DNA of 64,000 nucleotides, from assembly GCF_039645975.1 (NCBI RefSeq), contig NZ_CP147918.1, positions 930,001 through 994,000 on the forward strand, read 5' to 3'. The stretch is from Sulfurimonas sp. HSL-1716. Lineage in GTDB: Bacteria > Campylobacterota > Campylobacteria > Campylobacterales > Sulfurimonadaceae. Below are positions 1 to 64,000 of the stretch, in pieces. The notes beneath the pieces are model-generated. The model saw nothing but the letters and a program-made list of their open reading frames with translations. It was not told where the DNA came from and ran no database searches. Within the stretch, counting starts at the first letter, position 1. The number at the start of each line of letters is the position of its first letter. The position numbers and the translations under genes are program-made.

Positions 1-2
1 GA

Positions 3-566
3 TCCAAGCTAAAAGACCCGAGGCGGCCGCTTTTTGTCATGATCGCTAGATTAGTGGAACAAAAAGGGATAGACCTGCTGATAGATTCCATAAAGATGCT
101 GCTTGAGAAAAAAATAAATCTGTTTTTGCTTGGAGAAGGCAGTGCCGAGTTTTCCAAAAAGCTGGCGCGGTTTTCAAACGAGCATGATAACTTTGAATTT
201 TTCGAAGGGTATGATGAAGAGCTTTCACACAGGATCTATGCTGCAGCGGATTTTTTACTGATGCCCTCAAAGTTCGAACCCTGCGGATTGAACCAGATGA
301 TCGCCATGCGTTACGGCACGATCCCGATAGTGCATGCGGTGGGAGGACTCAAAGACAGCGTCCATGAAGATAAAAAAGCTTGCGGTGAAGGGATAGTCTT
401 TAAAAAACAGAATAAAAAAGAGTTTCTCTCTGCCGTTGAGAGAGCTTTAAAACTCAAAAAAGAGGCTAAAAAATTCAAAGCGACGATCGAGTTCAATATG
501 GGGTGCGATTTTTCTTTCAGACCGAGCGCGCTGGAATATCTGAGGCTGTATAAGAGTCTGGCATGA
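3..566 (+). CDS. glgA: Glycogen synthase, C-terminal part (cut by window edge)
   Basis: This is the 3' end of a GT5 glycogen/starch synthase, which transfers glucose from ADP- or UDP-glucose to growing alpha-1,4-glucan. The frame is open from base 3, so the gene starts outside the window and 187 codons are visible. They cover the C-terminal Rossmann domain: an IARLVEQKGIDLL strand-helix near the left edge and the family signature MPSKFEPCGLNQ followed by MRYGTIPIVHAVGGL. It resembles the complete glycogen synthase at 1399-2880 but is clearly diverged, so it is a paralogue and not a recent duplicate. Its stop overlaps the ROK kinase start by four bases, indicating a shared operon. Whether the missing N-terminal half is intact cannot be judged. 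Confidence 0.9.
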   Translation, partial: SKLKDPRRPLFVMIARLVEQKGIDLLIDSIKMLLEKKINLFLLGEGSAEFSKKLARFSNEHDNFEFFEGYDEELSHRIYAAADFLLMPSKFEPCGLNQMIAMRYGTIPIVHAVGGLKDSVHEDKKACGEGIVFKKQNKKEFLSAVERALKLKKEAKKFKATIEFNMGCDFSFRPSALEYLRLYKSLA

Positions 567-1402
567 ATTTGAGCATAGATGCGGGAGGAACCTATTATCG
601 TGCTAGGATACTAGAGAACGATACTCTTATGGAAACATTGTTTGTAAAAAGCGTGAAGATCGGTCTTTTAGAGTGGATAGAAGAGATATTAAAAAAACAT
701 CACGGCATAAAAAACATCTGTATCGCTTATGCAGGGCAGGTGAAAAACGGGGTAATCCTTTCGGCTCCAAACATCAAAATAGACAATCATGACATAAAAA
801 ACTATTTCGAGACGAAATATGATTTAAAACTCTTCATTGAAAACGATCTTGACTGTGCAGTAATGGCGGAAGCTGCACATTTTCAGAGTAAAGAGATATG
901 CGCTTTATACGTAGGAACGGGACTGGGTCTTGGAGTCATCAGCGCAGGCAGACTGATTCGCGGACATGCCGGCATGGCGACGGAGATAGGACATATTCCC
1001 TATAAAGAGACTCCCTTTTTGTGCGGGTGTGGAAAAAGTAACTGTCTGGAACTTTTTGCTTCGGGATCCGGTCTTCTGAAACACAAGGAGCATAATCTCG
1101 TCGAAAGCGCTTTAAATCTGGAAGAATTAAAAAAGAGCAAAGATGTAAAGGCAAAAAATATCTATGATGATTTTATAACGGCTTTGCTTTATGCTGCGGG
1201 TACGGTCATAACCCTTTTTAATCCCGAGATACTGGTTCTTGGCGGCGGTATCGTTAGAGCGAACGAGGACATTTTGCAGATAATAACTTCCAGGATCAAA
1301 GATTTTGCTATGCCCATAGCCCTTGAAGATGTTAAAATAGTAACGACGCAGATGCAAGACGCTTCCTTACAAGGCGCACTATTACTAAAGGATGTCAGAT
1401 GA
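563..1402 (+). CDS. ROK-family sugar kinase, probable glucokinase
   Basis: A 279-residue ROK-family kinase, expected to phosphorylate glucose or a related sugar with ATP in the cytoplasm. The N-terminal phosphate-binding loop reads DAGGTYYRARI. Residues about 145-170 carry EIGHIP and the zinc-binding cysteine cluster CGCGKSNCLE followed by the SG turn typical of ROK proteins. A second glycine-rich segment, LVLGGGIV, lies near residue 225. Length is normal for single-domain ROK glucokinases without an N-terminal HTH, so it is an enzyme and not a NagC-type repressor. It overlaps both neighbouring glycogen synthase genes by four bases, so glucose released from glycogen could be re-phosphorylated by the same operon (inference). 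Substrate is not proven by sequence. Confidence 0.88.
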   Translation: MNLSIDAGGTYYRARILENDTLMETLFVKSVKIGLLEWIEEILKKHHGIKNICIAYAGQVKNGVILSAPNIKIDNHDIKNYFETKYDLKLFIENDLDCAVMAEAAHFQSKEICALYVGTGLGLGVISAGRLIRGHAGMATEIGHIPYKETPFLCGCGKSNCLELFASGSGLLKHKEHNLVESALNLEELKKSKDVKAKNIYDDFITALLYAAGTVITLFNPEILVLGGGIVRANEDILQIITSRIKDFAMPIALEDVKIVTTQMQDASLQGALLLKDVR

Positions 1403-2880
1403 GCAAAAAGAGATTGAAGATTCTGTTTGCTGCTTCGGAAGTGGCAGGATTTGCAAAGACGGGCGGACTCGCCGATGTGGCCGGTGCTCTTCCAAAAGCG
1501 ATAAAAAAACTCGGACACGACATCATAGTCGTGATGCCCAGATATTACCAGATCGATAAAAACAGTTTGAAAAAGCTGGAGGCTCCTTTAGGCGTTCCCA
1601 TGGGTTCCATGGGAGAGCTTTGGGCGGGCGTTTATACGACTTCTTTGGCGCAAAGCGAAGTACCCGTATATTTTATAGACTATGAGAAATATTTCGGCAG
1701 AAGCGGGCTTTATGACGACCATGAAGGCTCTTATGAAGACAATGCCAACCGTTTTATATTTTTCTCCAAAGCGACCCTGCAGCTCAGCAAGATGCTGCAG
1801 TTTGCTCCCGACATCGTTCATGCCAACGATTGGCATACCGCGGCTATGACGCTTATGATGAAAACCCGCTTTGTGCATGATTTCGCTTTTGCAAAATCGG
1901 TACTCACTATCCATAATCTTGCGCATCAGGGAATATTTCATAAAAACGTCATGGATATTTTGGAGGTCGGCTGGGAGCATTTCAATGCCCATGAGTTCGA
2001 GAGCCTCAACAGTGCAAATCTCCTTAAAGGCGGTATCATGCATGCCGATGCCCTCACTACGGTATCTAAACAATATGCCAAGGAGATACAGACGCCGGAG
2101 TTCGGTTTTGGATTGCAGGATCATATAAGGGCGCATTCGGGCAAGCTTTTTGGCATACTTAATGGCGTCGATTACAGTGAGTGGAACCCCTCCCTTGACA
2201 ATGCCATCGCCAAAAAATATGATATCGGCGATATGAGCGGAAAATCGGAGTGTAAAAGGGACATTCAAAGACATTTCGGGCTTGAACTGCGAGAGGACGT
2301 ACCGCTTATCGGTTTTATTGGGCGTTTTGTGGAGCAAAAGGGGATAGGGCTTATCAGTACGGTGATAAACGGTCTGTTGGATCTCGATGTACAGATCGTG
2401 ATGCTTGGAACAGGGGAAAGATGGGCTGTGAGTTTTTTTGACGATGTGGCGTTTCACAGGCAAAATTTCGGCTTGCATGTGGGATACAGCGACGTTCTTG
2501 CCCACAAGATAGAAGCGGGATGTGATATGTTTTTGATGCCTTCGCTCTTTGAACCGTGCGGGCTCAACCAGATATACGGTCTGCGTTACGGAACACTGCC
2601 GATCGTCCGTGCGACGGGCGGACTTGACGATACGATAACCAACTTCGACGAACATCATAAAAACGGCAACGGGTTCAAGTTTTACGATGCTTCTGCGGAA
2701 GCGCTTTACTACACAGTGTTATGGGCGGTAGAGATATACCGTAAGGACAAAAGTGCGTTTAAAGATATGCAGGAGCGTGCGATGAAAGAGCATTTCAGCT
2801 GGGATGATTCGGCAAAGAGATACGAAGCTGTATACCGATATGTCCTAGAGAAAAAACACACTTTAAAGCCGAACCTATGA
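1399..2880 (+). CDS. glgA: Glycogen synthase (complete)
   Basis: A 493-residue GT5 glycogen synthase. Residues about 10-30 hold the nucleotide-sugar-binding KTGGLADVAGALP loop containing the catalytic-site lysine known from E. coli GlgA. The N-terminal Rossmann domain continues with HANDWHT and LTIHNLAHQG. The C-terminal domain has GFIGRFVEQKGI and the signature MPSLFEPCGLNQIYGLRYG, then ATGGLDDT. Length matches bacterial GlgA. It shares four-base overlaps with the upstream ROK kinase and downstream glgB. A second glycogen synthase ends at base 566 in the same operon; the two may differ in nucleotide-sugar preference or in a role such as maltose-1-phosphate synthesis, which sequence alone does not settle. 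Confidence 0.96.
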   Translation: MSKKRLKILFAASEVAGFAKTGGLADVAGALPKAIKKLGHDIIVVMPRYYQIDKNSLKKLEAPLGVPMGSMGELWAGVYTTSLAQSEVPVYFIDYEKYFGRSGLYDDHEGSYEDNANRFIFFSKATLQLSKMLQFAPDIVHANDWHTAAMTLMMKTRFVHDFAFAKSVLTIHNLAHQGIFHKNVMDILEVGWEHFNAHEFESLNSANLLKGGIMHADALTTVSKQYAKEIQTPEFGFGLQDHIRAHSGKLFGILNGVDYSEWNPSLDNAIAKKYDIGDMSGKSECKRDIQRHFGLELREDVPLIGFIGRFVEQKGIGLISTVINGLLDLDVQIVMLGTGERWAVSFFDDVAFHRQNFGLHVGYSDVLAHKIEAGCDMFLMPSLFEPCGLNQIYGLRYGTLPIVRATGGLDDTITNFDEHHKNGNGFKFYDASAEALYYTVLWAVEIYRKDKSAFKDMQERAMKEHFSWDDSAKRYEAVYRYVLEKKHTLKPNL

Positions 2881-4793
2881 AGCACGAGATATTTTACGAT
2901 GTAACGCTCTTTAGCGACTATGACATCTATCTTTTTAAAGAGGGTACGCACTCAAGGCTCTACAAACATCTGGGTTCGCATTTTATGCAGAGAAAAAAAA
3001 GCCGTGGAGTGTATTTCGCGCTGTGGGCTCCAAATGCCCGCAGCGTTTTTGTTATAGGTGATTTCAACGGATATGATGCCTCTGCTCATCCTTTAAAGCT
3101 TCGCGATGACGGATCGGGGATATGGGAAGGGTTTATAACGGAAGTAAAACAGGAGATGACCTACAAGTATCATATCTCTTCTGACCAAGGCACGGCACAA
3201 AAAGCGGACCCGTATGCATTTTATGCCGAAGTGGCGCCAAACTCTGCTTCAAAGATATGGAGTCTGGAAGATTACGGCTGGAGGGATAAAAAATGGATGA
3301 GGTCGCGTGCGAAAAAAAATTCCCACAAGGCTCCTGTCTCGATCTATGAGGTCCACCTTGGTTCATGGAAAAGGAAGGTCGAAGCGGAGAACCGTTTTTT
3401 AACCTACACGGAAGCGGCAAAAGAGCTGGCGACATATCTAAAAGAGATGAACTTTACGCATGTCGAGCTTCTTCCCATCACGGAGTATCCCTTTGAAGGC
3501 TCTTGGGGCTATCAGGTCACGGGATACTTTGCTCCGACGTCCCGCTACGGGAATCCGCAGGAGTTTATGAACTTTGTCGATATCATGCACGGCAGCGGCA
3601 TCGGCGTGATTTTGGACTGGGTTCCTTCGCATTTTGTAACGGACGGGCATGGTCTTATAAACTTCGACGGCACCTGTCTTTATGAGCATGAAGATCCGAG
3701 AAAAGGGTTTCACCCCGAATGGGGCAGCGCCGTTTTCAACTATGACAGAAACGAGGTACGCGCATTTTTGATCAGTTCGGCTCTTTTTTGGCTGGAGATG
3801 TACCATATTGACGGTATCAGAGTAGACGCCGTGGCTTCCATGCTCTATCTGGATTATGCCAGATGTGAGGGCGAATGGGTGCCAAACGAGGACGGGAGCA
3901 ATATAAACCGCGGAGCCGTCAAATTTTTAAAACAGCTCAATACGGCTGCTTACGGAGAGTTTGGCGATATCATGATGTTTGCCGAAGAATCCACGAACTA
4001 CTCGATGGTCACCAGACCAGTGGATGTAGGAGGGCTTGGATTCGGATACAAGTGGAACATGGGCTGGATGCACGATATCTTGAAATATATGAAGATCAAT
4101 CCGCTTTTCAGGCAGCATCATCATCAAAACCTGACCTTTAGTTTCGTTTATATGTACAACGAGAACTATCTGCTTCCTTTAAGTCATGACGAGGTCGTAC
4201 ATATGAAAGGCTCTCTGATCAACAAGATGCCGGGAGGTTATGAGAAAAAATTCGCGAATTTAAGAGCGCTTTATTCGTTGATGTTCGCCCATCCTGGCAA
4301 AAAACTTTTGTTTATGGGTGCAGAGTTCGCGCAGTTTGCGGAGTGGAATTTCGAGCAGAGCCTTGACTGGCATCTTTTGGAGCATAAAGCACATAAAGGG
4401 ATACGCGATCTTCTCATAACACTCAATAAACTTTATGCAAAACTGCCTGCTCTGCATAAAAACGACGTGGAAAAAAACGGCTTTTCCTGGATAGACGAAA
4501 ATGATTACAGGGCAAATGTTATCGCTTTTATTCGCATCGGCGGCAGAGGGGTGAAGCCCGTCATAGCCGTTTGTAATTTTTCGGACACGATGCATAATGA
4601 TTACCGTATCGGAGTTCCAAAAGAGGGGGAGTACAAAGAGATATTCAACTCCGATCATGAGTCTTTCGGGGGGTGTTCAAAAACGAGAGAAGAACCTATA
4701 AGATCGGAAGCCAAAGAGCATCACGGAAGAAAACATAGTCTTGTTTTGACACTTGCTCCGCTGAGTGTCGTTTATCTGCAAAGAGTAAGATAG
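2877..4793 (+). CDS. glgB: 1,4-alpha-glucan branching enzyme
   Basis: A 638-residue GH13 branching enzyme that introduces alpha-1,6 branches into glycogen. The N-terminal CBM48 domain includes FALWAPNARSVFVIGDFNG at roughly residues 48-66. The (beta/alpha)8 barrel shows the family regions: VELLPITEYPFEGSWGYQ, the DGIRVDAVASMLYLDY segment with the nucleophile Asp, FAEEST with the acid Glu, and LSHDEVVH with the transition-state-stabilising His-Asp. The all-beta C-terminal domain ends in a basic stretch. It overlaps glgA by four bases and is the last gene of the operon; its stop lies three bases from the 3' end of the convergent P-type ATPase gene, with no room for an independent terminator. 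Confidence 0.97.
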   Translation: MKHEIFYDVTLFSDYDIYLFKEGTHSRLYKHLGSHFMQRKKSRGVYFALWAPNARSVFVIGDFNGYDASAHPLKLRDDGSGIWEGFITEVKQEMTYKYHISSDQGTAQKADPYAFYAEVAPNSASKIWSLEDYGWRDKKWMRSRAKKNSHKAPVSIYEVHLGSWKRKVEAENRFLTYTEAAKELATYLKEMNFTHVELLPITEYPFEGSWGYQVTGYFAPTSRYGNPQEFMNFVDIMHGSGIGVILDWVPSHFVTDGHGLINFDGTCLYEHEDPRKGFHPEWGSAVFNYDRNEVRAFLISSALFWLEMYHIDGIRVDAVASMLYLDYARCEGEWVPNEDGSNINRGAVKFLKQLNTAAYGEFGDIMMFAEESTNYSMVTRPVDVGGLGFGYKWNMGWMHDILKYMKINPLFRQHHHQNLTFSFVYMYNENYLLPLSHDEVVHMKGSLINKMPGGYEKKFANLRALYSLMFAHPGKKLLFMGAEFAQFAEWNFEQSLDWHLLEHKAHKGIRDLLITLNKLYAKLPALHKNDVEKNGFSWIDENDYRANVIAFIRIGGRGVKPVIAVCNFSDTMHNDYRIGVPKEGEYKEIFNSDHESFGGCSKTREEPIRSEAKEHHGRKHSLVLTLAPLSVVYLQRVR

Positions 4794-4795
4794 TC

Positions 4796-7477
4796 TCAGC
4801 CGATCTCTGCGTAGCGCATCTTTTTTAATCTCAGGTATTTATAGGTTTCATGCGAGACTAGGATCAAAAGAGGAAAAGGAAGCAGTATCCACAGATCTTT
4901 TACGGGTACGTGGGCGGTATTGAAAACTTTTTGAACCGCTGCTACGTTTAGAAGCATATATATCCATGTAAGTACCGCTCCCCAGGCAAATAAAAGCGTT
5001 TTGTTCGACTTCCAGCTTATCGTCCAGATATTAAAATCCCAGCTTCGCATCGTCCAGACATTGGCGAGCTGGCTTGTTACAGCCCCCAAAAGTGTCATTG
5101 TCATTGCCTGTGCATGAAAGAGTGGGTTATTGAGGTTTACATCTCCGTACTGCCAGCCGTGAGAAAAAAGAAAGCTTGCGAATGCGAACATCGCCGCACT
5201 CGCTTCGATGATCCCGATAAAAAAATAACCGCGCTTAAACACTTCCCAATCAAGTATCTTTTCATCTTTTCCAACAGGCGGTCTTTTCATGATGTTTTTT
5301 TCCGGTTTTTCACTTCCAAGGGCAAGTCCCGGAAGCATATCTGAACCGAGATCGATAGAGAGTATCTGGATGACAGAAAGTGGATTTGGTATCTTTAAAA
5401 AGAAAGAGAGGATATAGGGTACGATCTCGGGAACATTGGATGAAAGGATATATGTTACGAATTTTTTGATATTGAAATAGACAGTTCTTCCCTCTTCGAT
5501 GGCAGAGACGATGGAGTTGAAATTGTCGTCGAGCAGTATCATATCGCTTGATTCTTTTGCCACGTCCGTTCCGCTTCCCATCGCGATGCCGATATCCGCT
5601 TTTTTCAAAGAGGGAGAATCATTCACGCCGTCTCCTGTCATCGCCACGACTTCGCCGTTTTTTTGCAGAGCATCGGCGATCTTGAGCTTTTGATTGCTTG
5701 CCATTCTGGCAAAGACGTATGTCTTGTCTTCTAGCATCTTTTGCAGCTCTTCGCCGCTCATTTGTGCGACTTCATCGCCTGTGAGGACTCCGTCGTATCT
5801 TAATCCTATCTGTCTGCCGATGGCTGCGGCGGTATTGGCATTGTCACCAGTGATCATTATGGTTCTTATACCTGCCGTGTAGCATTTTTGCAGTGCATCT
5901 TTGACTTCGGATCTTGCGATGTCCATGATAGCGACAAGCCCCAGCAGAGTAAGGCCCTCTTCATCGTCTTTGTCGTTTAGGGCGATCGCTAAGACTCTGT
6001 ATGCTCTGTTTTGGAAATCTTCAAGCTCTTTTTGCAGTTTGTCCGTGGCATCTTTGTCAAACTTTTTTATCTCGTCTTTGTCTTGATAGTGTGTCGTTTT
6101 TGTAAAGATGATTTCGGGTGCTCCTTTGACAAAAAGTACCTCTTTGCCGTCTATTTTTCCAAATGTCGACATCATCTTTCTTTCACTGCTGAAAGGATTC
6201 TCTTTTATTTTTTCAAAATCGTTTTGTATATTATATTTTTTGGCAGCGGCGATTATGGCTAGTTCGGTCGGATCGCCCACTATTTTATCGTCATCGATGC
6301 TTGCCCTTGAGTTAAACAGTCCCGCATATAAAACCGTTTTGAGATGCTTATCCGAATTTTCGTTTTTGTTCTTTAGCGTAAAGTCTCCTTTAGTCTCATA
6401 TCCATTCCCGCTGACGGATATCTTTTCGCCGCTTGTAAGATATATCTCTTTTAAAGTCATCTCGTTCTTTGTCAAAGTTCCCGTCTTATCGGTACATATC
6501 GTGGTCACGCTTCCAAGAGTCTGAACTGAGGCGAGGTTCTTGATAAGCGCGTTTTTCTTTGCCATTCTTTGAGAAGCGAGGGACAATGAAAGGGTTATGG
6601 TTGGAAGTAATCCTTCGGGGACGTTGGCGACGATCAAAGAGAGCGCGAAGATAGCGGCGATAAGCATCCCTTTGCCGGAAAAGTAGCCCAGCAGAAAAAA
6701 CACGACGCCCGCAAGCAGGGCAAGTACGGTCAAGATCTTGGTCATGTTTATCACCTCTTTTTCAAGAGGAGTCAGCCCTTTTTCTATATTGCCGGTAAGG
6801 GTGGCTATCTTTCCGAACTCCGTTGCCATACTTGTAGCCACGACGACGGCTTCACCGCTGCCGTTTACGACGCTTGTTCCCGCATAAACCATGTTTTTTG
6901 CATCTATCTCGCGTTTTGCACCCTTGCTTGTAAGCTCTCTTTTGCTCGGTTTAGATTCTCCGTCAAGCGAAGAGGTGTTGATATAAAGCTCGTTTGCTTC
7001 AAGCAAGACGCCATCGGCTGCTATCTTGTCTCCCTCTTCGAGGACGATGATGTCTCCGGGTACGAGTTCGCTTGCTTCAATCTCTATGATTTTGCTCTCG
7101 CGTTTTACTTTTATGATGGTAGGCATAAGTTTTAAAAGGGCGTCCATCGCTTTGTCGGCTTTAAAGTTCTGCCAAAACGTAAAAGTCGCATTGATGACGA
7201 CGGCGCCGAAGATGGCATATCCCAAGACGTCGTTTCCTTGGTTCGGCTGGTAATATTCGGCTATAAACGCCAAGATTCCGGCGATCTCAAGCAGAATGGG
7301 AAAAAACTCTATATACTGTTTGAAATACTCTTTGATATAGTTCTTTTTCTCTTTTTTCTCGATTATGTTCTTTCCGAAATCGGCCTGCCTTTTTTGCACG
7401 TCATGAAGGCTCAATCCGTTTTTCGTTGTCCTGAACTCTTTTAAGAGACTTTGCTCGGACAACTCATAAGCTCTCAC
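4796..7477 (-). CDS. P2-type cation-transporting ATPase
   Basis: An 893-residue P-type ATPase with a cation_ATPase_N domain, the actuator loop DGES (residues about 173-176, in place of TGES), the phosphorylation motif DKTGTLTKNEM, MITGDN and the hinge GDGVNDSPSLKKADIGIAMG. The transmembrane segment before the phosphorylation site reads VANVPEGLLPTITLSLSLASQ. That form (PEGLL) is closer to the Na+/K+-ATPase group (P2C) than to the PEGLP of Ca2+ pumps, so a monovalent cation substrate is possible but unproven. It overlaps the upstream Usp-like gene by four bases, so the two are probably cotranscribed and may be functionally linked. It is convergent with glgB. Confidence 0.93.
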   Translation of the reverse strand: MRAYELSEQSLLKEFRTTKNGLSLHDVQKRQADFGKNIIEKKEKKNYIKEYFKQYIEFFPILLEIAGILAFIAEYYQPNQGNDVLGYAIFGAVVINATFTFWQNFKADKAMDALLKLMPTIIKVKRESKIIEIEASELVPGDIIVLEEGDKIAADGVLLEANELYINTSSLDGESKPSKRELTSKGAKREIDAKNMVYAGTSVVNGSGEAVVVATSMATEFGKIATLTGNIEKGLTPLEKEVINMTKILTVLALLAGVVFFLLGYFSGKGMLIAAIFALSLIVANVPEGLLPTITLSLSLASQRMAKKNALIKNLASVQTLGSVTTICTDKTGTLTKNEMTLKEIYLTSGEKISVSGNGYETKGDFTLKNKNENSDKHLKTVLYAGLFNSRASIDDDKIVGDPTELAIIAAAKKYNIQNDFEKIKENPFSSERKMMSTFGKIDGKEVLFVKGAPEIIFTKTTHYQDKDEIKKFDKDATDKLQKELEDFQNRAYRVLAIALNDKDDEEGLTLLGLVAIMDIARSEVKDALQKCYTAGIRTIMITGDNANTAAAIGRQIGLRYDGVLTGDEVAQMSGEELQKMLEDKTYVFARMASNQKLKIADALQKNGEVVAMTGDGVNDSPSLKKADIGIAMGSGTDVAKESSDMILLDDNFNSIVSAIEEGRTVYFNIKKFVTYILSSNVPEIVPYILSFFLKIPNPLSVIQILSIDLGSDMLPGLALGSEKPEKNIMKRPPVGKDEKILDWEVFKRGYFFIGIIEASAAMFAFASFLFSHGWQYGDVNLNNPLFHAQAMTMTLLGAVTSQLANVWTMRSWDFNIWTISWKSNKTLLFAWGAVLTWIYMLLNVAAVQKVFNTAHVPVKDLWILLPFPLLILVSHETYKYLRLKKMRYAEIG

Positions 7478-8280
7478 TGTTCATCCTTATAAGGAATAAA
7501 ATATATGATATTGAGCATAGGTTTTTTAAACAATATGTCTATGGGATGCTGCCCGAAAAAACCTCTGTCGTGATGACCGCCGACTATCGCCAGATCGTAT
7601 CCGTGATTGGCTATATGGGCTTTTACTCTGTCTCCTTCGGTCAAGGCATAGTCATGTTTGACGGAAAATTTAAAATCCAGCATCTTGGCGAGGCGGAAAT
7701 AGTGTCTGAGATGAAAGATTATCTCTTTGAGTCTGCTTTTTTCTTTTTGGGTATCGATAGTTGCCATTTTTCCTTTGGAAACCTTGTCTATCGAATATAT
7801 TTCAGCTTTTGAGTCGTATGAAAGTGCGAATGTCGTGAAAAAAGAGAACTTTTTAACGGAGAGCTTGAAATCTCGTATCGGCAGGATAAGTTTGTCGACA
7901 CTGCCTTGCATGGAAAGTTTTACTATCTTTACCACCGCCAGGTCCGTTTTCATTTTTGCTCTTATGAGCACCTGTGCAAACGATCTGTCGAAGATAGAGT
8001 GGTTTTGTCTGGTGGAACAAAAGATAATATCGATATCTTTTTCAGCTACGTAGTGTCTAAACTCATTGAAATTCTCAAAAATAAGAAATTCGTTTTCGAC
8101 ATCCGACGCAAGGGCAGCCGCACTTAGGTCTTCGGCACTTTTTCTGACTTCGTCCAAGGAATCCTGCCCCTTGATGTGAACCAGCTCAAATACCGCGCCG
8201 AGCTCTTTTGCATAGTGCAGGGCATATATGGATGAGGATTCAGAAATCATAGACCCGTTTATCAGACTAATCACTCTCAT
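7474..8280 (-). CDS. Universal stress protein-like protein, tandem Usp domains
   Basis: A 268-residue soluble protein that looks like two Usp (adenine nucleotide alpha-hydrolase-like) domains in tandem. The second half ends with VGGHHDRGFFGQHPIDILFK, a loose version of the Usp ATP-binding G-2X-G-9X-G(S/T) signature; the first half begins with a typical beta strand, RVISLINGS. Similarity is by fold pattern and weaker than for canonical UspA. The start is supported by GAGGAG six bases upstream of the ATG. Its stop overlaps the P-type ATPase start by four bases, so it may act as a stress or nucleotide sensor for that transporter (inference). Confidence 0.7.
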   Translation of the reverse strand: MRVISLINGSMISESSSIYALHYAKELGAVFELVHIKGQDSLDEVRKSAEDLSAAALASDVENEFLIFENFNEFRHYVAEKDIDIIFCSTRQNHSIFDRSFAQVLIRAKMKTDLAVVKIVKLSMQGSVDKLILPIRDFKLSVKKFSFFTTFALSYDSKAEIYSIDKVSKGKMATIDTQKEKSRLKEIIFHLRHYFRLAKMLDFKFSVKHDYALTEGDRVKAHIANHGYDLAIVGGHHDRGFFGQHPIDILFKKPMLNIIYFIPYKDEQ

Positions 8281-8318
8281 CGCAACTCCTCATATTGAAT
8301 TTGGCAGTGTCAAGAAGA

Positions 8319-9920
8319 TCAAAACAGTGAGTTTACTATCTCCTGAGCCTCTTTTTGAATCTCTTTCAGGTGGGATTCGTCTATAAAACTTTCCGCATAT
8401 ATCTTGTATACGTCTTCCGTACCTGAGGGCCTTATGGCAAACCAGCCGTTTTTAGAAACCACTTTCAGCCCGCCTATTTTTGCCCCATTGTCGGCGCTTG
8501 TCAATATTTTTTCTATTTTCTCTCCTGCCAAAACGGTCGTTTTGATATCGCTTGGCGAGAGATTTTTTAGTATCTTTTTTTGTTCGAAATCAGCAGGGGC
8601 GTCTATTCTTGCATAGACGGGAGTACCGAATTTTTTTGTCAGGTTTTCGTAGTATTGGCCCGGATCAATACCTGTTTTTGCCAGTATTTCCGCACTTAAA
8701 AGAGACATGATGATACCATCCTTGTCCGTACTCCAGACATCTTTGTCTCTTCTTAAAAAACTGGCTCCTGCACTCTCTTCTCCGCCGAAAAATATCTTTT
8801 TTTCTATCATCGGACGGACAAACCATTTGAAGCCGACGGGTGTTTCGTAAACTTGTATATCGTTGTCTGCACAGACTCTGTCTATCATAGAACTGCTCAC
8901 AAGAGTTTTTCCTACTCCGAAGCCTTTGAAATCTCTGTGTTTTGCCAGATAGTCGATGGCAACTGCAAGGTAATGGTTCGGATTTAAAAGCCCTTTGCTT
9001 TTTGTGACGATGCCGTGTCTGTCGAAGTCCGTGTCGTTTCCAAAAGCTATGTCGAACCTGTCTTTGAGCCCGATGAGCCCCGCCATCGCATAAGGGCTCG
9101 AACAGTCCATCCGTATCTTGCCGTCCTTGTCGCAGTGCATGAATGAGAAGGTAAAATCCGGCGTATCGTTAAACACGGTCATGTTTAGACCGTAAAACTT
9201 TTTGATCGCATTATAGTAATCCATCCCGCTTCCGCCGAGTGCATCGGCTCCCATAGATATGCCGGAAGCTTTGATCGCCTGCATGTCGATCACCTCTTTT
9301 AAACCTTCTACATAGGGAGTGACGAAATCGTACTCTGTAAGGTATTTGGATCGCAAAGCTTCTTCGTAGGGAAGCCTTTTTACATCTTTAAGCCCGTTTT
9401 TCAGGATCTCGTTAGCTCTGTTTTCTATCCAAGAGGTCGCTGTTTCGTCTGCGGGACCTCCGTTTGATGAGTTATACTTGAATCCTCCGTCTTCGGGAGG
9501 ATTGTGTGAGGGCGTCACAACTATGCCGTCGGTACCTTCATGGGTGAGGATGGCATTTGAGATCACTGGAGTCGGCGTATATTTTAAAGTGTAGTACACG
9601 CTGACTTCGTTCGCCGCCAATACTTCGAGTGCGGTTTTGTGGGCGGAGGTAGAGAGTGCGTGGGTGTCCATCCCTATGAAAAGAGCTTTTTTGACGCGCT
9701 CTTTTCTGTACTCGGCAACCGCCTGTGTGATGGCTAAAATATGGTCTTCGTTAAAGCTTCCCTTAAAAGAGCTTCCTCTGTGTCCCGAAGTTCCGAAAGA
9801 GACAAGATTCTCTTGTTTGGAGAGATCCGGTTTTTTACTGTAGTAGGAATCGATCAGCTCCTCGATATTTACTAAAATCTCTTCGGGCGCTTTTTTCCCT
9901 GCTAACTCGTTTAACGGCAT
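8319..9920 (-). CDS. pgm: Phosphoglucomutase (alpha-D-glucose specific)
   Basis: A 533-residue phosphohexomutase interconverting glucose-1-phosphate and glucose-6-phosphate, which links glycogen to central metabolism. Residues about 40-60 carry SFGTSGHRGSS. The phosphoserine loop reads VVTPSHNPPEDGGFKYN, the metal-binding loop FGNDTDFDRHGIV, the sugar-specificity loop GGEESAG and the C-terminal phosphate-binding loop RPSGTEDVYKIY. All four functional loops are intact. An AGGAGA ribosome-binding site lies eight bases before the ATG and a TATAAT box lies farther upstream, divergent from rpsA. It faces the glycogen operon across the ATPase/Usp pair. Confidence 0.96.
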   Translation of the reverse strand: MPLNELAGKKAPEEILVNIEELIDSYYSKKPDLSKQENLVSFGTSGHRGSSFKGSFNEDHILAITQAVAEYRKERVKKALFIGMDTHALSTSAHKTALEVLAANEVSVYYTLKYTPTPVISNAILTHEGTDGIVVTPSHNPPEDGGFKYNSSNGGPADETATSWIENRANEILKNGLKDVKRLPYEEALRSKYLTEYDFVTPYVEGLKEVIDMQAIKASGISMGADALGGSGMDYYNAIKKFYGLNMTVFNDTPDFTFSFMHCDKDGKIRMDCSSPYAMAGLIGLKDRFDIAFGNDTDFDRHGIVTKSKGLLNPNHYLAVAIDYLAKHRDFKGFGVGKTLVSSSMIDRVCADNDIQVYETPVGFKWFVRPMIEKKIFFGGEESAGASFLRRDKDVWSTDKDGIIMSLLSAEILAKTGIDPGQYYENLTKKFGTPVYARIDAPADFEQKKILKNLSPSDIKTTVLAGEKIEKILTSADNGAKIGGLKVVSKNGWFAIRPSGTEDVYKIYAESFIDESHLKEIQKEAQEIVNSLF

Positions 9921-9939
9921 ATTTTTTATCTCCTGTTAA

Positions 9940-9945
9940 ATTATA
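9940..9945 (-). promoter_or_regulatory. Putative -10 box of pgm
   Basis: Reading the minus strand, TATAAT occurs about 20 bases before the pgm start codon and is followed by the AGGAGA ribosome-binding site. No convincing -35 hexamer is visible; campylobacterial sigma70 promoters often lack one. Confidence 0.55.
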
Positions 9946-10000
9946 CTCTGATTTTGCCAAGATAAATGCGAAATTAATATATATGTAACAGTTTTTTGGT

Positions 10001-10006
10001 TATAAT
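10001..10006 (+). promoter_or_regulatory. Putative -10 box of rpsA
   Basis: A perfect TATAAT preceded by a T-rich tract lies 33 bases before the rpsA ATG chosen here. This gives a leader of roughly 25 bases containing AAGGG. Confidence 0.6.
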
Positions 10007-10039
10007 CACACAATTTTATATGTAACAAGGGAAATGTGT

Positions 10040-11695
10040 ATGGCAATCGATAACGAACCATTAGAAGAGGAAAATTTTGCTGAGATGTTTGAAGCTTCGC
10101 TGAAGGAGCAAGAGTCAAATCGTATAACAGAAGGCGAAATCGTAGAGATACAAGCAGAAGACAACAGGGCTTTAGTAGGCGTAGGCGACAAATTAGAGGG
10201 TATTCTAAGTTTAGATGAACTGCGTGATGAAAACGGAGAACTTGCGTTCAAAGTAGGTGATAAGATCACCGTTATGGTGACGGGTCATTATAATGAGCGT
10301 CCAAAGATATCTTATAAGAAGGTACTTGAACAAAAGAAAACTCTGGATTTCATTCAAGCGAACAAAGAGAACTTCGAAGATCTGATCATAGAAGGTACTA
10401 TTACTAAGAAAAATCGCGGCGGTTATATTGTAGAAGCCGATGATGTCTCTTTCTTTATGCCACGTTCATTGGCAGCTTTTAAAGACAATGAAGACGTAGT
10501 AGGGCGTAAGATAAAAGCGCAGGTCGTTAAAATAGACGACGACGAGAACACGATAGTGGTTTCGCGCCGCAAACTCTTCAATGAAGAGCGTAAACGCAAA
10601 AAAGAGATCATCGATGCATTGATGCAAGAAGACGTCATTGTCGAAGGTACAATCAAAAAGATTACAAGCTACGGTATGTTCGTAGATGTCGGCGGTGTCG
10701 ACGGTCTTGTACACTATAACGAGATCTCTTATAAAGGTCCTGTGAACCCGTCTAAACTTTATAAAGAAGGCGATGTGGTAACCGTTAAAGCTATATCTTA
10801 CGACAAAGACAAACGTCATCTCTCATTATCGATCAAAGCCGTTCAACCGGATCCTTGGGCGGAAGTCGAAGACGAATTGGATGAAGGCGATACGATTACC
10901 GTAACGGTAAGCAACGTTGAAGCGTACGGCGTATTTGTCGACCTTGGTAACGATATCGAAGGTTTCCTGCATATTTCCGAGATCACTTGGGACAAAAACG
11001 TTAAAAACCCTGCGGATTACTTAAGCGTCGGTCAAGAGATAGATGTCGAAGTTATCGAGATAAACCCTAAAACACATAAACTGCGCGTATCGCTTAAGCG
11101 TCTTTTACCGAAACCTTTCGATGAGTTCGTTAAAAACTTCCATGAAGGCGATATTGTAGACGGAACTGTTACATCATTGACCGATTTTGGCGCTTTTGTC
11201 CGTATCGGCGGTGTCGAAGGACTTCTTCATAATCAAGACGCTAGCTGGGAAAAGAACGTTAAATGTAAAGATTTCCTAAAAGTCGGCGACGAAGTAAAGG
11301 TCAAAATAGCGAAGATCAACAAAGAGGAGCAAAAAATCTCTTTGAACTCTAAAGCTCTGCAAGAGAGCCCGATCGACAAGTTTGCTACGACTCATAAAGT
11401 AAATCAGGTCGTACATGGGAAGATCCGCGATATAAAAGATTTCGGCATCTTCGTTCAGCTAGAAGACGGGATCGACGCGCTTATCCGTGATGAAGATCTG
11501 GCACCGCTAGTTAAAGAAGAACTACAAATCGGTTCGGATATCGAAGCGGCGATCGCTACGATCGATACCCGCCGTGACCGTATCCGCTTATCGGTAAAAA
11601 AACTGGACTATATTAAAAATCAAGAGTTAATGAATGAGATCAACGATAACGAATCTCACTCTTTAGGTGATTTGATAAAAGACCAACTACAATAA
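10040..11695 (+). CDS. rpsA: 30S ribosomal protein S1
   Basis: A 551-residue ribosomal protein S1 that binds mRNA on the small subunit and aids translation initiation. It contains a series of S1 (OB-fold) RNA-binding repeats; clear copies begin near GTIKKITSYGMFVDVGGVDGLVHYNEIS, VTVSNVEAYGVFVDLG, GTVTSLTDFGAFVRIG and GKIRDIKDFGIFVQLE (each written in part). The first in-frame ATG is at 10034, but AAGGG would sit only two bases before it. The ATG at 10040 has the same AAGGG at a spacing of eight and is preferred. It is followed one base later by a small membrane protein gene and then serA. Confidence 0.96.
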   Translation: MAIDNEPLEEENFAEMFEASLKEQESNRITEGEIVEIQAEDNRALVGVGDKLEGILSLDELRDENGELAFKVGDKITVMVTGHYNERPKISYKKVLEQKKTLDFIQANKENFEDLIIEGTITKKNRGGYIVEADDVSFFMPRSLAAFKDNEDVVGRKIKAQVVKIDDDENTIVVSRRKLFNEERKRKKEIIDALMQEDVIVEGTIKKITSYGMFVDVGGVDGLVHYNEISYKGPVNPSKLYKEGDVVTVKAISYDKDKRHLSLSIKAVQPDPWAEVEDELDEGDTITVTVSNVEAYGVFVDLGNDIEGFLHISEITWDKNVKNPADYLSVGQEIDVEVIEINPKTHKLRVSLKRLLPKPFDEFVKNFHEGDIVDGTVTSLTDFGAFVRIGGVEGLLHNQDASWEKNVKCKDFLKVGDEVKVKIAKINKEEQKISLNSKALQESPIDKFATTHKVNQVVHGKIRDIKDFGIFVQLEDGIDALIRDEDLAPLVKEELQIGSDIEAAIATIDTRRDRIRLSVKKLDYIKNQELMNEINDNESHSLGDLIKDQLQ

Positions 11696-11696
11696 A

Positions 11697-12194
11697 ATGC
11701 AAAGTGCTTTTAAATGGCTGACTCCGATTATAACGATTGGAGTCGCTATTTTTATCGTTATCTTTTTGATAGATATAAATCCGTCCGAAGATATGCAAGC
11801 AGTAGATGTAAAAATCAAAAATACAAAAATAAAAGACGAGAAGTCCGAACCTTTATGGTTAAACCATCTCTCTAAAAGTGAAAAAGGCGGATTCTTCTAT
11901 CCTGTCAATGAGATTTTTGTTGATTTGGATCTTTCCGAGCAGATAGTTTTGACAAAAATTTATCAGCTAAATGCATCTATCTCCGACCCTTATCAGTTTT
12001 TTTGTTTGCAAGAAGTATTGAAACAATATAAAATGCGGTATTATCTGAAAAAAGATCATTTGGATACAAAACTTCTTATTTACTCTGAAGAAAAGAGTAA
12101 GTTGGATTCATTAGTAAAAGCTTTAAAAACTTATGATATAAATGCAAAAATTTTGCCTTATAAAGAGGAGAAACAATGGAAAAAAGTACAGTAA
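11697..12194 (+). CDS. Small single-pass membrane protein, function unknown
   Basis: A 165-residue protein I do not recognise. It has one N-terminal transmembrane segment (about residues 7-26, TPIITIGVAIFIVIFLI), then a hydrophilic, lysine-rich domain that should lie in the periplasm or on the membrane surface. The C-terminal 80 residues alternate hydrophobic and charged residues in a way that suggests a small alpha/beta domain, possibly SPOR- or DUF-like (weak inference). The ATG comes one base after the rpsA stop and the last 19 bases overlap serA, so it appears translationally coupled between two housekeeping genes. No strong ribosome-binding site is present. Confidence 0.75.
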   Translation: MQSAFKWLTPIITIGVAIFIVIFLIDINPSEDMQAVDVKIKNTKIKDEKSEPLWLNHLSKSEKGGFFYPVNEIFVDLDLSEQIVLTKIYQLNASISDPYQFFCLQEVLKQYKMRYYLKKDHLDTKLLIYSEEKSKLDSLVKALKTYDINAKILPYKEEKQWKKVQ

Positions 12195-13762
12195 TCGTTT
12201 GCGACCATATCCATGAAGCCGGACTTAAAATGCTTCAGGATGATGAAAATATAAATTATATTTTTGCTGCAGATGTCGACAAAACAGAACTTTTAAATAT
12301 GCTTTCAGACGCAGATATCGCGATCACGCGCAGTTCTACCGATGTCGATGAGAAGTTCATTGCAGCCGCAAAAAACATGAAAGCGATCGTTCGCGCGGGT
12401 GTCGGTGTGGACAATGTCGATATCGAAGGGTGTTCAAAAGAGGGTATCATCGTTATGAATGTACCTACAGCAAACACGATAGCCGCGGTCGAGCTTACAA
12501 TGGCGCATATGCTTTCTTGTATGAGAATGTTCCCTTATTCTCACGATCATTTGAAAAACCAACGTATCTGGAAACGCGAAAAATGGTACGGCTATGAACT
12601 TAAAGGCAAAAAACTCGGTATTATCGGTTTTGGTAATATCGGTTCACGTGTTGCAAAACGTGCGAAAGCCTTTGAGATGGATATCGTAGCATACGATCCG
12701 TATATTCATCCGTCTAAAGTAACTGATCTGGATATGGTTTATACCGAAAACTTCGATGATATTCTTGCTTGTGACGTCATTACGATTCATACTCCAAAAA
12801 ACAGCGAAACGATAAATATCATTAATGAAAAAGAGATCGCCAAAATGAAAGACGGCGTAGTTCTCGTTAACTGTGCACGCGGCGGTCTTTACAACGAGGA
12901 AGCTCTGTATAATGGTTTGACATCCGGTAAGATCCGTTTTGCAGGGATAGATGTTTTTGTCAAAGAACCGGCTACTAGCAATCCTCTGCTCGACCTTGAC
13001 AATATCGTAGTTTCTCCTCACTTGGGTGCAAATACATACGAATCTCAATATAACATCGGTACACAGGCTGCAGAACAGGCCATTCAGGCTGCAAAAGGGA
13101 TGGCGTATCCGAATGCTTTGAACCTTCCGATCGATGAGAACAAGATACCTGCATTTGTGAAACCGTACATGGAGATGGGACAAAAACTGGGCTTCCTTGC
13201 TTCTCAAAAGAACCGTGCTCCGATTGTCTCCATTAAGGTGAGCGGGCAGGGTGCCATTGCCGAGTTTGTCGATTCATTGTCTACTTTCGTTACGGTAGGT
13301 GCTTTGGCAGAAAACAGCGGCGATACGATCAACTATGTCAATGCCGATTTCGTAGCGAAAGAAAAAGGGATCAAAGTCGAGACTGAATCTTTGGCGGATT
13401 CATCGGTATATAAAAACCTTATAACGGTTAAACTTACTACCGATAAACAGGTAACTACGATCAGAGCCACTATGTTTGACGACAATATCCAGCGTATGGT
13501 AGAGATCGACGGCTTTACCGTAGATGTCGCGCTAAAAGGCAATATGATATTCTTTAAAAATACGGATGTACCGGGAGTGATCGGAAGCGTAGGGACGATA
13601 CTAGCCGGCCATAACGTGAACATCTCGGATTTCCGTCTGGGAAGAAACTCTAAATCCGAAGCATTGGCCGTGATCATTGTTGACAGTGCCGTTAGCGATA
13701 TCGTGTTAAAAGAGCTTGGCAATCTTGATGCCTGCATTAGTGTAAGCTACGCAAAGATATAA
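12176..13762 (+). CDS. serA: D-3-phosphoglycerate dehydrogenase
   Basis: A 528-residue long-form SerA catalysing the NAD-dependent first step of serine biosynthesis. The catalytic domain is split around the NAD-binding Rossmann domain (GIIGFGNIGSRVAKRA, near residue 150). HTPKNSET and the conserved VNCARGG and SPHLGANTYE segments mark the active site, with the catalytic His in SPHLG. Residues about 320-450 form the allosteric substrate-binding domain and the C terminus is an ACT domain (VPGVIGSVGTILAGHNVNI) that usually binds serine. AGGAG lies six bases before the ATG, inside the preceding ORF. Two hairpins follow the stop. Confidence 0.97.
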   Translation: MEKSTVIVCDHIHEAGLKMLQDDENINYIFAADVDKTELLNMLSDADIAITRSSTDVDEKFIAAAKNMKAIVRAGVGVDNVDIEGCSKEGIIVMNVPTANTIAAVELTMAHMLSCMRMFPYSHDHLKNQRIWKREKWYGYELKGKKLGIIGFGNIGSRVAKRAKAFEMDIVAYDPYIHPSKVTDLDMVYTENFDDILACDVITIHTPKNSETINIINEKEIAKMKDGVVLVNCARGGLYNEEALYNGLTSGKIRFAGIDVFVKEPATSNPLLDLDNIVVSPHLGANTYESQYNIGTQAAEQAIQAAKGMAYPNALNLPIDENKIPAFVKPYMEMGQKLGFLASQKNRAPIVSIKVSGQGAIAEFVDSLSTFVTVGALAENSGDTINYVNADFVAKEKGIKVETESLADSSVYKNLITVKLTTDKQVTTIRATMFDDNIQRMVEIDGFTVDVALKGNMIFFKNTDVPGVIGSVGTILAGHNVNISDFRLGRNSKSEALAVIIVDSAVSDIVLKELGNLDACISVSYAKI

Positions 13763-13770
13763 ACCTTTTC

Positions 13771-13793
13771 AGACAGGTTCTTGAAACCTGTCT
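13771..13793 (+). terminator. Hairpin downstream of serA
   Basis: A perfect 9-bp stem (AGACAGGTT / AACCTGTCT) with a five-base loop begins eight bases after the serA stop. It has no T-run directly after it, so it may be an attenuating or RNA-stabilising hairpin acting with the next one. Confidence 0.5.
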
Positions 13794-13802
13794 TCTGTAA
13801 AA

Positions 13803-13834
13803 GACCTCAGAACAAATGAGGTCCTATCCTTTTT
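13803..13834 (+). terminator. Probable intrinsic terminator of the rpsA-serA unit
   Basis: A 7-bp stem (GACCTCA / TGAGGTC) with a seven-base loop is followed, after a six-base gap, by a run of five T. It lies between serA and the modE-like gene and is the best terminator candidate in the window. Confidence 0.55.
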
Positions 13835-13898
13835 GTTCCCTTTAAATTTATATAAAAAAACTGTAAAATGCATTAATTAAAACCGAAGGTAGTTTACA

Positions 13899-14675
13899 AT
13901 GGAAATAGACGGTCGTTTTTGGCTTAAAAAAGATGGACGAAGCTTTTTAGGTTCGGGACGGATCGAACTTTTGAACATGATCGAAAAGACAGGTTCCATA
14001 AATGCCGCAGCAAAAGAGATGAAGATGAGCTATAAAGCGGCATGGGAAAGAATAAACGGGATGAACGAGCTGGCAGACGAGCCTATCATTCAAAGAAAAA
14101 TAGGAGGAAAGGGCGGGGGAGGCACTACACTTACACCCTATGCACATGAACTTATAAAAACATACGATCGGCTAAACGAGCTTCATCGTCAGTTTATCGA
14201 CCGTTTCAGCGAAGCCGGAGACAGCCCGGAACTCTTATCCAAAATACTTAAGAGAACGTTTCTCACGACAAGTGCGAGAAATCAGATCCCTTCAAAGATA
14301 TCAAAAATCGATTCAAATGAATTAAGTTCTCTCATAACCATAACTTTGTCGGGAGGAAGCGAAGTATTGTCGACTATCACTTCAAAATCGGCTAATAGTA
14401 TGAACCTGCATGTCGGCAGCGATATATACGCGATCATAAAATCAAGCGATATCAAGATATATGCGGCTCCGCCTAAAGAGACAAAAGACCTAAATCTGCT
14501 GGAAGGAACGGTAGAATCTCTTGAGAGTACTGATCTAAACTCGGAACTTGCACTAAGAATCAATGAAAAAACGCTGTTGATAACGCTTTTGAAAAAAGAT
14601 GAAATGGATTCCTTTAGCGTAGGGAAAAAAGCGTATGCCGGTATCGCATATAACAATATTATCGTAGGATTGTAA
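13899..14675 (+). CDS. modE: ModE-type molybdate-responsive transcriptional regulator
   Basis: A 258-residue protein with the two-part ModE architecture. The N-terminal winged helix (about residues 15-100) includes GSINAAAKEMKMSYKAAWER and the glycine-rich GGKGGGGTTLTP characteristic of ModE. Two C-terminal Mop/TOBE domains follow, the first opening with TSARNQIPSKISKI and the second with LNLLEGTVESL; in E. coli these bind molybdate or tungstate. A 24-bp near-consensus ModE operator lies 44 bases after the stop. No molybdate transporter or molybdopterin genes adjoin it in this window, which is unusual because modE genes often sit by modABC. Confidence 0.92.
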   Translation: MEIDGRFWLKKDGRSFLGSGRIELLNMIEKTGSINAAAKEMKMSYKAAWERINGMNELADEPIIQRKIGGKGGGGTTLTPYAHELIKTYDRLNELHRQFIDRFSEAGDSPELLSKILKRTFLTTSARNQIPSKISKIDSNELSSLITITLSGGSEVLSTITSKSANSMNLHVGSDIYAIIKSSDIKIYAAPPKETKDLNLLEGTVESLESTDLNSELALRINEKTLLITLLKKDEMDSFSVGKKAYAGIAYNNIIVGL

Positions 14676-14719
14676 TACTTTATATTAAAGAAAAGATTAA
14701 GGAGATTTCATCTACAATT

Positions 14720-14743
14720 CGTTATATACAAAAAGATATAACG
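14720..14743 (+). promoter_or_regulatory. Predicted ModE operator
   Basis: Arms CGTTATATA and GATATAACG are separated by six bases (CAAAAA). The outer eight bases of each arm are exact inverted repeats. This fits the E. coli ModE consensus as I remember it, CGNTATATA-N6-TATATAACG, with one mismatch. It lies just after a modE gene and ends 14 bases before the ATG of the small ORF at 14758. The TTATAT inside the left arm could be a -10 box, so Mo-ModE binding would probably repress that ORF (inference). Confidence 0.75.
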
Positions 14744-14757
14744 AAAAAGGCTTTTAT

Positions 14758-15054
14758 ATGAAGAACCAAAAGAATCTATTTTTTATAGAAGATTTTTTAA
14801 AAGATGTCTTTATGTCAAAAGAGATAAACAATGAAATGATAGAGAATAAAACATTTCAGAAGATTTCGTTAAATGCGGAATTTTCTGAGGCGTTTACGCC
14901 TCAAAATATCGATGCAAAGCAGATAAGTGACAATGATCTTGCAGATACTGATTCTTTATATGAGATCTCTTCCCCTTTTTTGATAACAATACTGCCTATT
15001 AAAAATACACGACATAGTAAAATAGGTAATGAAGAATCGGTAAAGAAGTATTGA
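14758..15054 (+). CDS. 98-residue orphan protein behind a ModE site
   Basis: I do not recognise this 98-residue, acidic, cysteine-free protein. It starts MKNQKNLFFIEDFLKDVF, has no clear signal peptide or membrane segment, and is rich in Asn, Ser, Glu and Ile; its codons look more AT-rich than those of neighbours. AAAGG sits seven bases before the ATG. The predicted ModE operator directly upstream argues that it is expressed and molybdate-controlled. It could instead be a degraded N-terminal remnant of a larger Mo-related gene, since nothing Mo-related follows. No partner gene lies downstream; the next gene is the convergent RND pump. Confidence 0.6.
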   Translation: MKNQKNLFFIEDFLKDVFMSKEINNEMIENKTFQKISLNAEFSEAFTPQNIDAKQISDNDLADTDSLYEISSPFLITILPIKNTRHSKIGNEESVKKY

Positions 15055-15063
15055 TATTATCAC

Positions 15064-15114
15064 GTCATTGTAAAAAATCTAAAGATAAAGCATCTAGCGA
15101 TTTTTAGCAGTGAC
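15064..15114. repeat. Long imperfect hairpin between convergent genes
   Basis: Bases 15064-15079 and 15099-15114 can pair over 16 positions with a single mismatch and two G-U pairs, leaving a 19-base loop. It sits between the orphan ORF stop and the end of the RND operon. It could act as a terminator or 3'-end protector for either strand, although no T-run follows directly. Confidence 0.5.
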
Positions 15115-15134
15115 ACGGCTCTGCATTGAAAAGA

Positions 15135-15146
15135 AAAAGTACTTTT
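15135..15146. repeat. Perfect 12-bp palindrome
   Basis: AAAAGTACTTTT is a perfect palindrome in the space between the orphan ORF and the RND operon. Function unknown; possibly chance in AT-rich DNA. Confidence 0.4.
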
Positions 15147-15157
15147 AATTGCTTCGC

Positions 15158-15175
15158 ACATGCATATATGCATGT
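15158..15175. repeat. Perfect 18-bp palindrome
   Basis: ACATGCATATATGCATGT is its own reverse complement. It lies nine bases beyond the stop of the last RND pump gene. It could be a protein-binding site or a transcript-end hairpin without a loop; nothing in the sequence decides between them. Confidence 0.55.
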
Positions 15176-15184
15176 ACGAGATGA

Positions 15185-16897
15185 TTATAGAGGATCCGTA
15201 ATGGATACGGCTTTTTTCTCATGGAAATGGAAATGTTTATCCAGATCAGCATTAAACAGAAGTATCGGAACTACGATAAGCGATGCAATCACCGCTGCCA
15301 CGGTTCCAAATATCAATGAAACGCCCAGACCTCCAAATACCGCGTCACCCGCCAGAAGCGTTGAAGCAAGAATGATAGCTGTTGCAGTCAAAAAGATCGG
15401 TTTTGCACGAGTTGCGGTCGCGTAAGCGATAGCTTCTGCTTTATGCATACCTTTGTCATGCATCAATGATTTTGTAAAGTCTATAAGCAGCAGCGAGTTA
15501 CGAGAACTGATACCGATAAGGGCGATAAAGCCGATAAGCGATGTTGCCGTTAAAAAGAAGGTATCTGTCGTAAACACGTCCATGATCCAGTGACCGACGA
15601 TGACTCCTATGATAGAAAGGAAACTTCCTACCAGGATAATACCGCTTAGAGTATAACTTTTATAATAGACCACCATCAGCAAGAAGATCAATACAAGAGC
15701 CGCGATGAACGCCCCTCCAAGGTCTCTGAAAGTATCGAGGGTGACTTTCATCTCTCCGTCCCATTTCAAATCATAGATCTTACCGCTTTTTTTGTCTTTT
15801 AATTCAAGATCGAAAAGCCCCGTTTTGCTTATGTCGTATTCACCGCTGAGTTCTTTTAAAATCTGGTTTCTTGCATCCATAAGCGGATAGACTTGAGACA
15901 CCATGTCCGTTTCTGCCATTACGTTGGTCATTTGGTGCAGATCTTTACTCATAATGAGCGGATGAGATTTCGTAGGCTGGATGTCAACCATCTCCGTGAT
16001 AGGGACCATCATACCGAACTTATTCATCAGCTTTAGACTTGAAAGCTTGGCTTGAACGGCGTTGAGATCTTTTTTTGTAAATCTTTTCGAACCGTCGCTG
16101 AGCGATAAAAAGATAGGTATCTGGTCGTTGTATTTCGGAGAGTTCTTTACCGCTATGTCCATTCCTTCAAACGCAAGGTACATGATATTGTTTATCTGTT
16201 TGATGCCGACGCCCGAACGGGCTGCTTTTTCAGGATTGATTTTTATGTCGAAAGTATCGTAGATAGCGTCTTCCATGACATCGACATCCACCAGACCTTT
16301 TGTCTTTTTAAATATTTTTTCGACTTTTCCTGCCAAATCTCTTATCCCGGGCGCATCGTTTCCGTAAATTTCCGCGACGACGGCTGCTAGGGTAGGCGGT
16401 CCCGCAGGCGGTTCTACAAAAGAGATATCGCTCTCTTTTGATATAGGCTGACAGCTTTTTAAAACAACCGGACGAAGGCGCTGTACCATCATATACGAAG
16501 GCTCGTCTCTTTCATGTTTTTTTGTCAGATTGACTACGATCTCCGCAACGTTTTCGGAGTTTTTAAACTGTGAACCTTTGATAAGCCCTGCAAAATCAAG
16601 AGGCGATCCCATTCCTAGGAACACTTCCAGATCCGTTACTTCCTTTTCTTGCTGAATTATAGAAGAGACACAGTCCGTGACCTTTTTTGTCTGCTCTATT
16701 GAGCTTCCCTGAGGCAGTTTTACATAGACGTTATAGGTGTCGTTGTTCTTCCCTGGCAGCATTTTCGCCAAAACTATCTCCGTAGGTATCATCATAACGG
16801 ATAAGATAAGGGCTGCTATCGTTCCAAGAATAATAAGTTTTCTCTGCGTACTGCTTTGAATACCTTTTAATACAGTCTGTTCAAATTTCGCAAACAT
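15185..16897 (-). CDS. RND efflux transporter, C-terminal half as a separate protein
   Basis: A 570-residue inner-membrane protein equal to the second half of an AcrB-like RND pump. It opens with a transmembrane segment equivalent to TM7 (LIILGTIAALILSVMMI), then a large periplasmic porter/docking region (about residues 50-380), then about five transmembrane helices, including ISSRNSLLLIDFTKSLMHDKG and a final LIFGTVAAVIASLIVVPILL. Its ATG shares one base with the stop of the upstream half (TAATG), and GAGGAG lies eight bases before it, so independent translation is well supported. It should assemble with the N-terminal half, adaptor and TolC to export substrates; substrate unknown. Confidence 0.9.
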   Translation of the reverse strand: MFAKFEQTVLKGIQSSTQRKLIILGTIAALILSVMMIPTEIVLAKMLPGKNNDTYNVYVKLPQGSSIEQTKKVTDCVSSIIQQEKEVTDLEVFLGMGSPLDFAGLIKGSQFKNSENVAEIVVNLTKKHERDEPSYMMVQRLRPVVLKSCQPISKESDISFVEPPAGPPTLAAVVAEIYGNDAPGIRDLAGKVEKIFKKTKGLVDVDVMEDAIYDTFDIKINPEKAARSGVGIKQINNIMYLAFEGMDIAVKNSPKYNDQIPIFLSLSDGSKRFTKKDLNAVQAKLSSLKLMNKFGMMVPITEMVDIQPTKSHPLIMSKDLHQMTNVMAETDMVSQVYPLMDARNQILKELSGEYDISKTGLFDLELKDKKSGKIYDLKWDGEMKVTLDTFRDLGGAFIAALVLIFLLMVVYYKSYTLSGIILVGSFLSIIGVIVGHWIMDVFTTDTFFLTATSLIGFIALIGISSRNSLLLIDFTKSLMHDKGMHKAEAIAYATATRAKPIFLTATAIILASTLLAGDAVFGGLGVSLIFGTVAAVIASLIVVPILLFNADLDKHFHFHEKKAVSITDPL

Positions 16898-18483
16898 TAT
16901 TTGTGCTCCTCATTATGCTTAGGTCTTTTTAAAATTCTTACTGCCAGATAAGGCGTAAATATATAAGCTACAAAAAGTGAAGCTATAAGTGCGACGGGAA
17001 CGTTTGCCGGAATAGGTTTCATGAATTGTCCCATCATCTGACCGACAAAAGCCATCGGTATCATCGTCATAATGATCGCCAGAGTTGCAATGTTTGTCGG
17101 AGAGCCTATCTCGTCGGTCGCTTCTATCATCAGTTCATCTTTGTCTTTGTGCGCAGAATCCGCCGAATGATAGTGACGGTGTATGTTCTCGATAACGATG
17201 ATGGCCGCATCAACCAAAAGCCCCAGACTGAGCAGGAAGGCAAAGAGCGTGATCCTGTTGATCGTCTGTCCGCTTAAGTATGCGACAAAAAGCGTGATGG
17301 CGAGGATCGCAGGAACCGTAAATGTAACGATAAGGGATTCTCTCCATCCAAGTACGAAGATGAGCAGGATAGCGATGATGATGATAGAGACGACCAAGTG
17401 CATCACAAGTTCGTTTACCGCATCGTTAGCGCGTTCGCCGTCATTTCTGGTGATTACGTAGTTTATACCGTTTTTAGAGAGCATATCTTTGTATTTGCTC
17501 AATTCTTCTTTGACCGCATCGGCTATCACGACGGCATTTGTGCCTTGAAGTTTGGATATCGTAAGCGTTACCTGGTTTTGAAGCTTGCTAAACTTATGAT
17601 CTGCACTTCGTATACTGATCTGTGCGGATTTGAAGTTTTGGTAGTTGTATCCGTCTGTTACCGTAGCCACCTGTTTGAGATATATAGGAGAACCCATATA
17701 CTCCGCAACGATTATATTGTTGATATCTTCGACGCTCTGAATAGCGTTTTTCACGCCGAATATCACTATTTTGTTGTCTTTTGTTCTGTTCTTGATATTT
17801 GGCACGTTATACGCTAAAGACTGCACAGCTTGTGTTATCTGTCCCAAAGACAGATTATATCCTGAGAGTTTGTTTATATCTACTTCTATGTTGAACTGGT
17901 GCTTATGTCCGCCTTTTAAGTCCGTAACGGCAACGTTCGGCAGACCGTTTATGTAGTGCTGGATACTTTTTACGTTATCGTAAAGGTCGGTTTCGGTCAT
18001 GTTTTTGTCATTGCTGTAAAACGCAACGGACACGATAGGGATGTCGACATCGATATCGAGCGGCTTGATAATAGGGTTCATAGCTCCTTTTGGAAACATG
18101 TCGGAGTTTTGCATTATCTTGTCGTAGACTTTTAGATTCGAATCCTCTTTTTTCTCTCCGATAAAAAACGCCGCATTGACGATCCCTACGTTATCCATAG
18201 CCGTGCCGTAAATATGTTCGACACCTTTTACCTCTTTGAGCTTTCTCTCCAGAGGTTTCACTATGACACGTTCGACTTCTGCCGCCGTTGCACCGGGAAG
18301 GGCAACGATGACCGTCGACCCGCTGACGACCATCTGCGGGTTTTCTTCACGGGGCATGATCTCCAAAGATATATAGCCCAGTGCAAGTAAAAATATGCCA
18401 AGTACCATAGTAAGAGGGTTCTGTATGAACGTCTTGGCTAATTTACCTGCTACATCTTTAGGTTCGTATGGTTGATGTTTCAT
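16897..18483 (-). CDS. RND efflux transporter, N-terminal half as a separate protein
   Basis: A 528-residue protein equal to the first half of an AcrB-like pump: TM1 near residues 20-42 (MVLGIFLLALGYISLEI), a large periplasmic loop, then TM2-TM6 with the TM4 region LLSLGLLVDAAIIVIENIHRH, which includes the proton-relay-type Asp. It ends with the cytoplasmic PYLAVRILKRPKHNEEHK and stops where the inter-half linker would normally lie. The TAATG overlap and internal ribosome-binding site for the C-terminal half suggest a true gene split, but a single-base sequencing error joining two frames is not excluded. It is the third gene of a TolC-adaptor-pump operon. Confidence 0.9.
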   Translation of the reverse strand: MKHQPYEPKDVAGKLAKTFIQNPLTMVLGIFLLALGYISLEIMPREENPQMVVSGSTVIVALPGATAAEVERVIVKPLERKLKEVKGVEHIYGTAMDNVGIVNAAFFIGEKKEDSNLKVYDKIMQNSDMFPKGAMNPIIKPLDIDVDIPIVSVAFYSNDKNMTETDLYDNVKSIQHYINGLPNVAVTDLKGGHKHQFNIEVDINKLSGYNLSLGQITQAVQSLAYNVPNIKNRTKDNKIVIFGVKNAIQSVEDINNIIVAEYMGSPIYLKQVATVTDGYNYQNFKSAQISIRSADHKFSKLQNQVTLTISKLQGTNAVVIADAVKEELSKYKDMLSKNGINYVITRNDGERANDAVNELVMHLVVSIIIIAILLIFVLGWRESLIVTFTVPAILAITLFVAYLSGQTINRITLFAFLLSLGLLVDAAIIVIENIHRHYHSADSAHKDKDELMIEATDEIGSPTNIATLAIIMTMIPMAFVGQMMGQFMKPIPANVPVALIASLFVAYIFTPYLAVRILKRPKHNEEHK

Positions 18484-18494
18484 AATCTTTACCC

Positions 18495-19283
18495 TTACTC
18501 AGCAGTAATGGTCGCGTACATACCGGGATATACGACACCATTGTTGTTCTTAAACGATACTTTGATCTTAAATGAGTGTGTCATAGGATTTGAATTAGGT
18601 ATGATAGCCGTTACTTTACCCGTTGTGACGATTCCCGTCGAAGGTATCTCTACTTTTACCCTTTTGCCGTAAGGAAACTTTTTCAGATCGCTTTCTGCTA
18701 TCTCTACGGATATTTTCAGGTCTGTAAGATCCGAAAGTACGACTGCAGGCATACCTGGCATCGCCATCTCACCTACCTTTATGTTCTTGGCTATGACGAC
18801 ACCGTTGTTAGGAGCTTTTATGTTTAAGTATTGATACTGGTTCTTAACTTCTGCAAGGCGTGCTTGTGCCTGTTCCACCTGTTTGGTTGCGATAGATATC
18901 ATATCTTTAAGGTTTTTGGCCGCAAGAGCAAGATTCTCGACATCGTATTTTGAAACCATGTCTTTTTCCAAAAGGCGTTTATGACGCTCTAGGTTCAGTT
19001 TTACGTTCTCATATTGGTTTTGGTACATCTGCAGTGACAACTGCGCTTGAGATATACCGAGTTCGACCTGATTAAGTGCAGAATCGATCTCTTTTGAGTC
19101 GATCGTGTAAAGCAGCTGTCCTTTTTTTACTTTTTCCCCTTCTGACACGTTTACCTGTGTAACAAACCCCATAAAACGACTTGTAATCATTTTTTGATTA
19201 TCTGAAATAACACTCCCCGAAAGTGTCATCGCCTCAGCAAAAAGTGCTGAACTAAGAAGCACCATAGCTATAATTTTTTTCAT
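18495..19283 (-). CDS. RND efflux periplasmic adaptor (membrane fusion protein)
   Basis: A 262-residue HlyD/AcrA-type adaptor. A short signal peptide (IIAMVLLSSALFAEA) is followed by a barrel-sandwich/lipoyl half (VNVSEGEKVKKGQLLYTID), a coiled-coil hairpin at about residues 65-140 and the second lipoyl half (NIKAPNNGVVIAKNIKVGE). A beta-barrel domain follows. It is short for the family (usually 350-400) and lacks much of the C-terminal membrane-proximal domain. Its start abuts the stop of the tolC-like gene, so the two are translationally coupled. It should bridge the outer-membrane channel and the RND pump. Confidence 0.9.
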   Translation of the reverse strand: MKKIIAMVLLSSALFAEAMTLSGSVISDNQKMITSRFMGFVTQVNVSEGEKVKKGQLLYTIDSKEIDSALNQVELGISQAQLSLQMYQNQYENVKLNLERHKRLLEKDMVSKYDVENLALAAKNLKDMISIATKQVEQAQARLAEVKNQYQYLNIKAPNNGVVIAKNIKVGEMAMPGMPAVVLSDLTDLKISVEIAESDLKKFPYGKRVKVEIPSTGIVTTGKVTAIIPNSNPMTHSFKIKVSFKNNNGVVYPGMYATITAE

Positions 19284-20653
19284 TATCTATCTCCGTTTGA
19301 TATGTTTTCTAAGGCAAAGATACGCTCGTTTCTTTTGTTTCTCGCCTCTTGTAGTTTTAGTATCTTTTCAATCTGCTGCGATTGTTTTATGATCACATCG
19401 CTCATAGACGCAAGCTGCTCGCGGTATCTTGCTTCATAGTTTTTATATATCTGGTCCGCAAGTTTCAGCTCTTGTTTTAAAGAAGCTATATCGTCGTCAT
19501 AAGATTGTATTTGTGTTTTGATCTTTGCAACTTGAAGAAGTATCCCTTTTTTTGCAAGTTCGACCTGTGTTTGAGTTTTTAGTCTTTCAATTCGTGCTTT
19601 TTGCACGGATGCAGAGTCTTTTCCGCCGTTAAATATGTTCCATGTAAGTCTTGCACCTACTGTGTAAGCTTTATGTTTGTCAGCATCGCCTAAAAAAGTA
19701 TCATCAGCCGTAGACATTTCGGCAAAAGCTCCGATGGTTGGATAATAAGCCGATTGTTCCGCACTGACCATATTTTTTCTTATCTCCAGACCGGTCGTCG
19801 CTCTTTTGATATCTAAGTTGTTTGCAATAATGTCGTCGTTGTTGATCGAAGGCATTTTAATGTCCTGATCGGGGGTTTTGATAGATGTTATATCACGATT
19901 TAGCAAAAAGCTCAGATAGTGGTACAAAAGTTTTTCGTTTGAAGTCATCTGATTGACAAGACGAGTCACGTTGCCTTTTTTTGCTTGAACTTCCAAAAGG
20001 TCGACATTTTTTGCATATCCCTCTTTTATCATGTTCTTTGTCATATCTTCTAAAGTGTTTATATTGTTCAAAATTATATTTAAATTCTCTACCGTATATT
20101 TTAAAAGAGCCATATCATAGTAGCTTTTTCTGATCTGATATATTTTTTCGTTCAAAAGCTTGTCTTTGTCAAGCGTTTTCATCTTTTTCATAGCTTCAGA
20201 GATATTTTGGTAGCTCGAAAGCTTGAAGCCCGTGAATATTGCCACTTCATATTTGAGTTTGCTCTGGAAGAAACTTCTGTCTTCGGGATAGTTCAAATCA
20301 TGAGGAGGTGTAACATAATCAGGATGTCCTGCCATAAAATTAGTCATAAACTCCTGTGCACCGAAATCTCCAAACGTTGCTTCTCTTGATGTCAGTTTGA
20401 ATCCGAAAACATTACCTGCGTCGTTACTTCTTGCTACATCTTGCATGAAATTCAAGCTTCCGTAATTATAGCTGTTTGCAATATCTGCATCTTCAGTTGC
20501 GATCTGTTCGTCAAACCGCGCCGCCTTTACCTCTAGATTATCTGATTTTACCATTTCTATCGCTTGCTCTAGAGACGGTGAATCTGAATAATTGATACCA
20601 TTTGCATATAAAATCATTGCGGCAGATAAAACGCCTACAATTTTTTTCATCAA
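19283..20653 (-). CDS. TolC-family outer-membrane efflux channel
   Basis: A 456-residue outer-membrane efflux protein with an N-terminal signal peptide (IVGVLSAAMILYANG) and the two repeats of long alpha-helical hairpins typical of TolC. LEQAIEMVKSDNLEVKAA opens the first repeat and ERLKTQTQVELAKKGILLQVAKIKTQI-type heptads (shown in part) lie in the second, with NIFNGGKDSASVQKARIE before them. It is the first gene of the efflux operon. The DNA upstream is AT-rich and divergent to the DUF4395/Rrf2 genes, so the Rrf2 regulator may influence this operon (inference). Confidence 0.93.
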   Translation of the reverse strand: MMKKIVGVLSAAMILYANGINYSDSPSLEQAIEMVKSDNLEVKAARFDEQIATEDADIANSYNYGSLNFMQDVARSNDAGNVFGFKLTSREATFGDFGAQEFMTNFMAGHPDYVTPPHDLNYPEDRSFFQSKLKYEVAIFTGFKLSSYQNISEAMKKMKTLDKDKLLNEKIYQIRKSYYDMALLKYTVENLNIILNNINTLEDMTKNMIKEGYAKNVDLLEVQAKKGNVTRLVNQMTSNEKLLYHYLSFLLNRDITSIKTPDQDIKMPSINNDDIIANNLDIKRATTGLEIRKNMVSAEQSAYYPTIGAFAEMSTADDTFLGDADKHKAYTVGARLTWNIFNGGKDSASVQKARIERLKTQTQVELAKKGILLQVAKIKTQIQSYDDDIASLKQELKLADQIYKNYEARYREQLASMSDVIIKQSQQIEKILKLQEARNKRNERIFALENISNGDR

Positions 20654-20857
20654 TTCTCCTTCTGGAATTTATAGTTATAATCTTAACATATAATACTTAT
20701 AATTATATTAGATAGTTTATGATAATAAGATAAAATAATTCCTATTTTACACAATGACGCAATCCGCTATATTATATCTACTAATAATCACATATAAATA
20801 TAATTTATGCAATAAGTTTCTATCGTTTTAATCCGTAGTAATTCACTAGGAATACTT
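20654..20857. other. Divergent AT-rich promoter region
   Basis: This is the longest intergenic stretch. It contains several TATAAT-like words on both strands (for example near 20672 and 20685) and two AATTCCTA/TAGGAAT half-sites about 100 bases apart in opposite orientation. No ORF or structured RNA was recognised. It presumably holds promoters for the efflux operon (minus) and the DUF4395-Rrf2 pair (plus). Confidence 0.5.
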
Positions 20858-21358
20858 GTGTATCGTCTGAAAAACGATTATTATTACGCAAATAAAGCGT
20901 TAAAAGGCAATATGATGACAAGTACATGTCCTATAATTTTTAAACAGATTGATGCCACTGTTACAAGAGTAAGCAGTGTTTATATTTTATTATTCGTTGT
21001 TTTGTTTTTGACGACATCACAGATTTTTTTTATATATTTTGCAGCTATGGATTTTTTGATGCGTCTTTACTTTTTGAAACAATACAGCTTGATCTATCAA
21101 TTGTCTATTGCGACAAAAAAAGTTTTTTCTTTAAAAACATATATGGCCGATGCCGGAGCTAAAAGATTGGCGGCGGGATTCGGGTTGTTTTTTATGCTGC
21201 TGCTCATAGCGGAGTATCATTTAAGGTTGGATATACTGCTCTTTGTTACGACGGCGGTTTTTTTACTATGCGGTCTGCTGGAAACGTTTTTTGGCTACTG
21301 CATCGGTTGCAAGGTCTACTTTGTGATCAAAAAGATATATCCCGATTTTATGGAGTGA
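20858..21358 (+). CDS. DUF4395 membrane protein
   Basis: A membrane protein with the DUF4395 pattern: an N-terminal CPIIFKQIDATVTR segment, a hydrophobic hairpin, a basic loop ending AKRLAAGFGLFFMLL, another hydrophobic stretch, and the family's C-terminal FGYCIGCKVYF with a CxxC motif. Function of the family is unknown; members often lie near sulfur or rhodanese genes. The open frame begins at a GTG (20858) with AGGA upstream, but ATG at 20912 with AAAAGG is equally good and starts the conserved domain (148 residues). An Rrf2 regulator follows three bases after the stop, suggesting one transcript. Confidence 0.82.
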   Translation: MYRLKNDYYYANKALKGNMMTSTCPIIFKQIDATVTRVSSVYILLFVVLFLTTSQIFFIYFAAMDFLMRLYFLKQYSLIYQLSIATKKVFSLKTYMADAGAKRLAAGFGLFFMLLLIAEYHLRLDILLFVTTAVFLLCGLLETFFGYCIGCKVYFVIKKIYPDFME

Positions 21359-21361
21359 ACT

Positions 21362-21766
21362 ATGATAGGTGTCAGTTCAAAAGGTTTGTACGGCTTGGCA
21401 GCCATGCATGTACTTTCTCATTCGATAAATGGCAGAACCATGCAGGTAAGAGAGATAGCGGCGATGACATCTCTTTCTCACAGTTATCTCGAACAGCTGC
21501 TTTCACAGCTGAGAAAAGCAGGATTGCTCATAAGTGTAAGAGGCTCTAACGGAGGCTATAAACTTTCCCGTCCGGCTTACGAGATAACGGTTTTGGAAAT
21601 CATAGAATCTCTTGAAGGCTCTATCTTCGAGATGGACAAAAATGTGGGTTCAAGTATCATTTTGGAATCTTTTTGGCTGGATATCCAAAAGAGGGTTCAA
21701 GAGCTTTTTTCCTTAAAGCTTTCTGATATAGATCAGTCATATCAGCCATTTTCATATTCGATTTAG
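21362..21766 (+). CDS. Rrf2-family transcriptional regulator, no Fe-S cysteines
   Basis: A 134-residue Rrf2 winged-helix regulator. KGLYGLAAMHVLSHS, the recognition region VREIAAMTSLSHSYLEQLL, and VRGSNGGYKLSRP with ITVLEIIESLEG are all typical. It contains no cysteine at all, so it cannot bind a cluster as IscR or NsrR do. It may be closer to CymR-like members, which act through a protein partner in cysteine metabolism (inference). It is cotranscribed with the DUF4395 gene and is divergent from the efflux operon. Confidence 0.9.
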   Translation: MIGVSSKGLYGLAAMHVLSHSINGRTMQVREIAAMTSLSHSYLEQLLSQLRKAGLLISVRGSNGGYKLSRPAYEITVLEIIESLEGSIFEMDKNVGSSIILESFWLDIQKRVQELFSLKLSDIDQSYQPFSYSI

Positions 21767-21819
21767 GAGAGATCTAAACTAAGTTATTATATAATAAGTA
21801 CAAAAACACGTAAGGCAGT

Positions 21820-22671
21820 TTGATGAAAATCTCTATACTTGAAAGTATAAAATCGCTTCCACCGCTTCCAAAGACCATTACTCAGATACAAAAGATATTC
21901 CTTGATCCCGAGAGTTCTATTGCTGATTTGGTCAAAGTGATCGAAGACGACCCTATGATCATCGCAAACCTGCTAAAAGCCGCAAACTCGCCGTTATACA
22001 GTTTTAAAAAGGACATCAAAAGCGTTTCTCAGGCAGTTTCTTTGTTTGGTATGAGCATGACACGCTCCATTATTTTAAGCAACTCCGTCAGAAAACTCTT
22101 AAATGTAGATATGGAGCCATACGCTACGACATCGGAAAAGTTTGCGGAAGTCTCTTCAAAGCAGGCAGCTCTTATCTACAGCTGGTATAAAAAAATAGAC
22201 AAGGAAAAAGCGGATAAGCTTTTTTTGGCATCGCTGCTGCAGGAAACGGGAAAGATACTTATCGCAAGCTATATCATACAGCATGACGAGGTTATGACCT
22301 TTAAGTCGGAGATAGAGATGACACACAATATAGCCACGGTCGAAAAATCTTACGTGGATGAAACAACGGCTACCGTTACCGCTGCAATCTTTGAACATTG
22401 GGAGTTCGATACGGATTTTGTCGATATGATACGCTATTCTGACTTTCCTCATCTGGCGCCGCCGGAACTTGCCGAGTATTCTACCGCATTAAATATAGTA
22501 AAAACGATAATTCCCGTTAACAACCCTTTAAGTGAGATGTCCATAAATATTGGTCTGAAAAAAGCCAGCGATGCAGGGTATGACCATGAGCTTTTAGAAG
22601 ATTGTATCGATGATATGCTTGAAGCTTCCGATCAAAACCGCTTAAAGGTCGAAAGACAGATAACACCGTAG
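21820..22671 (+). CDS. HDOD domain signalling protein
   Basis: A 283-residue protein made almost wholly of an HDOD domain, a catalytically inactive relative of HD phosphohydrolases used in bacterial signalling. LPPLPKTITQIQKIFLDPES opens the domain, followed by the conserved IIANLLKAANSPLYSF and ISLFGM-type segment (here VSLFGMSMTRSIIL). No output domain is attached. It ends two bases before the stop of the convergent FIST-PAS-GGDEF-EAL gene; both probably belong to second-messenger or chemosensory signalling, but the target is unknown. Confidence 0.9.
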   Translation: MMKISILESIKSLPPLPKTITQIQKIFLDPESSIADLVKVIEDDPMIIANLLKAANSPLYSFKKDIKSVSQAVSLFGMSMTRSIILSNSVRKLLNVDMEPYATTSEKFAEVSSKQAALIYSWYKKIDKEKADKLFLASLLQETGKILIASYIIQHDEVMTFKSEIEMTHNIATVEKSYVDETTATVTAAIFEHWEFDTDFVDMIRYSDFPHLAPPELAEYSTALNIVKTIIPVNNPLSEMSINIGLKKASDAGYDHELLEDCIDDMLEASDQNRLKVERQITP

Positions 22672-22673
22672 AT

Positions 22674-25673
22674 TTACAGGCTATATGCTTTATAGAAAAA
22701 GGGCGCTTTGAAAAGAACTTCCACATCCTTTTTTGGAAGAGGTTTGGAGTAATAGTAGCCTTGAATGAGATCGCATCCGTTTTCAAGTAAAAACTCTTTT
22801 TGCTCTTTTCTCTCGACACCTTCTGCGACGATCTTCAGGTTCAGGCTTTTTGCAAGTGCGATGATGGCTTTTGAAATAGCACAGTCCTCTTCATCGTTTG
22901 GAAGATCGTCTACGAATGATTTATCTATCTTCAGTTTATCGACGGGCAGACGTTTGAGATACGCCAAAGAGGAGTATCCCGTGCCAAAATCGTCGATTGC
23001 TATCGTTATGCCCATGTCACTTAACGTCTGTAATTTCTGTATGGAACTAAGAGGATCTTGCATCATCTGGCTTTCGGTGATCTCTAACTCAAGCTGTTTG
23101 ACATTAAATCCCGTCTCTTTTATGATATATTTCAGATCGTCTATGAAATGTTCGCTGTTGAGAAGTTTTGTGGAAAGATTGAGAGAGAGAATGCCGGGAG
23201 AGAGCCCTTTTTTGTTCCAGTCCGCAAAATCCGACATAGCCTGTCTTATGACGTATTTGTCCAAAGACACGATAAAGCCGATCTCTTCGGCTAAAGGGAT
23301 GAATTTGTCAGGAGGTATGATACCCATTGTCGGGTGATCCCATCTCACAAGAGCTTCGACACCCGTTATGAACTCATTCCTGGTATCGACCTGCGGCTGA
23401 TAATAGACAACAAACTCTTTTTTGTTAACCGCGACATGGAGGCTGGTCTGCATCAAAATCTTTTCAAATGCTATCTGTGTCATATCCGCCGAATAAAACT
23501 GATAGTTGTTCTTTCCTTTCTCTTTTGCCTTATACATCGCACTGTCGGAAAATTTAATGAGATCGCTGCTGTTTGAGGCGTCTTTAGGGAAGATGCTGAT
23601 ACCGATACTGGCTGAAAGATAAAGCTCGTTATTGTCCACTGTGATCTTTGACTTTATCATATCTAAAAGCTTTTGCGCTACTTCCGCCACTGCTTCGGGA
23701 TTCTTTAGATTATGTATGATCACGGTAAATTCGTCGCCGCCCAAACGGGAAAGTGAATCATCGATCCTCACACAGGTCGAAAGACGTTTGGAGACTATTT
23801 GCAAGACCTTGTCCCCTATGTGATGCCCCAGAGTGTCGTTTATCTCTTTAAAATTATCCAGATCTATAAACAAAAGTGCAAATATCTGATCGTTGCGTTT
23901 TGAGTTGGCTATCGTTTGTTCGAGTCTGTCGTTGAACAAAGCACGGTTTGGAAGCTTGGTAAGACTGTCGTAATAAGCTTGAAAATTGAGAAGTTTTGTC
24001 TGTTCTTCGAGTTTTTTCTTTGTATCGACCAGCTCCGTTATATCCAGTGTCGTTCCGACTATTTTGATGGGTGCGCCTTTATCGCTAAAGATCATTTTGC
24101 CGTTTAAAAGTACATGGATGATCATGTCATCGGCTCTTCTTATCCTGAGCTCGATACTCTTTATCGTTCCGTCTTTGAGCTCTTCGAGCGTTTTTAAAGC
24201 CAGAGGTTTATCCTCTTCGACGACTCTGTTTAAAAATGTTTTAATGGTCGCATGCGTCTCGTTGAAGTCGATCTTGTACATCCTGTAACTCTCTTTTGAG
24301 AGAATGGAATTTCCTGTTTTAAGATCGACTTCCCAGCTTCCGAAGTGTCCTATCTTTTGAGCAAGATTGAGAGATTCCTCTCTGGCAAGTATCTCTTTTG
24401 AGAATTTTTCGAGCTTTTTGTTTCTTTTATGCAGTTCGTTCGTCGTGACATTGAGTATGTGAGAGAGGGTCTTTATCGATTTTTGATAAGTGTTTAACTT
24501 TATCTCTCTGTTGGAAAGCAATGTTTTTTTAATATTGACATTTTTTGATTCGCTAAGCGTTAGAATGGTCATACTCTGGTTTAGGAGCTCTTTTCTTTTT
24601 TTTGTGCTGAAAAATTCGCCGTACGTAAAAAAACCGGAGCATCCTGTGATCTCGTTTAAGGGTTCTATCTCCTGTTGAATGAAATCGGGCATGAATCTTC
24701 GTCTAGCCATACAGGAGTAGATGAAGATGGATTCTATGGATTTGTTTTGCAGGTTGTGTTCGGAGAGTATAGAGTTGTTTAGTATGCTCTCAACGTCTCC
24801 GTATCCGAAAGTAACGATATCTCCGCGGTTGAGATTGCCCGCAAAAGACAAAGAGCGGTCCCTGTGTCTTCTTAAAACGGCTCTTGCGACTTTTATACCG
24901 TTTCTTTTAACTATCATGGGGTATTCTACTCCCAAGACGGGAAGTTCGTCGGCAGTCTCTTTACCCAGATATCTTTTATATATATCGTAAGCAGGAATAC
25001 CGTCGATGGTGTAAACCCTGTTCCTTTTGGCTTTTGTTACGGTCATATTCTTGCCGATGCTAAGCCAGTTAAAGTTGTAGTCGGTATGGACTTGAAGCAC
25101 ATGATTGGAAAGAGCGGCGCCGACGGCACCGTTTGACGTGATGCCGTTTTGTGTAAAAACATAGGTCGTTTTAAATTTGGCGTTATCTCCTGCCATTCCT
25201 CCTGCAACGATCACTTCGCTGCTTACCGACGAGATGCCTTTTAAGTACTCTTCGCCGTTACAGGTTATTCCCTCTGAAAAAGTTATAAGGAGTTTAGTGT
25301 TTTGATCTATAAGCTCTTTGGCTAATTTTCTACCCGTATCTTCGCTGTCGACGCAGTTTTCGACAAGTGCTGTCTTGAGTTTTGTTTTTTCAAAGACGCT
25401 TAAGGAGACGACGGTTTTTTCCGTACTCACCGTACCGTTACATATCTCTCCGTCCGTTGTGGCTCCTATGACGGATGCGCTTGGAAGCAGTGAAACGATC
25501 TCATCTAAAAGAGCGGCTATACTTTTTTCGTCGTTTTTTGCCGTAAATATCTGAATAAGCAGATTTTCGCCGTCTTCAATGTCTCTGACATCCAAAAACT
25601 GTTCAAAATCATGCAGGGTCGTATAGTATGTGTTGTAAGTTTTCAAATTCAGATCCCGGTTGTTATTAGTCAA
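22674..25673 (-). CDS. FIST-PAS-GGDEF-EAL c-di-GMP enzyme
   Basis: A 999-residue multidomain signalling protein with no membrane segment. FIST_N and FIST_C sensor domains occupy about residues 30-385, a coiled coil about 390-435 and a PAS domain about 436-545. GGDEF follows with an intact LGGDEF near residue 644 and an RxxD inhibitory site (RIDD) five residues before it. An EAL domain (EALVRW near 772) carries every catalytic signature: LNLS, EITES, DDFGTGYSSL, KIDKSFV and AEGVE. Both c-di-GMP synthesis and hydrolysis are therefore possible. FIST is thought to bind small ligands such as amino acids. The frame opens with TTG and no clear ribosome-binding site, so the start is uncertain by some codons. 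Confidence 0.93.
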   Translation of the reverse strand: MTNNNRDLNLKTYNTYYTTLHDFEQFLDVRDIEDGENLLIQIFTAKNDEKSIAALLDEIVSLLPSASVIGATTDGEICNGTVSTEKTVVSLSVFEKTKLKTALVENCVDSEDTGRKLAKELIDQNTKLLITFSEGITCNGEEYLKGISSVSSEVIVAGGMAGDNAKFKTTYVFTQNGITSNGAVGAALSNHVLQVHTDYNFNWLSIGKNMTVTKAKRNRVYTIDGIPAYDIYKRYLGKETADELPVLGVEYPMIVKRNGIKVARAVLRRHRDRSLSFAGNLNRGDIVTFGYGDVESILNNSILSEHNLQNKSIESIFIYSCMARRRFMPDFIQQEIEPLNEITGCSGFFTYGEFFSTKKRKELLNQSMTILTLSESKNVNIKKTLLSNREIKLNTYQKSIKTLSHILNVTTNELHKRNKKLEKFSKEILAREESLNLAQKIGHFGSWEVDLKTGNSILSKESYRMYKIDFNETHATIKTFLNRVVEEDKPLALKTLEELKDGTIKSIELRIRRADDMIIHVLLNGKMIFSDKGAPIKIVGTTLDITELVDTKKKLEEQTKLLNFQAYYDSLTKLPNRALFNDRLEQTIANSKRNDQIFALLFIDLDNFKEINDTLGHHIGDKVLQIVSKRLSTCVRIDDSLSRLGGDEFTVIIHNLKNPEAVAEVAQKLLDMIKSKITVDNNELYLSASIGISIFPKDASNSSDLIKFSDSAMYKAKEKGKNNYQFYSADMTQIAFEKILMQTSLHVAVNKKEFVVYYQPQVDTRNEFITGVEALVRWDHPTMGIIPPDKFIPLAEEIGFIVSLDKYVIRQAMSDFADWNKKGLSPGILSLNLSTKLLNSEHFIDDLKYIIKETGFNVKQLELEITESQMMQDPLSSIQKLQTLSDMGITIAIDDFGTGYSSLAYLKRLPVDKLKIDKSFVDDLPNDEEDCAISKAIIALAKSLNLKIVAEGVERKEQKEFLLENGCDLIQGYYYSKPLPKKDVEVLFKAPFFYKAYSL

Positions 25674-25776
25674 ATTTATATGAACGACGTGACCTCATAT
25701 TTTATCTTCAATAGATTAAATATAGATAAATTAAGATTGGATATACTTCTGTTTAGATTTGTTTATAGGATATTTT

Positions 25777-28503
25777 ATGTCAAAAACAGTAACCATAATA
25801 GATACTTTCGGATTCTTTTTTAGAAGTTTTTATGCGCTTCCGCAGCATCTTAGCAACAAAGAAGGATTTCCGACGGGACTTTTAACGGGTTTTGTCAATT
25901 TCATCTCCTCTTTGCAAAAAGAGCATAGCAGCGATTATTTGGTGTTTGCGATAGACTCAAAAGGCGATACGTTTAGAAACGAGATAGATCCGAACTACAA
26001 AGCAAACCGCAGTGCGCCTCCGCACGAGCTGACCTTGCAGCTTCCCGTGGCGATAGAGTGGATAGACAAGATGGGTTTTCGTACTCTTGGCATGACGGGG
26101 TATGAAGCCGATGATATGATCGCTACCGTCGCGAGCATAGCCGTAAAAAAAGGGTATAACGTAAAGATAGTTTCCCATGACAAAGATCTTTACCAGCTTA
26201 TAGACGACGATAAGGTAGTATTGGTCGATGCCATCAAAAGAAAAACGATAAACGAAGCGGAGTGTATGCAAAAGTACGGCGTCACTCCCGGACAGTTTAT
26301 CGATTTTCAATCGCTTCTTGGCGACAGTGCGGACAATATCCCCGGTGTAAAGGGGATAGGAAAGGTGACTGCCCAAAAACTTATCTCGACCTACAAAACA
26401 CTTGAAAATATCTACGAAAACATAGACGATGTCACTCCCGCGGGAGTTCAAAAAAAACTGATCGAAAACAAAGAGAATGCTTTTATGTCTAAAAGGCTCG
26501 TTACACTGAGAAAAGATGTCTTTGACGAGTTTGATTTTGACGAGTACGAGATGCATTATGAAAATCCTTTTATTCCTATCTATGACGAACTTGTGCATTA
26601 TGAGATGAATGCCATTTTAAGATCGCTCCATGCAAAAGGGGTTATGGAGGAGCAAAAAACAGGTACTACCAAAAACGGAGTAGAAGTGGTTTATGAAACT
26701 ATCAAGGAGCCAAAACTCGAAGATTTCAAAACGACTCTTATAACGAACGCTGAAGCATTAAAAAGTGTTTTAGCGGCTTTAAAAACCGAAGATACCGTAG
26801 CTTTTGACACGGAAACCACAGGGCTCGATCCCTATAAAGACACGCTTGTCGGGTTCAGCTTCTGTTTTGATGCAAAACAGGCGTTTTACGTGCCTCTTGC
26901 CCATTCGTATCTGGGAGTTCCCCGGCAGATAGACGCAGAGGATGCAAAAGAGGCTATCAAAAAAATATTTGCCTGCAGAGTGGTAGGGCATAACATCAAG
27001 TTCGATCTTCATTTTGTGACAAAATTCTTAAGAGAGGATCTTGATATCTACGGAGACAGCATGATACTTGCATGGCTGCATGATCCCGAAGGCAAACTCT
27101 CGCTCGATCACCTCTCCAAAACGATGTTAAATCATACTATGATCTCGTTTAAGGATACGGTAAAAAAAGGAGAAACATTTGCTTCTGTCGAGGTCGAAGA
27201 TGCCTGCAGATATGCCGCAGAAGATGCTTTGATCACGCTTCGGCTTTACAATCTGCTTGTTCAAAAGTTTAAACACAACTCGACGGAGTATCTTTTAGAG
27301 GAGGCTTCAAACGTAGAATATCCCTTTATATCCACGCTTTTAAGGATGGAGCAAAACGGTATCACAGTCGATGACGGATTTTTGACTCTTTTTTTGCAAG
27401 AGGTGAAGCTGAGGCTTGCTTCTCTTACAAAAGATATCTACGCCGCCGCCGGATGTGAGTTCAATCTTAACTCTCCTCAGCAGCTCGGTACGGTTTTATT
27501 TGAAACGCTCGGGCTGCCTTCTGGGAAAAAAACAAAGACGGGGTATTCGACTGATGAAAAGGTCTTAAGCGCTCTTATCGGCGAGCATGAGATCATAAGA
27601 TATATACTCGATTACAGGGAGGTGCATAAACTCTATTCGACATATATCGAGCCGCTTTTGAAACTTTCGCAGGAGAGTGCAGACGGCAGAGTGCATACCT
27701 CTTTCGTTCAGACGGGAACGGCAACGGGGCGTCTGAGCTCAAAAAATCCGAATCTCCAGAATATTCCGGTAAGAAGCGATCTGGGAGTAAAGATACGCAG
27801 AGGTTTTACGGCGCCAAAAGGTAAAAAACTTGTCGGGATAGACTACTCGCAGATCGAGCTTAGGCTTCTTGCGCATTTTAGCGAAGACGAGGTGTTGGTA
27901 GACGCGTTTAAAGAGGATAAGGATATTCACCTTCAAACGGCGATAGTGCTTTTTGGAGAAGAGGAGGCAGCAGGCAAGAGGAACATCGCCAAGACAGTGA
28001 ACTTCGGGCTTTTATACGGCATGGGGCAAAAAAAGCTTTCAGATACCCTCAACATTAGCACGAAAGAAGCAAAAGATATCATTACGAAATATTTTGAGAA
28101 ATTTCATAACGTAAAAGAATATTTCAACTATATCATCGAAGAGAGCAAAGAGAAGGGCTATGTCGAAACACTGCTTCGCCGCAGACGCTATTTTGACTAT
28201 GCAAAAGCGACGCCGATGCTAAAAGCCGCATATGAAAGAGAAAGCGTGAACACAAAGTTCCAAGGCAGCGTGTCGGACCTTATAAAACTTTCCATGAACA
28301 AGATCGACGAGATCATACGGGCTGAAGATCTCGGAGCAAAGATGCTCTTGCAGATTCACGATGAACTGATATTTGAGATTGATGAAGATGCGGCAGAGGA
28401 ACTCGGGCTCAGATTCAAAAAAATTATGGAAGAGATATATGAACTTAAGATTCCTCTCAAAGCCTCTTTAAACATCGGAGATAACTGGGGAGAGCTGAAA
28501 TAA
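25777..28503 (+). CDS. polA: DNA polymerase I
   Basis: A 908-residue DNA polymerase I for Okazaki-fragment maturation and repair. The N-terminal 5'-3' exonuclease spans about residues 1-290 (TIIDTFGFFFRSFYALP, SHDKDLYQL, GDSADNIPGVKGIG). The 3'-5' exonuclease region retains VAFDTETTGLDPYKD and DLHF-type motifs, so proofreading residues seem present. The family A polymerase domain has the SQIELRLLAHFS motif A, the O-helix KTVNFGLLYGMGQ and motif C IHDELIFEI. AGGA lies seven bases before the ATG at 25777; the longer frame opening at a TTG six codons earlier is not preferred. Confidence 0.96.
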   Translation: MSKTVTIIDTFGFFFRSFYALPQHLSNKEGFPTGLLTGFVNFISSLQKEHSSDYLVFAIDSKGDTFRNEIDPNYKANRSAPPHELTLQLPVAIEWIDKMGFRTLGMTGYEADDMIATVASIAVKKGYNVKIVSHDKDLYQLIDDDKVVLVDAIKRKTINEAECMQKYGVTPGQFIDFQSLLGDSADNIPGVKGIGKVTAQKLISTYKTLENIYENIDDVTPAGVQKKLIENKENAFMSKRLVTLRKDVFDEFDFDEYEMHYENPFIPIYDELVHYEMNAILRSLHAKGVMEEQKTGTTKNGVEVVYETIKEPKLEDFKTTLITNAEALKSVLAALKTEDTVAFDTETTGLDPYKDTLVGFSFCFDAKQAFYVPLAHSYLGVPRQIDAEDAKEAIKKIFACRVVGHNIKFDLHFVTKFLREDLDIYGDSMILAWLHDPEGKLSLDHLSKTMLNHTMISFKDTVKKGETFASVEVEDACRYAAEDALITLRLYNLLVQKFKHNSTEYLLEEASNVEYPFISTLLRMEQNGITVDDGFLTLFLQEVKLRLASLTKDIYAAAGCEFNLNSPQQLGTVLFETLGLPSGKKTKTGYSTDEKVLSALIGEHEIIRYILDYREVHKLYSTYIEPLLKLSQESADGRVHTSFVQTGTATGRLSSKNPNLQNIPVRSDLGVKIRRGFTAPKGKKLVGIDYSQIELRLLAHFSEDEVLVDAFKEDKDIHLQTAIVLFGEEEAAGKRNIAKTVNFGLLYGMGQKKLSDTLNISTKEAKDIITKYFEKFHNVKEYFNYIIEESKEKGYVETLLRRRRYFDYAKATPMLKAAYERESVNTKFQGSVSDLIKLSMNKIDEIIRAEDLGAKMLLQIHDELIFEIDEDAAEELGLRFKKIMEEIYELKIPLKASLNIGDNWGELK

Positions 28504-28581
28504 GCAGGTAAGATAGGTTTTTTTATCTCTGTGTTTACTATGTTTTATTACAATACAGAGTCAAATATAAAAGGTGTAATA

Positions 28582-31500
28582 ATGAAAAAAATATTGTCAT
28601 TTATGGGCTCGATGAAAACAGCGGCTGTTTTGATGCTCATTTTTGCATTTTCTATCGGATACGCGACCATCGTAGAGAATGATTTCGGTACTATGACGGC
28701 AAAAGCCGATATATATAACGCAAGATGGTTTGAGATCCTTTTGGGACTGCTGGCCGTCAACCTCTTCTTAAATATTATAAACTTTAAGATGTACGCACGA
28801 AAGAAAACACTTATTTTTGTATTCCATGTCGCATTCTTTGTGATCCTCTTAGGCGCTGCAGTCACGCGCTATATGGGTTTTGAAGGGATGATGCATATAC
28901 GAGAAGGGCAAACTTCTTCGGTTATGACAAGTTCGGAACCTTATCTAAACGTCAAAGCGACCGACGGTACTAATACCGTAGAAAGTTTCAAAAAACTTTA
29001 TCTCTCTAAAAACGCATCCAACAGTTATAACCAGAATATCAAGATCGGTGCCAAAGAGATGCATGTAAAACTTGCAGAATATATTCCCGATGCCGTCATA
29101 CAGCTTGTCGAGGATAAAAACGGAAAACCGACCGCAAGCATGATGGTCACTTTAAACGGACGGGGGCAGAGCGTTCAGCTTTCACAGGGAGAGTTTTTTG
29201 AAACGGGCGATCTGGTTCTGGATTTCGGCTCGGGCAAAAAATTTGACAAGCCCGTGATAGAGATATTTGTCGATAACAAAAAAATCTACATAAACCATCA
29301 AATGGATCTGACATATCTTAAGATGGACGACAAAAGCGGCGGAACACTTAAAGCAAATTCGAAAGAGGAGCTCGTGACCCGCATCCTTCATTCATATAAC
29401 AATACGAACTTCGTGCTGCGCGAGTTTTATCCTTCGGCTGTGAAAAAGATCGTTCGCAATCCGAATGCAAAAGCCAGAAATCCGGGCATAGACGCTTTGC
29501 GCTTTGAGGTCGGTGACGCAAAAGAGAAAAAAACGGTCTTGGTATACGGCCGTTCGGGTGATATCGGGGACGATTCAAGCGTTCTTGTGGACGGCGTAAA
29601 GCTCTCGATCAATTACGGAGCAAAGATCATCAATCTGCCGTTTGGTATAAAACTCAACGATTTTCAGCTTGAACGCTATCCTGGCTCGATGTCTCCCGCA
29701 TCGTACGCAAGCGAGGTAACACTGATAGACAAGGAGCAGAACCTGCAAGAACCTTACCGCATCTATATGAACCATATCCTCGATCACCGCGGATACAGAT
29801 TTTTCCAGTCCTCTTACGATCAGGATGAAAAAGGGACCATACTCTCGGTCAATAACGATCCAGGTACGATCATAACGTATATAGGATATTTGATGCTTGC
29901 CGTAGGAATGTTCGGTTCTCTGTTCATGTCAAACGGCAGATTTGCGAAACTCTCCAAAAAAGCAAAAGAGATAAGCGCGAGCAGAACCGTAGCGGCACTA
30001 TTGGCACTGGCGGCTGTATTTACCTATAGCAACTCGTATGCCGAGGAACTAAACCCTATCATTAAGACGATAAAGTCTTTTGACAAAGGGCATGCGGACA
30101 AGTTCAGCAGGATAGTCGTACAAGACAGCAGCGGACGTATGAAACCGTTTGATACGCTGGCAACCGAGATATTAAACAAGATACATAGAGGAAACTCCAT
30201 ACTGGGGCTTGATGCAAACCAGGTCATACTCGGGATGATGATACGTCCGGACGCGTGGCGCGAGATCAAGATGATCAATACGTCGAACAAAGAGATCAAT
30301 AAGATCCTCGGTATCCCTAAAAGCGAAAGATACGCTTCCTTTTCGCAGTTCTTTCAGGCTCCTAACGACTTGCAAGGATACAAACTTGAAAAATATGCCG
30401 ATGAAGCGATCCGCAAAGCACCTAATAACAGAGATAATTTCGATAAAGCGGTTTTAGCCGTGGACGAACGCGTAAACGTCGCGTATATGGTCTATTCGGG
30501 CGCTATTGTCAAGATATGGCCGAAACCAAACGATATTAACCATAAGTGGTTTGCGACGGTCGATGCTCTGCAAACCTTTGACAAAACGATCTCTTTAAAC
30601 ATCAGAAACATCGCAATCGATTATTTTTCCAATGTCGATAAAGCTTTAAAAACCGGTGACTGGACAAAAGCCGATAAGGCGTTGACGAGAATAGAAAAAT
30701 ATCAGCGTTTTTACGGTGCGGCGGTCTATCCAGAAGATAAAAAAATATCTTTGGAGATAGCTTACAACCACTCGTATGTCTTTGAAAAGCTTTGGCCTCT
30801 TTACTTCCTTGTCGGTTTCGTGCTTTTAGCGCTCTCTTTTGTAAAGATACTCAGACCTTCGTTTAAGATAGACATATATAGCAAATCCGCAATGTTCCTG
30901 CTTATAGCCTTCTTTATTGCGCATACCATGGGGCTTGCCGTGAGATGGTATATTTCGGGACATGCGCCTTGGTCGAACGGTTTTGAATCCATGGTCTATA
31001 TTGCATGGGCGACGGTGCTTGCAGGATTTATCTTCTCTAAACATTCACCGATCACTCTTGCTTCGACATCTATTCTGGCGGGATTGATCCTGTTTGTTGC
31101 GCATCTTAACTGGATGGATCCGAAAGTCACTAACCTTGTACCGGTGCTTCAGTCGTACTGGTTGAGTATCCACGTCTCCATGATCACCGCAAGTTACGGT
31201 TTCTTGGGACTTGGAGCACTTTTGGGCTTTATTACGATCATTCTTTTTGTCGTAAAAAATAAACACAACGACAAACGTATCAGCAGTTCCATTATCGAGC
31301 TCAACGCCATAAACGAGATGAGTCTTCTTATAGGGCTTGCGATGCTTACTACAGGGAACTTTTTAGGCGGCGTCTGGGCGAACGAGAGCTGGGGGCGCTA
31401 CTGGGGATGGGATCCAAAAGAGACATGGGCCTTGGTTACTATTTTAGTCTATGCGGTCGTCGTACACCTTAGATTTATTAAATCGCTGTATACGCCTTTT

Positions 31501-31698
31501 AATTACAGTGTCATATCCCTGCTGGCGTTTACGTCGGTTATCATGACGTATTTCGGCGTAAACTACTATCTTGCGGGTATGCATTCATACGCAAAGGGCG
31601 ATCCCGTACCGATCCCCGGTTTTGTGCCTGTAACGTATATCATCATCTTCGCTCTTATAGCTCTTGCCTTTAAAAACAGAAAATTGGCCGTAAAGTAG
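28582..31698 (+). CDS. ccsBA: Fused ResB-CcsA cytochrome c biogenesis protein
   Basis: A 1038-residue system II cytochrome c synthase, exporting haem and attaching it to apocytochromes in the periplasm. The N-terminal ResB/CcsB part has membrane helices at about residues 15-35 and 50-100 and a large periplasmic domain, followed by a further helix near residue 440. The C-terminal third is CcsA, with the tryptophan-rich haem-handling segment ANESWGRYWGWDPKETWALV and conserved histidines in flanking helices. Such single-chain fusions are typical of Campylobacterota. The chosen ATG (28582) begins a clear membrane segment and has AAAGG upstream; the frame extends 17 codons further back without support. 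Confidence 0.95.
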   Translation: MKKILSFMGSMKTAAVLMLIFAFSIGYATIVENDFGTMTAKADIYNARWFEILLGLLAVNLFLNIINFKMYARKKTLIFVFHVAFFVILLGAAVTRYMGFEGMMHIREGQTSSVMTSSEPYLNVKATDGTNTVESFKKLYLSKNASNSYNQNIKIGAKEMHVKLAEYIPDAVIQLVEDKNGKPTASMMVTLNGRGQSVQLSQGEFFETGDLVLDFGSGKKFDKPVIEIFVDNKKIYINHQMDLTYLKMDDKSGGTLKANSKEELVTRILHSYNNTNFVLREFYPSAVKKIVRNPNAKARNPGIDALRFEVGDAKEKKTVLVYGRSGDIGDDSSVLVDGVKLSINYGAKIINLPFGIKLNDFQLERYPGSMSPASYASEVTLIDKEQNLQEPYRIYMNHILDHRGYRFFQSSYDQDEKGTILSVNNDPGTIITYIGYLMLAVGMFGSLFMSNGRFAKLSKKAKEISASRTVAALLALAAVFTYSNSYAEELNPIIKTIKSFDKGHADKFSRIVVQDSSGRMKPFDTLATEILNKIHRGNSILGLDANQVILGMMIRPDAWREIKMINTSNKEINKILGIPKSERYASFSQFFQAPNDLQGYKLEKYADEAIRKAPNNRDNFDKAVLAVDERVNVAYMVYSGAIVKIWPKPNDINHKWFATVDALQTFDKTISLNIRNIAIDYFSNVDKALKTGDWTKADKALTRIEKYQRFYGAAVYPEDKKISLEIAYNHSYVFEKLWPLYFLVGFVLLALSFVKILRPSFKIDIYSKSAMFLLIAFFIAHTMGLAVRWYISGHAPWSNGFESMVYIAWATVLAGFIFSKHSPITLASTSILAGLILFVAHLNWMDPKVTNLVPVLQSYWLSIHVSMITASYGFLGLGALLGFITIILFVVKNKHNDKRISSSIIELNAINEMSLLIGLAMLTTGNFLGGVWANESWGRYWGWDPKETWALVTILVYAVVVHLRFIKSLYTPFNYSVISLLAFTSVIMTYFGVNYYLAGMHSYAKGDPVPIPGFVPVTYIIIFALIALAFKNRKLAVK

Positions 31699-31704
31699 CG
31701 TAAA

Positions 31705-32400
31705 ATGGAGTTTGGCGGATTTTCAAAAGAGGTGATCCCTTTTTTGAAAGATATTTCTAAAAATAACAACAAAGAGTGGTTCTTAACGCAAAAATCACGA
31801 TACGAGAAGATTATACTCGAACCTTCTCGCGATTTTGTCATCGAGATGGGCGAACACCTGATGGCAATTGAGCCTACTATCAACGCCGTTCCCAAAATCA
31901 ACGGTTCTCTCTTTCGCATATATAAAGACAGCCGGAGAAATAAAACGGCCTTGAGCGACCCCATTAAAACCCGTATAGGCTATATCTTTTGGCAGGGAAA
32001 TAAGAAACGTCTGCAAAGCAGCAGTTTTTATATGCATTACGGTATAGACGAGCTTTTCGTGGCGGTCGGCATACGATGGTTTGAAAAAGAGATACTGGAA
32101 GCTTACCGTCATTATATAAAAAACGAACAACACAGAGAGGAACTGGCGGGAATATTACAAGACCTGAAAAAGCAGGGGTATGAGATCATGCCGCCATCTA
32201 TGAAAAGATATCCCGTCGGTTTTAAAAAAGAGATGCCAAACGCAGAACTTTCGCTTTATAAAGAGATGGCTGCATATAAAAGATATGACCCTCATTTGAT
32301 AGAGGAGGGTAGCAAACTCATAGATACTCTTTATAAGGACTACGAAGCGATGGCTCCGCTTCAAAAATGGATATACGAGATGAGCATCTCTCTTGGTTGA
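31705..32400 (+). CDS. DUF2461 family protein
   Basis: A 231-residue protein of the DUF2461 family, whose molecular role is not established. Characteristic features are the N-terminal FLKDISKNNNKEWFLTQKSRYE segment (in part), FRIYKDSRRNK, and YMHYGIDELFVAVGIRWFEKE. It is soluble. The start lies six bases after the ccsBA stop, suggesting cotranscription but not necessarily related function. Confidence 0.88.
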   Translation: MEFGGFSKEVIPFLKDISKNNNKEWFLTQKSRYEKIILEPSRDFVIEMGEHLMAIEPTINAVPKINGSLFRIYKDSRRNKTALSDPIKTRIGYIFWQGNKKRLQSSSFYMHYGIDELFVAVGIRWFEKEILEAYRHYIKNEQHREELAGILQDLKKQGYEIMPPSMKRYPVGFKKEMPNAELSLYKEMAAYKRYDPHLIEEGSKLIDTLYKDYEAMAPLQKWIYEMSISLG

Positions 32401-32483
32401 CACCTTCATTAATGCTTTTTTATAAATATTGATTAAGATATATAGTTATAAGATATCATTATATCAATAAAAAAGGAGTCAAA

Positions 32484-32909
32484 ATGTTTCTTACTAAGTT
32501 CGATCCGTTTCAAGAGCTGCGCAATTTAGAAAAAAAGATGTCTATGAGCTTCCCTTCTCTTTCACCGGAAGGCTCTCTGTCAAGTTTTGTTCCGGTGGTC
32601 AATACCCGAGAAGGTGAGTTCGCCTACCACGTAGAAGTCGATCTTCCCGGTGTTAAAAAAGAGGATATTTCGATCGATGTCAAAGATAACGTACTAACGA
32701 TATCGGGAGAGAGAAAATACAAAAACGAAGTTGATAAAGACGATTATTACAGATGCGAGAGCAGCTATGGCAAGTTTCAAAGAAGTTTCACACTTCCAAA
32801 AGATGCCGATGCCGAAAATATCAACGCCTCTACCGAAAACGGTGAGCTCGAGGTCGTTATTCCGAAATTGGCAAAATCCTCTGATGCTAAAAAAATAGAG
32901 GTCAAATAA
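32484..32909 (+). CDS. Small heat shock protein, Hsp20 family
   Basis: A 141-residue alpha-crystallin-type chaperone that holds unfolding proteins. The alpha-crystallin domain spans about residues 40-130, with VDLPGVKKEDISIDVKDN, LTISGERKY, the FQRSFTLPKDAD strand, and ENGELEVVIPK carrying the conserved L-x-V-x-I-P pattern. AAGGAG lies seven bases before the ATG. Neither a CIRCE element nor an HspR-type box was seen upstream. It is convergent with dnaJ, 12 bases away, grouping two chaperones. Confidence 0.94.
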   Translation: MFLTKFDPFQELRNLEKKMSMSFPSLSPEGSLSSFVPVVNTREGEFAYHVEVDLPGVKKEDISIDVKDNVLTISGERKYKNEVDKDDYYRCESSYGKFQRSFTLPKDADAENINASTENGELEVVIPKLAKSSDAKKIEVK

Positions 32910-32921
32910 AGAGCAAAAAGC

Positions 32922-34046
32922 CTATTTGAACCAGCTTTTCATTTTATCTATGGCAGAATCCAAAACGCTTTCGTGTGGTTTCGATTCTATGCCGAAAGAC
33001 TCTTGCAGTTTTGCAAGAAGCTGTCTCTGCTCGTCGTTGAGCTTTTTGGGATAGGTAATGTTCACCTGAGCGATCAGATCGCCTTTGCCATGACCGTGGA
33101 CATCGTCGATCCCCTCTTTTCTAAATTTGAACTGCTGTTTGTCGCGTGTACCGACATCCAGTTGAAGTTTCAGTTCTCCCGTGAGTGAAGGGATGGTTAT
33201 CTCTTCTCCCGTTATCGCCTGAGTGAAAAATACCGGAATCTCGATATAAACATCGTTTTCGCTTCTAATGAAATGTTTGTCCGCCTGTACGCTGAAGGTC
33301 ACATAGAGGTCGCCGCGGTGGCCGTTCTTGCCTATGTTACCGCGTCCGCCGACTCTGAGTCTGTTGCCCGAATCTATCCCTTTTGGCACATTGATCGTTA
33401 CGCTCTCTTTAACTTCGGTGTATCCGCTGCCGCGGCAGTCACCGCATTTTTCAGAGGGCATGCTTCCCTCGCCGTGACAGACGGGACATGTCTGGGAGAA
33501 CGTCATAAAACCTTGACGGATATAGACCTGTCCTTTTCCCTGACATTGGCCGCAGGTAGAGAGTTTACCGTCTTTTGCTCCCGTACCTTTACAGCTTTGG
33601 CATGATTTTTTGTATTTGTAGTTTATCTCTTTTTCGCAGCCGAATACCGCTTCATTAAAACTGATGCTCATGTCGACGTTCATATCAAGAGGGAACTTGT
33701 CCATATCTGCGCGAGAACGTCTGGATCCGCCGCCTCCAAAACCGCCGAACATCTCTTCAAATATACTGCCCAGATCCTCAAAACCGCCCATCCCAGACGA
33801 CGAACGGCCTGTGCCCATTCCTTGAAGCCCCTCTTTGCCGTATCTGTCGTAGATGGATCTTTGTTTATCGTCGCTTAGCACTTGATAGGCTTCATTTATA
33901 AATTTAAATTTTATTTCTGCCTCTTTGTCACCCTGATTCTTGTCGGGGTGGTACTCTTTGGCAAGCCTTCTGTAGGCTTTTTTAATTACAGATTTGTCTG
34001 CATTTTGGTCTATCTCTAATATTTCATAATAACTTAAATTTTCCAA
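32922..34046 (-). CDS. dnaJ: DnaJ-type Hsp40 co-chaperone
   Basis: A 374-residue type I Hsp40 that stimulates DnaK ATPase. The J domain (residues 4-70) contains the HPD motif in [17 protein letters not shown] Gly/Phe-rich linker follows ([11 protein letters not shown]), then four zinc-binding CxxCxGxG repeats at about residues 148-215 ([32 protein letters not shown]) and the C-terminal substrate-binding domains ([21 protein letters not shown]). All parts are intact. It is not beside dnaK here. Confidence 0.96.
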
Positions 34047-34164
34047 AACACTCTCCGCTGATGATCTAAAATTTTTTTGGAATTATAACAAAAATAGTTG
34101 ATGTATTACTTAGTTATTAACTATAACTTGATACAATAATATAAATTATTTCAAGGTTTATTGC

Positions 34165-36168
34165 GTGTTCAGACTTCCCCATCTCCTTCGTTTTTTAGCC
34201 GTCTATATAGTTTCAACGACACTTTTTTTATCAGTTTTGAGACTGATATTTTATTTTTATTTCACAGATCCTCTTTCTCCTCTGTCATCGTATGACTTTT
34301 GGATGTCGCTGTGGCTTGGAAGCAGATTCGATCTTAGAATGGTAGTGATCATGGCCGCGCCTTTGTTCTTTTTAGGATGGATCCCGTATCTTTCCCCTTT
34401 TAAAAACAGAGTGGCAAAATATTTTTGGATCACCTATCTTACGATCATTTTTGCCGTATATATGTTCTTTTACGCAGTAGATTTCGGTTTTTACTCTTAT
34501 CTGGGAAGCAGACTTGATTTTACGGCCGTAAGACTTTTGGAAGATTTCGATACGGCTATGGAAATGGTCTGGGAAAGCTACCATGTCATATGGATAAATA
34601 TCGGCTTTATTCTGCTTGTAAGCGTGTTTGCATGGCTTGTCGGCAAACTTTTTACCTCCATAGAAAAAAAAGAGAATGTTCATTATTCTATTATGATGAA
34701 GATCATCGTAGGTTTTGTTAGTTTTTTCATACTTTTTGCCATGGGATGGGGAAAACTGAACCAGTACCCGCTTCGCTGGTCGGATGCATCTTTTTCAAAA
34801 CATCCGTTTGCCGCGCAGCTTACGTATAATCCGATCCATTACTTTTTTGATACTTGGAAAAACGGCCGTATCTCTTATGATGTAAATAAGGTCAGAAGTT
34901 ATTACGACGTGATGGCGGATTATCTCGGCGTCGTGCATAAAGATAAAGAGAAACTTTATTTTAAACGTCAGGCAAATCCAATCAATCCGGTAGGCGGCAA
35001 ACCAAACGTCGTCATCGTCTTGATGGAGTCTTTTGCGTCTTATAAATCCAGCGTATCGGGGAATCCTATCAATCCTTCTCCTTATTTGAAAAAATATGCA
35101 GACAAAGGATGGTATTTTAAAAACTATTTCACTCCTACCGTAGGAACTGCAAGAAGCGTCTATGCTCTGCTCACATCTCTTCCCGATACGGAGCTTCACG
35201 GAACGTCAAGCCGTAATCCGCTCATAGTTAATCAGCACAGTATCTTGGAGGATTTTAAAGGATACAGAAAGCTTTATTTTATAGGCGGCTCAGCGTCATG
35301 GGGAAATATACGCGGGATGCTTAATGAATCCATGGACAACCTCGATCTTTACGAGGAAGAAAGATACAGTGCACCGCGTACAGACGTATGGGGAATATCC
35401 GATGCGGATCTGGCGATAGAAGCCAACAAAGTACTGGTAAAAGAGAAAGAGCCGTTTGTTGCGGTCATCCAGACATCGGGCAACCACAGACCATATACGA
35501 TTCCGGATAACGAGCATGGTTTCAAAATCCGTACTGACGTACCTCTTAAAGAGGTAAAAAAATATGGATTTGCGTCCCTTGAAGAGTATAATTCTTTTAG
35601 ATTCTTAGATTATTCGGTGGGTCTTTTTATGCGCGAAGCCGAAAAGAGCGATTACTTTAAAAATACGATCTTCGTGTTTTGGGGAGATCATGGAATAGAC
35701 GGCTATTCGCAGCATGTGCCGCCGGGAGAAAGTACGTCGAATCTGGGACTGGGATCGTTTCGCGTACCGTTTGTGATCTACTCGCCTATGATAAAAGAGC
35801 ATAAGGTCTTTGACACGGTTATGTCGGAACTGGATGCTCTGCCTTCTATCGCTTCATTGGCGGGCATCCATTACACGGCTACGACTTTGGGACGCAATGT
35901 CTTTGATCCGCAGTTTAAAGACAGCCATTTTGCATATACGATGTTCAACCGTGCCGATCCTACGCTGGGTCTGGTCGGAAAAGAGTTTTACTATAAAAGC
36001 ACGAACAAGTTTGAAGGGTTGTACAAAATAGACAGCCAGACTCCTCTTAAAGATCATTCCAAAGAGCATCCGGAGCTGTTTAACAGGATGAAGACATTAG
36101 CGCACGGTATTTACCAGACGGCAAAGTACATACCTTACTTCAACAAGCGCAGAGACGCTCACGAATAA
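34165..36168 (+). CDS. LtaS/OpgB-like sulfatase-fold membrane transferase
   Basis: A 667-residue inner-membrane protein. Five hydrophobic helices span about residues 5-200; a periplasmic alkaline phosphatase-like (sulfatase fold) domain follows from about 270. NVVIVLMESFASYKSS has the metal-binding Glu, TVGTARSVYALLTS the nucleophile Thr, GISDADL a conserved Asp and FWGDHGID the metal-binding Asp-His. The family transfers phosphoglycerol or phosphoethanolamine to cell-envelope acceptors; a Gram-negative would more likely use it on glucans or lipid A than on lipoteichoic acid (inference). The start is a GTG with AAGG nine bases upstream. Its 3' end overlaps the convergent truA by ten bases. 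Confidence 0.9.
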   Translation: MFRLPHLLRFLAVYIVSTTLFLSVLRLIFYFYFTDPLSPLSSYDFWMSLWLGSRFDLRMVVIMAAPLFFLGWIPYLSPFKNRVAKYFWITYLTIIFAVYMFFYAVDFGFYSYLGSRLDFTAVRLLEDFDTAMEMVWESYHVIWINIGFILLVSVFAWLVGKLFTSIEKKENVHYSIMMKIIVGFVSFFILFAMGWGKLNQYPLRWSDASFSKHPFAAQLTYNPIHYFFDTWKNGRISYDVNKVRSYYDVMADYLGVVHKDKEKLYFKRQANPINPVGGKPNVVIVLMESFASYKSSVSGNPINPSPYLKKYADKGWYFKNYFTPTVGTARSVYALLTSLPDTELHGTSSRNPLIVNQHSILEDFKGYRKLYFIGGSASWGNIRGMLNESMDNLDLYEEERYSAPRTDVWGISDADLAIEANKVLVKEKEPFVAVIQTSGNHRPYTIPDNEHGFKIRTDVPLKEVKKYGFASLEEYNSFRFLDYSVGLFMREAEKSDYFKNTIFVFWGDHGIDGYSQHVPPGESTSNLGLGSFRVPFVIYSPMIKEHKVFDTVMSELDALPSIASLAGIHYTATTLGRNVFDPQFKDSHFAYTMFNRADPTLGLVGKEFYYKSTNKFEGLYKIDSQTPLKDHSKEHPELFNRMKTLAHGIYQTAKYIPYFNKRRDAHE

Positions 36169-36884
36169 AATATCTTAGCCAGATACAGCCCGTTTGAGGG
36201 GGCCGGCTTTAATGCTGTCTTTTTTTTGCATTCAAGCCGGTTTTTGAGGTCTTCTAAAGAGAATCTGCCCTCGTTTATGCCAAGCAGCATAGCGACCATC
36301 AATCGTATCTGAGAACGCAGAAAGCCGTTTGCTTCAAAATATAAAACCGTTACGCCCTTGTGGCGGTACACGGATGTTTTATATATTGTCCGCACGGTGG
36401 TCTTGTTGTCGCTTCCTCTTTTATGAAACTCTTTAAAGTCGTGTGTCCCTTCGAACAGTTTTGCTGCTTCGCGAAGAACTTCTATATTTAGTTGGTCCAC
36501 GAACGTGACGAATTCATCTTCAAAAGGGTTGGAGCGTCCCTCTTTGAGAAGATATCTGTATACGCGTCTGGAAGCACCGTAGCGTGCATGAAAATCATCA
36601 CCTGCGATCTCTATTCTTCTTACTTGTATGGAGGGCGGGAGTTTGGAGTTCATGGTCTCTAAAAGCTTCTTCGTATCTTTCCAAAATTCCGGAATCTCGA
36701 AATCTACCACCTGACCAGTCGCATGAACGCCTCTGTCCGTTCTTCCAGATGCTTCGAGCTTTGATTCGACGCCCATCGATTTTAAGACTTCCTGCAAGGT
36801 TCCGTTCACGGTTATCTTGTTCTCTTGAACCTGCGAGCCGTAAAATTTTGTACCGTTATAGGAGATGGTCGCTTTAACTTTCAA
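36159..36884 (-). CDS. truA: tRNA pseudouridine synthase A
   Basis: A 241-residue TruA, which converts uridines 38-40 of tRNA anticodon stems to pseudouridine. The catalytic Asp lies in SGRTDRGVHATGQVVDF (about residues 47-63). Other family segments are YNGTKFYGSQVQ at the N terminus, HDFKEFHKRGS and FLRSQIRLMVAMLLGIN near the C terminus. It is the last gene of the coaBC-to-truA operon and overlaps the LptF-like permease gene by four bases. Confidence 0.95.
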   Translation of the reverse strand: MKVKATISYNGTKFYGSQVQENKITVNGTLQEVLKSMGVESKLEASGRTDRGVHATGQVVDFEIPEFWKDTKKLLETMNSKLPPSIQVRRIEIAGDDFHARYGASRRVYRYLLKEGRSNPFEDEFVTFVDQLNIEVLREAAKLFEGTHDFKEFHKRGSDNKTTVRTIYKTSVYRHKGVTVLYFEANGFLRSQIRLMVAMLLGINEGRFSLEDLKNRLECKKKTALKPAPSNGLYLAKIFYS

Positions 36885-37900
36885 AATCTTGCCAATATTT
36901 TCTTGTTATATATGAAGTAACCGAGTCCCAAAGACATTATAAAAACAAAAGGGATCGTGTAAAAACCGATAACGTCTATAAGCCCGACCGTGGCTCCGTA
37001 ATACAAGACGATACTGATAAAAAGATAGAGGTACACAAAACCCTTCTGATGTCTTACATGTACGACACCGATGGCGATGACCAAGAAGAGGGATATGATA
37101 GGAAAGAGGCTCAAAAGAGTGTCTGTTATGAACATATGCCTTTTACTGTTCGCTCTGTCTTTGCTTAACCAGTATTCAAGAGGTTTTCTATAGGTGTGCA
37201 GGTCTGTTTTCATCATATCGTTTATAATCATGGTTTCGTAATCGATCTGTGAAAGGCTGCTTGCGGTGTAGCTGTATCCCTCTCCGTTATGAAGCTTGAG
37301 CTTTAGTATGCCGTTTTGGTTGATGACCTCTGCCTTTTTTGCATTTATGAGGATTTCGTCATTTTTCTCTTTGTTAAACAAAAAGACATCTCCGAAAGTT
37401 CCGTCTTCATTATTTTTTCCGACATATAAAAGCCAGTTTCCGAAGTTATTTCCGAACTCGGATGCTTTTATATTAAACTTGGCTTCGCTCTTTTTGTAGG
37501 AGATGAAATTACTCGATAACACCGTAGCATGCGGAAAGAGGATAAAAAAATCAAAGACCAAAAGCAGACAGAGCAGTATGGCGGGTTTGAGAAAGGTCTT
37601 TATCAAAAAGCCCGGCTTTATACCGAGTGCAAAGACGACTATCATCTCGTTATCGTTGGAGAGCCGAAACAGCGTCAGGGTCGCAGAGATGAAAAAAGTA
37701 ACGGGAAGGGTATAAAAAAGTATCTCGGGAAGTACGAAGACGTAAAGCTTTAGCATCTCCAAAAACGTCAGCTGAATTACCGCCGTGTAGGTCGCGAGCT
37801 TTATCATAAATATGACGGACGCAATAGCAAAAAGAGGCAAAAATATGGATAAAAACAGAATAGAAAAATTATTTATGATATAGCGTCTGAGTTTATGCAT
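36881..37900 (-). CDS. LptF/LptG-family permease
   Basis: A 339-residue YjgP/YjgQ-family inner-membrane protein, a subunit of the ABC exporter that pulls lipopolysaccharide from the inner membrane towards the outer membrane. It has an N-terminal hydrophobic helix pair, IVVFALGIKPGFLIKTFLKP in the coupling region, a periplasmic jellyroll of about 110 residues, and three C-terminal helices. Which of LptF or LptG it is cannot be told from the sequence alone. It overlaps truA by four bases and the prepilin peptidase gene by eight. Confidence 0.88.
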   Translation of the reverse strand: MHKLRRYIINNFSILFLSIFLPLFAIASVIFMIKLATYTAVIQLTFLEMLKLYVFVLPEILFYTLPVTFFISATLTLFRLSNDNEMIVVFALGIKPGFLIKTFLKPAILLCLLLVFDFFILFPHATVLSSNFISYKKSEAKFNIKASEFGNNFGNWLLYVGKNNEDGTFGDVFLFNKEKNDEILINAKKAEVINQNGILKLKLHNGEGYSYTASSLSQIDYETMIINDMMKTDLHTYRKPLEYWLSKDRANSKRHMFITDTLLSLFPIISLFLVIAIGVVHVRHQKGFVYLYLFISIVLYYGATVGLIDVIGFYTIPFVFIMSLGLGYFIYNKKILARF

Positions 37901-38711
37901 ACAGGTTTTCCAAATAGTTGTAGATTTGTGAATCGAGAAGATAGGTTATGAACGTTGCAAGCGCCAAAAACGGGATGAACGGCACTCTTTGCTCTTCGGC
38001 CGAACGGTTCATGACCAAAAGCATGACCGGAAGCGCCAAAACGGCCGCCAAAAAGATGGCAAAAAGGGTGAGTTTGAGTCCCAAAAGCGCACCCATGGTA
38101 GCGGCTATCATAATGTCGGCTTCACCCATCGCTTCGACAAATGGATATCTGTGATAATGCTTTGTCCAAGGGGTATCGTTTCTTTTTGCCTTTTTATAGG
38201 CAGCTGATGTCAGTACGTAAGAGAGAGCAAACCTCAAAAGCGTGAACCCGCCGGCAAAGAGCAGGGCGTTTTGAAGATTTACGATCAGCATATCAAGTGA
38301 ATATGCGCTGAGTACCGCAAGCAAAAGCGCCAAAAGATTGAGACTGTCCGGTACCGTCTTGTACTTGAAATCGATCATCGAGAGTGCAAGGAGCACTAAA
38401 AAAGCGAGTGCCGTAAAAGTCGAAGAAAGAGTAATGCCCATTTTGTAGGCGATGATGAAAAATATCATTCCGCTTAAAAATTCGATCGCTGGGTACTGGA
38501 TGGAGACGGGCGCTTTGCAAAACGAGCATTTTCCTCCTAAAAAGATCCATGAGATCAGCGGAATGTTGTGCCAAGGTTTTAAAGGCGTATTGCAGGAGAA
38601 ACAGTGAGATGCGGGAAACATAACACTTTCGTCTTTTGGTATGCGCAAAATAACGACATTTAAAAATGAACCGAATAGCGTACCGAATATAAATACTAAA
38701 AAAAGTTCCAC
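37893..38711 (-). CDS. Prepilin peptidase / N-methyltransferase (type IV leader peptidase)
   Basis: A 272-residue A24-family aspartyl protease that cleaves and N-methylates type IV prepilins or pseudopilins. The N-terminal cytoplasmic DiS_P_DiS domain has two CxxC pairs (CFSCNTPL and CSFCKAPV) that bind zinc. The two catalytic aspartates occur in SMIDFKYKTVPD and in GEADIMIAATMGA, each at the edge of a membrane helix. No pilin genes lie nearby in the window. Its start shares one base with the uppS stop. Confidence 0.94.
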   Translation of the reverse strand: MELFLVFIFGTLFGSFLNVVILRIPKDESVMFPASHCFSCNTPLKPWHNIPLISWIFLGGKCSFCKAPVSIQYPAIEFLSGMIFFIIAYKMGITLSSTFTALAFLVLLALSMIDFKYKTVPDSLNLLALLLAVLSAYSLDMLIVNLQNALLFAGGFTLLRFALSYVLTSAAYKKAKRNDTPWTKHYHRYPFVEAMGEADIMIAATMGALLGLKLTLFAIFLAAVLALPVMLLVMNRSAEEQRVPFIPFLALATFITYLLDSQIYNYLENLYA

Positions 38712-39388
38712 TAATTAAGCCCTCCGAATCTGCGTTCTCTTTTGCCGAACTCGTTTAATATGTCTGTTAATTCATCCTCATGAAAGTCGGGCCACAGCGT
38801 GTCGGTGAAGAAAAGTTCGGCATAACTGAGCTGCCAGAGCAGGAAGTTCGATATTCTCTGGTCTCCGCCTGTTCTTATCATGATATCCACCTGATGTTTG
38901 CAGTCCAGCGCGTTTGACAACATCTCGTTCGTTATATCTTTCTTCTCATGTCTGAGTTTGTTTACCGCACGTAATATCTCGTCATGCGAACCGTAATTTA
39001 GAGCCAGGCTTTGAACAAGCCCGTCGCAGTGCGCAGTTTTTTGTTTTACCTCTTTTATCAGTTTTTGAAGCGATGCGGAAAATGCTCTGATATCGCCGAT
39101 CGGCTCGAATCTGATGTTGTTTTTGATGTAGACCTCAAGCTCGTTTTTCAGGTATTTTTCCAGAAGTTTCATTAAAAACTCCACTTCAAGGCGGGGACGT
39201 TTCCAGTTTTCGGTCGAAAAGGCGTAAAGCGTGAGTCTTTCGATATCTTTGTGAGTCGCGCAGAACTTTGTTATCTCCCGTACGGCTTTTGCTCCCTGTT
39301 CGTGCCCTTTGACCCTTTTTTGCTTTTTGCTCTCGGCCCAGCGTCCGTTTCCGTCCATGATGATGGCTACATGCAAAGCCTTATTCAT
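38711..39388 (-). CDS. uppS: Undecaprenyl diphosphate synthase
   Basis: A 225-residue cis-prenyltransferase making the C55 lipid carrier for peptidoglycan and surface polysaccharides. The catalytic loop is IIMDGNGRWAESK, near residues 9-21. Further conserved blocks are LTLYAFSTENWKRP, ALNYGSHDEI and the C-terminal RTGGDQRISNFLLWQ and ELFFTDTLWPDF. It overlaps the FliK-like hypothetical gene by four bases and the prepilin peptidase gene by one. Confidence 0.96.
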   Translation of the reverse strand: MNKALHVAIIMDGNGRWAESKKQKRVKGHEQGAKAVREITKFCATHKDIERLTLYAFSTENWKRPRLEVEFLMKLLEKYLKNELEVYIKNNIRFEPIGDIRAFSASLQKLIKEVKQKTAHCDGLVQSLALNYGSHDEILRAVNKLRHEKKDITNEMLSNALDCKHQVDIMIRTGGDQRISNFLLWQLSYAELFFTDTLWPDFHEDELTDILNEFGKRERRFGGLN

Positions 39389-40137
39389 ACGTTTATATCC
39401 AAAATAGCGTTGGTCTGCAGGTTATAAAGAGGCTGTATATCTTCTTTGAGATGTATGTTCGTTTTATATCTGATATTGTTCAAATTCTCTTCCAAAAAAA
39501 GTTTTGTCGTTTTAAACGCTACGTTCAAATCTATGGATATCTCATCTTCTATGAGTATTATGGTTCCATCGACCGGTCCTAGATTGTGAAGTGCGGCGTA
39601 GAAATCTATTTGAGATCTTTTTGTAGTTTTATTGTATCGTTTTTTCATTTGAAATAGCCCAAAATAGTGCTGATACTGCAAAGGAATCGTCAGCGTGTTT
39701 TGCAAGACCGACAGAAGCAGGTTGGAAAGCTGGGAAAATTCCTCTTTTGAAGATGCGTGCGAGAGATGTTCCAGAAGTCTGTTTTTGATGTTTTCAAGCG
39801 GCTTTTCATGTGTCAGTATGCTATGCAGCTCTTTTGCTTCAAAGAGCAAAGGAAGATTTTGCAGATGTTTTAAAACGGCGGGATGTTTGATAAGCTTTGA
39901 AAGTATCGGAATCGAGTTTTGTTTTACCTCGATCTGCGTCCAGTATCTTGCACCCTCTTGCAGTTTGTTTTCACTGTTTGCCGTCAGCTCTTTAGAAGCT
40001 GTTTGAATGAGATACTTGCTCTCTCCCAAGGATTTGATCACGTCAATAGTGAGCAGTTTTATAAGCGCTTTGGCTTCGGCGGGCGAAGAGGAAGCCAGTT
40101 TAAGTATATTGGAAAGGTCGCTTACGGAAAAACTCAT
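39385..40137 (-). CDS. Hypothetical protein, FliK-like C terminus
   Basis: A 250-residue soluble protein without a firm family. The C-terminal third (DFYAALHNLGPVDGTIILI, then EISIDLNVAFKTTKLFLEEN) resembles the C-terminal domain of flagellar hook-length control protein FliK, in which a conserved LGxVxV strand is followed by an amphipathic helix. The N-terminal two-thirds is helical. That link is weak. Its position between coaBC and uppS matches a conserved hypothetical gene that I remember at the same place in Campylobacter. It overlaps both neighbours by four bases. Confidence 0.8.
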   Translation of the reverse strand: MSFSVSDLSNILKLASSSPAEAKALIKLLTIDVIKSLGESKYLIQTASKELTANSENKLQEGARYWTQIEVKQNSIPILSKLIKHPAVLKHLQNLPLLFEAKELHSILTHEKPLENIKNRLLEHLSHASSKEEFSQLSNLLLSVLQNTLTIPLQYQHYFGLFQMKKRYNKTTKRSQIDFYAALHNLGPVDGTIILIEDEISIDLNVAFKTTKLFLEENLNNIRYKTNIHLKEDIQPLYNLQTNAILDINV

Positions 40138-41402
40138 AGCTGTTTTGCGTTTTCCAGAATTTTAAATGAAAGGGATAGTTTGTCCGTACGTGCAAGCGTA
40201 AGGGAACCTTCTTTTGTGATGAACTCTATCTCGTTGTCATCGGTGCCGAAGCTTTTATCGTCTGACAAGAGGTTGAGGCAAACGGCATCTGCTCCTTTGT
40301 CTGTTATAAGCGAAGCCGCATTTTCTTTTGCATGAGCGGCGTCTGTCTCGGCTTTGAAACCGACGACTTTTATTCCCTCTTTATCTACGTTTTTCAAGAT
40401 ATCGGTGTTTTGTTTTAGTTCAAGACTCCAAGACGAGCCAAGAGCCTCTTTTTTGAGTTTGCCGTTTTGTGCATATGCCGGGATATAATCGCTGACGGCG
40501 GCAGCCATAAAGAGATAGGGCTCTTTTTGTATAAGTTCGATCGGTTTGTCCGAAGCAAGCGAAGGTTTTGAGAGTTTACCTTTTTTTGCGATGCGTATCG
40601 AATCGGTTACGAACTCCTGCATCTCTTCACTTGAACTTACGTCTATGGTATGTACGGCTTTTGGCAGATCGGCGTCAAACTTCGTGGCTATGAGGTTGAC
40701 GTCCGCACCTTTGCAAAAGAGCGCAGCTGCAAGCGCGCTTGCCATCTTGCCGCTTGAAAAGTTGGAGATATAACGCACGTCGTCTATCTTTTCGACCGTT
40801 CCTCCGCCTGTCACTATGACGCGTCTGTCTACCCAAAAATCCTCTTTTAAAATCTCTCTTGCAATATACCAGAATATCTCGGAAGGTTCGGCCATGGCGC
40901 CGTCCCCGACGGTCTTGCAGGCAAGCTCTTTCGTCTGAGTTGCCACCACTTCATAGTTAGCGATGGCGAGCATCTTTAGATTGCCCTGTGTTATGGGGTT
41001 TGCAAGCATATTTGTGTTTGCAGAAGGTGCTATTATTTTTTTGTAGGGGTATGCCAGCGCGCATTGAAGCAGCATGTTGTCGGCAACGGCGTTAGCCAGT
41101 TTTGCAATTGTGTTCGCGCTGCAGGGCGCTATGACGAAGATATCGGCCCACTCTGTTGTTTTAATATGGTTATGATCGCTTGACCATGATTCGCTTTGTT
41201 CGTCGAGCACTTTGTTCGTACAAAGCGCTTCGAATGTAAGCGGAGTCACGAATTTTTTGGCAGCTTCGCTCATGACGACTCTTACATCGGCGCCTGCTTT
41301 TGTAAGCAGACGGATGAGTTCAAGCGATTTGTAGATCGCGATAGAACCCGTCACTCCCAAAAGTATTTTCTTGTCTTTTAACAGATCGGAGGGTATAACC
41401 AT
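40134..41402 (-). CDS. coaBC: Bifunctional phosphopantothenoylcysteine synthetase/decarboxylase
   Basis: A 422-residue CoaBC (Dfp) catalysing two steps of coenzyme A synthesis. The flavin-dependent decarboxylase half (about 1-195) has GVTGSIAIYKSLELIRLL, the catalytic-His region NHIKTTEWADIFVIAPCSAN, SANTNMLANP and CKTVGDGAMAEPSEI. The CTP-dependent synthetase half starts RRVIVTGGGTVEKIDDVRY and continues with NFSSGKMASALA. It is the first gene of the operon running to truA. With the coaX start at the right edge, two CoA-pathway enzymes lie in the window. Confidence 0.96.
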   Translation of the reverse strand: MVIPSDLLKDKKILLGVTGSIAIYKSLELIRLLTKAGADVRVVMSEAAKKFVTPLTFEALCTNKVLDEQSESWSSDHNHIKTTEWADIFVIAPCSANTIAKLANAVADNMLLQCALAYPYKKIIAPSANTNMLANPITQGNLKMLAIANYEVVATQTKELACKTVGDGAMAEPSEIFWYIAREILKEDFWVDRRVIVTGGGTVEKIDDVRYISNFSSGKMASALAAALFCKGADVNLIATKFDADLPKAVHTIDVSSSEEMQEFVTDSIRIAKKGKLSKPSLASDKPIELIQKEPYLFMAAAVSDYIPAYAQNGKLKKEALGSSWSLELKQNTDILKNVDKEGIKVVGFKAETDAAHAKENAASLITDKGADAVCLNLLSDDKSFGTDDNEIEFITKEGSLTLARTDKLSLSFKILENAKQL

Positions 41403-41481
41403 TTTCAGCCTTGTCGTATATACTTGGTTTAAGTGTTATATTTTAGCATTAAATGGCTTAATAGCTTTAATCTACTTGTTT

Positions 41482-42714
41482 TTAACTCTGTAATATCTCA
41501 TATTTTATGCGGGCTTTTTCATAACAGCTCTGCAAGTGCTCTTTTAACATCTCTACAACGGCAAAATCAAGTTTTCCGTCTTCGCACATCCGGTAGAGGA
41601 TATCGTAAGCCTCATTCATATCAAGTCCTGCTCTGTAGGGTCTGTCTTGTATGAGAGCTTGAAATATGTCTGCTACCGTTATGATCCTTGCTTCTATGGG
41701 AATATCCGATGCACTGAGATTGTACGGGTATCCTTTGGCATCCAGAGTTTCATGATGAAGAGACGCCAAATGGGCTATCTCTTTAAAACCTTTGATATGT
41801 CTGAGTATGATAAACGAATCAAATCCGTGGCGGTTCATTATCAATCTTTCATCGGTATTTAGTTTTGAAGGTTTGTCCAATATGGCGTCATCGACTCTTA
41901 GTTTTCCAAGATCGTGCAGCAGGGCAGCCAACTCTATCTTCTCGCAGCTCTCTTTAGGAAGTTCGAACAGATCGGCTAAATAACGCGAGAGGCTGCTTAC
42001 GCTGATGGAGTGTTCAGAGGTAAACGTGCTTTTCGCATCTACGACGGCGGCAAACATAAGAGATATCTCTTTGATCTCTTCAAACGAGAGATCTTTGTCA
42101 AAACCTTTTTCTATCCACTCCAAGAAGTACTCTTCCAATGCTTCGTTCTCAAGATAAAACCAGAATGAATCACGAGCGGATATTGTCATAAAACCTTCTA
42201 CTAATTTCGGTGAGAACATAATGCCTGAGTATTTGTTGACGGTTTCTTGCATAGAGCGTATAGATCTTATGCCGCTGTTCTTCATCTGAGCGTTGAGAGC
42301 ATCTATCCTGTCTACAAGATAGATAAGGTTGGATACCTCTTTTTCACGTTGGCTGAGCGTATCGGGCAGGTCTTGCCAATGGGTATGGTGGTATCTTACG
42401 TAAGTGGAAAATCTGCCGTAAGTTTTTGTCGTCTTTAAGAGGCCTTCCCCGCGTATGGAGTGGACTTGAGAGTTGTCCCAGTCGAGTTCCGTGACGAGAT
42501 GGGTGTGAACATCCGTTGAAGAAACACCGCAGTCATGCAGCATCCCTGTAAAGATGATGTCGTCGATGAGTGTTTTGTCCCAAGAAAGCTCTTTAGCGAG
42601 TTCAGCTGCCATATATGCCACTCTTTTGCCGTGCAGAGTGTCGTCTATGCCGACAAAGTCCAACGCTCCCGAGAGGGCGTAAGTCACCTCTCTTATATTT
42701 AATGAATATTTCAC
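41482..42714 (-). CDS. Tandem HD-domain phosphohydrolase, C-terminal HD-GYP-like
   Basis: A 410-residue protein with two HD domains. The N-terminal one (about residues 25-160) keeps HGKRVAYMAAEL, LHDCG, and RYHHTHW but lacks a GYP segment. The C-terminal one (about 230-390) has HSISVSSLSRYLADLF, LLHDLGKLRVDDAIL and HHETLDAKGYP, a slightly altered version of the HHExxDGxGYP motif of c-di-GMP phosphodiesterases. The metal-binding HD pairs are present in both. It carries no sensor or receiver domain. Cyclic dinucleotide hydrolysis is likely but not proven. Confidence 0.88.
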   Translation of the reverse strand: MKYSLNIREVTYALSGALDFVGIDDTLHGKRVAYMAAELAKELSWDKTLIDDIIFTGMLHDCGVSSTDVHTHLVTELDWDNSQVHSIRGEGLLKTTKTYGRFSTYVRYHHTHWQDLPDTLSQREKEVSNLIYLVDRIDALNAQMKNSGIRSIRSMQETVNKYSGIMFSPKLVEGFMTISARDSFWFYLENEALEEYFLEWIEKGFDKDLSFEEIKEISLMFAAVVDAKSTFTSEHSISVSSLSRYLADLFELPKESCEKIELAALLHDLGKLRVDDAILDKPSKLNTDERLIMNRHGFDSFIILRHIKGFKEIAHLASLHHETLDAKGYPYNLSASDIPIEARIITVADIFQALIQDRPYRAGLDMNEAYDILYRMCEDGKLDFAVVEMLKEHLQSCYEKARIKYEILQS

Positions 42715-42791
42715 ACTACACCTCGCAAAATATTAAAAAAGTTTATATAAAAAGTGTAGCGCAAAAACTATTTTTTCATACTTAATCACTC

Positions 42792-44012
42792 TTATTTGCA
42801 ATATTCTGCAAAAGCGTTTATCTCATCTTTTAATGTCCTGTACTCTATAAGGCTTTCCTTTAACGACTCTGGTATCTCTTTTGCAGAAGCGCCTGAGAGA
42901 AGACCGAGTATTATTCCTCTGTGTACGTTGTCACCGCCTGCGTTCGCGTTGTCAAAAAGAGAAGATTTAAAATCAAAACCGTTTTTATATAAGAAATAAA
43001 ATATCAGAGGTACTCCGTGTTCGGGATAACATGCCGTGGCAAAACGTTTTGTTATCATGCTCTCATCGGTGGCGGAGGGGAGGATCTCGTCGAGGTATTC
43101 GTCCGAAAATTCGGTATGTATCTTCCACATCAGCTCTTTTGGGATGTTGCTGGGGCCTTTATGGTCATGATACATCCTTGTCAATTCATCTCCGTGTATC
43201 TTGATGAGAGGGATCTGTTTTGCATATTCATTCAACTGTTTCATCGGTTCTTCACCGTGCAGAAGCTTTGTCAAAAACGGTATAAGCACGCCAAGAGCAG
43301 AAGAGATGTTTTGAGACCTGTGAGTCAGTTCTTGATGTGTTATGGCGACACCCAAGCCCTCGTACGAGTTCTTTGAGAGCAGAGAAAGCACAAGCGGACG
43401 GATAATGCCTCCATGCGCGGCGATCGACCATTTGTCCTTTTGACTTCCTGCACACAGCTCCGGAGGTATCCCTTTGGAGTAGTTTTCAAACCAGTCGCGC
43501 AGGTAGATCTCCAGATAGGGATCGCGGTTCGTTCCCGAGGTCATATACTGTACAAAATCATCCAAAAAACTTTTTTCGTCATAACCGCCGTTTTTGATGA
43601 CGGAGCGCATAAGGACTCTGATGAGGTTCGCTCCCAGAGTGTTCTCTCCCGCTTTGAGTCCATGGTGGTAGTGGTATCTTTCATCAAAACGGGGCATAAG
43701 ATTGCCGTGTTCTCCCGAATGTGCCATCACGTCTGTTTGCAGATGGCTGTACGAGGTGTCGTAAAAGCGGATGTGTTCATGCAGGATATCGTACGAACGA
43801 CCGAGTTCTTTGGCATTTTTCACATCGGGAAAGTAGGGATTACCGACCATAAAAGACTCAAGATGGGGATGAGGTGCATCGTTATAACCCGTGATCTTCC
43901 CGAAATCTTTTTTAAGATAATCCAGATTATAGTACCAGTGTGCCGGCATACAGACGGCGTCTGAGATAAACAGACCCCAAAGTGCGTTTTTGATTCGTAA
44001 AACATCTCTCAT
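42792..44012 (-). CDS. ADP-ribosylglycohydrolase-family protein, altered metal site
   Basis: A 406-residue protein of the PF03747 fold. Its N terminus is ALWGLFISDAVCMPAHWYYN, with the expected early Asp. Near the C terminus the usual GGDTDT metal-binding motif is replaced by AGGDNVHRGIILGLLSGA. This is the form seen in a divergent branch (including J1-crystallin-like proteins, from memory), so classical removal of ADP-ribose from arginine is doubtful. Histidine-rich patches (YHYHHG) occur around residue 105. AAAGG seven bases upstream supports the ATG at 44012 over one ten codons earlier. It is not adjacent to the DarT toxin. Confidence 0.85.
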   Translation of the reverse strand: MRDVLRIKNALWGLFISDAVCMPAHWYYNLDYLKKDFGKITGYNDAPHPHLESFMVGNPYFPDVKNAKELGRSYDILHEHIRFYDTSYSHLQTDVMAHSGEHGNLMPRFDERYHYHHGLKAGENTLGANLIRVLMRSVIKNGGYDEKSFLDDFVQYMTSGTNRDPYLEIYLRDWFENYSKGIPPELCAGSQKDKWSIAAHGGIIRPLVLSLLSKNSYEGLGVAITHQELTHRSQNISSALGVLIPFLTKLLHGEEPMKQLNEYAKQIPLIKIHGDELTRMYHDHKGPSNIPKELMWKIHTEFSDEYLDEILPSATDESMITKRFATACYPEHGVPLIFYFLYKNGFDFKSSLFDNANAGGDNVHRGIILGLLSGASAKEIPESLKESLIEYRTLKDEINAFAEYCK

Positions 44013-44130
44013 ACGGCTACCTTTTGTCAAAGTACTAAGCATAAAGGAGTATTATATGCCTTAAATCAAAAAGTAGATTAAAAAAACGAAGCTACTTAAG
44101 CCCTTTAAGAGCTTTTTTTCGGTGTTGTTT

Positions 44131-44871
44131 CTAGAAGTCTAAAAACTTGAACTCTGCTACGATAGGGTTATGGTCGGAGATATTTTTGCTGTTTATGACA
44201 TGCGAATCGACAAGCTCAAGACCTCTGTAAAATATATGATCCAGACTGTGTGAAAAGACTTTTTTCAGATTCGTATTATCGGAAAATGTGACCTGCTTAA
44301 GGGAGAGATCGCTTGTGAACTCTCGCAGGGATTCCACTCGTTTGGTGTTCCATGTATTAAAATCTCCTGCGACGATCATAGCCCCTTTATGTGATATGAC
44401 AGCTGATCTGATGTTTTGGAGTTCATTGTAAAAGTCGCTGTTCTTTACAAAATTTATCGCATGCAGATTTACTATTATCAGCTTTTTTTCGTTTGATATC
44501 TTGTGTTCGGTTATGAGTGTGACCTTGTGCGTGGTGTAGAGCATCTCCTTTTTCTTTGTAAGCAGGGAAAGAACGTTGTCGCAAGAGATCTTAAATGCAC
44601 TCAAAACACCGAAAACATGGCTTTTCGTTTGGATATTTGGAGAGAGGATATAGGAGTAGTCGTATATATCCAGTTCATTCGTTACCCGTTTTTTAACCTC
44701 CTGTAAAAGCAGGATGTCTATCTTTTTGTCTTCGATAAGAGAGTCTAAGAACTCTTTGTAAGCGCCCGAAAGAGAGAGTTTTGCTACATTCCAGCATAAA
44801 ACGGTAAAATTCTCGTTACAGTATCTGTCTTGATGGTTCAAAGATTTTATATAGTTGCCTGGTAAAAACAT
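44131..44871 (-). CDS. Endonuclease/exonuclease/phosphatase-family protein
   Basis: A 246-residue EEP-fold metal-dependent phosphohydrolase. VLCWNVAKLS opens the fold, DILLLQEV supplies the metal-binding Glu, VAGDFNTWN the catalytic Asp-Asn pair, DHIFYRG a further conserved Asp and SDHNPIVAEF the C-terminal Asp-His. The family includes DNases, phospholipases and phosphatases; similarity to YafD-type proteins and to the following cardiolipin synthase gene (about 20 bases upstream) hints at a membrane or nucleic-acid substrate, without proof. Confidence 0.88.
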   Translation of the reverse strand: MFLPGNYIKSLNHQDRYCNENFTVLCWNVAKLSLSGAYKEFLDSLIEDKKIDILLLQEVKKRVTNELDIYDYSYILSPNIQTKSHVFGVLSAFKISCDNVLSLLTKKKEMLYTTHKVTLITEHKISNEKKLIIVNLHAINFVKNSDFYNELQNIRSAVISHKGAMIVAGDFNTWNTKRVESLREFTSDLSLKQVTFSDNTNLKKVFSHSLDHIFYRGLELVDSHVINSKNISDHNPIVAEFKFLDF

Positions 44872-44890
44872 TCTCTTCTCTTTTCCTTCG

Positions 44891-46267
44891 TTACAATTGC
44901 GGTGCTATGATCCTCATCAGGTTTTCTATGATCCTTCTGGGTGCAGAAGGCTGTTTTACGCCGTTTGAAGATCTGTCCAAAAGCTTCTGCATCCATACTT
45001 CGATCTCTTTTATGACTTTGGCGGAGTAGACGAACGTGGCAACCTCGTAGTTTAAGAACAGGCTTCTGTTGTCTATGTTCACGCTTCCCAGCATTACGCT
45101 TGTCTCGTCAAATATAATGGCCTTTGCATGAAGCATCGCGCCGTTATAAAGTGCGACCTCTATGCCGGATTCTTCAAGCTCTCTCATATATGAACTTCTC
45201 GTCAGATCGGCTATGAAATAGTTTGACTCTTTTGGCGTTATGAGTCTGACGTCTATGCCTTTGTGTTTTGCGATGACGAGCGCTTCGACCAAAGAGACAT
45301 CCGGCACAAAATAGGGAGTAACGATCCATATCCGTTTTTTGGCACTGTAAATAGCGCAGAGCAGGGCTTCGTAAAGAGCATCTTTTTTCATGTCAGGTCC
45401 CGAAGGGACGACCTGTACGTACGCATCTCCGCCGTTTTGAATAGTGTCTGCCGAAAAGCTGAGTTTTTCTTGCGAAGCGTAGAACCAGTCTGATGCAAAG
45501 ATCTCGAAATACTGCTCGGCTGAGGAACCCTCTACCAAAAAAAGTATGTCTTCGCGTCTGGAAGCGTCAGGGGCCGATCCGAAATATTCGTTTGAGACGT
45601 TCATCCCTCCGCTTAAGACTTTTTTGTTATCGAAAATATATATTTTTCTGTGGTTTCTAAGATTTATGTAGTTTCTAAAAGGCATCTCGAAGATAGGCAT
45701 AAAAAACTGTATCTGTACGCCCGCTTTTTTGAGCCGTCTGAGTCTGCCGCTAAAGAGATACAGATCTATGGAACCCAAAGAATCAAGGAGTATCTTTATT
45801 TCGACTCCCTCTTTTGCTTTATTGATAAGGGCCTTTATGATATCTTTGGTGACGTCGTCATATCTAAAGATATAGGTGCAGATGTAAATGGAACTTTTTG
45901 CATCCGCTATGCAGTTCATGAACTCTTTATACGCTTCTAAAGGATCGGTAAAGAGCTCAAAATGCTCGTTTTCGACCGCATCTGCTATGTCGTAACTTCG
46001 CAGGACTTCGTTTATGGGGTTCTCTTTGTCAAAACGGTGAGTATGTTTTTTTAGCGTGATGTGCTCTTTTTTGTACCTGTTCTCTCGTTTTCTTGAGCCA
46101 AAGATCATATATAAAACGACCGCGACATAGGGCATAAGGATCATAAACAAGAGCCAGGCGATCATGCTCGTCGGCGTGCGTCTCTTATATAACATGTGTG
46201 CAAGAACCAGGACTACGAGAAGTTCGCCGGCTATGATGAGACTGTGATAGATGATTATGTTTGCCAA
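44891..46267 (-). CDS. cls: Cardiolipin synthase-like phospholipase D protein
   Basis: A 458-residue two-HKD protein that should join two phosphatidylglycerols into cardiolipin. Two N-terminal membrane helices (about residues 5-60, ending MIFGSRKRENRYKKEH) anchor it. HKD motif 1 is HRKIYIFDNKKVLSGGMN and motif 2 is HAKAIIFDETSVMLGSVN, both complete with the downstream G(G/S)xN. Length and layout match bacterial ClsA. It runs divergently from the CPA2 antiporter and codirectionally with the EEP gene. Confidence 0.93.
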   Translation of the reverse strand: MANIIIYHSLIIAGELLVVLVLAHMLYKRRTPTSMIAWLLFMILMPYVAVVLYMIFGSRKRENRYKKEHITLKKHTHRFDKENPINEVLRSYDIADAVENEHFELFTDPLEAYKEFMNCIADAKSSIYICTYIFRYDDVTKDIIKALINKAKEGVEIKILLDSLGSIDLYLFSGRLRRLKKAGVQIQFFMPIFEMPFRNYINLRNHRKIYIFDNKKVLSGGMNVSNEYFGSAPDASRREDILFLVEGSSAEQYFEIFASDWFYASQEKLSFSADTIQNGGDAYVQVVPSGPDMKKDALYEALLCAIYSAKKRIWIVTPYFVPDVSLVEALVIAKHKGIDVRLITPKESNYFIADLTRSSYMRELEESGIEVALYNGAMLHAKAIIFDETSVMLGSVNIDNRSLFLNYEVATFVYSAKVIKEIEVWMQKLLDRSSNGVKQPSAPRRIIENLMRIIAPQL

Positions 46268-46327
46268 GTCCGTGTCCCTTGTTTGAGCTTTTGAAAATTA
46301 TATCATTATTATTTGAGAGCAATGTAG

Positions 46328-46333
46328 TATAAT
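46328..46333 (+). promoter_or_regulatory. -10 box six bases before the antiporter ATG
   Basis: TATAAT is followed by only six bases before the ATG at 46340, and no Shine-Dalgarno sequence is visible. If this is the working promoter, transcription would start at or next to the start codon, giving a leaderless mRNA. Confidence 0.45.
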
Positions 46334-46339
46334 ATTTGG

Positions 46340-47539
46340 ATGGAAGCACATGACTTTTTTCTGATACTCTTTTTGATTCTCATCGTCGCCCGTATATTGG
46401 GCGAGCTTTTTGCGCGGCTGGGTATCCCTTCCGTTTTGGGCGAGCTTTTTGCAGGGGTACTTCTCGGTTCCTCTGTTTTAGGCGTGATCGAGCCAAACGA
46501 AATACTCAAGATATTGGCTGAGATCGGGATCATCCTGCTTCTGTTTGAAGTGGGGATAGAGACCGATTTTGCGCGTTTGAAGAACGCCGGAATGAAATCT
46601 TTGGTAGTCGCGATATTAGGTGTGGTACTGCCGCTTGGCACAGGGCTTTTGACCTCTTACTATCTTTTCGGACTGGCTTTTGACATCTCCTTGTTCATTG
46701 GCGGTACGCTTACGGCGACGAGTATAGGCATCACGCTTCGGGTATTGCGGGATATCCATATGGAAAATACCAATATAGCCCAGATCGTCATCGGCGCGGC
46801 GGTGATAGACGATATCATCGGCATCATCCTTTTGGTTTTCATATATGACTTTTCCGTCTCGCATGAAGCGAACTTCAGACATACCCTCTCCGTGGCGGGA
46901 ATGGTTTTGATGTTTTTGGTGCTCGCACCCGTTTTGGCAAAGACTCTTTCCTACCTCATACACAAATATCATGGACGCCATCTCGTGCCCGGATATATCC
47001 CGACCATCATTATCTCTCTTATTTTGCTTTTTGCGTATTTTTCGCATCTGGTAGGTGCTCCCGCCATCCTCGGTTCGTTTGCGGCAGGAGTAGCCCTTTC
47101 ACGCAGGTTCTTTCTGCCTTTTGGAGCTTTTTTGAACACAAACGAGATACTGCTTGGCGAGGTCAGAAAGAACATGACCCCCATCATCCAGATATTTACC
47201 CCCATCTTTTTTGTCATGGTCGGTCTCTCCATGGATCTGCGGGTCATAGATTTTTCGTCGGCTTCTTTTTGGGTGATGTCCGTTTCATTTATCTCTCTTG
47301 CTTTTATTACCAAGTTCATAGGTGCGTTTTTCATCATTCAAAGCTGTGCAAGGAACAACGCCCTCATCGGTATCTCGATGATACCAAGAGGCGAAGTAGG
47401 GCTTATCTTTGCAGAGATGGGAAGGGTAAACGGCATCCTTCCAAACGAAATATACGCAATGCTGATCTTTGTCATCATAGCTACGACGGTCATTCCTCCG
47501 TTTCTGCTTAAGAAATATTTTAAAGGAGAGTGTGCTTAA
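46340..47539 (+). CDS. CPA2-family cation:proton antiporter
   Basis: A 399-residue inner-membrane antiporter of the Kef/NapA type with about 12 helices. The first helix (DFFLILFLILIVARILGELF) and RLGIPSVLGELFAGVLLG match the family start. AAVIDDIIGIILL holds the paired acidic residues of the transport core, and MIPRGEVGLIFAEMG is the conserved late helix. There is no C-terminal TrkA-N nucleotide-binding domain, so it is more like a Na+/H+ exchanger than KefB/KefC. Ion specificity is not determined. Confidence 0.92.
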   Translation: MEAHDFFLILFLILIVARILGELFARLGIPSVLGELFAGVLLGSSVLGVIEPNEILKILAEIGIILLLFEVGIETDFARLKNAGMKSLVVAILGVVLPLGTGLLTSYYLFGLAFDISLFIGGTLTATSIGITLRVLRDIHMENTNIAQIVIGAAVIDDIIGIILLVFIYDFSVSHEANFRHTLSVAGMVLMFLVLAPVLAKTLSYLIHKYHGRHLVPGYIPTIIISLILLFAYFSHLVGAPAILGSFAAGVALSRRFFLPFGAFLNTNEILLGEVRKNMTPIIQIFTPIFFVMVGLSMDLRVIDFSSASFWVMSVSFISLAFITKFIGAFFIIQSCARNNALIGISMIPRGEVGLIFAEMGRVNGILPNEIYAMLIFVIIATTVIPPFLLKKYFKGECA

Positions 47540-47543
47540 AACA

Positions 47544-47586
47544 CCGGATGATTTGCAAAGATCAAAAGATGATATAATCGTCCGGA
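47544..47586. promoter_or_regulatory. Inverted repeat around a -10 box before the Lon-like gene
   Basis: CCGGATGATT (47544-47553) and AATCGTCCGG (47577-47586) pair over ten positions with one G-U. A TATAAT (47573-47578) overlaps the right arm, about 50 bases before the next ATG. It could be an operator, or the end hairpin of the antiporter transcript, though no T-run follows. Confidence 0.4.
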
Positions 47587-47630
47587 GTTTCTAAAATACC
47601 CGATTATATAACAGTGAACGAGGTGATATT

Positions 47631-50009
47631 ATGGAATATACTTTAGAGGTATCGCAGCTTTACCATGCATGCGAGAGCGAGCTTTTTTCATTTGACAGCA
47701 CCGAAGAACTTGAGCCTTTGACGCAGCCTATCGGGCAAAAAAAAGCTTTTGAAGCGGTGGATTTTGCTATCGACATCCAGCAGAGCGGTTACAACGTTTT
47801 TGCCATGGGGCCGGCGGGAAGCGGGAAGTTTTCTACTATCTTGAGCTTTTTGCAGGAAAAAGCGGCAAGCCGAAAAGTTCCAAGCGACTGGTGTTACGTA
47901 AACAATTTTCAAGATCCGAGAAAACCGCTCGCCATAGAACTTTCGCCGGGAAAAGCCGCAGAGTTTAAAGAGGATGTCGATGAACTCGTCGAACTTTTAA
48001 AAGAGATACTTCCGACAGTCTTTGAAAGCAACAGCTATCATAACGAGCGTGAGGCGATCGTAGAAAAATACCTCAATCAGCAAAGCGCTATCTTTAAAGA
48101 ACTCCAAGAAGAAGCCCTCAAACATGACGTCGCGATGGACGCATCCTCCATGACGCGCGTGACCTTTGTCCCTATCATCGACGGTAAAAAGCTCTCAGCA
48201 GAAGAGTTCAAAGCCATCAAAGGCGAACAAAAAGAGGAGATAAACCGTAAACTGACAGAATATGAGGCGATCTTAAAAGAGGGATTGCGCAAGGTCAGCG
48301 AACTTGCCAAAGCACAGCAAAAAGAGTTTAAATCGCTTGATAAAAAAACGACCGAGAACGCGGTGACATCGCTTATCGACGATCTTCGCGAAAAATACGG
48401 CGGCTTTGAGAAGATCATCGCTTATCTTGATGCCCTGAAGCAAGACGTCATCCGCAACGTAAGGGATTTTGTAGTCAAATTGGACGATATGAACATGCCT
48501 CCTTTCATGCAGGAATTCTACGCGCCGACATTCTCAAAATACGAGGTGAACCTTCTTATCTCTCACGAAGCGGACAGCTCCGCACCCGTCATCTTTGAAG
48601 ACAATCCCACGCATCAAAACATCATAGGAAAGATGGAATACTCATCACAGGTCGGAACGCTCATTACGGATTTTACGATGATCAAACCGGGTGCGCTGCA
48701 CAAAGCAAACGGAGGGTATCTCATCTTAAACGCGAGAAAACTGCTTATGCAGCCTTTTGCGTATGAAGAGTTAAAACGCGTCCTGCGCTCAAAAGAGATA
48801 CGCATAGAGTCTCTTGTCCAGCAGTATTCGCTTATCAGTACGACCTCGCTTGAGCCCGAGCCGATCCCCATAGACGTCAAGGTCGTTCTTATCGGAGAAC
48901 GGGTGCTTTACTATCTTTTGCACCACTACGATCCCGATTTTGAGGAGCTCTTTAAGGTCAGTGCGGATTTTGAAGACGATATGCCGCGCTCCAAAGAAAA
49001 CATCGGGCTTTATGCAAGGATGATAGGCACCATAGCAAAGCGCGACGGACTGCTTCCTCTGACTCCAAATGCCGTTGCCAGAGTTATAGAAGAGAGTTCC
49101 CGCGAGGTCTCGCATGCCCTGAAGTTTTCCACGCATCTCAGAACGCTTTCGGACCTGCTCAAAGAAGCGGATTACTGGTCGAAAAAAGAGGGAAGCGGAG
49201 TAATCGACAAACAGAGTATCGACAAAGTTCTTTTGACCCGCAAAGAGCGTCTCAACCGCATCCAAAGAAAGCTTTACGAGATGATAGAAGAGGGGACTAT
49301 CATGATAAACGTCGGCGGAAGTACGGTGGGGCAGATAAACGCTCTTAGCTTCATCTCTTTGGGCGGGTATGATTTCGGTGTGGCCACAAGGATCACCGCA
49401 AGGACCAGGATCGGCAAAGGTGAGATAATCGACATCGAGCGAAAGGTCGAGCTCAGCGGGCCTATCCACTCAAAAGGGGTAATGATCCTCAGTTCCTATC
49501 TGGGCTCTACATACGCCAAAGATATGCCGCTTAGCCTCTCCGTCTCGCTCGTGTTCGAACAGTCTTACGGTATGGTCGAGGGCGACAGCGCTTCGTCCAC
49601 GGAGCTTTACGCCATCCTCTCCTCATTGAGCGAGCTGCCCATAAAGCAAAATATCGCCGTGACGGGCTCTGTAAACCAGTTTGGGGAAGTACAGGCCATC
49701 GGCGGGGTAAACGAGAAGATAGAAGGGTTCTTCGACATCTGTATGCGTCATGACCCTAAAGCCTCTTACGGGGTCATCATCCCCCATGCGAACGTAAAAC
49801 ATCTGATGCTCAAAGAGGAGGTGCTCGAAGCGGTGAAAAACGGCACTTTTACCGTGTACGCGGTCAAGAACATAGACGAGGGGATATCCATACTGACGGG
49901 TGAAGATGCAAAAATCGTCAATGCAAAGGTCGTTGACCGTCTGAGGGAACTCTCCAAAATAGCAAGAGAGTTTAACAAGTCCAAACATGAAGACGAAGCA
50001 AAAGAGTGA
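47631..50009 (+). CDS. Lon-like AAA+ ATP-dependent protease
   Basis: A 792-residue protease of the Lon-related, AAA_32-containing group (different from classical LonA). The Walker A loop is GPAGSGKFSTILSF at about residues 60-75, followed by a long inserted helical region. The C-terminal Lon protease domain has the catalytic Ser in VEGDSASSTELYAILSSL and the catalytic Lys in GGVNEKIEGFFDIC. LHKANGGYLILNARKLL marks the second AAA segment. It probably degrades misfolded or damaged proteins. It overlaps pgeF by four bases. Confidence 0.93.
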   Translation: MEYTLEVSQLYHACESELFSFDSTEELEPLTQPIGQKKAFEAVDFAIDIQQSGYNVFAMGPAGSGKFSTILSFLQEKAASRKVPSDWCYVNNFQDPRKPLAIELSPGKAAEFKEDVDELVELLKEILPTVFESNSYHNEREAIVEKYLNQQSAIFKELQEEALKHDVAMDASSMTRVTFVPIIDGKKLSAEEFKAIKGEQKEEINRKLTEYEAILKEGLRKVSELAKAQQKEFKSLDKKTTENAVTSLIDDLREKYGGFEKIIAYLDALKQDVIRNVRDFVVKLDDMNMPPFMQEFYAPTFSKYEVNLLISHEADSSAPVIFEDNPTHQNIIGKMEYSSQVGTLITDFTMIKPGALHKANGGYLILNARKLLMQPFAYEELKRVLRSKEIRIESLVQQYSLISTTSLEPEPIPIDVKVVLIGERVLYYLLHHYDPDFEELFKVSADFEDDMPRSKENIGLYARMIGTIAKRDGLLPLTPNAVARVIEESSREVSHALKFSTHLRTLSDLLKEADYWSKKEGSGVIDKQSIDKVLLTRKERLNRIQRKLYEMIEEGTIMINVGGSTVGQINALSFISLGGYDFGVATRITARTRIGKGEIIDIERKVELSGPIHSKGVMILSSYLGSTYAKDMPLSLSVSLVFEQSYGMVEGDSASSTELYAILSSLSELPIKQNIAVTGSVNQFGEVQAIGGVNEKIEGFFDICMRHDPKASYGVIIPHANVKHLMLKEEVLEAVKNGTFTVYAVKNIDEGISILTGEDAKIVNAKVVDRLRELSKIAREFNKSKHEDEAKE

Positions 50010-50716
50010 CGATGATAGAGAAGTTTACGGAAGTACTTTGCAGGTTTTCCACGCGGGATGAGGGAGGCAACCTCGCTTTTCATGTAGGCGACGACATAAA
50101 AGCCGTCGATGCCAACCACGCGCTTCTGGCACAAAAGCTCGGCTATAACAAAGATGTTTTGGTGCATATGAAGCAGATACACTCCGACATCGTCCATGTC
50201 GTGACTCCAAAAGACACTTTTCATACTCCGCCGACCTGCGACGCACTCGTGACAAACAGAAAAAACGTTCCTCTTATGGTAATGGTCGCAGACTGCACTC
50301 CGGTGCTTTTTTACGACCCCGTGCACAAAGCCATCGGCGTAGCACATGCGGGTCGTGCGGGAGCGTTTGGCAACATTGTCAAAAACGTAGTGCAGACGAT
50401 GCAAAGCGAGTACGGTTCAAACCCGCAAGAGATCATCGTCTCCGTTGGCTCTGCCATCGGCGTGTGCTGTTATGAGGTCGGCGAAGAGATATATGAAGAG
50501 AGTAAAAAGGAGTTTGGTTACGCTTTTGAAAAACACGCAGGGAATTACTACCTCGACATAAACAAGATCATACTCACACAGCTAAAAGAGTGCGGCATAC
50601 AAGAGGAGCACATACAAAACGACGGTGTCTGTTCCGCCTGTAACACAAAAGAGTATTTTTCATACAGAGCGGAGGGGCAGACGGGCAGGTTCGCAGGCAT
50701 CTTGATGCTGAAATGA
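50006..50716 (+). CDS. pgeF: PgeF/YfiH-type multicopper-like protein
   Basis: A 236-residue member of the laccase-domain (Cu-oxidase_4) family. E. coli YfiH (PgeF) removes wrongly incorporated L-Ser from peptidoglycan precursors; other members act on nucleosides. The conserved metal-site blocks are MKQIHSDIVHV, VMVADCTPVLFYD, GVAHAGRAGAFGNIV and the Cys-containing CSACNTKEYFSYRAEGQTGR. The start overlaps the protease gene. Its last ~52 bases recur 1559 bases downstream, after the SDR gene (see repeats). Confidence 0.93.
   Translation: MTMIEKFTEVLCRFSTRDEGGNLAFHVGDDIKAVDANHALLAQKLGYNKDVLVHMKQIHSDIVHVVTPKDTFHTPPTCDALVTNRKNVPLMVMVADCTPVLFYDPVHKAIGVAHAGRAGAFGNIVKNVVQTMQSEYGSNPQEIIVSVGSAIGVCCYEVGEEIYEESKKEFGYAFEKHAGNYYLDINKIILTQLKECGIQEEHIQNDGVCSACNTKEYFSYRAEGQTGRFAGILMLK
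50664..50716 (+). repeat. Direct repeat A, copy 1 (3' end of pgeF)
   Basis: The last 17 codons of pgeF including the stop. A near-identical copy lies at 52223-52274 in the same orientation: four base differences and one missing base. The two copies enclose the SDR-DUF2867 gene. Confidence 0.9.
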
Positions 50717-50743
50717 TAATGACTTTAAGATGAGGAGTTTGTT

Positions 50744-52168
50744 ATGAAGGTACTACTCACGGGTGCAAACGGATACATAGGCAGGCGGTTAAAACAACAT
50801 CTTTTAAAAAACCGAGAAGTCCAGCTAAGAATCTTTGTGCGGAATAAAAAAAGTCTTTCTCCTGAAGTGCTTGCAGTGCATGAGATCATAGAGGGTGACA
50901 CATTCGATAAAGAAGCGCTAAGAAATGCACTAGAAGGTGTAGACACGGCTTATTATCTTATCCATTCGCTCAACAAACCAAACTACAAAGAACTCGACAA
51001 ACTTTCAGCCCAAAACTTCATAGACACAGCGACGGCATGCGGAGTAAAAAGAGTGGTATATCTTGGCGGTCTTGGTGTAAAAAACAGCGATACGAGCGAA
51101 CATCTTTTGAGCAGGCTCGAAACAGGAGAGATACTAAGCTCTTCAAAAACGACACAGACTCTCTGGATCAGAGCGGGCGTGATCATCGGTTCGGGAAGTG
51201 CAAGCTTTGAGATCATCCGTCATCTTGTAGAAAAACTCCCGGTACTCATAACTCCCAAGTGGGTCGATACTCTCGCACAGCCCATTGCAGTCGATGATGT
51301 TATCGACTATCTTGCTTCATCTTTGTATCTTAAATACGACAAAAACCTCATTGTTGATATCGGCTCCGAAAAGATGCCCTATAGGGAAATGATGCTTCAA
51401 ACCGCAAAGGCTCTGGGTCTGAAAAGGTACCTTCTTCCTGTACCCTTTATGAGCATCAATCTTTCATCTTATTGGCTCAATCTTTTCACTCCCGTTCCGT
51501 TTAAGGTCGCAAAAGCACTTATAGAAGGGTTGAGATCGGAAGTCGTGATACAAAATGACAATGCGCAAAAATATTATCCGCATATCAAGCCGATGGCCTA
51601 TGTTCAAGCCGTGCAAAAAGCTGTGGATGAGATAGAACAACAACAGGTCATCAGCAGATGGAGCGACGCAGACGGAACCATGTGGGATAAAGCACATGCA
51701 AAGCAGATAAACGATGCAGTTTTTGTGGACAGGCAGGAGGCAAGCATAGACGGTTACGATAAAGAAAAAGTTTTTAAAACCATCACTTCCCTCGGCGGAG
51801 GGCACGGATGGTATGACTACGACTTTTTGTGGGAGATACGAGGTGTTATCGATAAGATTCTCGGCGGCGCAGGACTCAACAGGGGAAGAAGAGATATCTG
51901 CGATCTGAGATTGGGCGAGTGTGTGGATTTTTGGAGGGTGGAAGATATAGAACCAAACCAAAGACTTCTGCTGTTCGCGCAGATGAAACTCCCCGGACAA
52001 GCTTGGTTGGAGTTTAAGATAATCGACAACAGGCTCATCCAGTCCGCATATTTCTACCCTAGAGGAATATGGGGCAGAATCTACTGGTATGCCATGAAGC
52101 CTATGCACTTCTTTATTTTTAAAAACATGATAAAGGGGATATTAAACGAGAGCGCTCAAAGAGAGTAG
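50744..52168 (+). CDS. SDR-type NAD(P)-binding protein with C-terminal DUF2867
   Basis: A 474-residue two-part protein. The N-terminal half is an atypical/extended SDR with the nucleotide loop LLTGANGYIGRRLKQHLL and a family-like VYLGGLGVKN strand. The C-terminal half (from about residue 300) is DUF2867, with GGGHGWYDYDFLWEIRG and AWLEFKIIDNRLIQSAYFYP. The fusion is common but its substrate is unknown. GAGGAG precedes the ATG. It is enclosed by two copies of the pgeF 3' end, so it appears to be a later insertion at this locus. Confidence 0.9.
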   Translation: MKVLLTGANGYIGRRLKQHLLKNREVQLRIFVRNKKSLSPEVLAVHEIIEGDTFDKEALRNALEGVDTAYYLIHSLNKPNYKELDKLSAQNFIDTATACGVKRVVYLGGLGVKNSDTSEHLLSRLETGEILSSSKTTQTLWIRAGVIIGSGSASFEIIRHLVEKLPVLITPKWVDTLAQPIAVDDVIDYLASSLYLKYDKNLIVDIGSEKMPYREMMLQTAKALGLKRYLLPVPFMSINLSSYWLNLFTPVPFKVAKALIEGLRSEVVIQNDNAQKYYPHIKPMAYVQAVQKAVDEIEQQQVISRWSDADGTMWDKAHAKQINDAVFVDRQEASIDGYDKEKVFKTITSLGGGHGWYDYDFLWEIRGVIDKILGGAGLNRGRRDICDLRLGECVDFWRVEDIEPNQRLLLFAQMKLPGQAWLEFKIIDNRLIQSAYFYPRGIWGRIYWYAMKPMHFFIFKNMIKGILNESAQRE

Positions 52169-52222
52169 CTCAACGCATATTGTCTAGCATCAAGTGTGAG
52201 GCTGCTATATGCGCGAAGTTTT

Positions 52223-52274
52223 ACAAAGCAGAGGGCAGACGGGCAGGTTCGCAGGCATCTTGATGCTCAAATGA
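52223..52274 (+). repeat. Direct repeat A, copy 2 (stranded 3' end of pgeF)
   Basis: Not part of any gene. It still encodes the pgeF C terminus GQTGRFAGILMLK and its TGA, but a missing G breaks the frame just upstream. It abuts the stop of the convergent CHASE2-HD-GYP gene at 52275, which suggests that this is where pgeF originally ended. Confidence 0.88.
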
Positions 52275-54182
52275 CTATTCCGTTATACGTTCCGCTATCT
52301 CTTTGAACTTCTCTTTTATCTCGATGAAGATATCTATGAGCACGGGATCGAAATGCGTTCCTTTGCCTTCGATGATGATCTTCTCGGCTTCTTCGTAGCT
52401 AAACCCCTCTTTGTAGCATCGTTTGCTTATAAGTGCGTCATACACGTCAGAGACAGCCATCAGGCGTGCTTCAAGAGGTATCTCCTCTTTTTTCAGACCG
52501 ACGGGGTAACCGCTTCCGTCCCATTTTTCATGGTGGTAGTAGGCTATGTTGTAGGCTATCTTTAAAAACTCGTTCTCTTCGTTGCCCTCTATGGCGTGTT
52601 CGAGGATGTTTTTGCCCAGCGTCGTATGAGTCTTCATGATCTCGAACTCCTCTTCGGTCAACTTCCCCGGTTTTTGCAGTATCTTGTCGGGGATCCCGAC
52701 TTTGCCTATATCATGCAAAGGCGCAGCCCTGAACATAAGGTCTCTGAAATTCTTTGTCAGCTTGTCTTTGCACATCTTGTTCGTGTGCATATGATCCACC
52801 AGAAGCGCTATATAGTTCTTCGTCCGTAAAATATGCGCACCCGTGTCCGTATCTCTTGTCTCGGCGACCAGCGCCATGTTGTCCAGAGTCGCAGAATGCG
52901 CCTTGACAAGATCTTGTATAAACTTCTGCCTGTCTTTGTAGTCGATGATAATGACGATGACGTTTACGATAAAGAAGTAGATGCCAAAAGGGATCAGAAA
53001 GTATCCCGACGAGATGTAGACGTTGCGGTCCAGATAGTAGACCCCGAGAAAATATTCGATCACGATCGCCGATGAAAAGAGGATGAAAAGTTTTAAGTAA
53101 TCCCTTTCTATCAGCAGATATACCAGCAGAAACGATAACAACATCGAAACAAAGAAACTGACCTTTTTAAGGAGTTCGGGCTGGTATTTCAGAGTGTCGT
53201 TCATGATATTGTCTATCAGAGCCGCATGGACGAACACGCCTGGGATCGTACGTGAAGCGGAGATCATGTACCTGTCATGCAGACCTACCGCCGATGTGCC
53301 TATGAGGACAAACTTTCCTTTTAGTTTTGTCAGGTCGGTATGACCGCTGAGAACGTCCACGGCCGAGAGGACGCGGTAATCTTTCGTATTGTGAAAATCA
53401 AGCAGCACCTCGGCGTTTTTCCCCATATGAAAACTCTGCCCTAGGACCGATATCTTGTCATCGGCGACACTCAATCTGTCCACGCTTGAAAGGGTCGCGA
53501 GTCCCAAAGAAGGAATGACCCTGTCGTGGTACTTTATGAAGAGCGATGTTCTTCTGAAGATGCCGTCGGCATCTCTTTGTGAGTTTATGAAACCTATGCT
53601 AAAAGCCTCTTTTTGAAGTTCTCGGATATTGCACAGCATATAGCTCGCTTCGATATATTTCTGCGAAGAAGAAGAGGGAAGGATGTTGTTTTGGGGGATG
53701 AAACAGCGGCCGTTAGGGTGTATCTTGTTGCTCAGATAGACCGGCAGGACGGTTTTCGTCTCTTTTAGTATCTGGGCAAAGAGCTTGTCGTTATCCATAA
53801 GCGCATCTGGGAGTCCGTCTATTTTGATCTTTGTCGAAAAGTACTTGTCATAAAAGGAGAGCATCTCTTTTGGGGAGGTTTTGTCATGTTCTGGGAAGAT
53901 GATGTCAAAACCTATGCTGGCAGGCTTTTGAGAGGCGATCGTCTTTACGAGATTTGCCAGTATCACCCGCGACCACGGCCACTGTCCCAATGCAGCCAGA
54001 CTTTTCTCATCGACATCGATGATGACAACGGGCGCCTGCGTTTCTTTGTCATATAATTCGGCTGCTTTGTATGTGTAGTCATAGATCTTAAGATCGTAGT
54101 ACTCTATGACACCGCTGTAAAATACCGCCGCATATATGACAACGGTAAAGAGAAACCCCAAAAGAAGCGTCGACTTTTTCAT
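52275..54182 (-). CDS. CHASE2 sensor / HD-GYP c-di-GMP phosphodiesterase
   Basis: A 635-residue membrane signalling protein. An N-terminal helix (LLLGFLFTVVIYAAVFYSG) leads into a periplasmic CHASE2 sensor domain, recognisable by VIIDVDEKSLAALGQWPWSR and PASIGFDIIFPEHD. Three transmembrane helices follow at about residues 340-410, then a cytoplasmic HD-GYP domain with TGAHILRTKNYIALL, PLHDIGKVGIPDKIL (about residue 490) and the complete HHEKWDGSGYPVGL (about 550). It should hydrolyse c-di-GMP in response to a periplasmic signal. It follows the FecR and OmpA genes, six bases downstream of the latter, as one operon. Confidence 0.95.
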   Translation of the reverse strand: MKKSTLLLGFLFTVVIYAAVFYSGVIEYYDLKIYDYTYKAAELYDKETQAPVVIIDVDEKSLAALGQWPWSRVILANLVKTIASQKPASIGFDIIFPEHDKTSPKEMLSFYDKYFSTKIKIDGLPDALMDNDKLFAQILKETKTVLPVYLSNKIHPNGRCFIPQNNILPSSSSQKYIEASYMLCNIRELQKEAFSIGFINSQRDADGIFRRTSLFIKYHDRVIPSLGLATLSSVDRLSVADDKISVLGQSFHMGKNAEVLLDFHNTKDYRVLSAVDVLSGHTDLTKLKGKFVLIGTSAVGLHDRYMISASRTIPGVFVHAALIDNIMNDTLKYQPELLKKVSFFVSMLLSFLLVYLLIERDYLKLFILFSSAIVIEYFLGVYYLDRNVYISSGYFLIPFGIYFFIVNVIVIIIDYKDRQKFIQDLVKAHSATLDNMALVAETRDTDTGAHILRTKNYIALLVDHMHTNKMCKDKLTKNFRDLMFRAAPLHDIGKVGIPDKILQKPGKLTEEEFEIMKTHTTLGKNILEHAIEGNEENEFLKIAYNIAYYHHEKWDGSGYPVGLKKEEIPLEARLMAVSDVYDALISKRCYKEGFSYEEAEKIIIEGKGTHFDPVLIDIFIEIKEKFKEIAERITE

Positions 54183-54187
54183 CTAGG

Positions 54188-54784
54188 TCATCTTATGAGC
54201 AGTTCTACCCTGCGGTTTTTCTCTTCGGAGACGTTGTCTCCGGTCGGTACCAGCAGATTTGACTCTCCGTAAGATTCCACATGCAGTTTGAGGATATCTA
54301 CGCTTTGTGACTGGATCCACTCTTTAACGCTGTTGGCTCTCTCTAAAGACAACACTACGTTGTGTTCGGCGGAGCCCTTCGTATCGGTATGCCCGATAAT
54401 ATTTACCTCACAAGGCATCCTGTCTTTAATGTCTTTGAGTATCTGCGGAAGTTTCGCTTTGGACTCGTCCGTCAACTCGTTTGAATCGTTTTTAAAATAC
54501 AGCAGCACGCTTATGGGTTTTAAAGGCGCACTTGCGATCGCGCCTTTAAATCTGCTTTGTATCTGCTCTTTTGTCATCACTTTTACGCTGCTCGGAGCGC
54601 TGTTTTGCGATGAGAGGCTTACGTATGAGCCCGGCTTGTCAAGAACGACCGAACCCTTTTTTGTCTTTACGACGATGGCGTTCTCTGCTTTTCCGTTATC
54701 TGCAAGTACTACGGTCGTGGTCGGATTGCTCATCATCCCGGCTATCAATATCCCCAGCCATGCGATCATTACTATCGGTTCCAT
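54188..54784 (-). CDS. OmpA/MotB-domain protein
   Basis: A 198-residue envelope protein. A short N-terminal hydrophobic segment (VMIAWLGILIAGMM) precedes about 80 linker residues and a C-terminal OmpA-like peptidoglycan-binding domain: LLYFKNDSNELTDESKAKL, IIGHTDTKGSAEHNVVLSLE-type segment (in part), RANSVKEWI and EEKNRRVELLIR, whose conserved Asp and Arg bind diaminopimelate. Its start shares a base with the FecR-domain gene stop. In this operon it may fix the sensor system to the cell wall (inference). Confidence 0.92.
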   Translation of the reverse strand: MEPIVMIAWLGILIAGMMSNPTTTVVLADNGKAENAIVVKTKKGSVVLDKPGSYVSLSSQNSAPSSVKVMTKEQIQSRFKGAIASAPLKPISVLLYFKNDSNELTDESKAKLPQILKDIKDRMPCEVNIIGHTDTKGSAEHNVVLSLERANSVKEWIQSQSVDILKLHVESYGESNLLVPTGDNVSEEKNRRVELLIR

Positions 54785-55206
54785 TACCTGACCTCCACAT
54801 AAAACTTCGTACCGCGTATCCCGATGGTCCCTTCGGGGACTTTGAATTTTACGGACTGAGGGGAAAGTTCGCTGATCTTGCCCGACTCAAAGGATGCGAC
54901 CCCTTTGTGCAGGTCTATATCAAACTTGTAATCTTTTTCGACAGGTTTGAAAAGATACTGGTCTATGGAAAGGACGCTTTTTTCACCCAGCGACACGATG
55001 GTGCCGTCATGAAATATGACCCCTATGCTGCTGTGAAGCCGTGTTATGAGGGTATCGCCGACTTGAAGCTGATCGCCGATCTTTAGTTTGACCATTTCAC
55101 TCTTTCTTTTAGCGAAGACTTCACCGTCGAGCTTTTTGACAATAGCGATATCCGCTGAGAACAGGCAGGAGATGAAGAGAAGCATTAACAAGGATACTCG
55201 TAGCAT
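54784..55206 (-). CDS. Exported FecR-domain protein
   Basis: A 140-residue periplasmic protein. The signal peptide is VSLLMLLFISCLFSADI; the rest is a FecR domain with KLKIGDQLQVGDTLITRLHS and the typical end GTIGIRGTKFYVEV. FecR domains often occur next to CHASE2 proteins, as here, and may serve as ligand or adhesion modules. It is the first gene of the FecR-OmpA-CHASE2/HD-GYP operon. Confidence 0.9.
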   Translation of the reverse strand: MLRVSLLMLLFISCLFSADIAIVKKLDGEVFAKRKSEMVKLKIGDQLQVGDTLITRLHSSIGVIFHDGTIVSLGEKSVLSIDQYLFKPVEKDYKFDIDLHKGVASFESGKISELSPQSVKFKVPEGTIGIRGTKFYVEVR

Positions 55207-55240
55207 AAATAACCTCTATTAATCTTGGAATAAGTACACA

Positions 55241-55729
55241 TTATACTCTCATTTTCTTTGTTTTTTTTAAGATTTTTGATTTAATGAACTCTTCTGTGAA
55301 CTTTAGCATGTTCTTGTAGTGGTCGCCGTGCCAGTACACCCTGCCGCACTCTTTGCACTTTTCAAAGGTGTCGAAATACTTTCTGGTCTTAGCTTTGAGC
55401 TCTTCGATGACTTCCAGCTTCTCTATTTTTTCAAGCTCGCCATTACACTTGATGCATCTGCTGAGCGGCTTGGTCTTGTCAAAAAGCTTGTAGTGGTGAA
55501 ATATCTCTTTTAACTGCTCCTCATACCCTGCATGGACAAGATACAAAGCGTCGTGATGTTTCATCCTCTGGTAGAGTATCTTGTCGCTCGTGAGAAGAAA
55601 ACGCTCCTCTTTTTGCGCGATCTCTATGATGTCGTCATCGTCTATGCTCTGAAAGTAAAGTGTGTCAAAGCCGAATATCCGCAGATACTTGGCGATCTTT
55701 CCCAAATGGCAGTCGGCTATGAATTTCAT
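55241..55729 (-). CDS. Mut7-C family PIN-like RNase with zinc ribbon
   Basis: A 162-residue protein of the Mut7-C family, a PIN-fold RNase domain with a C-terminal zinc ribbon. KFIADCHLGKIAKYLRIFG supplies the first catalytic Asp, FLLTSDKILYQR the second, and two pairs, CIKC and CKEC, bind zinc. The ATG at 55729 begins the domain exactly; a TTG ten codons earlier is the only longer start. A TATAAT six bases before the ATG, without a ribosome-binding site, suggests leaderless translation. Its first 16 codons recur at 56415-56483. Confidence 0.9.
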   Translation of the reverse strand: MKFIADCHLGKIAKYLRIFGFDTLYFQSIDDDDIIEIAQKEERFLLTSDKILYQRMKHHDALYLVHAGYEEQLKEIFHHYKLFDKTKPLSRCIKCNGELEKIEKLEVIEELKAKTRKYFDTFEKCKECGRVYWHGDHYKNMLKFTEEFIKSKILKKTKKMRV

Positions 55730-55749
55730 GGGATTATTATAGCTTATAT
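55681..55749 (-). repeat. Direct repeat B, copy 1 (5' end of the Mut7-C gene)
   Basis: Covers codons 1-16 of the Mut7-C gene plus 20 bases upstream with the -10 box. It matches 56415-56483 at 63 of 69 positions without gaps. The four coding differences are all synonymous. Confidence 0.92.
55736..55741 (-). promoter_or_regulatory. -10 box of the Mut7-C gene
   Basis: On the minus strand TATAAT stands six bases before the ATG. It is retained in the second copy (56470-56475), where the six-base spacer has changed at two positions. That placement predicts a leaderless transcript. Confidence 0.5.
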
Positions 55750-55830
55750 GAAAGTTCAAACTACTTTGGAAATGTGAATTTAATGATACAATTATCTAAC
55801 CTCTTGTTCGTTATAAAAGGAAAGTGACCT

Positions 55831-56400
55831 ATGATCCCGTTTAACTATCTAGGATTTGTCTTTAAACACTTTAGCTCCTCTTTATACCCAAAGAAGGTGG
55901 TGGAAGAACTTTGCATGTTCATAAAACCGTTATGTGACGAAGCATCCGTTTTAGACATCGGAGCAGGGACAGGAATGATGTGCGAGTTCGCATACAGATG
56001 CAATCCCAAGCTGAGATATGTAGCAGTAGACCCGGCGAAGGGTATGCTCAAATATACCGAGGAGTATGTAGAAGTACATACGGCAACTGCAGAAGCGCTG
56101 CCTTTTGATGATGATAGTTTTGATGCCGTACTCATGGGAGAATCACTACACCATCTTACTGATCCGGATATGGCTATGAAAGAAGTTGTAAGGGTTCTCA
56201 AAAAAAACGGAAAACTCTTTATTTATGATTTTGATAAGGGAACGTTTTTGGGCAAGAGCCTCTGGGCTATGGAAAAACTTCTCGGTGAACCTGCTCATTT
56301 TTATGAGGTACATGCACTAAAAAAGATGCTTGAAGAGCATGGTTTTCATGTACATGTAAGTCAACATAAGTGGCGTTACAGTGTAAGTGCTGCTTTATAA
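55831..56400 (+). CDS. Class I SAM-dependent methyltransferase
   Basis: A 189-residue Methyltransf_11/UbiE-like enzyme. SAM-binding motif I is VLDIGAGTGMMCEFA (about residues 43-57), followed by AVDPAKGMLKY, the post-II motif FDAVLMGESLHHLTDPD and VVRVLKKNGKLFIYDFDKG. The substrate is unknown. It is divergent from the Mut7-C gene and lies between two copies of that gene's 5' end, so it is probably an acquired gene. AAAGGAAAG precedes the ATG. Confidence 0.9.
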   Translation: MIPFNYLGFVFKHFSSSLYPKKVVEELCMFIKPLCDEASVLDIGAGTGMMCEFAYRCNPKLRYVAVDPAKGMLKYTEEYVEVHTATAEALPFDDDSFDAVLMGESLHHLTDPDMAMKEVVRVLKKNGKLFIYDFDKGTFLGKSLWAMEKLLGEPAHFYEVHALKKMLEEHGFHVHVSQHKWRYSVSAAL

Positions 56401-56414
56401 ATATCTTATCTTTT

Positions 56415-56483
56415 GCAGATACTTAGCGATCTTCCCTAAATGGCAGTCAGCTATGAATTTCATGGGGTGATTATAGCTTATAT
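56415..56483 (-). repeat. Direct repeat B, copy 2 (stranded 5' end of the Mut7-C gene)
   Basis: Encodes MKFIADCHLGKIAKYL on the minus strand with its own -10 box, then runs into non-coding DNA. It lies 734 bases from copy 1 in the same orientation, between the methyltransferase and darT. Confidence 0.92.
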
Positions 56484-56557
56484 AAGAATTTATTTTATAT
56501 ATAGTAAAATAGATTTAAATTATCTTGTAAAATTCAAGTTAATAAAAGGAAATGGGT

Positions 56558-57157
56558 ATGCCCAAAAATATTAAAGATGGAAAGTTATTATATCATTTGA
56601 CTGCTTTGTCGAATATGGATTCAATTTTAAGAGATGGTTTGAAAGCTAGATCAAATTTGAGTAGTGATTTTAAAGATGTTGCTGAACAAGACATAATAGA
56701 TTTTAGAAATAAACATAAGATATCTTACCTGATTCCTTTCCATTTTTTCTTAGGTACACCATTTGCTGGAAGAGTTCAAATGAATCATCCAGACGAAGAA
56801 TTTGTATATATTACCATTCGTAGAAGAATTGCAGCTAATAAAGAAAATGATTTCAGAATCTTCCCGACACATCCTAAACATATGAATCCTTTAGTAAGTT
56901 ATGATTATGAAGAGGGAATTGAAAAAATTGATTGGGAATTAATGAACGAACGAGAGTATTCTAATCCAGAATGTAAAGAAGTTTGTATGGCAGAATGTGT
57001 AGCTAATCATGAAGCTATTTTACCAGGAGCGTTCCAGTCGATTATTGTCAAGTCTGAAACAACAAAAAAATACATACAAGAGTTATACCAAAGTATTTAC
57101 GGTAATAGTCCTTCTTTCTTTATAAATGTACAAGCTCAGTCTTTTAAAGGACATTAA
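56558..57157 (+). CDS. darT: DarT-like DNA ADP-ribosyltransferase toxin
   Basis: A 199-residue DarT-type (DUF4433-related) enzyme; known DarTs attach ADP-ribose from NAD to bases of single-stranded DNA and block replication. The N-terminal NAD-site segment is LLYHLTALSNMDSILRDGLKAR. IPFHFFLGTPFAGRV matches the conserved P-F-x-F turn, and the catalytic Glu should be that in VCMAECVANHEAILPGAF. AAGGA seven bases upstream supports the ATG at 56558 rather than one two codons earlier. DNA is conspicuously AT-rich compared with neighbours. The antitoxin gene follows five bases later. DarT family assignment rests partly on that partner. Confidence 0.85.
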   Translation: MPKNIKDGKLLYHLTALSNMDSILRDGLKARSNLSSDFKDVAEQDIIDFRNKHKISYLIPFHFFLGTPFAGRVQMNHPDEEFVYITIRRRIAANKENDFRIFPTHPKHMNPLVSYDYEEGIEKIDWELMNEREYSNPECKEVCMAECVANHEAILPGAFQSIIVKSETTKKYIQELYQSIYGNSPSFFINVQAQSFKGH

Positions 57158-57162
57158 TTACA

Positions 57163-58188
57163 ATGTATACATTAACAACTGGAAATATTTTAGAAAGTGA
57201 AGCTGAGTGTTTAGTCAATACTGTGAATTGTGAAGGATTCATGGGAAAAGGGCTTGCCTATCAGTTTAAAAATAAATTTCCTCTAACTAATGAATCTTAT
57301 ATGAAAGCTTGTAAAAGTCATGAATTACATCCTGGAAAATTACATTATTTTTTTGAAAATGAAAAATTAATTATTAATTTTCCTACAAAAGATAAATGGC
57401 GAGAAAAATCTAAGATAGAATATATTGAAAATGGTATGAAAGCCTTAGTAGACTTATTAAAAGAAAAAAATATTCAATCAATAGCGATCCCACCATTAGG
57501 AAGTGGAAATGGTGGATTGAACTGGAAAGAAGTCAAAAAAGTTATAGAAAGTTATATATTTCCTCTTTCAAAAGAAAAGGATATATATGTGTATGAACCT
57601 GCATTAATGTATAAGGCAGATGTAAAGAAAGCTCCAAAGTTAACAATGTCTCATATGATATTGATGACCATTAAAAAAGAATTAGATAAGTTCTCAAAAA
57701 TAAGATTACAAAAAGCTGCTTTCTTTATTAATGTTTTAAGTAGAAAAGATTATTTTAAATTTCAAGCACATCACTATGGTCCATATTCATATGCAATAGA
57801 TATATTGTCAAGAGACATTAAAGAGTTTCAAGAATTTCATAAATTTCAAACAGAAAAAGCATTAGCAGTAGCTCATCAAACTTTAACTAGTGAGAAAATG
57901 GAAAAAGAATTGTCAATGTTTTTACCTTTCATTAAAAAAGCTGCAAAACTAGTTAATTCATATTCATCCAATGAAAAATTAGAATTAATAGCCACAGTTT
58001 GTTTTATTATTTTAAATAATCAAAACATAAATGAAGTGGAAGTTATCAAAAAGCTCCATGAATGGTCTGAAAAGAAAAAAAATAAGTTTTCTCAAACTGA
58101 TATTTCAAATGCTATTAATGAATTGTTGAATTTAAATATTATACGTAAAGATATTCTTGGAAATTATAGTATAAATTATAGTCATTAA
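57163..58188 (+). CDS. darG: DarG macrodomain antitoxin
   Basis: A 341-residue DarG. The N-terminal macrodomain (about residues 1-150) contains TTGNILESEAECLVNTVNC, GFMGKGLAYQFKNKFP, IINFPTKDKWREKSKIE and IAIPPLGSGNGGLNW, the ADP-ribose-binding loops that remove DarT's DNA modification. The C-terminal part (about 165-340) has LQKAAFFINVLS and HHYGPYSYAIDIL, matching the DarG toxin-binding domain. The ribosome-binding site AAAGGA lies inside the end of darT. The AT-rich composition shared with darT marks a two-gene module acquired together; family members act as toxin-antitoxin and phage-defence systems. Confidence 0.93.
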   Translation: MYTLTTGNILESEAECLVNTVNCEGFMGKGLAYQFKNKFPLTNESYMKACKSHELHPGKLHYFFENEKLIINFPTKDKWREKSKIEYIENGMKALVDLLKEKNIQSIAIPPLGSGNGGLNWKEVKKVIESYIFPLSKEKDIYVYEPALMYKADVKKAPKLTMSHMILMTIKKELDKFSKIRLQKAAFFINVLSRKDYFKFQAHHYGPYSYAIDILSRDIKEFQEFHKFQTEKALAVAHQTLTSEKMEKELSMFLPFIKKAAKLVNSYSSNEKLELIATVCFIILNNQNINEVEVIKKLHEWSEKKKNKFSQTDISNAINELLNLNIIRKDILGNYSINYSH

Positions 58189-58196
58189 ACTTTTTA

Positions 58197-60566
58197 TCAC
58201 AACTCCACAATCCGCTCAAACATCTCTTTTATCTCCATCTCGTGGCTTATCAGAAATATTTGTCGGTATTGCTCTTTGATGGTGTGGAATGCTTCTAGTA
58301 TCTCCATCCGTCTGTTTTCGTCCTGACTTCCAAACACCTCGTCAAATGCCAAAAACTCTACGCTTGAAGCACCACTGAGTTCCGTGAGGGTCTTTGAGAT
58401 GGCGATGCGCAGGACTAGGTTCGCGAGGTCTACCTCTCCGCCTGAAAATCGCTCGATCGGGTACTTTTTGCCCTCGTCGTAGATGAAGAAGTCAAAGTCG
58501 TTGCTCACCTCTATGTGCTGGTACTTGCCTTTGGTGATGCGTGCGTACATCTCCGAGGCGATGCTCGATATCCTCGGTGCTACCTGAGAGTTGAGACGGG
58601 TCTTGAACTCGGCTAGGCTTGTCTTGATCTTTTCAAAGTCCGTGAGGTCGTCTTTTTTGCCTTGCACCTTTTTGAGCTGTGCGTCGTTGTTGTCCAGAGA
58701 GTTTTGGATGCTCTTTATCTCCCCTTCGATGCGTGCTATCTGCACCTTTAACTCGTTTATGACCGCCGTTTTCTCATCTATGGTCTTTATGATGGCATCG
58801 TGCTCTTCAAGTGTCTTTTCGTGCTGTTTTTCATCGTAGATGATGCTTTTAAACTCCGTGTCTTTGTTCTTACATGTAAGGGCTAGCTCGGCTATCTTTT
58901 TGTTGACGTTCTCCAAGTCCGACTTCACAAGCACGAGGCGTTTTAGCTCCGTCTCTAGGCTGAGTGCGTGTTTGTACTGCGGCTCTATGGCGCTAAGGCT
59001 GTTTTTGAGTTCATTGTGCAGTTTCTCGTCGTAGCTGTAGGCTTCGAGTGCTTTTAGTTCCTCTTTGTTCTTTACACCTTTTTGCTCCACTTGGGTGAAG
59101 TGCTCTTTTGCTTTTTTGAGGTCTATGAGCTTGCTCTCTATGATCTTTATCTTGCCGCTCAGCTCTGCGAACTCTTTGTCTTTGAGCTTTTTTTGTGCTT
59201 CGAGGTCGGCTTTTTGGGTCTGTACGGCTAAGAGCTGTTTTTTGTACTCGTCTACCTTTTTTTTGTGGGTGTTGTTGACGATGTCTACAAGCGACTTGAT
59301 GACGTTGTCATACTCCTCTAAAAGCGGTCTTGTACATGTAGGACAAGCCGACTCGCTTCCGAGCTCCTTGAGGTTTGCTATCTTGGCGTTTGTTCTGTCT
59401 ATGAGCTTCTGTTCGCCCGCCATCTCTGCAAGGAGTTCGCGCTCTATGGTGTGCTTGACCTCTATGTTGTCTTGACGTATGGAGAGCTCCTGCTCCAGGT
59501 TTTTTGCATCGAAGGTGAACTGCTCATACATCTCGCACTCTTTTTCAAGTACATGGATGTCGGCTTTTGACTTGTGCCACTCGTCCGTGAGGGCTTTTTG
59601 CTCTTTGAGGATACCCTCTTTTTTGAGGTGGAACTCTCTGAGCTGTTCTTGCTGTTTGATCTGCTCTTGCAGCTGTGTGAACTGCGCTTTTTGAGGTTCG
59701 AGTGTCTTTAGTTCGGCTTGTTTGTGCTCGAGCTGATGCAGTTCCGCCGTGAGCTTGACATGGTTCATTACCTCGGAGTCGTGTGCCTGCTGGGCGCGTT
59801 CAAACTCTGCAAAGAGCTTTTGTTTCTGCTCTTTTGTCTTGGTAAGGAGGGAGAGCTCTTGTTTAAGATGCTGTTCTCTTTGTCTGATGTGAGAGAGTTC
59901 TTCGCTCTTGCTCTTCTCATCTTTTAAAAGAGCAGACTTGCTCGCTTCATCGGCTTTTATCTGCTCGAGCTTCTGTTTTATCTCATCATCGCCGAGGAAT
60001 ACCTCTTTAAACGCTTCTATCTCGCGTTTGAGCTGACGGCTCTTTTCTATGAGGCTGTTTTCTACGAAGTCTATTTTCTCCAGCCCCAAGAGCTTACGTA
60101 TCATCCTCTTTCTGTCTTCATTTTTAAGAGTGCTCAGGCTTGTGAGCTCTTTTTGGGAAGCGAAGAGGGTGTGCATGAAGGCGTCTTTGCTCATCTTGGT
60201 TATCTTGACGATGGAGGAGGTCACCTCTTTTGCTCCGCTTGTTATGAGCTCTTCGTTTTTAAAGAGTTTGGCGTTTGCGGTGAGTGTCTTTCCTCGAAAC
60301 TCTCTAACGACCCTGAATGTCGCACCCTCATACTCAAACACAAGTTCCACTACGACAGCGTCTTTTGCAGAAGCGTCGGCGTTACGTATGAGATCTTTGT
60401 TTCCTCGGCTTTTCATCTCGCCGTAGAGGGCTAAAAGGATCGCTTCAAAGATGGTGGACTTTCCGCTTCCGTTCTTGCCGATGATCCCCACAAGCCCCTC
60501 GCCGAACTCGATGTCAAAAGCGGTGTACTTTTTGAAGTTTTCCAAGTGGAGGCTAGAGAGTATCAT
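58197..60566 (-). CDS. sbcC: SbcC exonuclease subunit (Rad50-like ATPase)
   Basis: A 789-residue SMC-type ATPase that works with SbcD to cut DNA hairpins and blocked ends. Walker A is GIIGKNGSGKSTIFEAILLA (residues about 28-47). Two long coiled-coil arms flank the zinc hook CPTC near residues 405-410. The C-terminal half has the signature RFSGGEVDLANL, then Walker B EFLAFDEVFGSQD. The ATG at 60566 has AGGAGG six bases upstream and begins the conserved ILSSLHLENFKKY strand; the frame extends 19 codons further inside sbcD without support. Its stop lies eight bases from the convergent darG stop. Confidence 0.95.
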   Translation of the reverse strand: MILSSLHLENFKKYTAFDIEFGEGLVGIIGKNGSGKSTIFEAILLALYGEMKSRGNKDLIRNADASAKDAVVVELVFEYEGATFRVVREFRGKTLTANAKLFKNEELITSGAKEVTSSIVKITKMSKDAFMHTLFASQKELTSLSTLKNEDRKRMIRKLLGLEKIDFVENSLIEKSRQLKREIEAFKEVFLGDDEIKQKLEQIKADEASKSALLKDEKSKSEELSHIRQREQHLKQELSLLTKTKEQKQKLFAEFERAQQAHDSEVMNHVKLTAELHQLEHKQAELKTLEPQKAQFTQLQEQIKQQEQLREFHLKKEGILKEQKALTDEWHKSKADIHVLEKECEMYEQFTFDAKNLEQELSIRQDNIEVKHTIERELLAEMAGEQKLIDRTNAKIANLKELGSESACPTCTRPLLEEYDNVIKSLVDIVNNTHKKKVDEYKKQLLAVQTQKADLEAQKKLKDKEFAELSGKIKIIESKLIDLKKAKEHFTQVEQKGVKNKEELKALEAYSYDEKLHNELKNSLSAIEPQYKHALSLETELKRLVLVKSDLENVNKKIAELALTCKNKDTEFKSIIYDEKQHEKTLEEHDAIIKTIDEKTAVINELKVQIARIEGEIKSIQNSLDNNDAQLKKVQGKKDDLTDFEKIKTSLAEFKTRLNSQVAPRISSIASEMYARITKGKYQHIEVSNDFDFFIYDEGKKYPIERFSGGEVDLANLVLRIAISKTLTELSGASSVEFLAFDEVFGSQDENRRMEILEAFHTIKEQYRQIFLISHEMEIKEMFERIVEL

Positions 60567-61671
60567 CTGCTGCCTCCTCATACTCTGCAAAGAGCTCTTG
60601 GACTTTGTGTTTAAGTCTTTCAAACTCCTTCTCTTTGCTATCCTCTTTGATGTGTTCGAGAAAAAACTCTTCTAAAGAAAGTGCTTCGACATCACGGGCA
60701 GTGCTTTCGTTTGTTCCCTGTTTAAACTCCCGTTTGACGCTTACATGTAAGGCATCAGGAAATAGTTCTTTTATGGCGGAGTTTTGGATGTCTATGGACT
60801 GCAACGCGGTAAGGTTTGTAAGACGTATCTCCACAAGCGCATCTTTGACGTCGCTTGTGTCGAGCTTTGAGACGGAGCTTTCATACTCCTCGCAGTCTAT
60901 CTCTTTTTGCACTATGGGGCGGATGGCTATCTCTTTGTATTCCACCGACAAAGTCTCTTTTAACGTGAGAAGGACAAACCCTTTGGAGTTGCGTTTGTCG
61001 CCCAGACTTGTGCGCTCGATCGAACCGCTGTAATAGACGTTCTCATGTTTGCCGACCTTTCCAAAACCGTGCCAGTGACCAAGAGCCACGTAGTCCATCA
61101 TCTTGAAGATGTACTCTTTATCACTTGGGTAGACCCACTCGCCAAACTCCTGCATCAGGTAAAATGCGCCCACGGAGCAGTGCATCATCATGATGTTCTT
61201 TTTGCTTTTGTCTATGTTTGCTTCGCAGAGTTCTATCTGCGAGAGAGCCTTTGTCTCGTCGTTCATGTGGGGCAGGGTGTGAAAGAGGACATCGCTAAAT
61301 GCCACCTTTTTATATGCCTGCTCGTAGGAAAGATAGACGTTTTTAAAGTTCTCGAATATCTTGAGTATGGGTGAGCTTAGATTTGTTCTGGGCGTAGAGT
61401 GGTTTCCCGCTATAAGGATGAAGGGGATGTCAAGAGAGTCTATGATCTTAAACTGTTCAAGTGCAAATGTGATGGCGCGGTTTGACGGGTGTGAGCGGTG
61501 AAAAAGGTCGCCCGTGTGGATGATGTAATCTGGTTTTATCTCTTTGATCTGCTCTACTACCTGAGAGAAAGCGTCGTAAAAGTCCGCTTCCCTTTGGTTG
61601 ATGTTGTCATCGTTTAAGACATCGAGGTCGTTAAAACCCAGATGCGTGTCGCTAAAGTGTATGATCTTCAA
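60553..61671 (-). CDS. sbcD: SbcD exonuclease subunit (Mre11-like nuclease)
   Basis: A 372-residue metallophosphoesterase nuclease, partner of SbcC. All Mre11-family metal motifs are present: HFSDTHLG, IHTGDLFHRS, LIAGNHSTPR, MMHCSVGAF and ALGHWHGFGK. The C-terminal capping and SbcC-contact region is acidic. The start is a TTG preceded by GGGAAG. Its last 14 bases overlap sbcC. It lies 46 bases after the DUF2905 gene in the same direction, so glmU-DUF2905-sbcDC could be one transcript. Confidence 0.95.
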   Translation of the reverse strand: MKIIHFSDTHLGFNDLDVLNDDNINQREADFYDAFSQVVEQIKEIKPDYIIHTGDLFHRSHPSNRAITFALEQFKIIDSLDIPFILIAGNHSTPRTNLSSPILKIFENFKNVYLSYEQAYKKVAFSDVLFHTLPHMNDETKALSQIELCEANIDKSKKNIMMMHCSVGAFYLMQEFGEWVYPSDKEYIFKMMDYVALGHWHGFGKVGKHENVYYSGSIERTSLGDKRNSKGFVLLTLKETLSVEYKEIAIRPIVQKEIDCEEYESSVSKLDTSDVKDALVEIRLTNLTALQSIDIQNSAIKELFPDALHVSVKREFKQGTNESTARDVEALSLEEFFLEHIKEDSKEKEFERLKHKVQELFAEYEEAADDTL

Positions 61672-61717
61672 AACAGCTTCCCGATAGAGTTTTAAACATT
61701 CTACCTAAAAGTTCGGA

Positions 61718-61924
61718 TTATTTAAAGATTTTTGAAAGAATTGTAAATACGAGGCTTAGCATGACACTGAGAAGTATCATGCTAGTGATAGGAAAATAAA
61801 AGCTGAAGTTTTCTTTTTTTACGACGATGTCTCCGGGAAGTTGAAACAGATTTCCCTTGAACAGGAAAGCCAAGACTCCCAAGATGATGAAGACGATGCC
61901 TATCGCAAAAAAGATCTTATACAT
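61718..61924 (-). CDS. DUF2905 small membrane protein
   Basis: A 68-residue protein with two membrane helices: IFFAIGIVFIILGVLAFLF and FPITSMILLSVMLSLVF. The connecting GNLFQLPGDIVVKKENFSFY, with the conserved LPGDI, identifies DUF2905, a family of unknown function. It starts next to the glmU stop, so the two are probably cotranscribed. Confidence 0.9.
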   Translation of the reverse strand: MYKIFFAIGIVFIILGVLAFLFKGNLFQLPGDIVVKKENFSFYFPITSMILLSVMLSLVFTILSKIFK

Positions 61925-63223
61925 CTATTTTTTCCCGAAAAATTTCTGAAAGAATCCTTCGATGAAACGTATTTTCGTTCGGCTGATAGCTAGGCTTCCG
62001 CTTGGCACTTTTCCGCTTGTCACTGTCGTTCCTGCGGCTATCATCACGTCGTCTTCTATCTCTACGGGTGCGACGAGCTGGCTGTCGCTTCCCACGAAAA
62101 CGTTCTTGCCTATCTTAGTCTTGTGTTTTTTGATGCCGTCGTAGTTGCATGTGATGACGCCCGCGCCGATGTTCGTACCCTCATCCACCTCGCTGTCGCC
62201 GATGTAGCTCAGGTGTCCCGCTTTTACGCCTTTGAGCGTACTTTTCTTGACCTCTACGAAGTTGCCGATATGCGTACCCTCGATGTGTGAAGCCGGGCGC
62301 AGATGCGCCAAAGGCCCTACATCCGAGTCGATGACGACGGAGTCTTCTATGACGCTTGAAGACTTGATGATGGAGTTTTTGATGAGGCTCTCACCCGTAA
62401 TGCGGCAGTTGTTCTCCACCAGACACTCTCCAAAAAACTGTACTCCCTCTTCGATGTAGATAGTATGCGGAAGGTTCATGCTCACACCCTCTGTCATCCA
62501 CTTGTTTTTTATGCGCTCTTGCATGATTATTTCCGCGCTTGCAAGGTCGAGCTTGGAGTTTACGCCTTTGAAATGCTCCTCGTCTACCAAAAGAGGCTTG
62601 ATGACAAGTCCGTCCTCTTTTGCCATCTTAATGATGTCCGTGAGGTAGTATTCGCTTTGCGCATTATTGTTTTCAAGACGCGGTATATAAGTATCCAAGA
62701 CCTCTTTTTTAAAAGAGTATATTCCCGCGTTAACTTGAGTAATGGCAATCTCATACCCGTTTGCGTCCTTTTGTTCGACGATGTAGCTGACTTCGCCGTT
62801 TTCTATCTTCACGCGGCCGTAACCGCTCGGGTCTTCGAGATCGAAAATGGAAAGTACGATGTCCGCTCTTGCATCCAGAAAACCTTGCAATGACTCTGCG
62901 GTAATGAGCGGCATATCTCCGTTAAGCACGAGTACATGAGAGTTTTTTGCCGTGATGTTTCTCATCGCTCCGCCCGTACCCGGAAAGTTTACGTCGTCTT
63001 GTTCTATGAAGTTTATGTCGGGAAAATATTTTTTTATCTCCTGCTCCACTGCGTCTTTTTGGTGTGCTACGACGATGCTCACGTCATCGCTCACCTTTAG
63101 GGACTCTTTTACGATGTGGTAAAGCATAGGTTTGCCGCTGATGTTGTGCAGGACTTTTGCTTTGTTCGACTTCATACGGCTGCCTTTTCCCGCAGCGAGG
63201 ATGACTATGGAGATATTGTTCAT
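61925..63223 (-). CDS. glmU: Bifunctional GlmU (UDP-GlcNAc synthesis)
   Basis: A 432-residue enzyme that acetylates glucosamine-1-phosphate and then uridylates it, supplying UDP-GlcNAc for peptidoglycan and LPS. The N-terminal pyrophosphorylase has LAAGKGSRMKSNKAKVLH and VLNGDMPLI. The C-terminal left-handed beta-helix starts near residue 250 and includes HLRPASHIEGTHIGNFVEVK, GHLSYIGDSEVDEGTNIGAG and ITCNYDGIKKHKT. In Campylobacter it adjoins coaBC, as I remember; here about 20 kb separates them. Confidence 0.96.
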   Translation of the reverse strand: MNNISIVILAAGKGSRMKSNKAKVLHNISGKPMLYHIVKESLKVSDDVSIVVAHQKDAVEQEIKKYFPDINFIEQDDVNFPGTGGAMRNITAKNSHVLVLNGDMPLITAESLQGFLDARADIVLSIFDLEDPSGYGRVKIENGEVSYIVEQKDANGYEIAITQVNAGIYSFKKEVLDTYIPRLENNNAQSEYYLTDIIKMAKEDGLVIKPLLVDEEHFKGVNSKLDLASAEIIMQERIKNKWMTEGVSMNLPHTIYIEEGVQFFGECLVENNCRITGESLIKNSIIKSSSVIEDSVVIDSDVGPLAHLRPASHIEGTHIGNFVEVKKSTLKGVKAGHLSYIGDSEVDEGTNIGAGVITCNYDGIKKHKTKIGKNVFVGSDSQLVAPVEIEDDVMIAAGTTVTSGKVPSGSLAISRTKIRFIEGFFQKFFGKK

Positions 63224-63239
63224 TATTTATACTTTTTAT

Positions 63240-63317
63240 TAGACTTCTTGCATAACCCCTGATAACCTCAGAGAGCTAAAAAGCGGTAAGGATAACAAGG
63301 GTTTTGCAAGAAGTCTA
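63240..63317. mobile_element. MITE-like inverted-repeat element, 78 bp
   Basis: Terminal inverted repeats AGACTTCTTGCATAACCC (63241-63258) and GGGTTTTGCAAGAAGTCT (63299-63316) match at 17 of 18 positions, with a TA at each outer edge as a possible target duplication. The 40-base centre encodes nothing. It lies in the divergent space between glmU and the small ORF at 63384, and could affect the glmU promoter or form a transcript hairpin. The termini resemble those of insertion sequences with GACTT..TTGCA-type ends, but no transposase is present. Confidence 0.65.
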
Positions 63318-63383
63318 TGGAATTTTATAAGTGTGATTATACTATAATTGCGTAATTGAATAGTTAAGAAGGCAGCCACAAAT

Positions 63384-63707
63384 ATGCAAGCAGTAGTCGA
63401 CTCGCTAAGAGAAAACGGTAACTTATACAAAAAAATGGTAGAGATAAAACCTTCTCAGCTGGGCGTGAGAAACAGGATAAAGATATATCATGCGACAGAC
63501 ACAAGAGGGTATTTTACCGCCATATTCGCAGTCTCTCAGACAAGCAGGCTGCTTATGAAAGATGTCAAAAAATTTGAGGAGATCTACCAAAAGCTCATCA
63601 TATTCAGCGATCACGGCTTCAAATTCAAAGTCCTTTTTATCGATGCGCCGTTATGCTCAAAAGCCAGAGAAGCTTTTTTAAGCTGCGGGTGGAGTCTACA
63701 AGATTGA
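63384..63707 (+). CDS. Small hypothetical protein upstream of coaX
   Basis: A 107-residue soluble protein I cannot assign. It contains VEIKPSQLGVRNRIKIYHAT and a C-terminal FKFKVLFIDAPLCSKAREAF with a single-domain alpha/beta look. Its stop overlaps the presumed TTG start of coaX (TTGA), so it appears cotranscribed with it and may be a conserved neighbour. Confidence 0.75.
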   Translation: MQAVVDSLRENGNLYKKMVEIKPSQLGVRNRIKIYHATDTRGYFTAIFAVSQTSRLLMKDVKKFEEIYQKLIIFSDHGFKFKVLFIDAPLCSKAREAFLSCGWSLQD

Positions 63708-64000
63708 CTCTCTGCGATATAGGAAACACGACGTTCGATTTTTATCGTGAGGGCGTAAAAGAGAAGATAGCCACAGCCGACTACGAGCTGAAAAAGAGCG
63801 AAGAGAAGATATTTTATATCTGCGTGAACGAGAAGGTAGGACAAGAGCTGAAAAACTTTCCAAACTGGATAGACCTCAAAGCCTTTGTAGACATGAAAAA
63901 ATACTATGAGACAATGGGCATAGACCGCATAGCGGTATGCGAGTCAATAGAAAACGGCGTTGTCATAGATGCGGGAAGCGCCATCACGGTAGATGTAGTG
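63704..64000 (+). CDS. coaX: Type III pantothenate kinase, N-terminal part (cut by window edge)
   Basis: The first 99 codons of a CoaX, which phosphorylates pantothenate in the first step of CoA synthesis. LCDIGNTTFDFYREG is the phosphate-binding motif (usually DxGNT) and VVIDAGSAITVDVV, at the window end, is the DxGTA/T-like second motif with its catalytic Asp. The likely start is the TTG at 63704, nine bases after GGAG; a GTG at 63689 is an alternative. The rest lies outside the window. Confidence 0.88.
   Translation, partial: MTLCDIGNTTFDFYREGVKEKIATADYELKKSEEKIFYICVNEKVGQELKNFPNWIDLKAFVDMKKYYETMGIDRIAVCESIENGVVIDAGSAITVDVV

Follow-up and report, generated by a model that had tools for sequence, protein, structure and literature searches.

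We found that the 3′ end of pgeF is present twice in Sulfurimonas sp. HSL-1716, as a direct repeat enclosing an SDR-DUF2867 gene that was acquired horizontally from a related bacterium. The arrangement has the look of a well-preserved trace left by DNA integration of a known type, and not that of a new mobile element. Unless another genome is named, coordinates refer to the 64,000-nt stretch that was analysed as a whole (the window).

The pgeF gene is an intact open reading frame on the forward strand (50006-50716), and its product belongs to the YfiH/PgeF family (PF02578, Cu-oxidase_4; Pfam 9e-71). Its last 53 nt (copy 1, 50664-50716) reappear on the same strand as the 52 nt of copy 2 (52223-52274), and the alignment of the two contains three substitutions and one deletion. 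The sequence-only reading of this DNA, which had pointed out the repeat, was thus right about its reality and about the deleted base, but had counted four substitutions. The longest exact match is a core of 35 nt (50675-50709, identical to 52233-52267), which occurs at exactly two sites of the 2.26-Mb genome when up to 3 mismatches are allowed. When the last 75 nt of pgeF were compared with the remainder of 48001-58000, the score was 86, and none of 20 shuffled tails scored above 26. From the exact core through the stop codon the two copies differ at 1 of 42 bases. At its left end, copy 2 has about 13 nt, with the deletion and two of the three substitutions among them, that can equally be aligned with another gene, an XRE antitoxin gene, and for this reason we take only 52233-52274 as the certain part of the repeat. 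An assembly error is hardly to be believed in, as the repeat is just about 50 nt long and the genome is a single contig, 99.84% complete.

The homology between the copies stops at the pgeF stop codon; beyond it lies the leader of the SDR gene after copy 1 and the HD-GYP gene after copy 2. As had been noticed, the TGA of copy 2 (52272-52274) directly adjoins position 52275, where the convergent CHASE2-HD-GYP gene has its stop, and the SDR-DUF2867 gene (50744-52168) is indeed the only gene with a family match between the copies. By eye, 52209-52274 can be read as a frame of 21 codons, which starts at an ATG preceded by GAGG and finishes with the peptide of the pgeF tail; this frame is probably due to chance.

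Among the genomes examined, the duplication is specific to this one. A second pgeF tail was found at none of the 35 other testable pgeF loci, and the best score among them, 35 (L076), came from a match lying 7 kb from pgeF, on its other side. These loci, 35 of 37 (L101 and L103, where pgeF runs off the end, were left out), represent 31 genomes, four of which are present twice (L037/L073, L038/L074, L039/L075 and L040/L078). Within the genus, a pgeF match and an SDR match were each found in six of the eight genomes, our own included, and the two nearest by pgeF, G001 (78%) and G003 (74%), are both devoid of the SDR gene. G001 has a single pgeF tail, followed by DNA different from that of the window: a 35-aa lipoprotein-like ORF, a Mut7-C gene (minus strand), a methyltransferase gene, an XRE antitoxin gene (minus strand) and a gene for a Gp49-type protein (minus strand). 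In G003 the methyltransferase gene comes next after pgeF. The 35-aa ORF is located downstream of pgeF in G001 (L035 7472-7576) and upstream of it in G003 (L073 9876-9980), and was not found in the window. In the family (228 genomes), 187 genomes have a pgeF match at 1e-20 and 72 an SDR match at 1e-50, and among the pgeF matches listed, whose places were compared by eye, an SDR gene stands beside pgeF only in G005 and G006. There (L038, L039) it is a different SDR-DUF2867 paralogue (36-40%), directly upstream of pgeF.

The SDR-DUF2867 gene, on the forward strand, encodes an NAD(P)H-binding domain and PF11066 according to Pfam. Its best identities are 75-78% in g16, another genus of the same family, versus a best value of 57% in its own genus (G007). 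In a protein tree of 35 sequences it forms a group with G087 and G147 of g16 (support 98/97), inside a larger g16 group. This nesting within another genus shows that the gene was acquired horizontally. Its GC3 of 47 falls between that of five nearby host genes (55-60) and that of ten g16 relatives (19-43). The gene has a 27-nt leader (50717-50743, forward strand). As judged by eye, the sequence AGGAGTTTGTTATG ahead of its start also precedes the SDR genes of G147 (L045) and G092 (L052), and the left junction is therefore located in or before the leader. The surroundings of the g16 SDR genes (12 loci) mostly differ, with upstream genes common to 7 of 66 pairs and downstream genes to 5 of 66. 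Direct repeats around the SDR gene gave a score of 86 in the window (shuffle maximum 27), and at the 29 other SDR loci the score was at most 1 above the highest value reached by the shuffles of the same locus; this test covered 30 of 31 loci, the window's own included, L058 being left out for its short flank. No antitoxin gene was found beside the SDR gene at the SDR loci examined, and the donor order pgeF-SDR-antitoxin was found in none of the genomes searched, pgeF places being those of the matches listed. When four relatives were used in place of a donor allele, identity by blocks changed abruptly neither at the pgeF 3′ end nor within pgeF. The separate trees of pgeF proposed earlier would have no power, as the tail comprises just 17 codons.

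The sequence of the right junction is informative. The 54-nt spacer that follows the SDR stop contains, on its minus strand, 23 nt that are 91% identical to the C-terminal codons of the G001 XRE antitoxin gene (E 0.011 in a search of eight genomes). Only 2 of 1000 dinucleotide shuffles matched the 11-kb region of G001 as well (p 0.002), a value to be weighed as one that follows the eight-genome search and two earlier looks at the spacer (for a pgeF start and for folding). Since the antitoxin gene of G001 lies at the pgeF locus, 1.3 kb from pgeF, we find the match credible. The G007 copy of the antitoxin has 3 mismatches in 23 over the same codons, and our genome holds no other relative of the gene at E 1. 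The putative relic spans 52205-52235 on the minus strand, with 26 of 31 nt identical to G001 from 916779 on, and its right end falls inside copy 2. The 13 nt at the start of copy 2 into which the match continues are similar to both pgeF and the antitoxin gene: the antitoxin-like sequence enters the pgeF tail over TACAAAGCAGAGG, itself similar to both, in what is a short match to a proxy and not to the true parent. We also considered the spacer as an integron attC site; by eye, its second core does not fit.

Where the relic and copy 2 overlap, two ends were probably joined. On this reading no separate mutations are required for the deletion in copy 2 and for two of its three substitutions, and most of its apparent divergence may be junction sequence. 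The divergence between the copies, put earlier at 5 in 53, would come down to about 1 in 42. The earlier proposal of an acquired segment carrying its own pgeF end together with the SDR gene agrees with the foreign origin of that gene and with the end of homology at the stop codon, but the left part of copy 2, which it counted as pgeF, is probably junction.

Another reading of the same spacer starts from a second pgeF that was once complete. Here a circle or tandem of lon end, pgeF and SDR gene would have entered by an ordinary crossover, and the body of the second pgeF would then have been deleted. The bases 52186-52221 can be placed in register with the lon end and the pgeF start (p about 0.02, against both shuffles and genomic stretches), and the ATG at 52209, by eye, is in frame with the tail. 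However, p rises to 0.165 when the whole of pgeF is the target, the pgeF starts of G003, G005 and G006 give no such match, and the antitoxin match fits part of the same bases better, so that we regard this reading as rather improbable. It is more doubtful still that the second tail was kept as a working RNA, for instance as a terminator between the convergent genes. A 122-nt stretch including the spacer does fold to -37.5 kcal/mol (z -2.1), forming a hairpin with the tail, but copy 2 alone folds no better than its shuffles (z 0.98), and we found there no terminator-like site, no Rfam match and no conservation. A conserved RNA, which would have spoken against a stranded gene end, is thus not borne out.

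How did the second tail arise? The account that we favour, and to which we give a little better than an even chance, is homologous recombination of a linear piece in pgeF combined with end-joining at a short similarity (homology-facilitated illegitimate recombination, HFIR), or its single-crossover twin. A linear DNA piece, made of the 3′ part of pgeF, the SDR gene and part of a convergent antitoxin gene, would have entered the cell. On one side it would have recombined homologously with the resident pgeF. On the other, within the antitoxin gene, a short stretch of similarity would have served to attach it to the resident pgeF, some 42-53 bp upstream of the end of that gene. Copy 1, the pgeF end brought in with the piece, would then complete the working gene, and copy 2, the terminal fragment of the resident one, would be left stranded between the SDR gene and the HD-GYP gene. 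In the near twin of this process, the fragment would first be end-joined into a circle, which would then be inserted by one crossover in the pgeF end. Since homology ends at the pgeF stop, with the SDR leader following on one side and the HD-GYP gene on the other, recombination of two pgeF alleles with different neighbours is the simplest account. What we observed is the repeat, the foreign origin of the SDR gene, the lack of such an arrangement in relatives and the antitoxin-like junction sequence; the order of these events, the linear or circular form of the intermediate and the identity of copy 2 as the resident end are what we infer. The linear form is favoured in that it needs no crossover within 42 bp, which the single-crossover form does require (within about 42 bp); the circular form is favoured in that it explains a duplication without deletion.

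According to PMC3240628, HFIR consists of one homologous and one illegitimate junction, the latter mostly with 3-10 bp of microhomology, and usually deletes about 1 kb instead of duplicating. The same paper describes an E. coli conjugation experiment in which 56 of 60 analysed clones had the homologous locus partially duplicated, an outcome explained by a single crossover with a truncated, end-joined circle. Our case resembles these processes in lacking an integrase and, on our reading, would share with them one homologous and one illegitimate junction and a short similarity at the latter; it differs in that HFIR products usually carry a deletion, whereas here 42-53 bp are duplicated, and in that no donor was found. 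Two further points weigh against this account: the antitoxin match is short, and the spacer allows the two other weak readings mentioned above (pgeF start; hairpin with the tail). In favour, as a possible mark of natural competence, a ComEC-family gene is present in our genome, though the same family also matches 10 of 14 control genomes.

In descriptive terms, the closest class is insertion with long target duplication, as direct target repeats flank the insert and neither a transposase nor an integrase was found in it. Such insertions are known from Helicobacter pylori, a member of the same phylum (PMC1643837, PMC3031569). The H. pylori restriction-modification genes, like our SDR gene, are short gene units between direct target repeats, in Campylobacterota and without transposase; the differences are the cargo (here SDR-DUF2867), the presence of a third sequence at the junction and the absence from G001 of a clean empty site. 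As a mechanism, this would mean that SDR DNA was taken up where the terminal part of pgeF had suffered a staggered break, and that fill-in copied about 42-53 bp of the target, the copies being identical at first. The same topology and the single difference in 42 positions of the certain repeat are consistent with it. Nevertheless, the break would then have to coincide precisely with the end of the stop codon, where the HD-GYP junction lies as well, and the likeness of the start of copy 2 to the antitoxin gene is left unexplained. We hold this mechanism to be unlikely, while giving it some weight.

Could the copies instead be the att sites of an element that uses the pgeF end and has lost its integrase? 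The direct repeat with its exact core and the restored 3′ end of the target gene are what such an element would leave. Indeed, in tRNA-type genomic islands, to which the locus had been likened, the 3′ end of the target is restored on one side and a remnant is left on the other. No integrase lies between the copies, as had been stated, and no evidence of an att site was found; our case departs from these islands in both respects, and also in its single-gene cargo and its protein-gene target. No tyrosine or serine recombinase was found in the insert, where the SDR gene stands alone between the copies. The degenerate core pattern had no match in viral contigs, the insert had no relative in plasmids and the SDR gene none in viral contigs; phages gave three remote partial matches. 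The absence of a second tail from the 35 other pgeF loci again speaks against a site in regular use, and no other element was seen at the pgeF-end site in these loci, in viral contigs or in plasmids. With no integrase, phage or plasmid link to the insert found, we consider site-specific integration very improbable.

The HFIR-type event, if it took place, did so in mosaic surroundings. The window is 80.2% identical to G001 over the block 46310-50716. Next comes a FecR - OmpA-like - CHASE2-HD-GYP block on the minus strand (52273-55285), 82.7% identical to G001:C1:1530368-1533378. In G001 this operon is found at 1530 kb and pgeF at 915 kb, 615 kb apart, and the operon adjoining copy 2 is thus itself a relocated block relative to G001. 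The earlier view that pgeF once ended at the HD-GYP gene can therefore apply only to the situation immediately before entry of the SDR gene. The G001 operon (L036 5934-12090) is located between an ankyrin gene and a gene for an 871-aa HD-GYP protein; a search of our genome for these neighbours, as marks of an empty site, gave only distant relatives.

At the right edge of the block, the Mut7-C RNase-domain gene (55241-55759, minus strand) takes its last codons from FecR upstream DNA and begins a tract of 94-95% identity to G001 (94.6% over 55284-56414 and 94.4% over 58199-61710), the other blocks being at 78-86%. The fraction of identical codons is likewise higher to the right of the HD-GYP block (Mut7-C 87, methyltransferase 90) than elsewhere (KefB-like 59, Lon-like 60, pgeF 66, HD-GYP 57, OmpA 62, FecR 67). 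Together, these values mean that a tract recently exchanged with the G001 lineage starts at this edge, and 55284-61710 is a recent import or exchange comprising the Mut7-C and methyltransferase genes and genes that, from the look of their ORFs, we take to be SbcC/SbcD-like. Within it, 56414-58199 carries DarT-type and macro-domain genes in the window and the XRE/Gp49 pair and more in G001. The DarT-type (PF14487) and macro-domain (PF01661) pair, at 56552-58188, is likely a DarTG toxin-antitoxin module. With the relocation of a block, the recent tract and this gene replacement, the tail duplication is one of several rearrangements at one spot. One may speculate, with little confidence, that the SDR-DUF2867 gene is an itinerant single gene that enters genomes repeatedly by transformation at gene ends, and that gene ends are rebuilt in the pgeF-sbcC stretch as a hot spot of recombination.

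In conclusion, the locus offers a scar that can still be read, left when a free-living bacterium related to Helicobacter and Campylobacter acquired a gene without the help of a mobile element. It is a single case and leaves the general view unchanged. Both junctions, the foreign gene and the nearby import tract are all preserved in it, and it shows how a gene hit by such an insert can have its end restored and remain unbroken.

Follow-up and report, generated by a model that had tools for sequence, protein, structure and literature searches.

The window analysed here is a 64-kb stretch of the closed, 2.26-Mb genome of Sulfurimonas sp. HSL-1716 (G000 in our genome labels). An intact gene for a Mut7-C protein of about 161 residues (55244..55729, reverse strand; an open reading frame matching PF01927, E 9.1e-47) lies beside a forward-strand gene for a SAM-dependent methyltransferase of 189 residues, hereafter MT (55831..56400; PF08241, E 8.6e-23), which is conserved in many family genomes. 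Stand-alone Mut7-C proteins of bacteria have no assigned function (PMC11347159). Beyond MT and its 14-base 3' flank (56401..56414) follow two adjacent forward-strand genes that pair a DarT domain with a macro-domain DarG, namely darT (56552..57157; PF14487, E 3.4e-15; PADLOC DarT, E 4e-32), encoding a predicted single-stranded DNA thymidine ADP-ribosyltransferase toxin, and darG (57163..58188; PF01661; PADLOC DarG, E 4.8e-97), encoding the predicted macro-domain antitoxin. No close homologue of darG was found in the other 227 family genomes, the best matches standing at 37-48%. The locus is completed on the reverse strand by sbcC (58197..60557; 94.4% identical to the sister species G006) and sbcD (60553..61671; 97% to G006 by tblastn), both assigned by length, domain-typical sequence and synteny. 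On the far side of Mut7-C, between it and the pgeF repeat described below, a gene cluster at 52275-55206 is absent from the corresponding place in G006; its CHASE2-like/HD, OmpA-like and FecR-like genes were identified by eye from their sequence. Just 5' of glmU (63227-63330) lies an imperfect inverted repeat of 42 nt around a 20-nt loop, which may be a terminator or a small element.

MT is enclosed by two copies of the 5' end of the Mut7-C gene. Copy 1 (55681..55749, reverse strand) consists of the first 16 codons and 20 upstream bases of the intact gene, and copy 2 (56415..56483, reverse strand) is the stranded 5' end of a second Mut7-C allele. A direct-repeat search returned the pair just as an earlier, sequence-only reading had described it, with 63 of 69 bases identical, 734 bases apart and in the same orientation; the repeats exactly bound an insert of 665 bases, and the extended pair (55681-55756 and 56415-56490) is 88% identical over 76 nt. 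Searched against the whole genome, the repeat has no match outside these two copies (E 4.9e-34 and 3.3e-22), and it is therefore neither a chance similarity nor the dispersed element that the sequence-only reading had named as a possible refutation. The copies have a TATAAT-like box in common and differ at upstream positions -6 and -4 and at positions 14, 26, 29 and 38 of the reading frame (0-based). Codon comparison confirmed that each encodes MKFIADCHLGKIAKYL, all four coding differences being synonymous. Beyond its 16 codons, the copy 2 frame enters the MT flank and ends after 22 codons. Local direct repeats of at least 40 nt within 6 kb occur only twice in the window, the other pair being formed by the last 42 bases of pgeF (50675-50716), which recur 1558 bases on (52233-52274; 41/42 identical over the coding end) and enclose an SDR-like gene (50744-52168).

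An important question is whether copy 2 is simply a recent, decaying duplicate of its neighbour. Over these 69 bases, which are too few to date the copies, the two differ from each other at six sites, and each differs from the single G006 copy at four. At three of the four differing coding sites copy 2 has the G006 state and copy 1 is the odd one out; at sites 14 and 26 the third species, G007, also agrees with copy 2 and G006. Copy 2 was thus not derived from copy 1 after copy 1 and G006 had separated, and we reject a recent local duplicate. The sequence-only reading had come to the same view from the synonymous nature of the coding differences, an argument that is weak, because three of the four changes separate two intact genes (copy 1 and that of G006), in which changes would be expected to be synonymous. 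This leaves a single coding change peculiar to copy 2, and a neutral change would be synonymous here with a chance of about 0.19-0.26. The conclusion that the copies differ in descent nevertheless holds, and exchange with a relative is real, given the shared states with G006 and the similarity of the Mut7-C-MT segment to that species (94.6%, against about 80% elsewhere).

This similarity is confined to two patches. DNA identity between the window and G006 is 94.6% over 55284-56414 (Mut7-C and MT) and 94.4% over 58199-61710 (sbcCD), compared with 78-84% in most syntenic blocks over about 100 kb; two blocks beside glmU reach 85-87%, and long blocks in a 20-kb sample from a distant part of the genome reach 80-83%. 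Given this contrast with the surroundings, Mut7-C-MT and sbcCD crossed between species recently; the two segments were shared of late by the G000 and G006 lineages, and the island between them was not. Its edges are abrupt. Identity ends at 56414, precisely before the first base of copy 2, and restarts at the sbcC stop codon, remaining near-uniform within sbcC with no transition zone. The sequence encoding the C-terminal tail of Mut7-C (55244-55283) diverges from G006, whereas G006 and G133 agree there, which fits a crossover at this point that left the resident tail in place. The gene order in G006 is pgeF, Mut7-C, MT, a Gp49/HTH toxin-antitoxin pair, one further gene, HerA, SIR2, sbcC and sbcD, and it has one copy of the repeat only, copy 2 being absent.

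The sequence-only reading had proposed to look in relatives for matches to either copy and for empty sites. Copy 2 has the G006 state at three of the four coding sites, as described above, and G003 has a site that is empty for Mut7-C. In that genome, which lacks Mut7-C altogether, pgeF is followed directly by MT, so that the site is not empty for MT. Among the eight genomes of the genus, only those of the window and G006 carry an intact Mut7-C; in the family, 19 of 228 genomes have matches, several of them broken. MT orthologues occur in G006, G007, G003, G117 and others, with flanking genes that vary between species. G007 has a similar scar, its order being MT, a Mut7-C 5' remnant of about 11 codons, an OLD/AriA-like ATPase gene, sbcC and sbcD, with no intact Mut7-C in the genome. 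The join there connects the last MT codons to codon 11 of the remnant inside a common AAAG, with loss of the MT stop, and the remnant carries a K2N change. The stop codon of the ATPase gene (3576-5492 of L062) overlaps the Mut7-C promoter-like box. In G117 several genes separate MT from sbcC, the first two being an acylphosphatase-like gene and a further small gene. In G133, where MT is absent from the site, sbcC is followed by a TPR gene, an acylphosphatase-like gene, two small genes and an intact Mut7-C, and in G139 an array of toxin-antitoxin and macro-domain genes, followed by the G133-type small gene, meets the Mut7-C 5' end. Decayed Mut7-C genes are found at the sbcC locus of G107 and G236; in the former (7778-8421 of L083) a 130-residue gene sits within the broken Mut7-C, whose 5' remnant has missense changes and a stop. 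Between conserved flanks, the cargo at the MT-sbcC site is thus darTG in the window, SIR2-HerA in G006 and the OLD/AriA-like gene in G007. The stretch between sbcC and either MT or Mut7-C therefore varies in its cargo, a large part of which is defence-related, and no integrase or phage genes were seen at the island site.

These arrangements suggest which copy travelled with which partner. Since Mut7-C and MT form a unit in G006, MT probably belongs with the intact copy, and as the 5' end of Mut7-C lies directly against island genes in G007, G133 and G139, the stranded copy probably belongs with the darTG side. The proposal of the sequence-only reading that either MT or darTG had come with a copy therefore stands in this form, but not in the form of an MT cassette that brought both repeats. 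We lean, with moderate confidence, towards the repeat being the scar of interspecies recombination at a defence hotspot between Mut7-C/MT and sbcCD. The stranded copy would be the 5' end of a Mut7-C gene that formerly closed the darTG island. One parent would have had the order sbcD-sbcC-darTG-Mut7-C, with nothing between the island and the 5' end of Mut7-C, as in relatives with other cargo, and the other a G006-like order of Mut7-C-MT-(other island)-sbcCD. DNA of the second type would have replaced or joined the first through exchange between homologous Mut7-C and sbcC sequences; at codon 16, the Mut7-C of the first parent would have been joined, with no detectable homology, to the MT 3' flank, leaving the first 16 codons and promoter box of that gene stranded beside darTG. 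Natural transformation with one illegitimate end may have been the route. We infer the darTG/Mut7-C parent type, how the events were ordered, which way the DNA moved and how it was taken up; no genome with an sbcC-darTG-intact Mut7-C arrangement was found among the 228 of the family. In favour of this explanation we count a ComEC-type competence protein encoded in the genome, the failure to find Ku there, and the second scar of like topology (pgeF-SDR-pgeF 3' end) about 3 kb away. A literature search on competence in Sulfurimonas gave no usable report. A later entry of darTG by a crossover inside sbcC was also considered and left no trace, identity being near-uniform up to the stop; such a crossover could still have fallen very near the stop.

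The main rival is deletion in place. Copy 2 would then be what is left of an intact Mut7-C that lay convergent to MT, between it and the island, and lost its 3' part, the Mut7-C on the left having been gained separately. The order MT-remnant-island-sbcC in G007, which has no left copy, speaks for this, as does the decay of Mut7-C in place at the sbcC locus of G107 and G236; moreover, a small deletion between AAAG repeats in a junction like that of the window could account for the one in G007. The two genomes could indeed share a single ancient MT/remnant junction that was shortened afterwards in G007; the event would then predate the exchange between G000 and G006, and deletion in place would be favoured. 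However, the order that it presupposes (MT-intact Mut7-C-island-sbcC) is seen in none of the 228 family genomes, and, as G006 matches up to the exact start of copy 2 without having that copy, a further break at that very base would be needed. On balance we regard it as rather unlikely.

Tandem duplication of Mut7-C-MT within one genome, followed by loss of most of the second unit, would directly yield the order Mut7-C, MT, Mut7-C fragment. Copy 2, however, shows none of the changes peculiar to copy 1 and agrees with G006 at those sites, which excludes a recent duplication, and beyond about -21 its upstream sequence is the upstream region of darT rather than that of MT, so that we consider this origin improbable. 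The exact flanking of the insert and the variable neighbours of MT among species could also point to a mobile cassette inserted at the Mut7-C 5' end, with either a 69-base target duplication or a replacement gene end. Yet MT is alone in the insert with no recombinase, the repeat search revealed no terminal inverted repeats, and repeats of this kind do not surround MT in G003, G117 and many other genomes; to our knowledge, target duplications as long as 69 bases are not typical of transposition, and a cassette seems very improbable. Finally, retention of copy 2 for a function, such as a promoter antisense into MT or a short peptide, might be suggested by its TATAAT-like box and 16 intact codons but is scarcely credible, given that it is absent from the MT-keeping G006, G003 and G117 and that the G007 remnant, with its K2N change, breaks off at codon 11.

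How does recombination at a defence hotspot, the reading we prefer, compare with known systems? Some integrative elements restore the end of their target gene, so that, as here, one border has a complete gene end and the other a displaced one; the insert in the window differs in having no recombinase, in involving the 5' end of a protein gene and in the divergence of its copies. Anti-phage defence hotspots have fixed flanking genes and exchangeable cargo. The site in the window resembles them in its fixed sbcCD neighbour and its cargo among relatives (darTG, SIR2-HerA, OLD/AriA-like and toxin-antitoxin genes), and differs in its small cargo, in edges at gene ends and in having no visible integrase or phage genes. 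PMC9519451 deals with such hotspots. Homology-facilitated illegitimate recombination in competent bacteria takes the form of one homologous side and one illegitimate join (PMC3240628). Here the homologous anchor is Mut7-C and/or sbcC, shared by the two haplotypes, with identity to G006 breaking at 55284 and 58199. The join of the MT 3' flank to Mut7-C codon 16 is non-homologous, a side-by-side comparison by eye of MT flanks and Mut7-C alleles revealing no microhomology at 56414/56415, and foreign DNA appears to have been added with a partial gene left behind. The window case is, by contrast, read from end products alone, and exchange extending to sbcCD makes it a mosaic. Transformants often carry discontinuous donor segments (PMC13344027), and the two patches of equal, unusually high identity that flank the unmatched island are reminiscent of these; the difference is that the present case is interspecies, with a background of about 80% and a large non-homologous island between the patches. 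That the locus is a new example of a known process, a recombination scar at a defence hotspot, is well supported. Truncated Mut7-C 5' ends at codon 16 in the window, codon 11 in G007 and near codon 10 in G107 could further mean that the Mut7-C 5' end beside sbcCD is a preferred breakpoint for integrase-free swaps of defence islands, but we think this quite doubtful.

The scar is a neat but ordinary trace of the exchange of defence genes among bacteria. Its value is that it can be read, revealing which gene probably travelled with which partner, and it shows that Mut7-C-MT and sbcCD were recently common to two species of the genus and that defence modules beside sbcCD turn over without a visible integrase. 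The second scar, at a distance of some 3 kb, suggests that imports of this kind could be mapped across a genome by looking for stranded gene ends.
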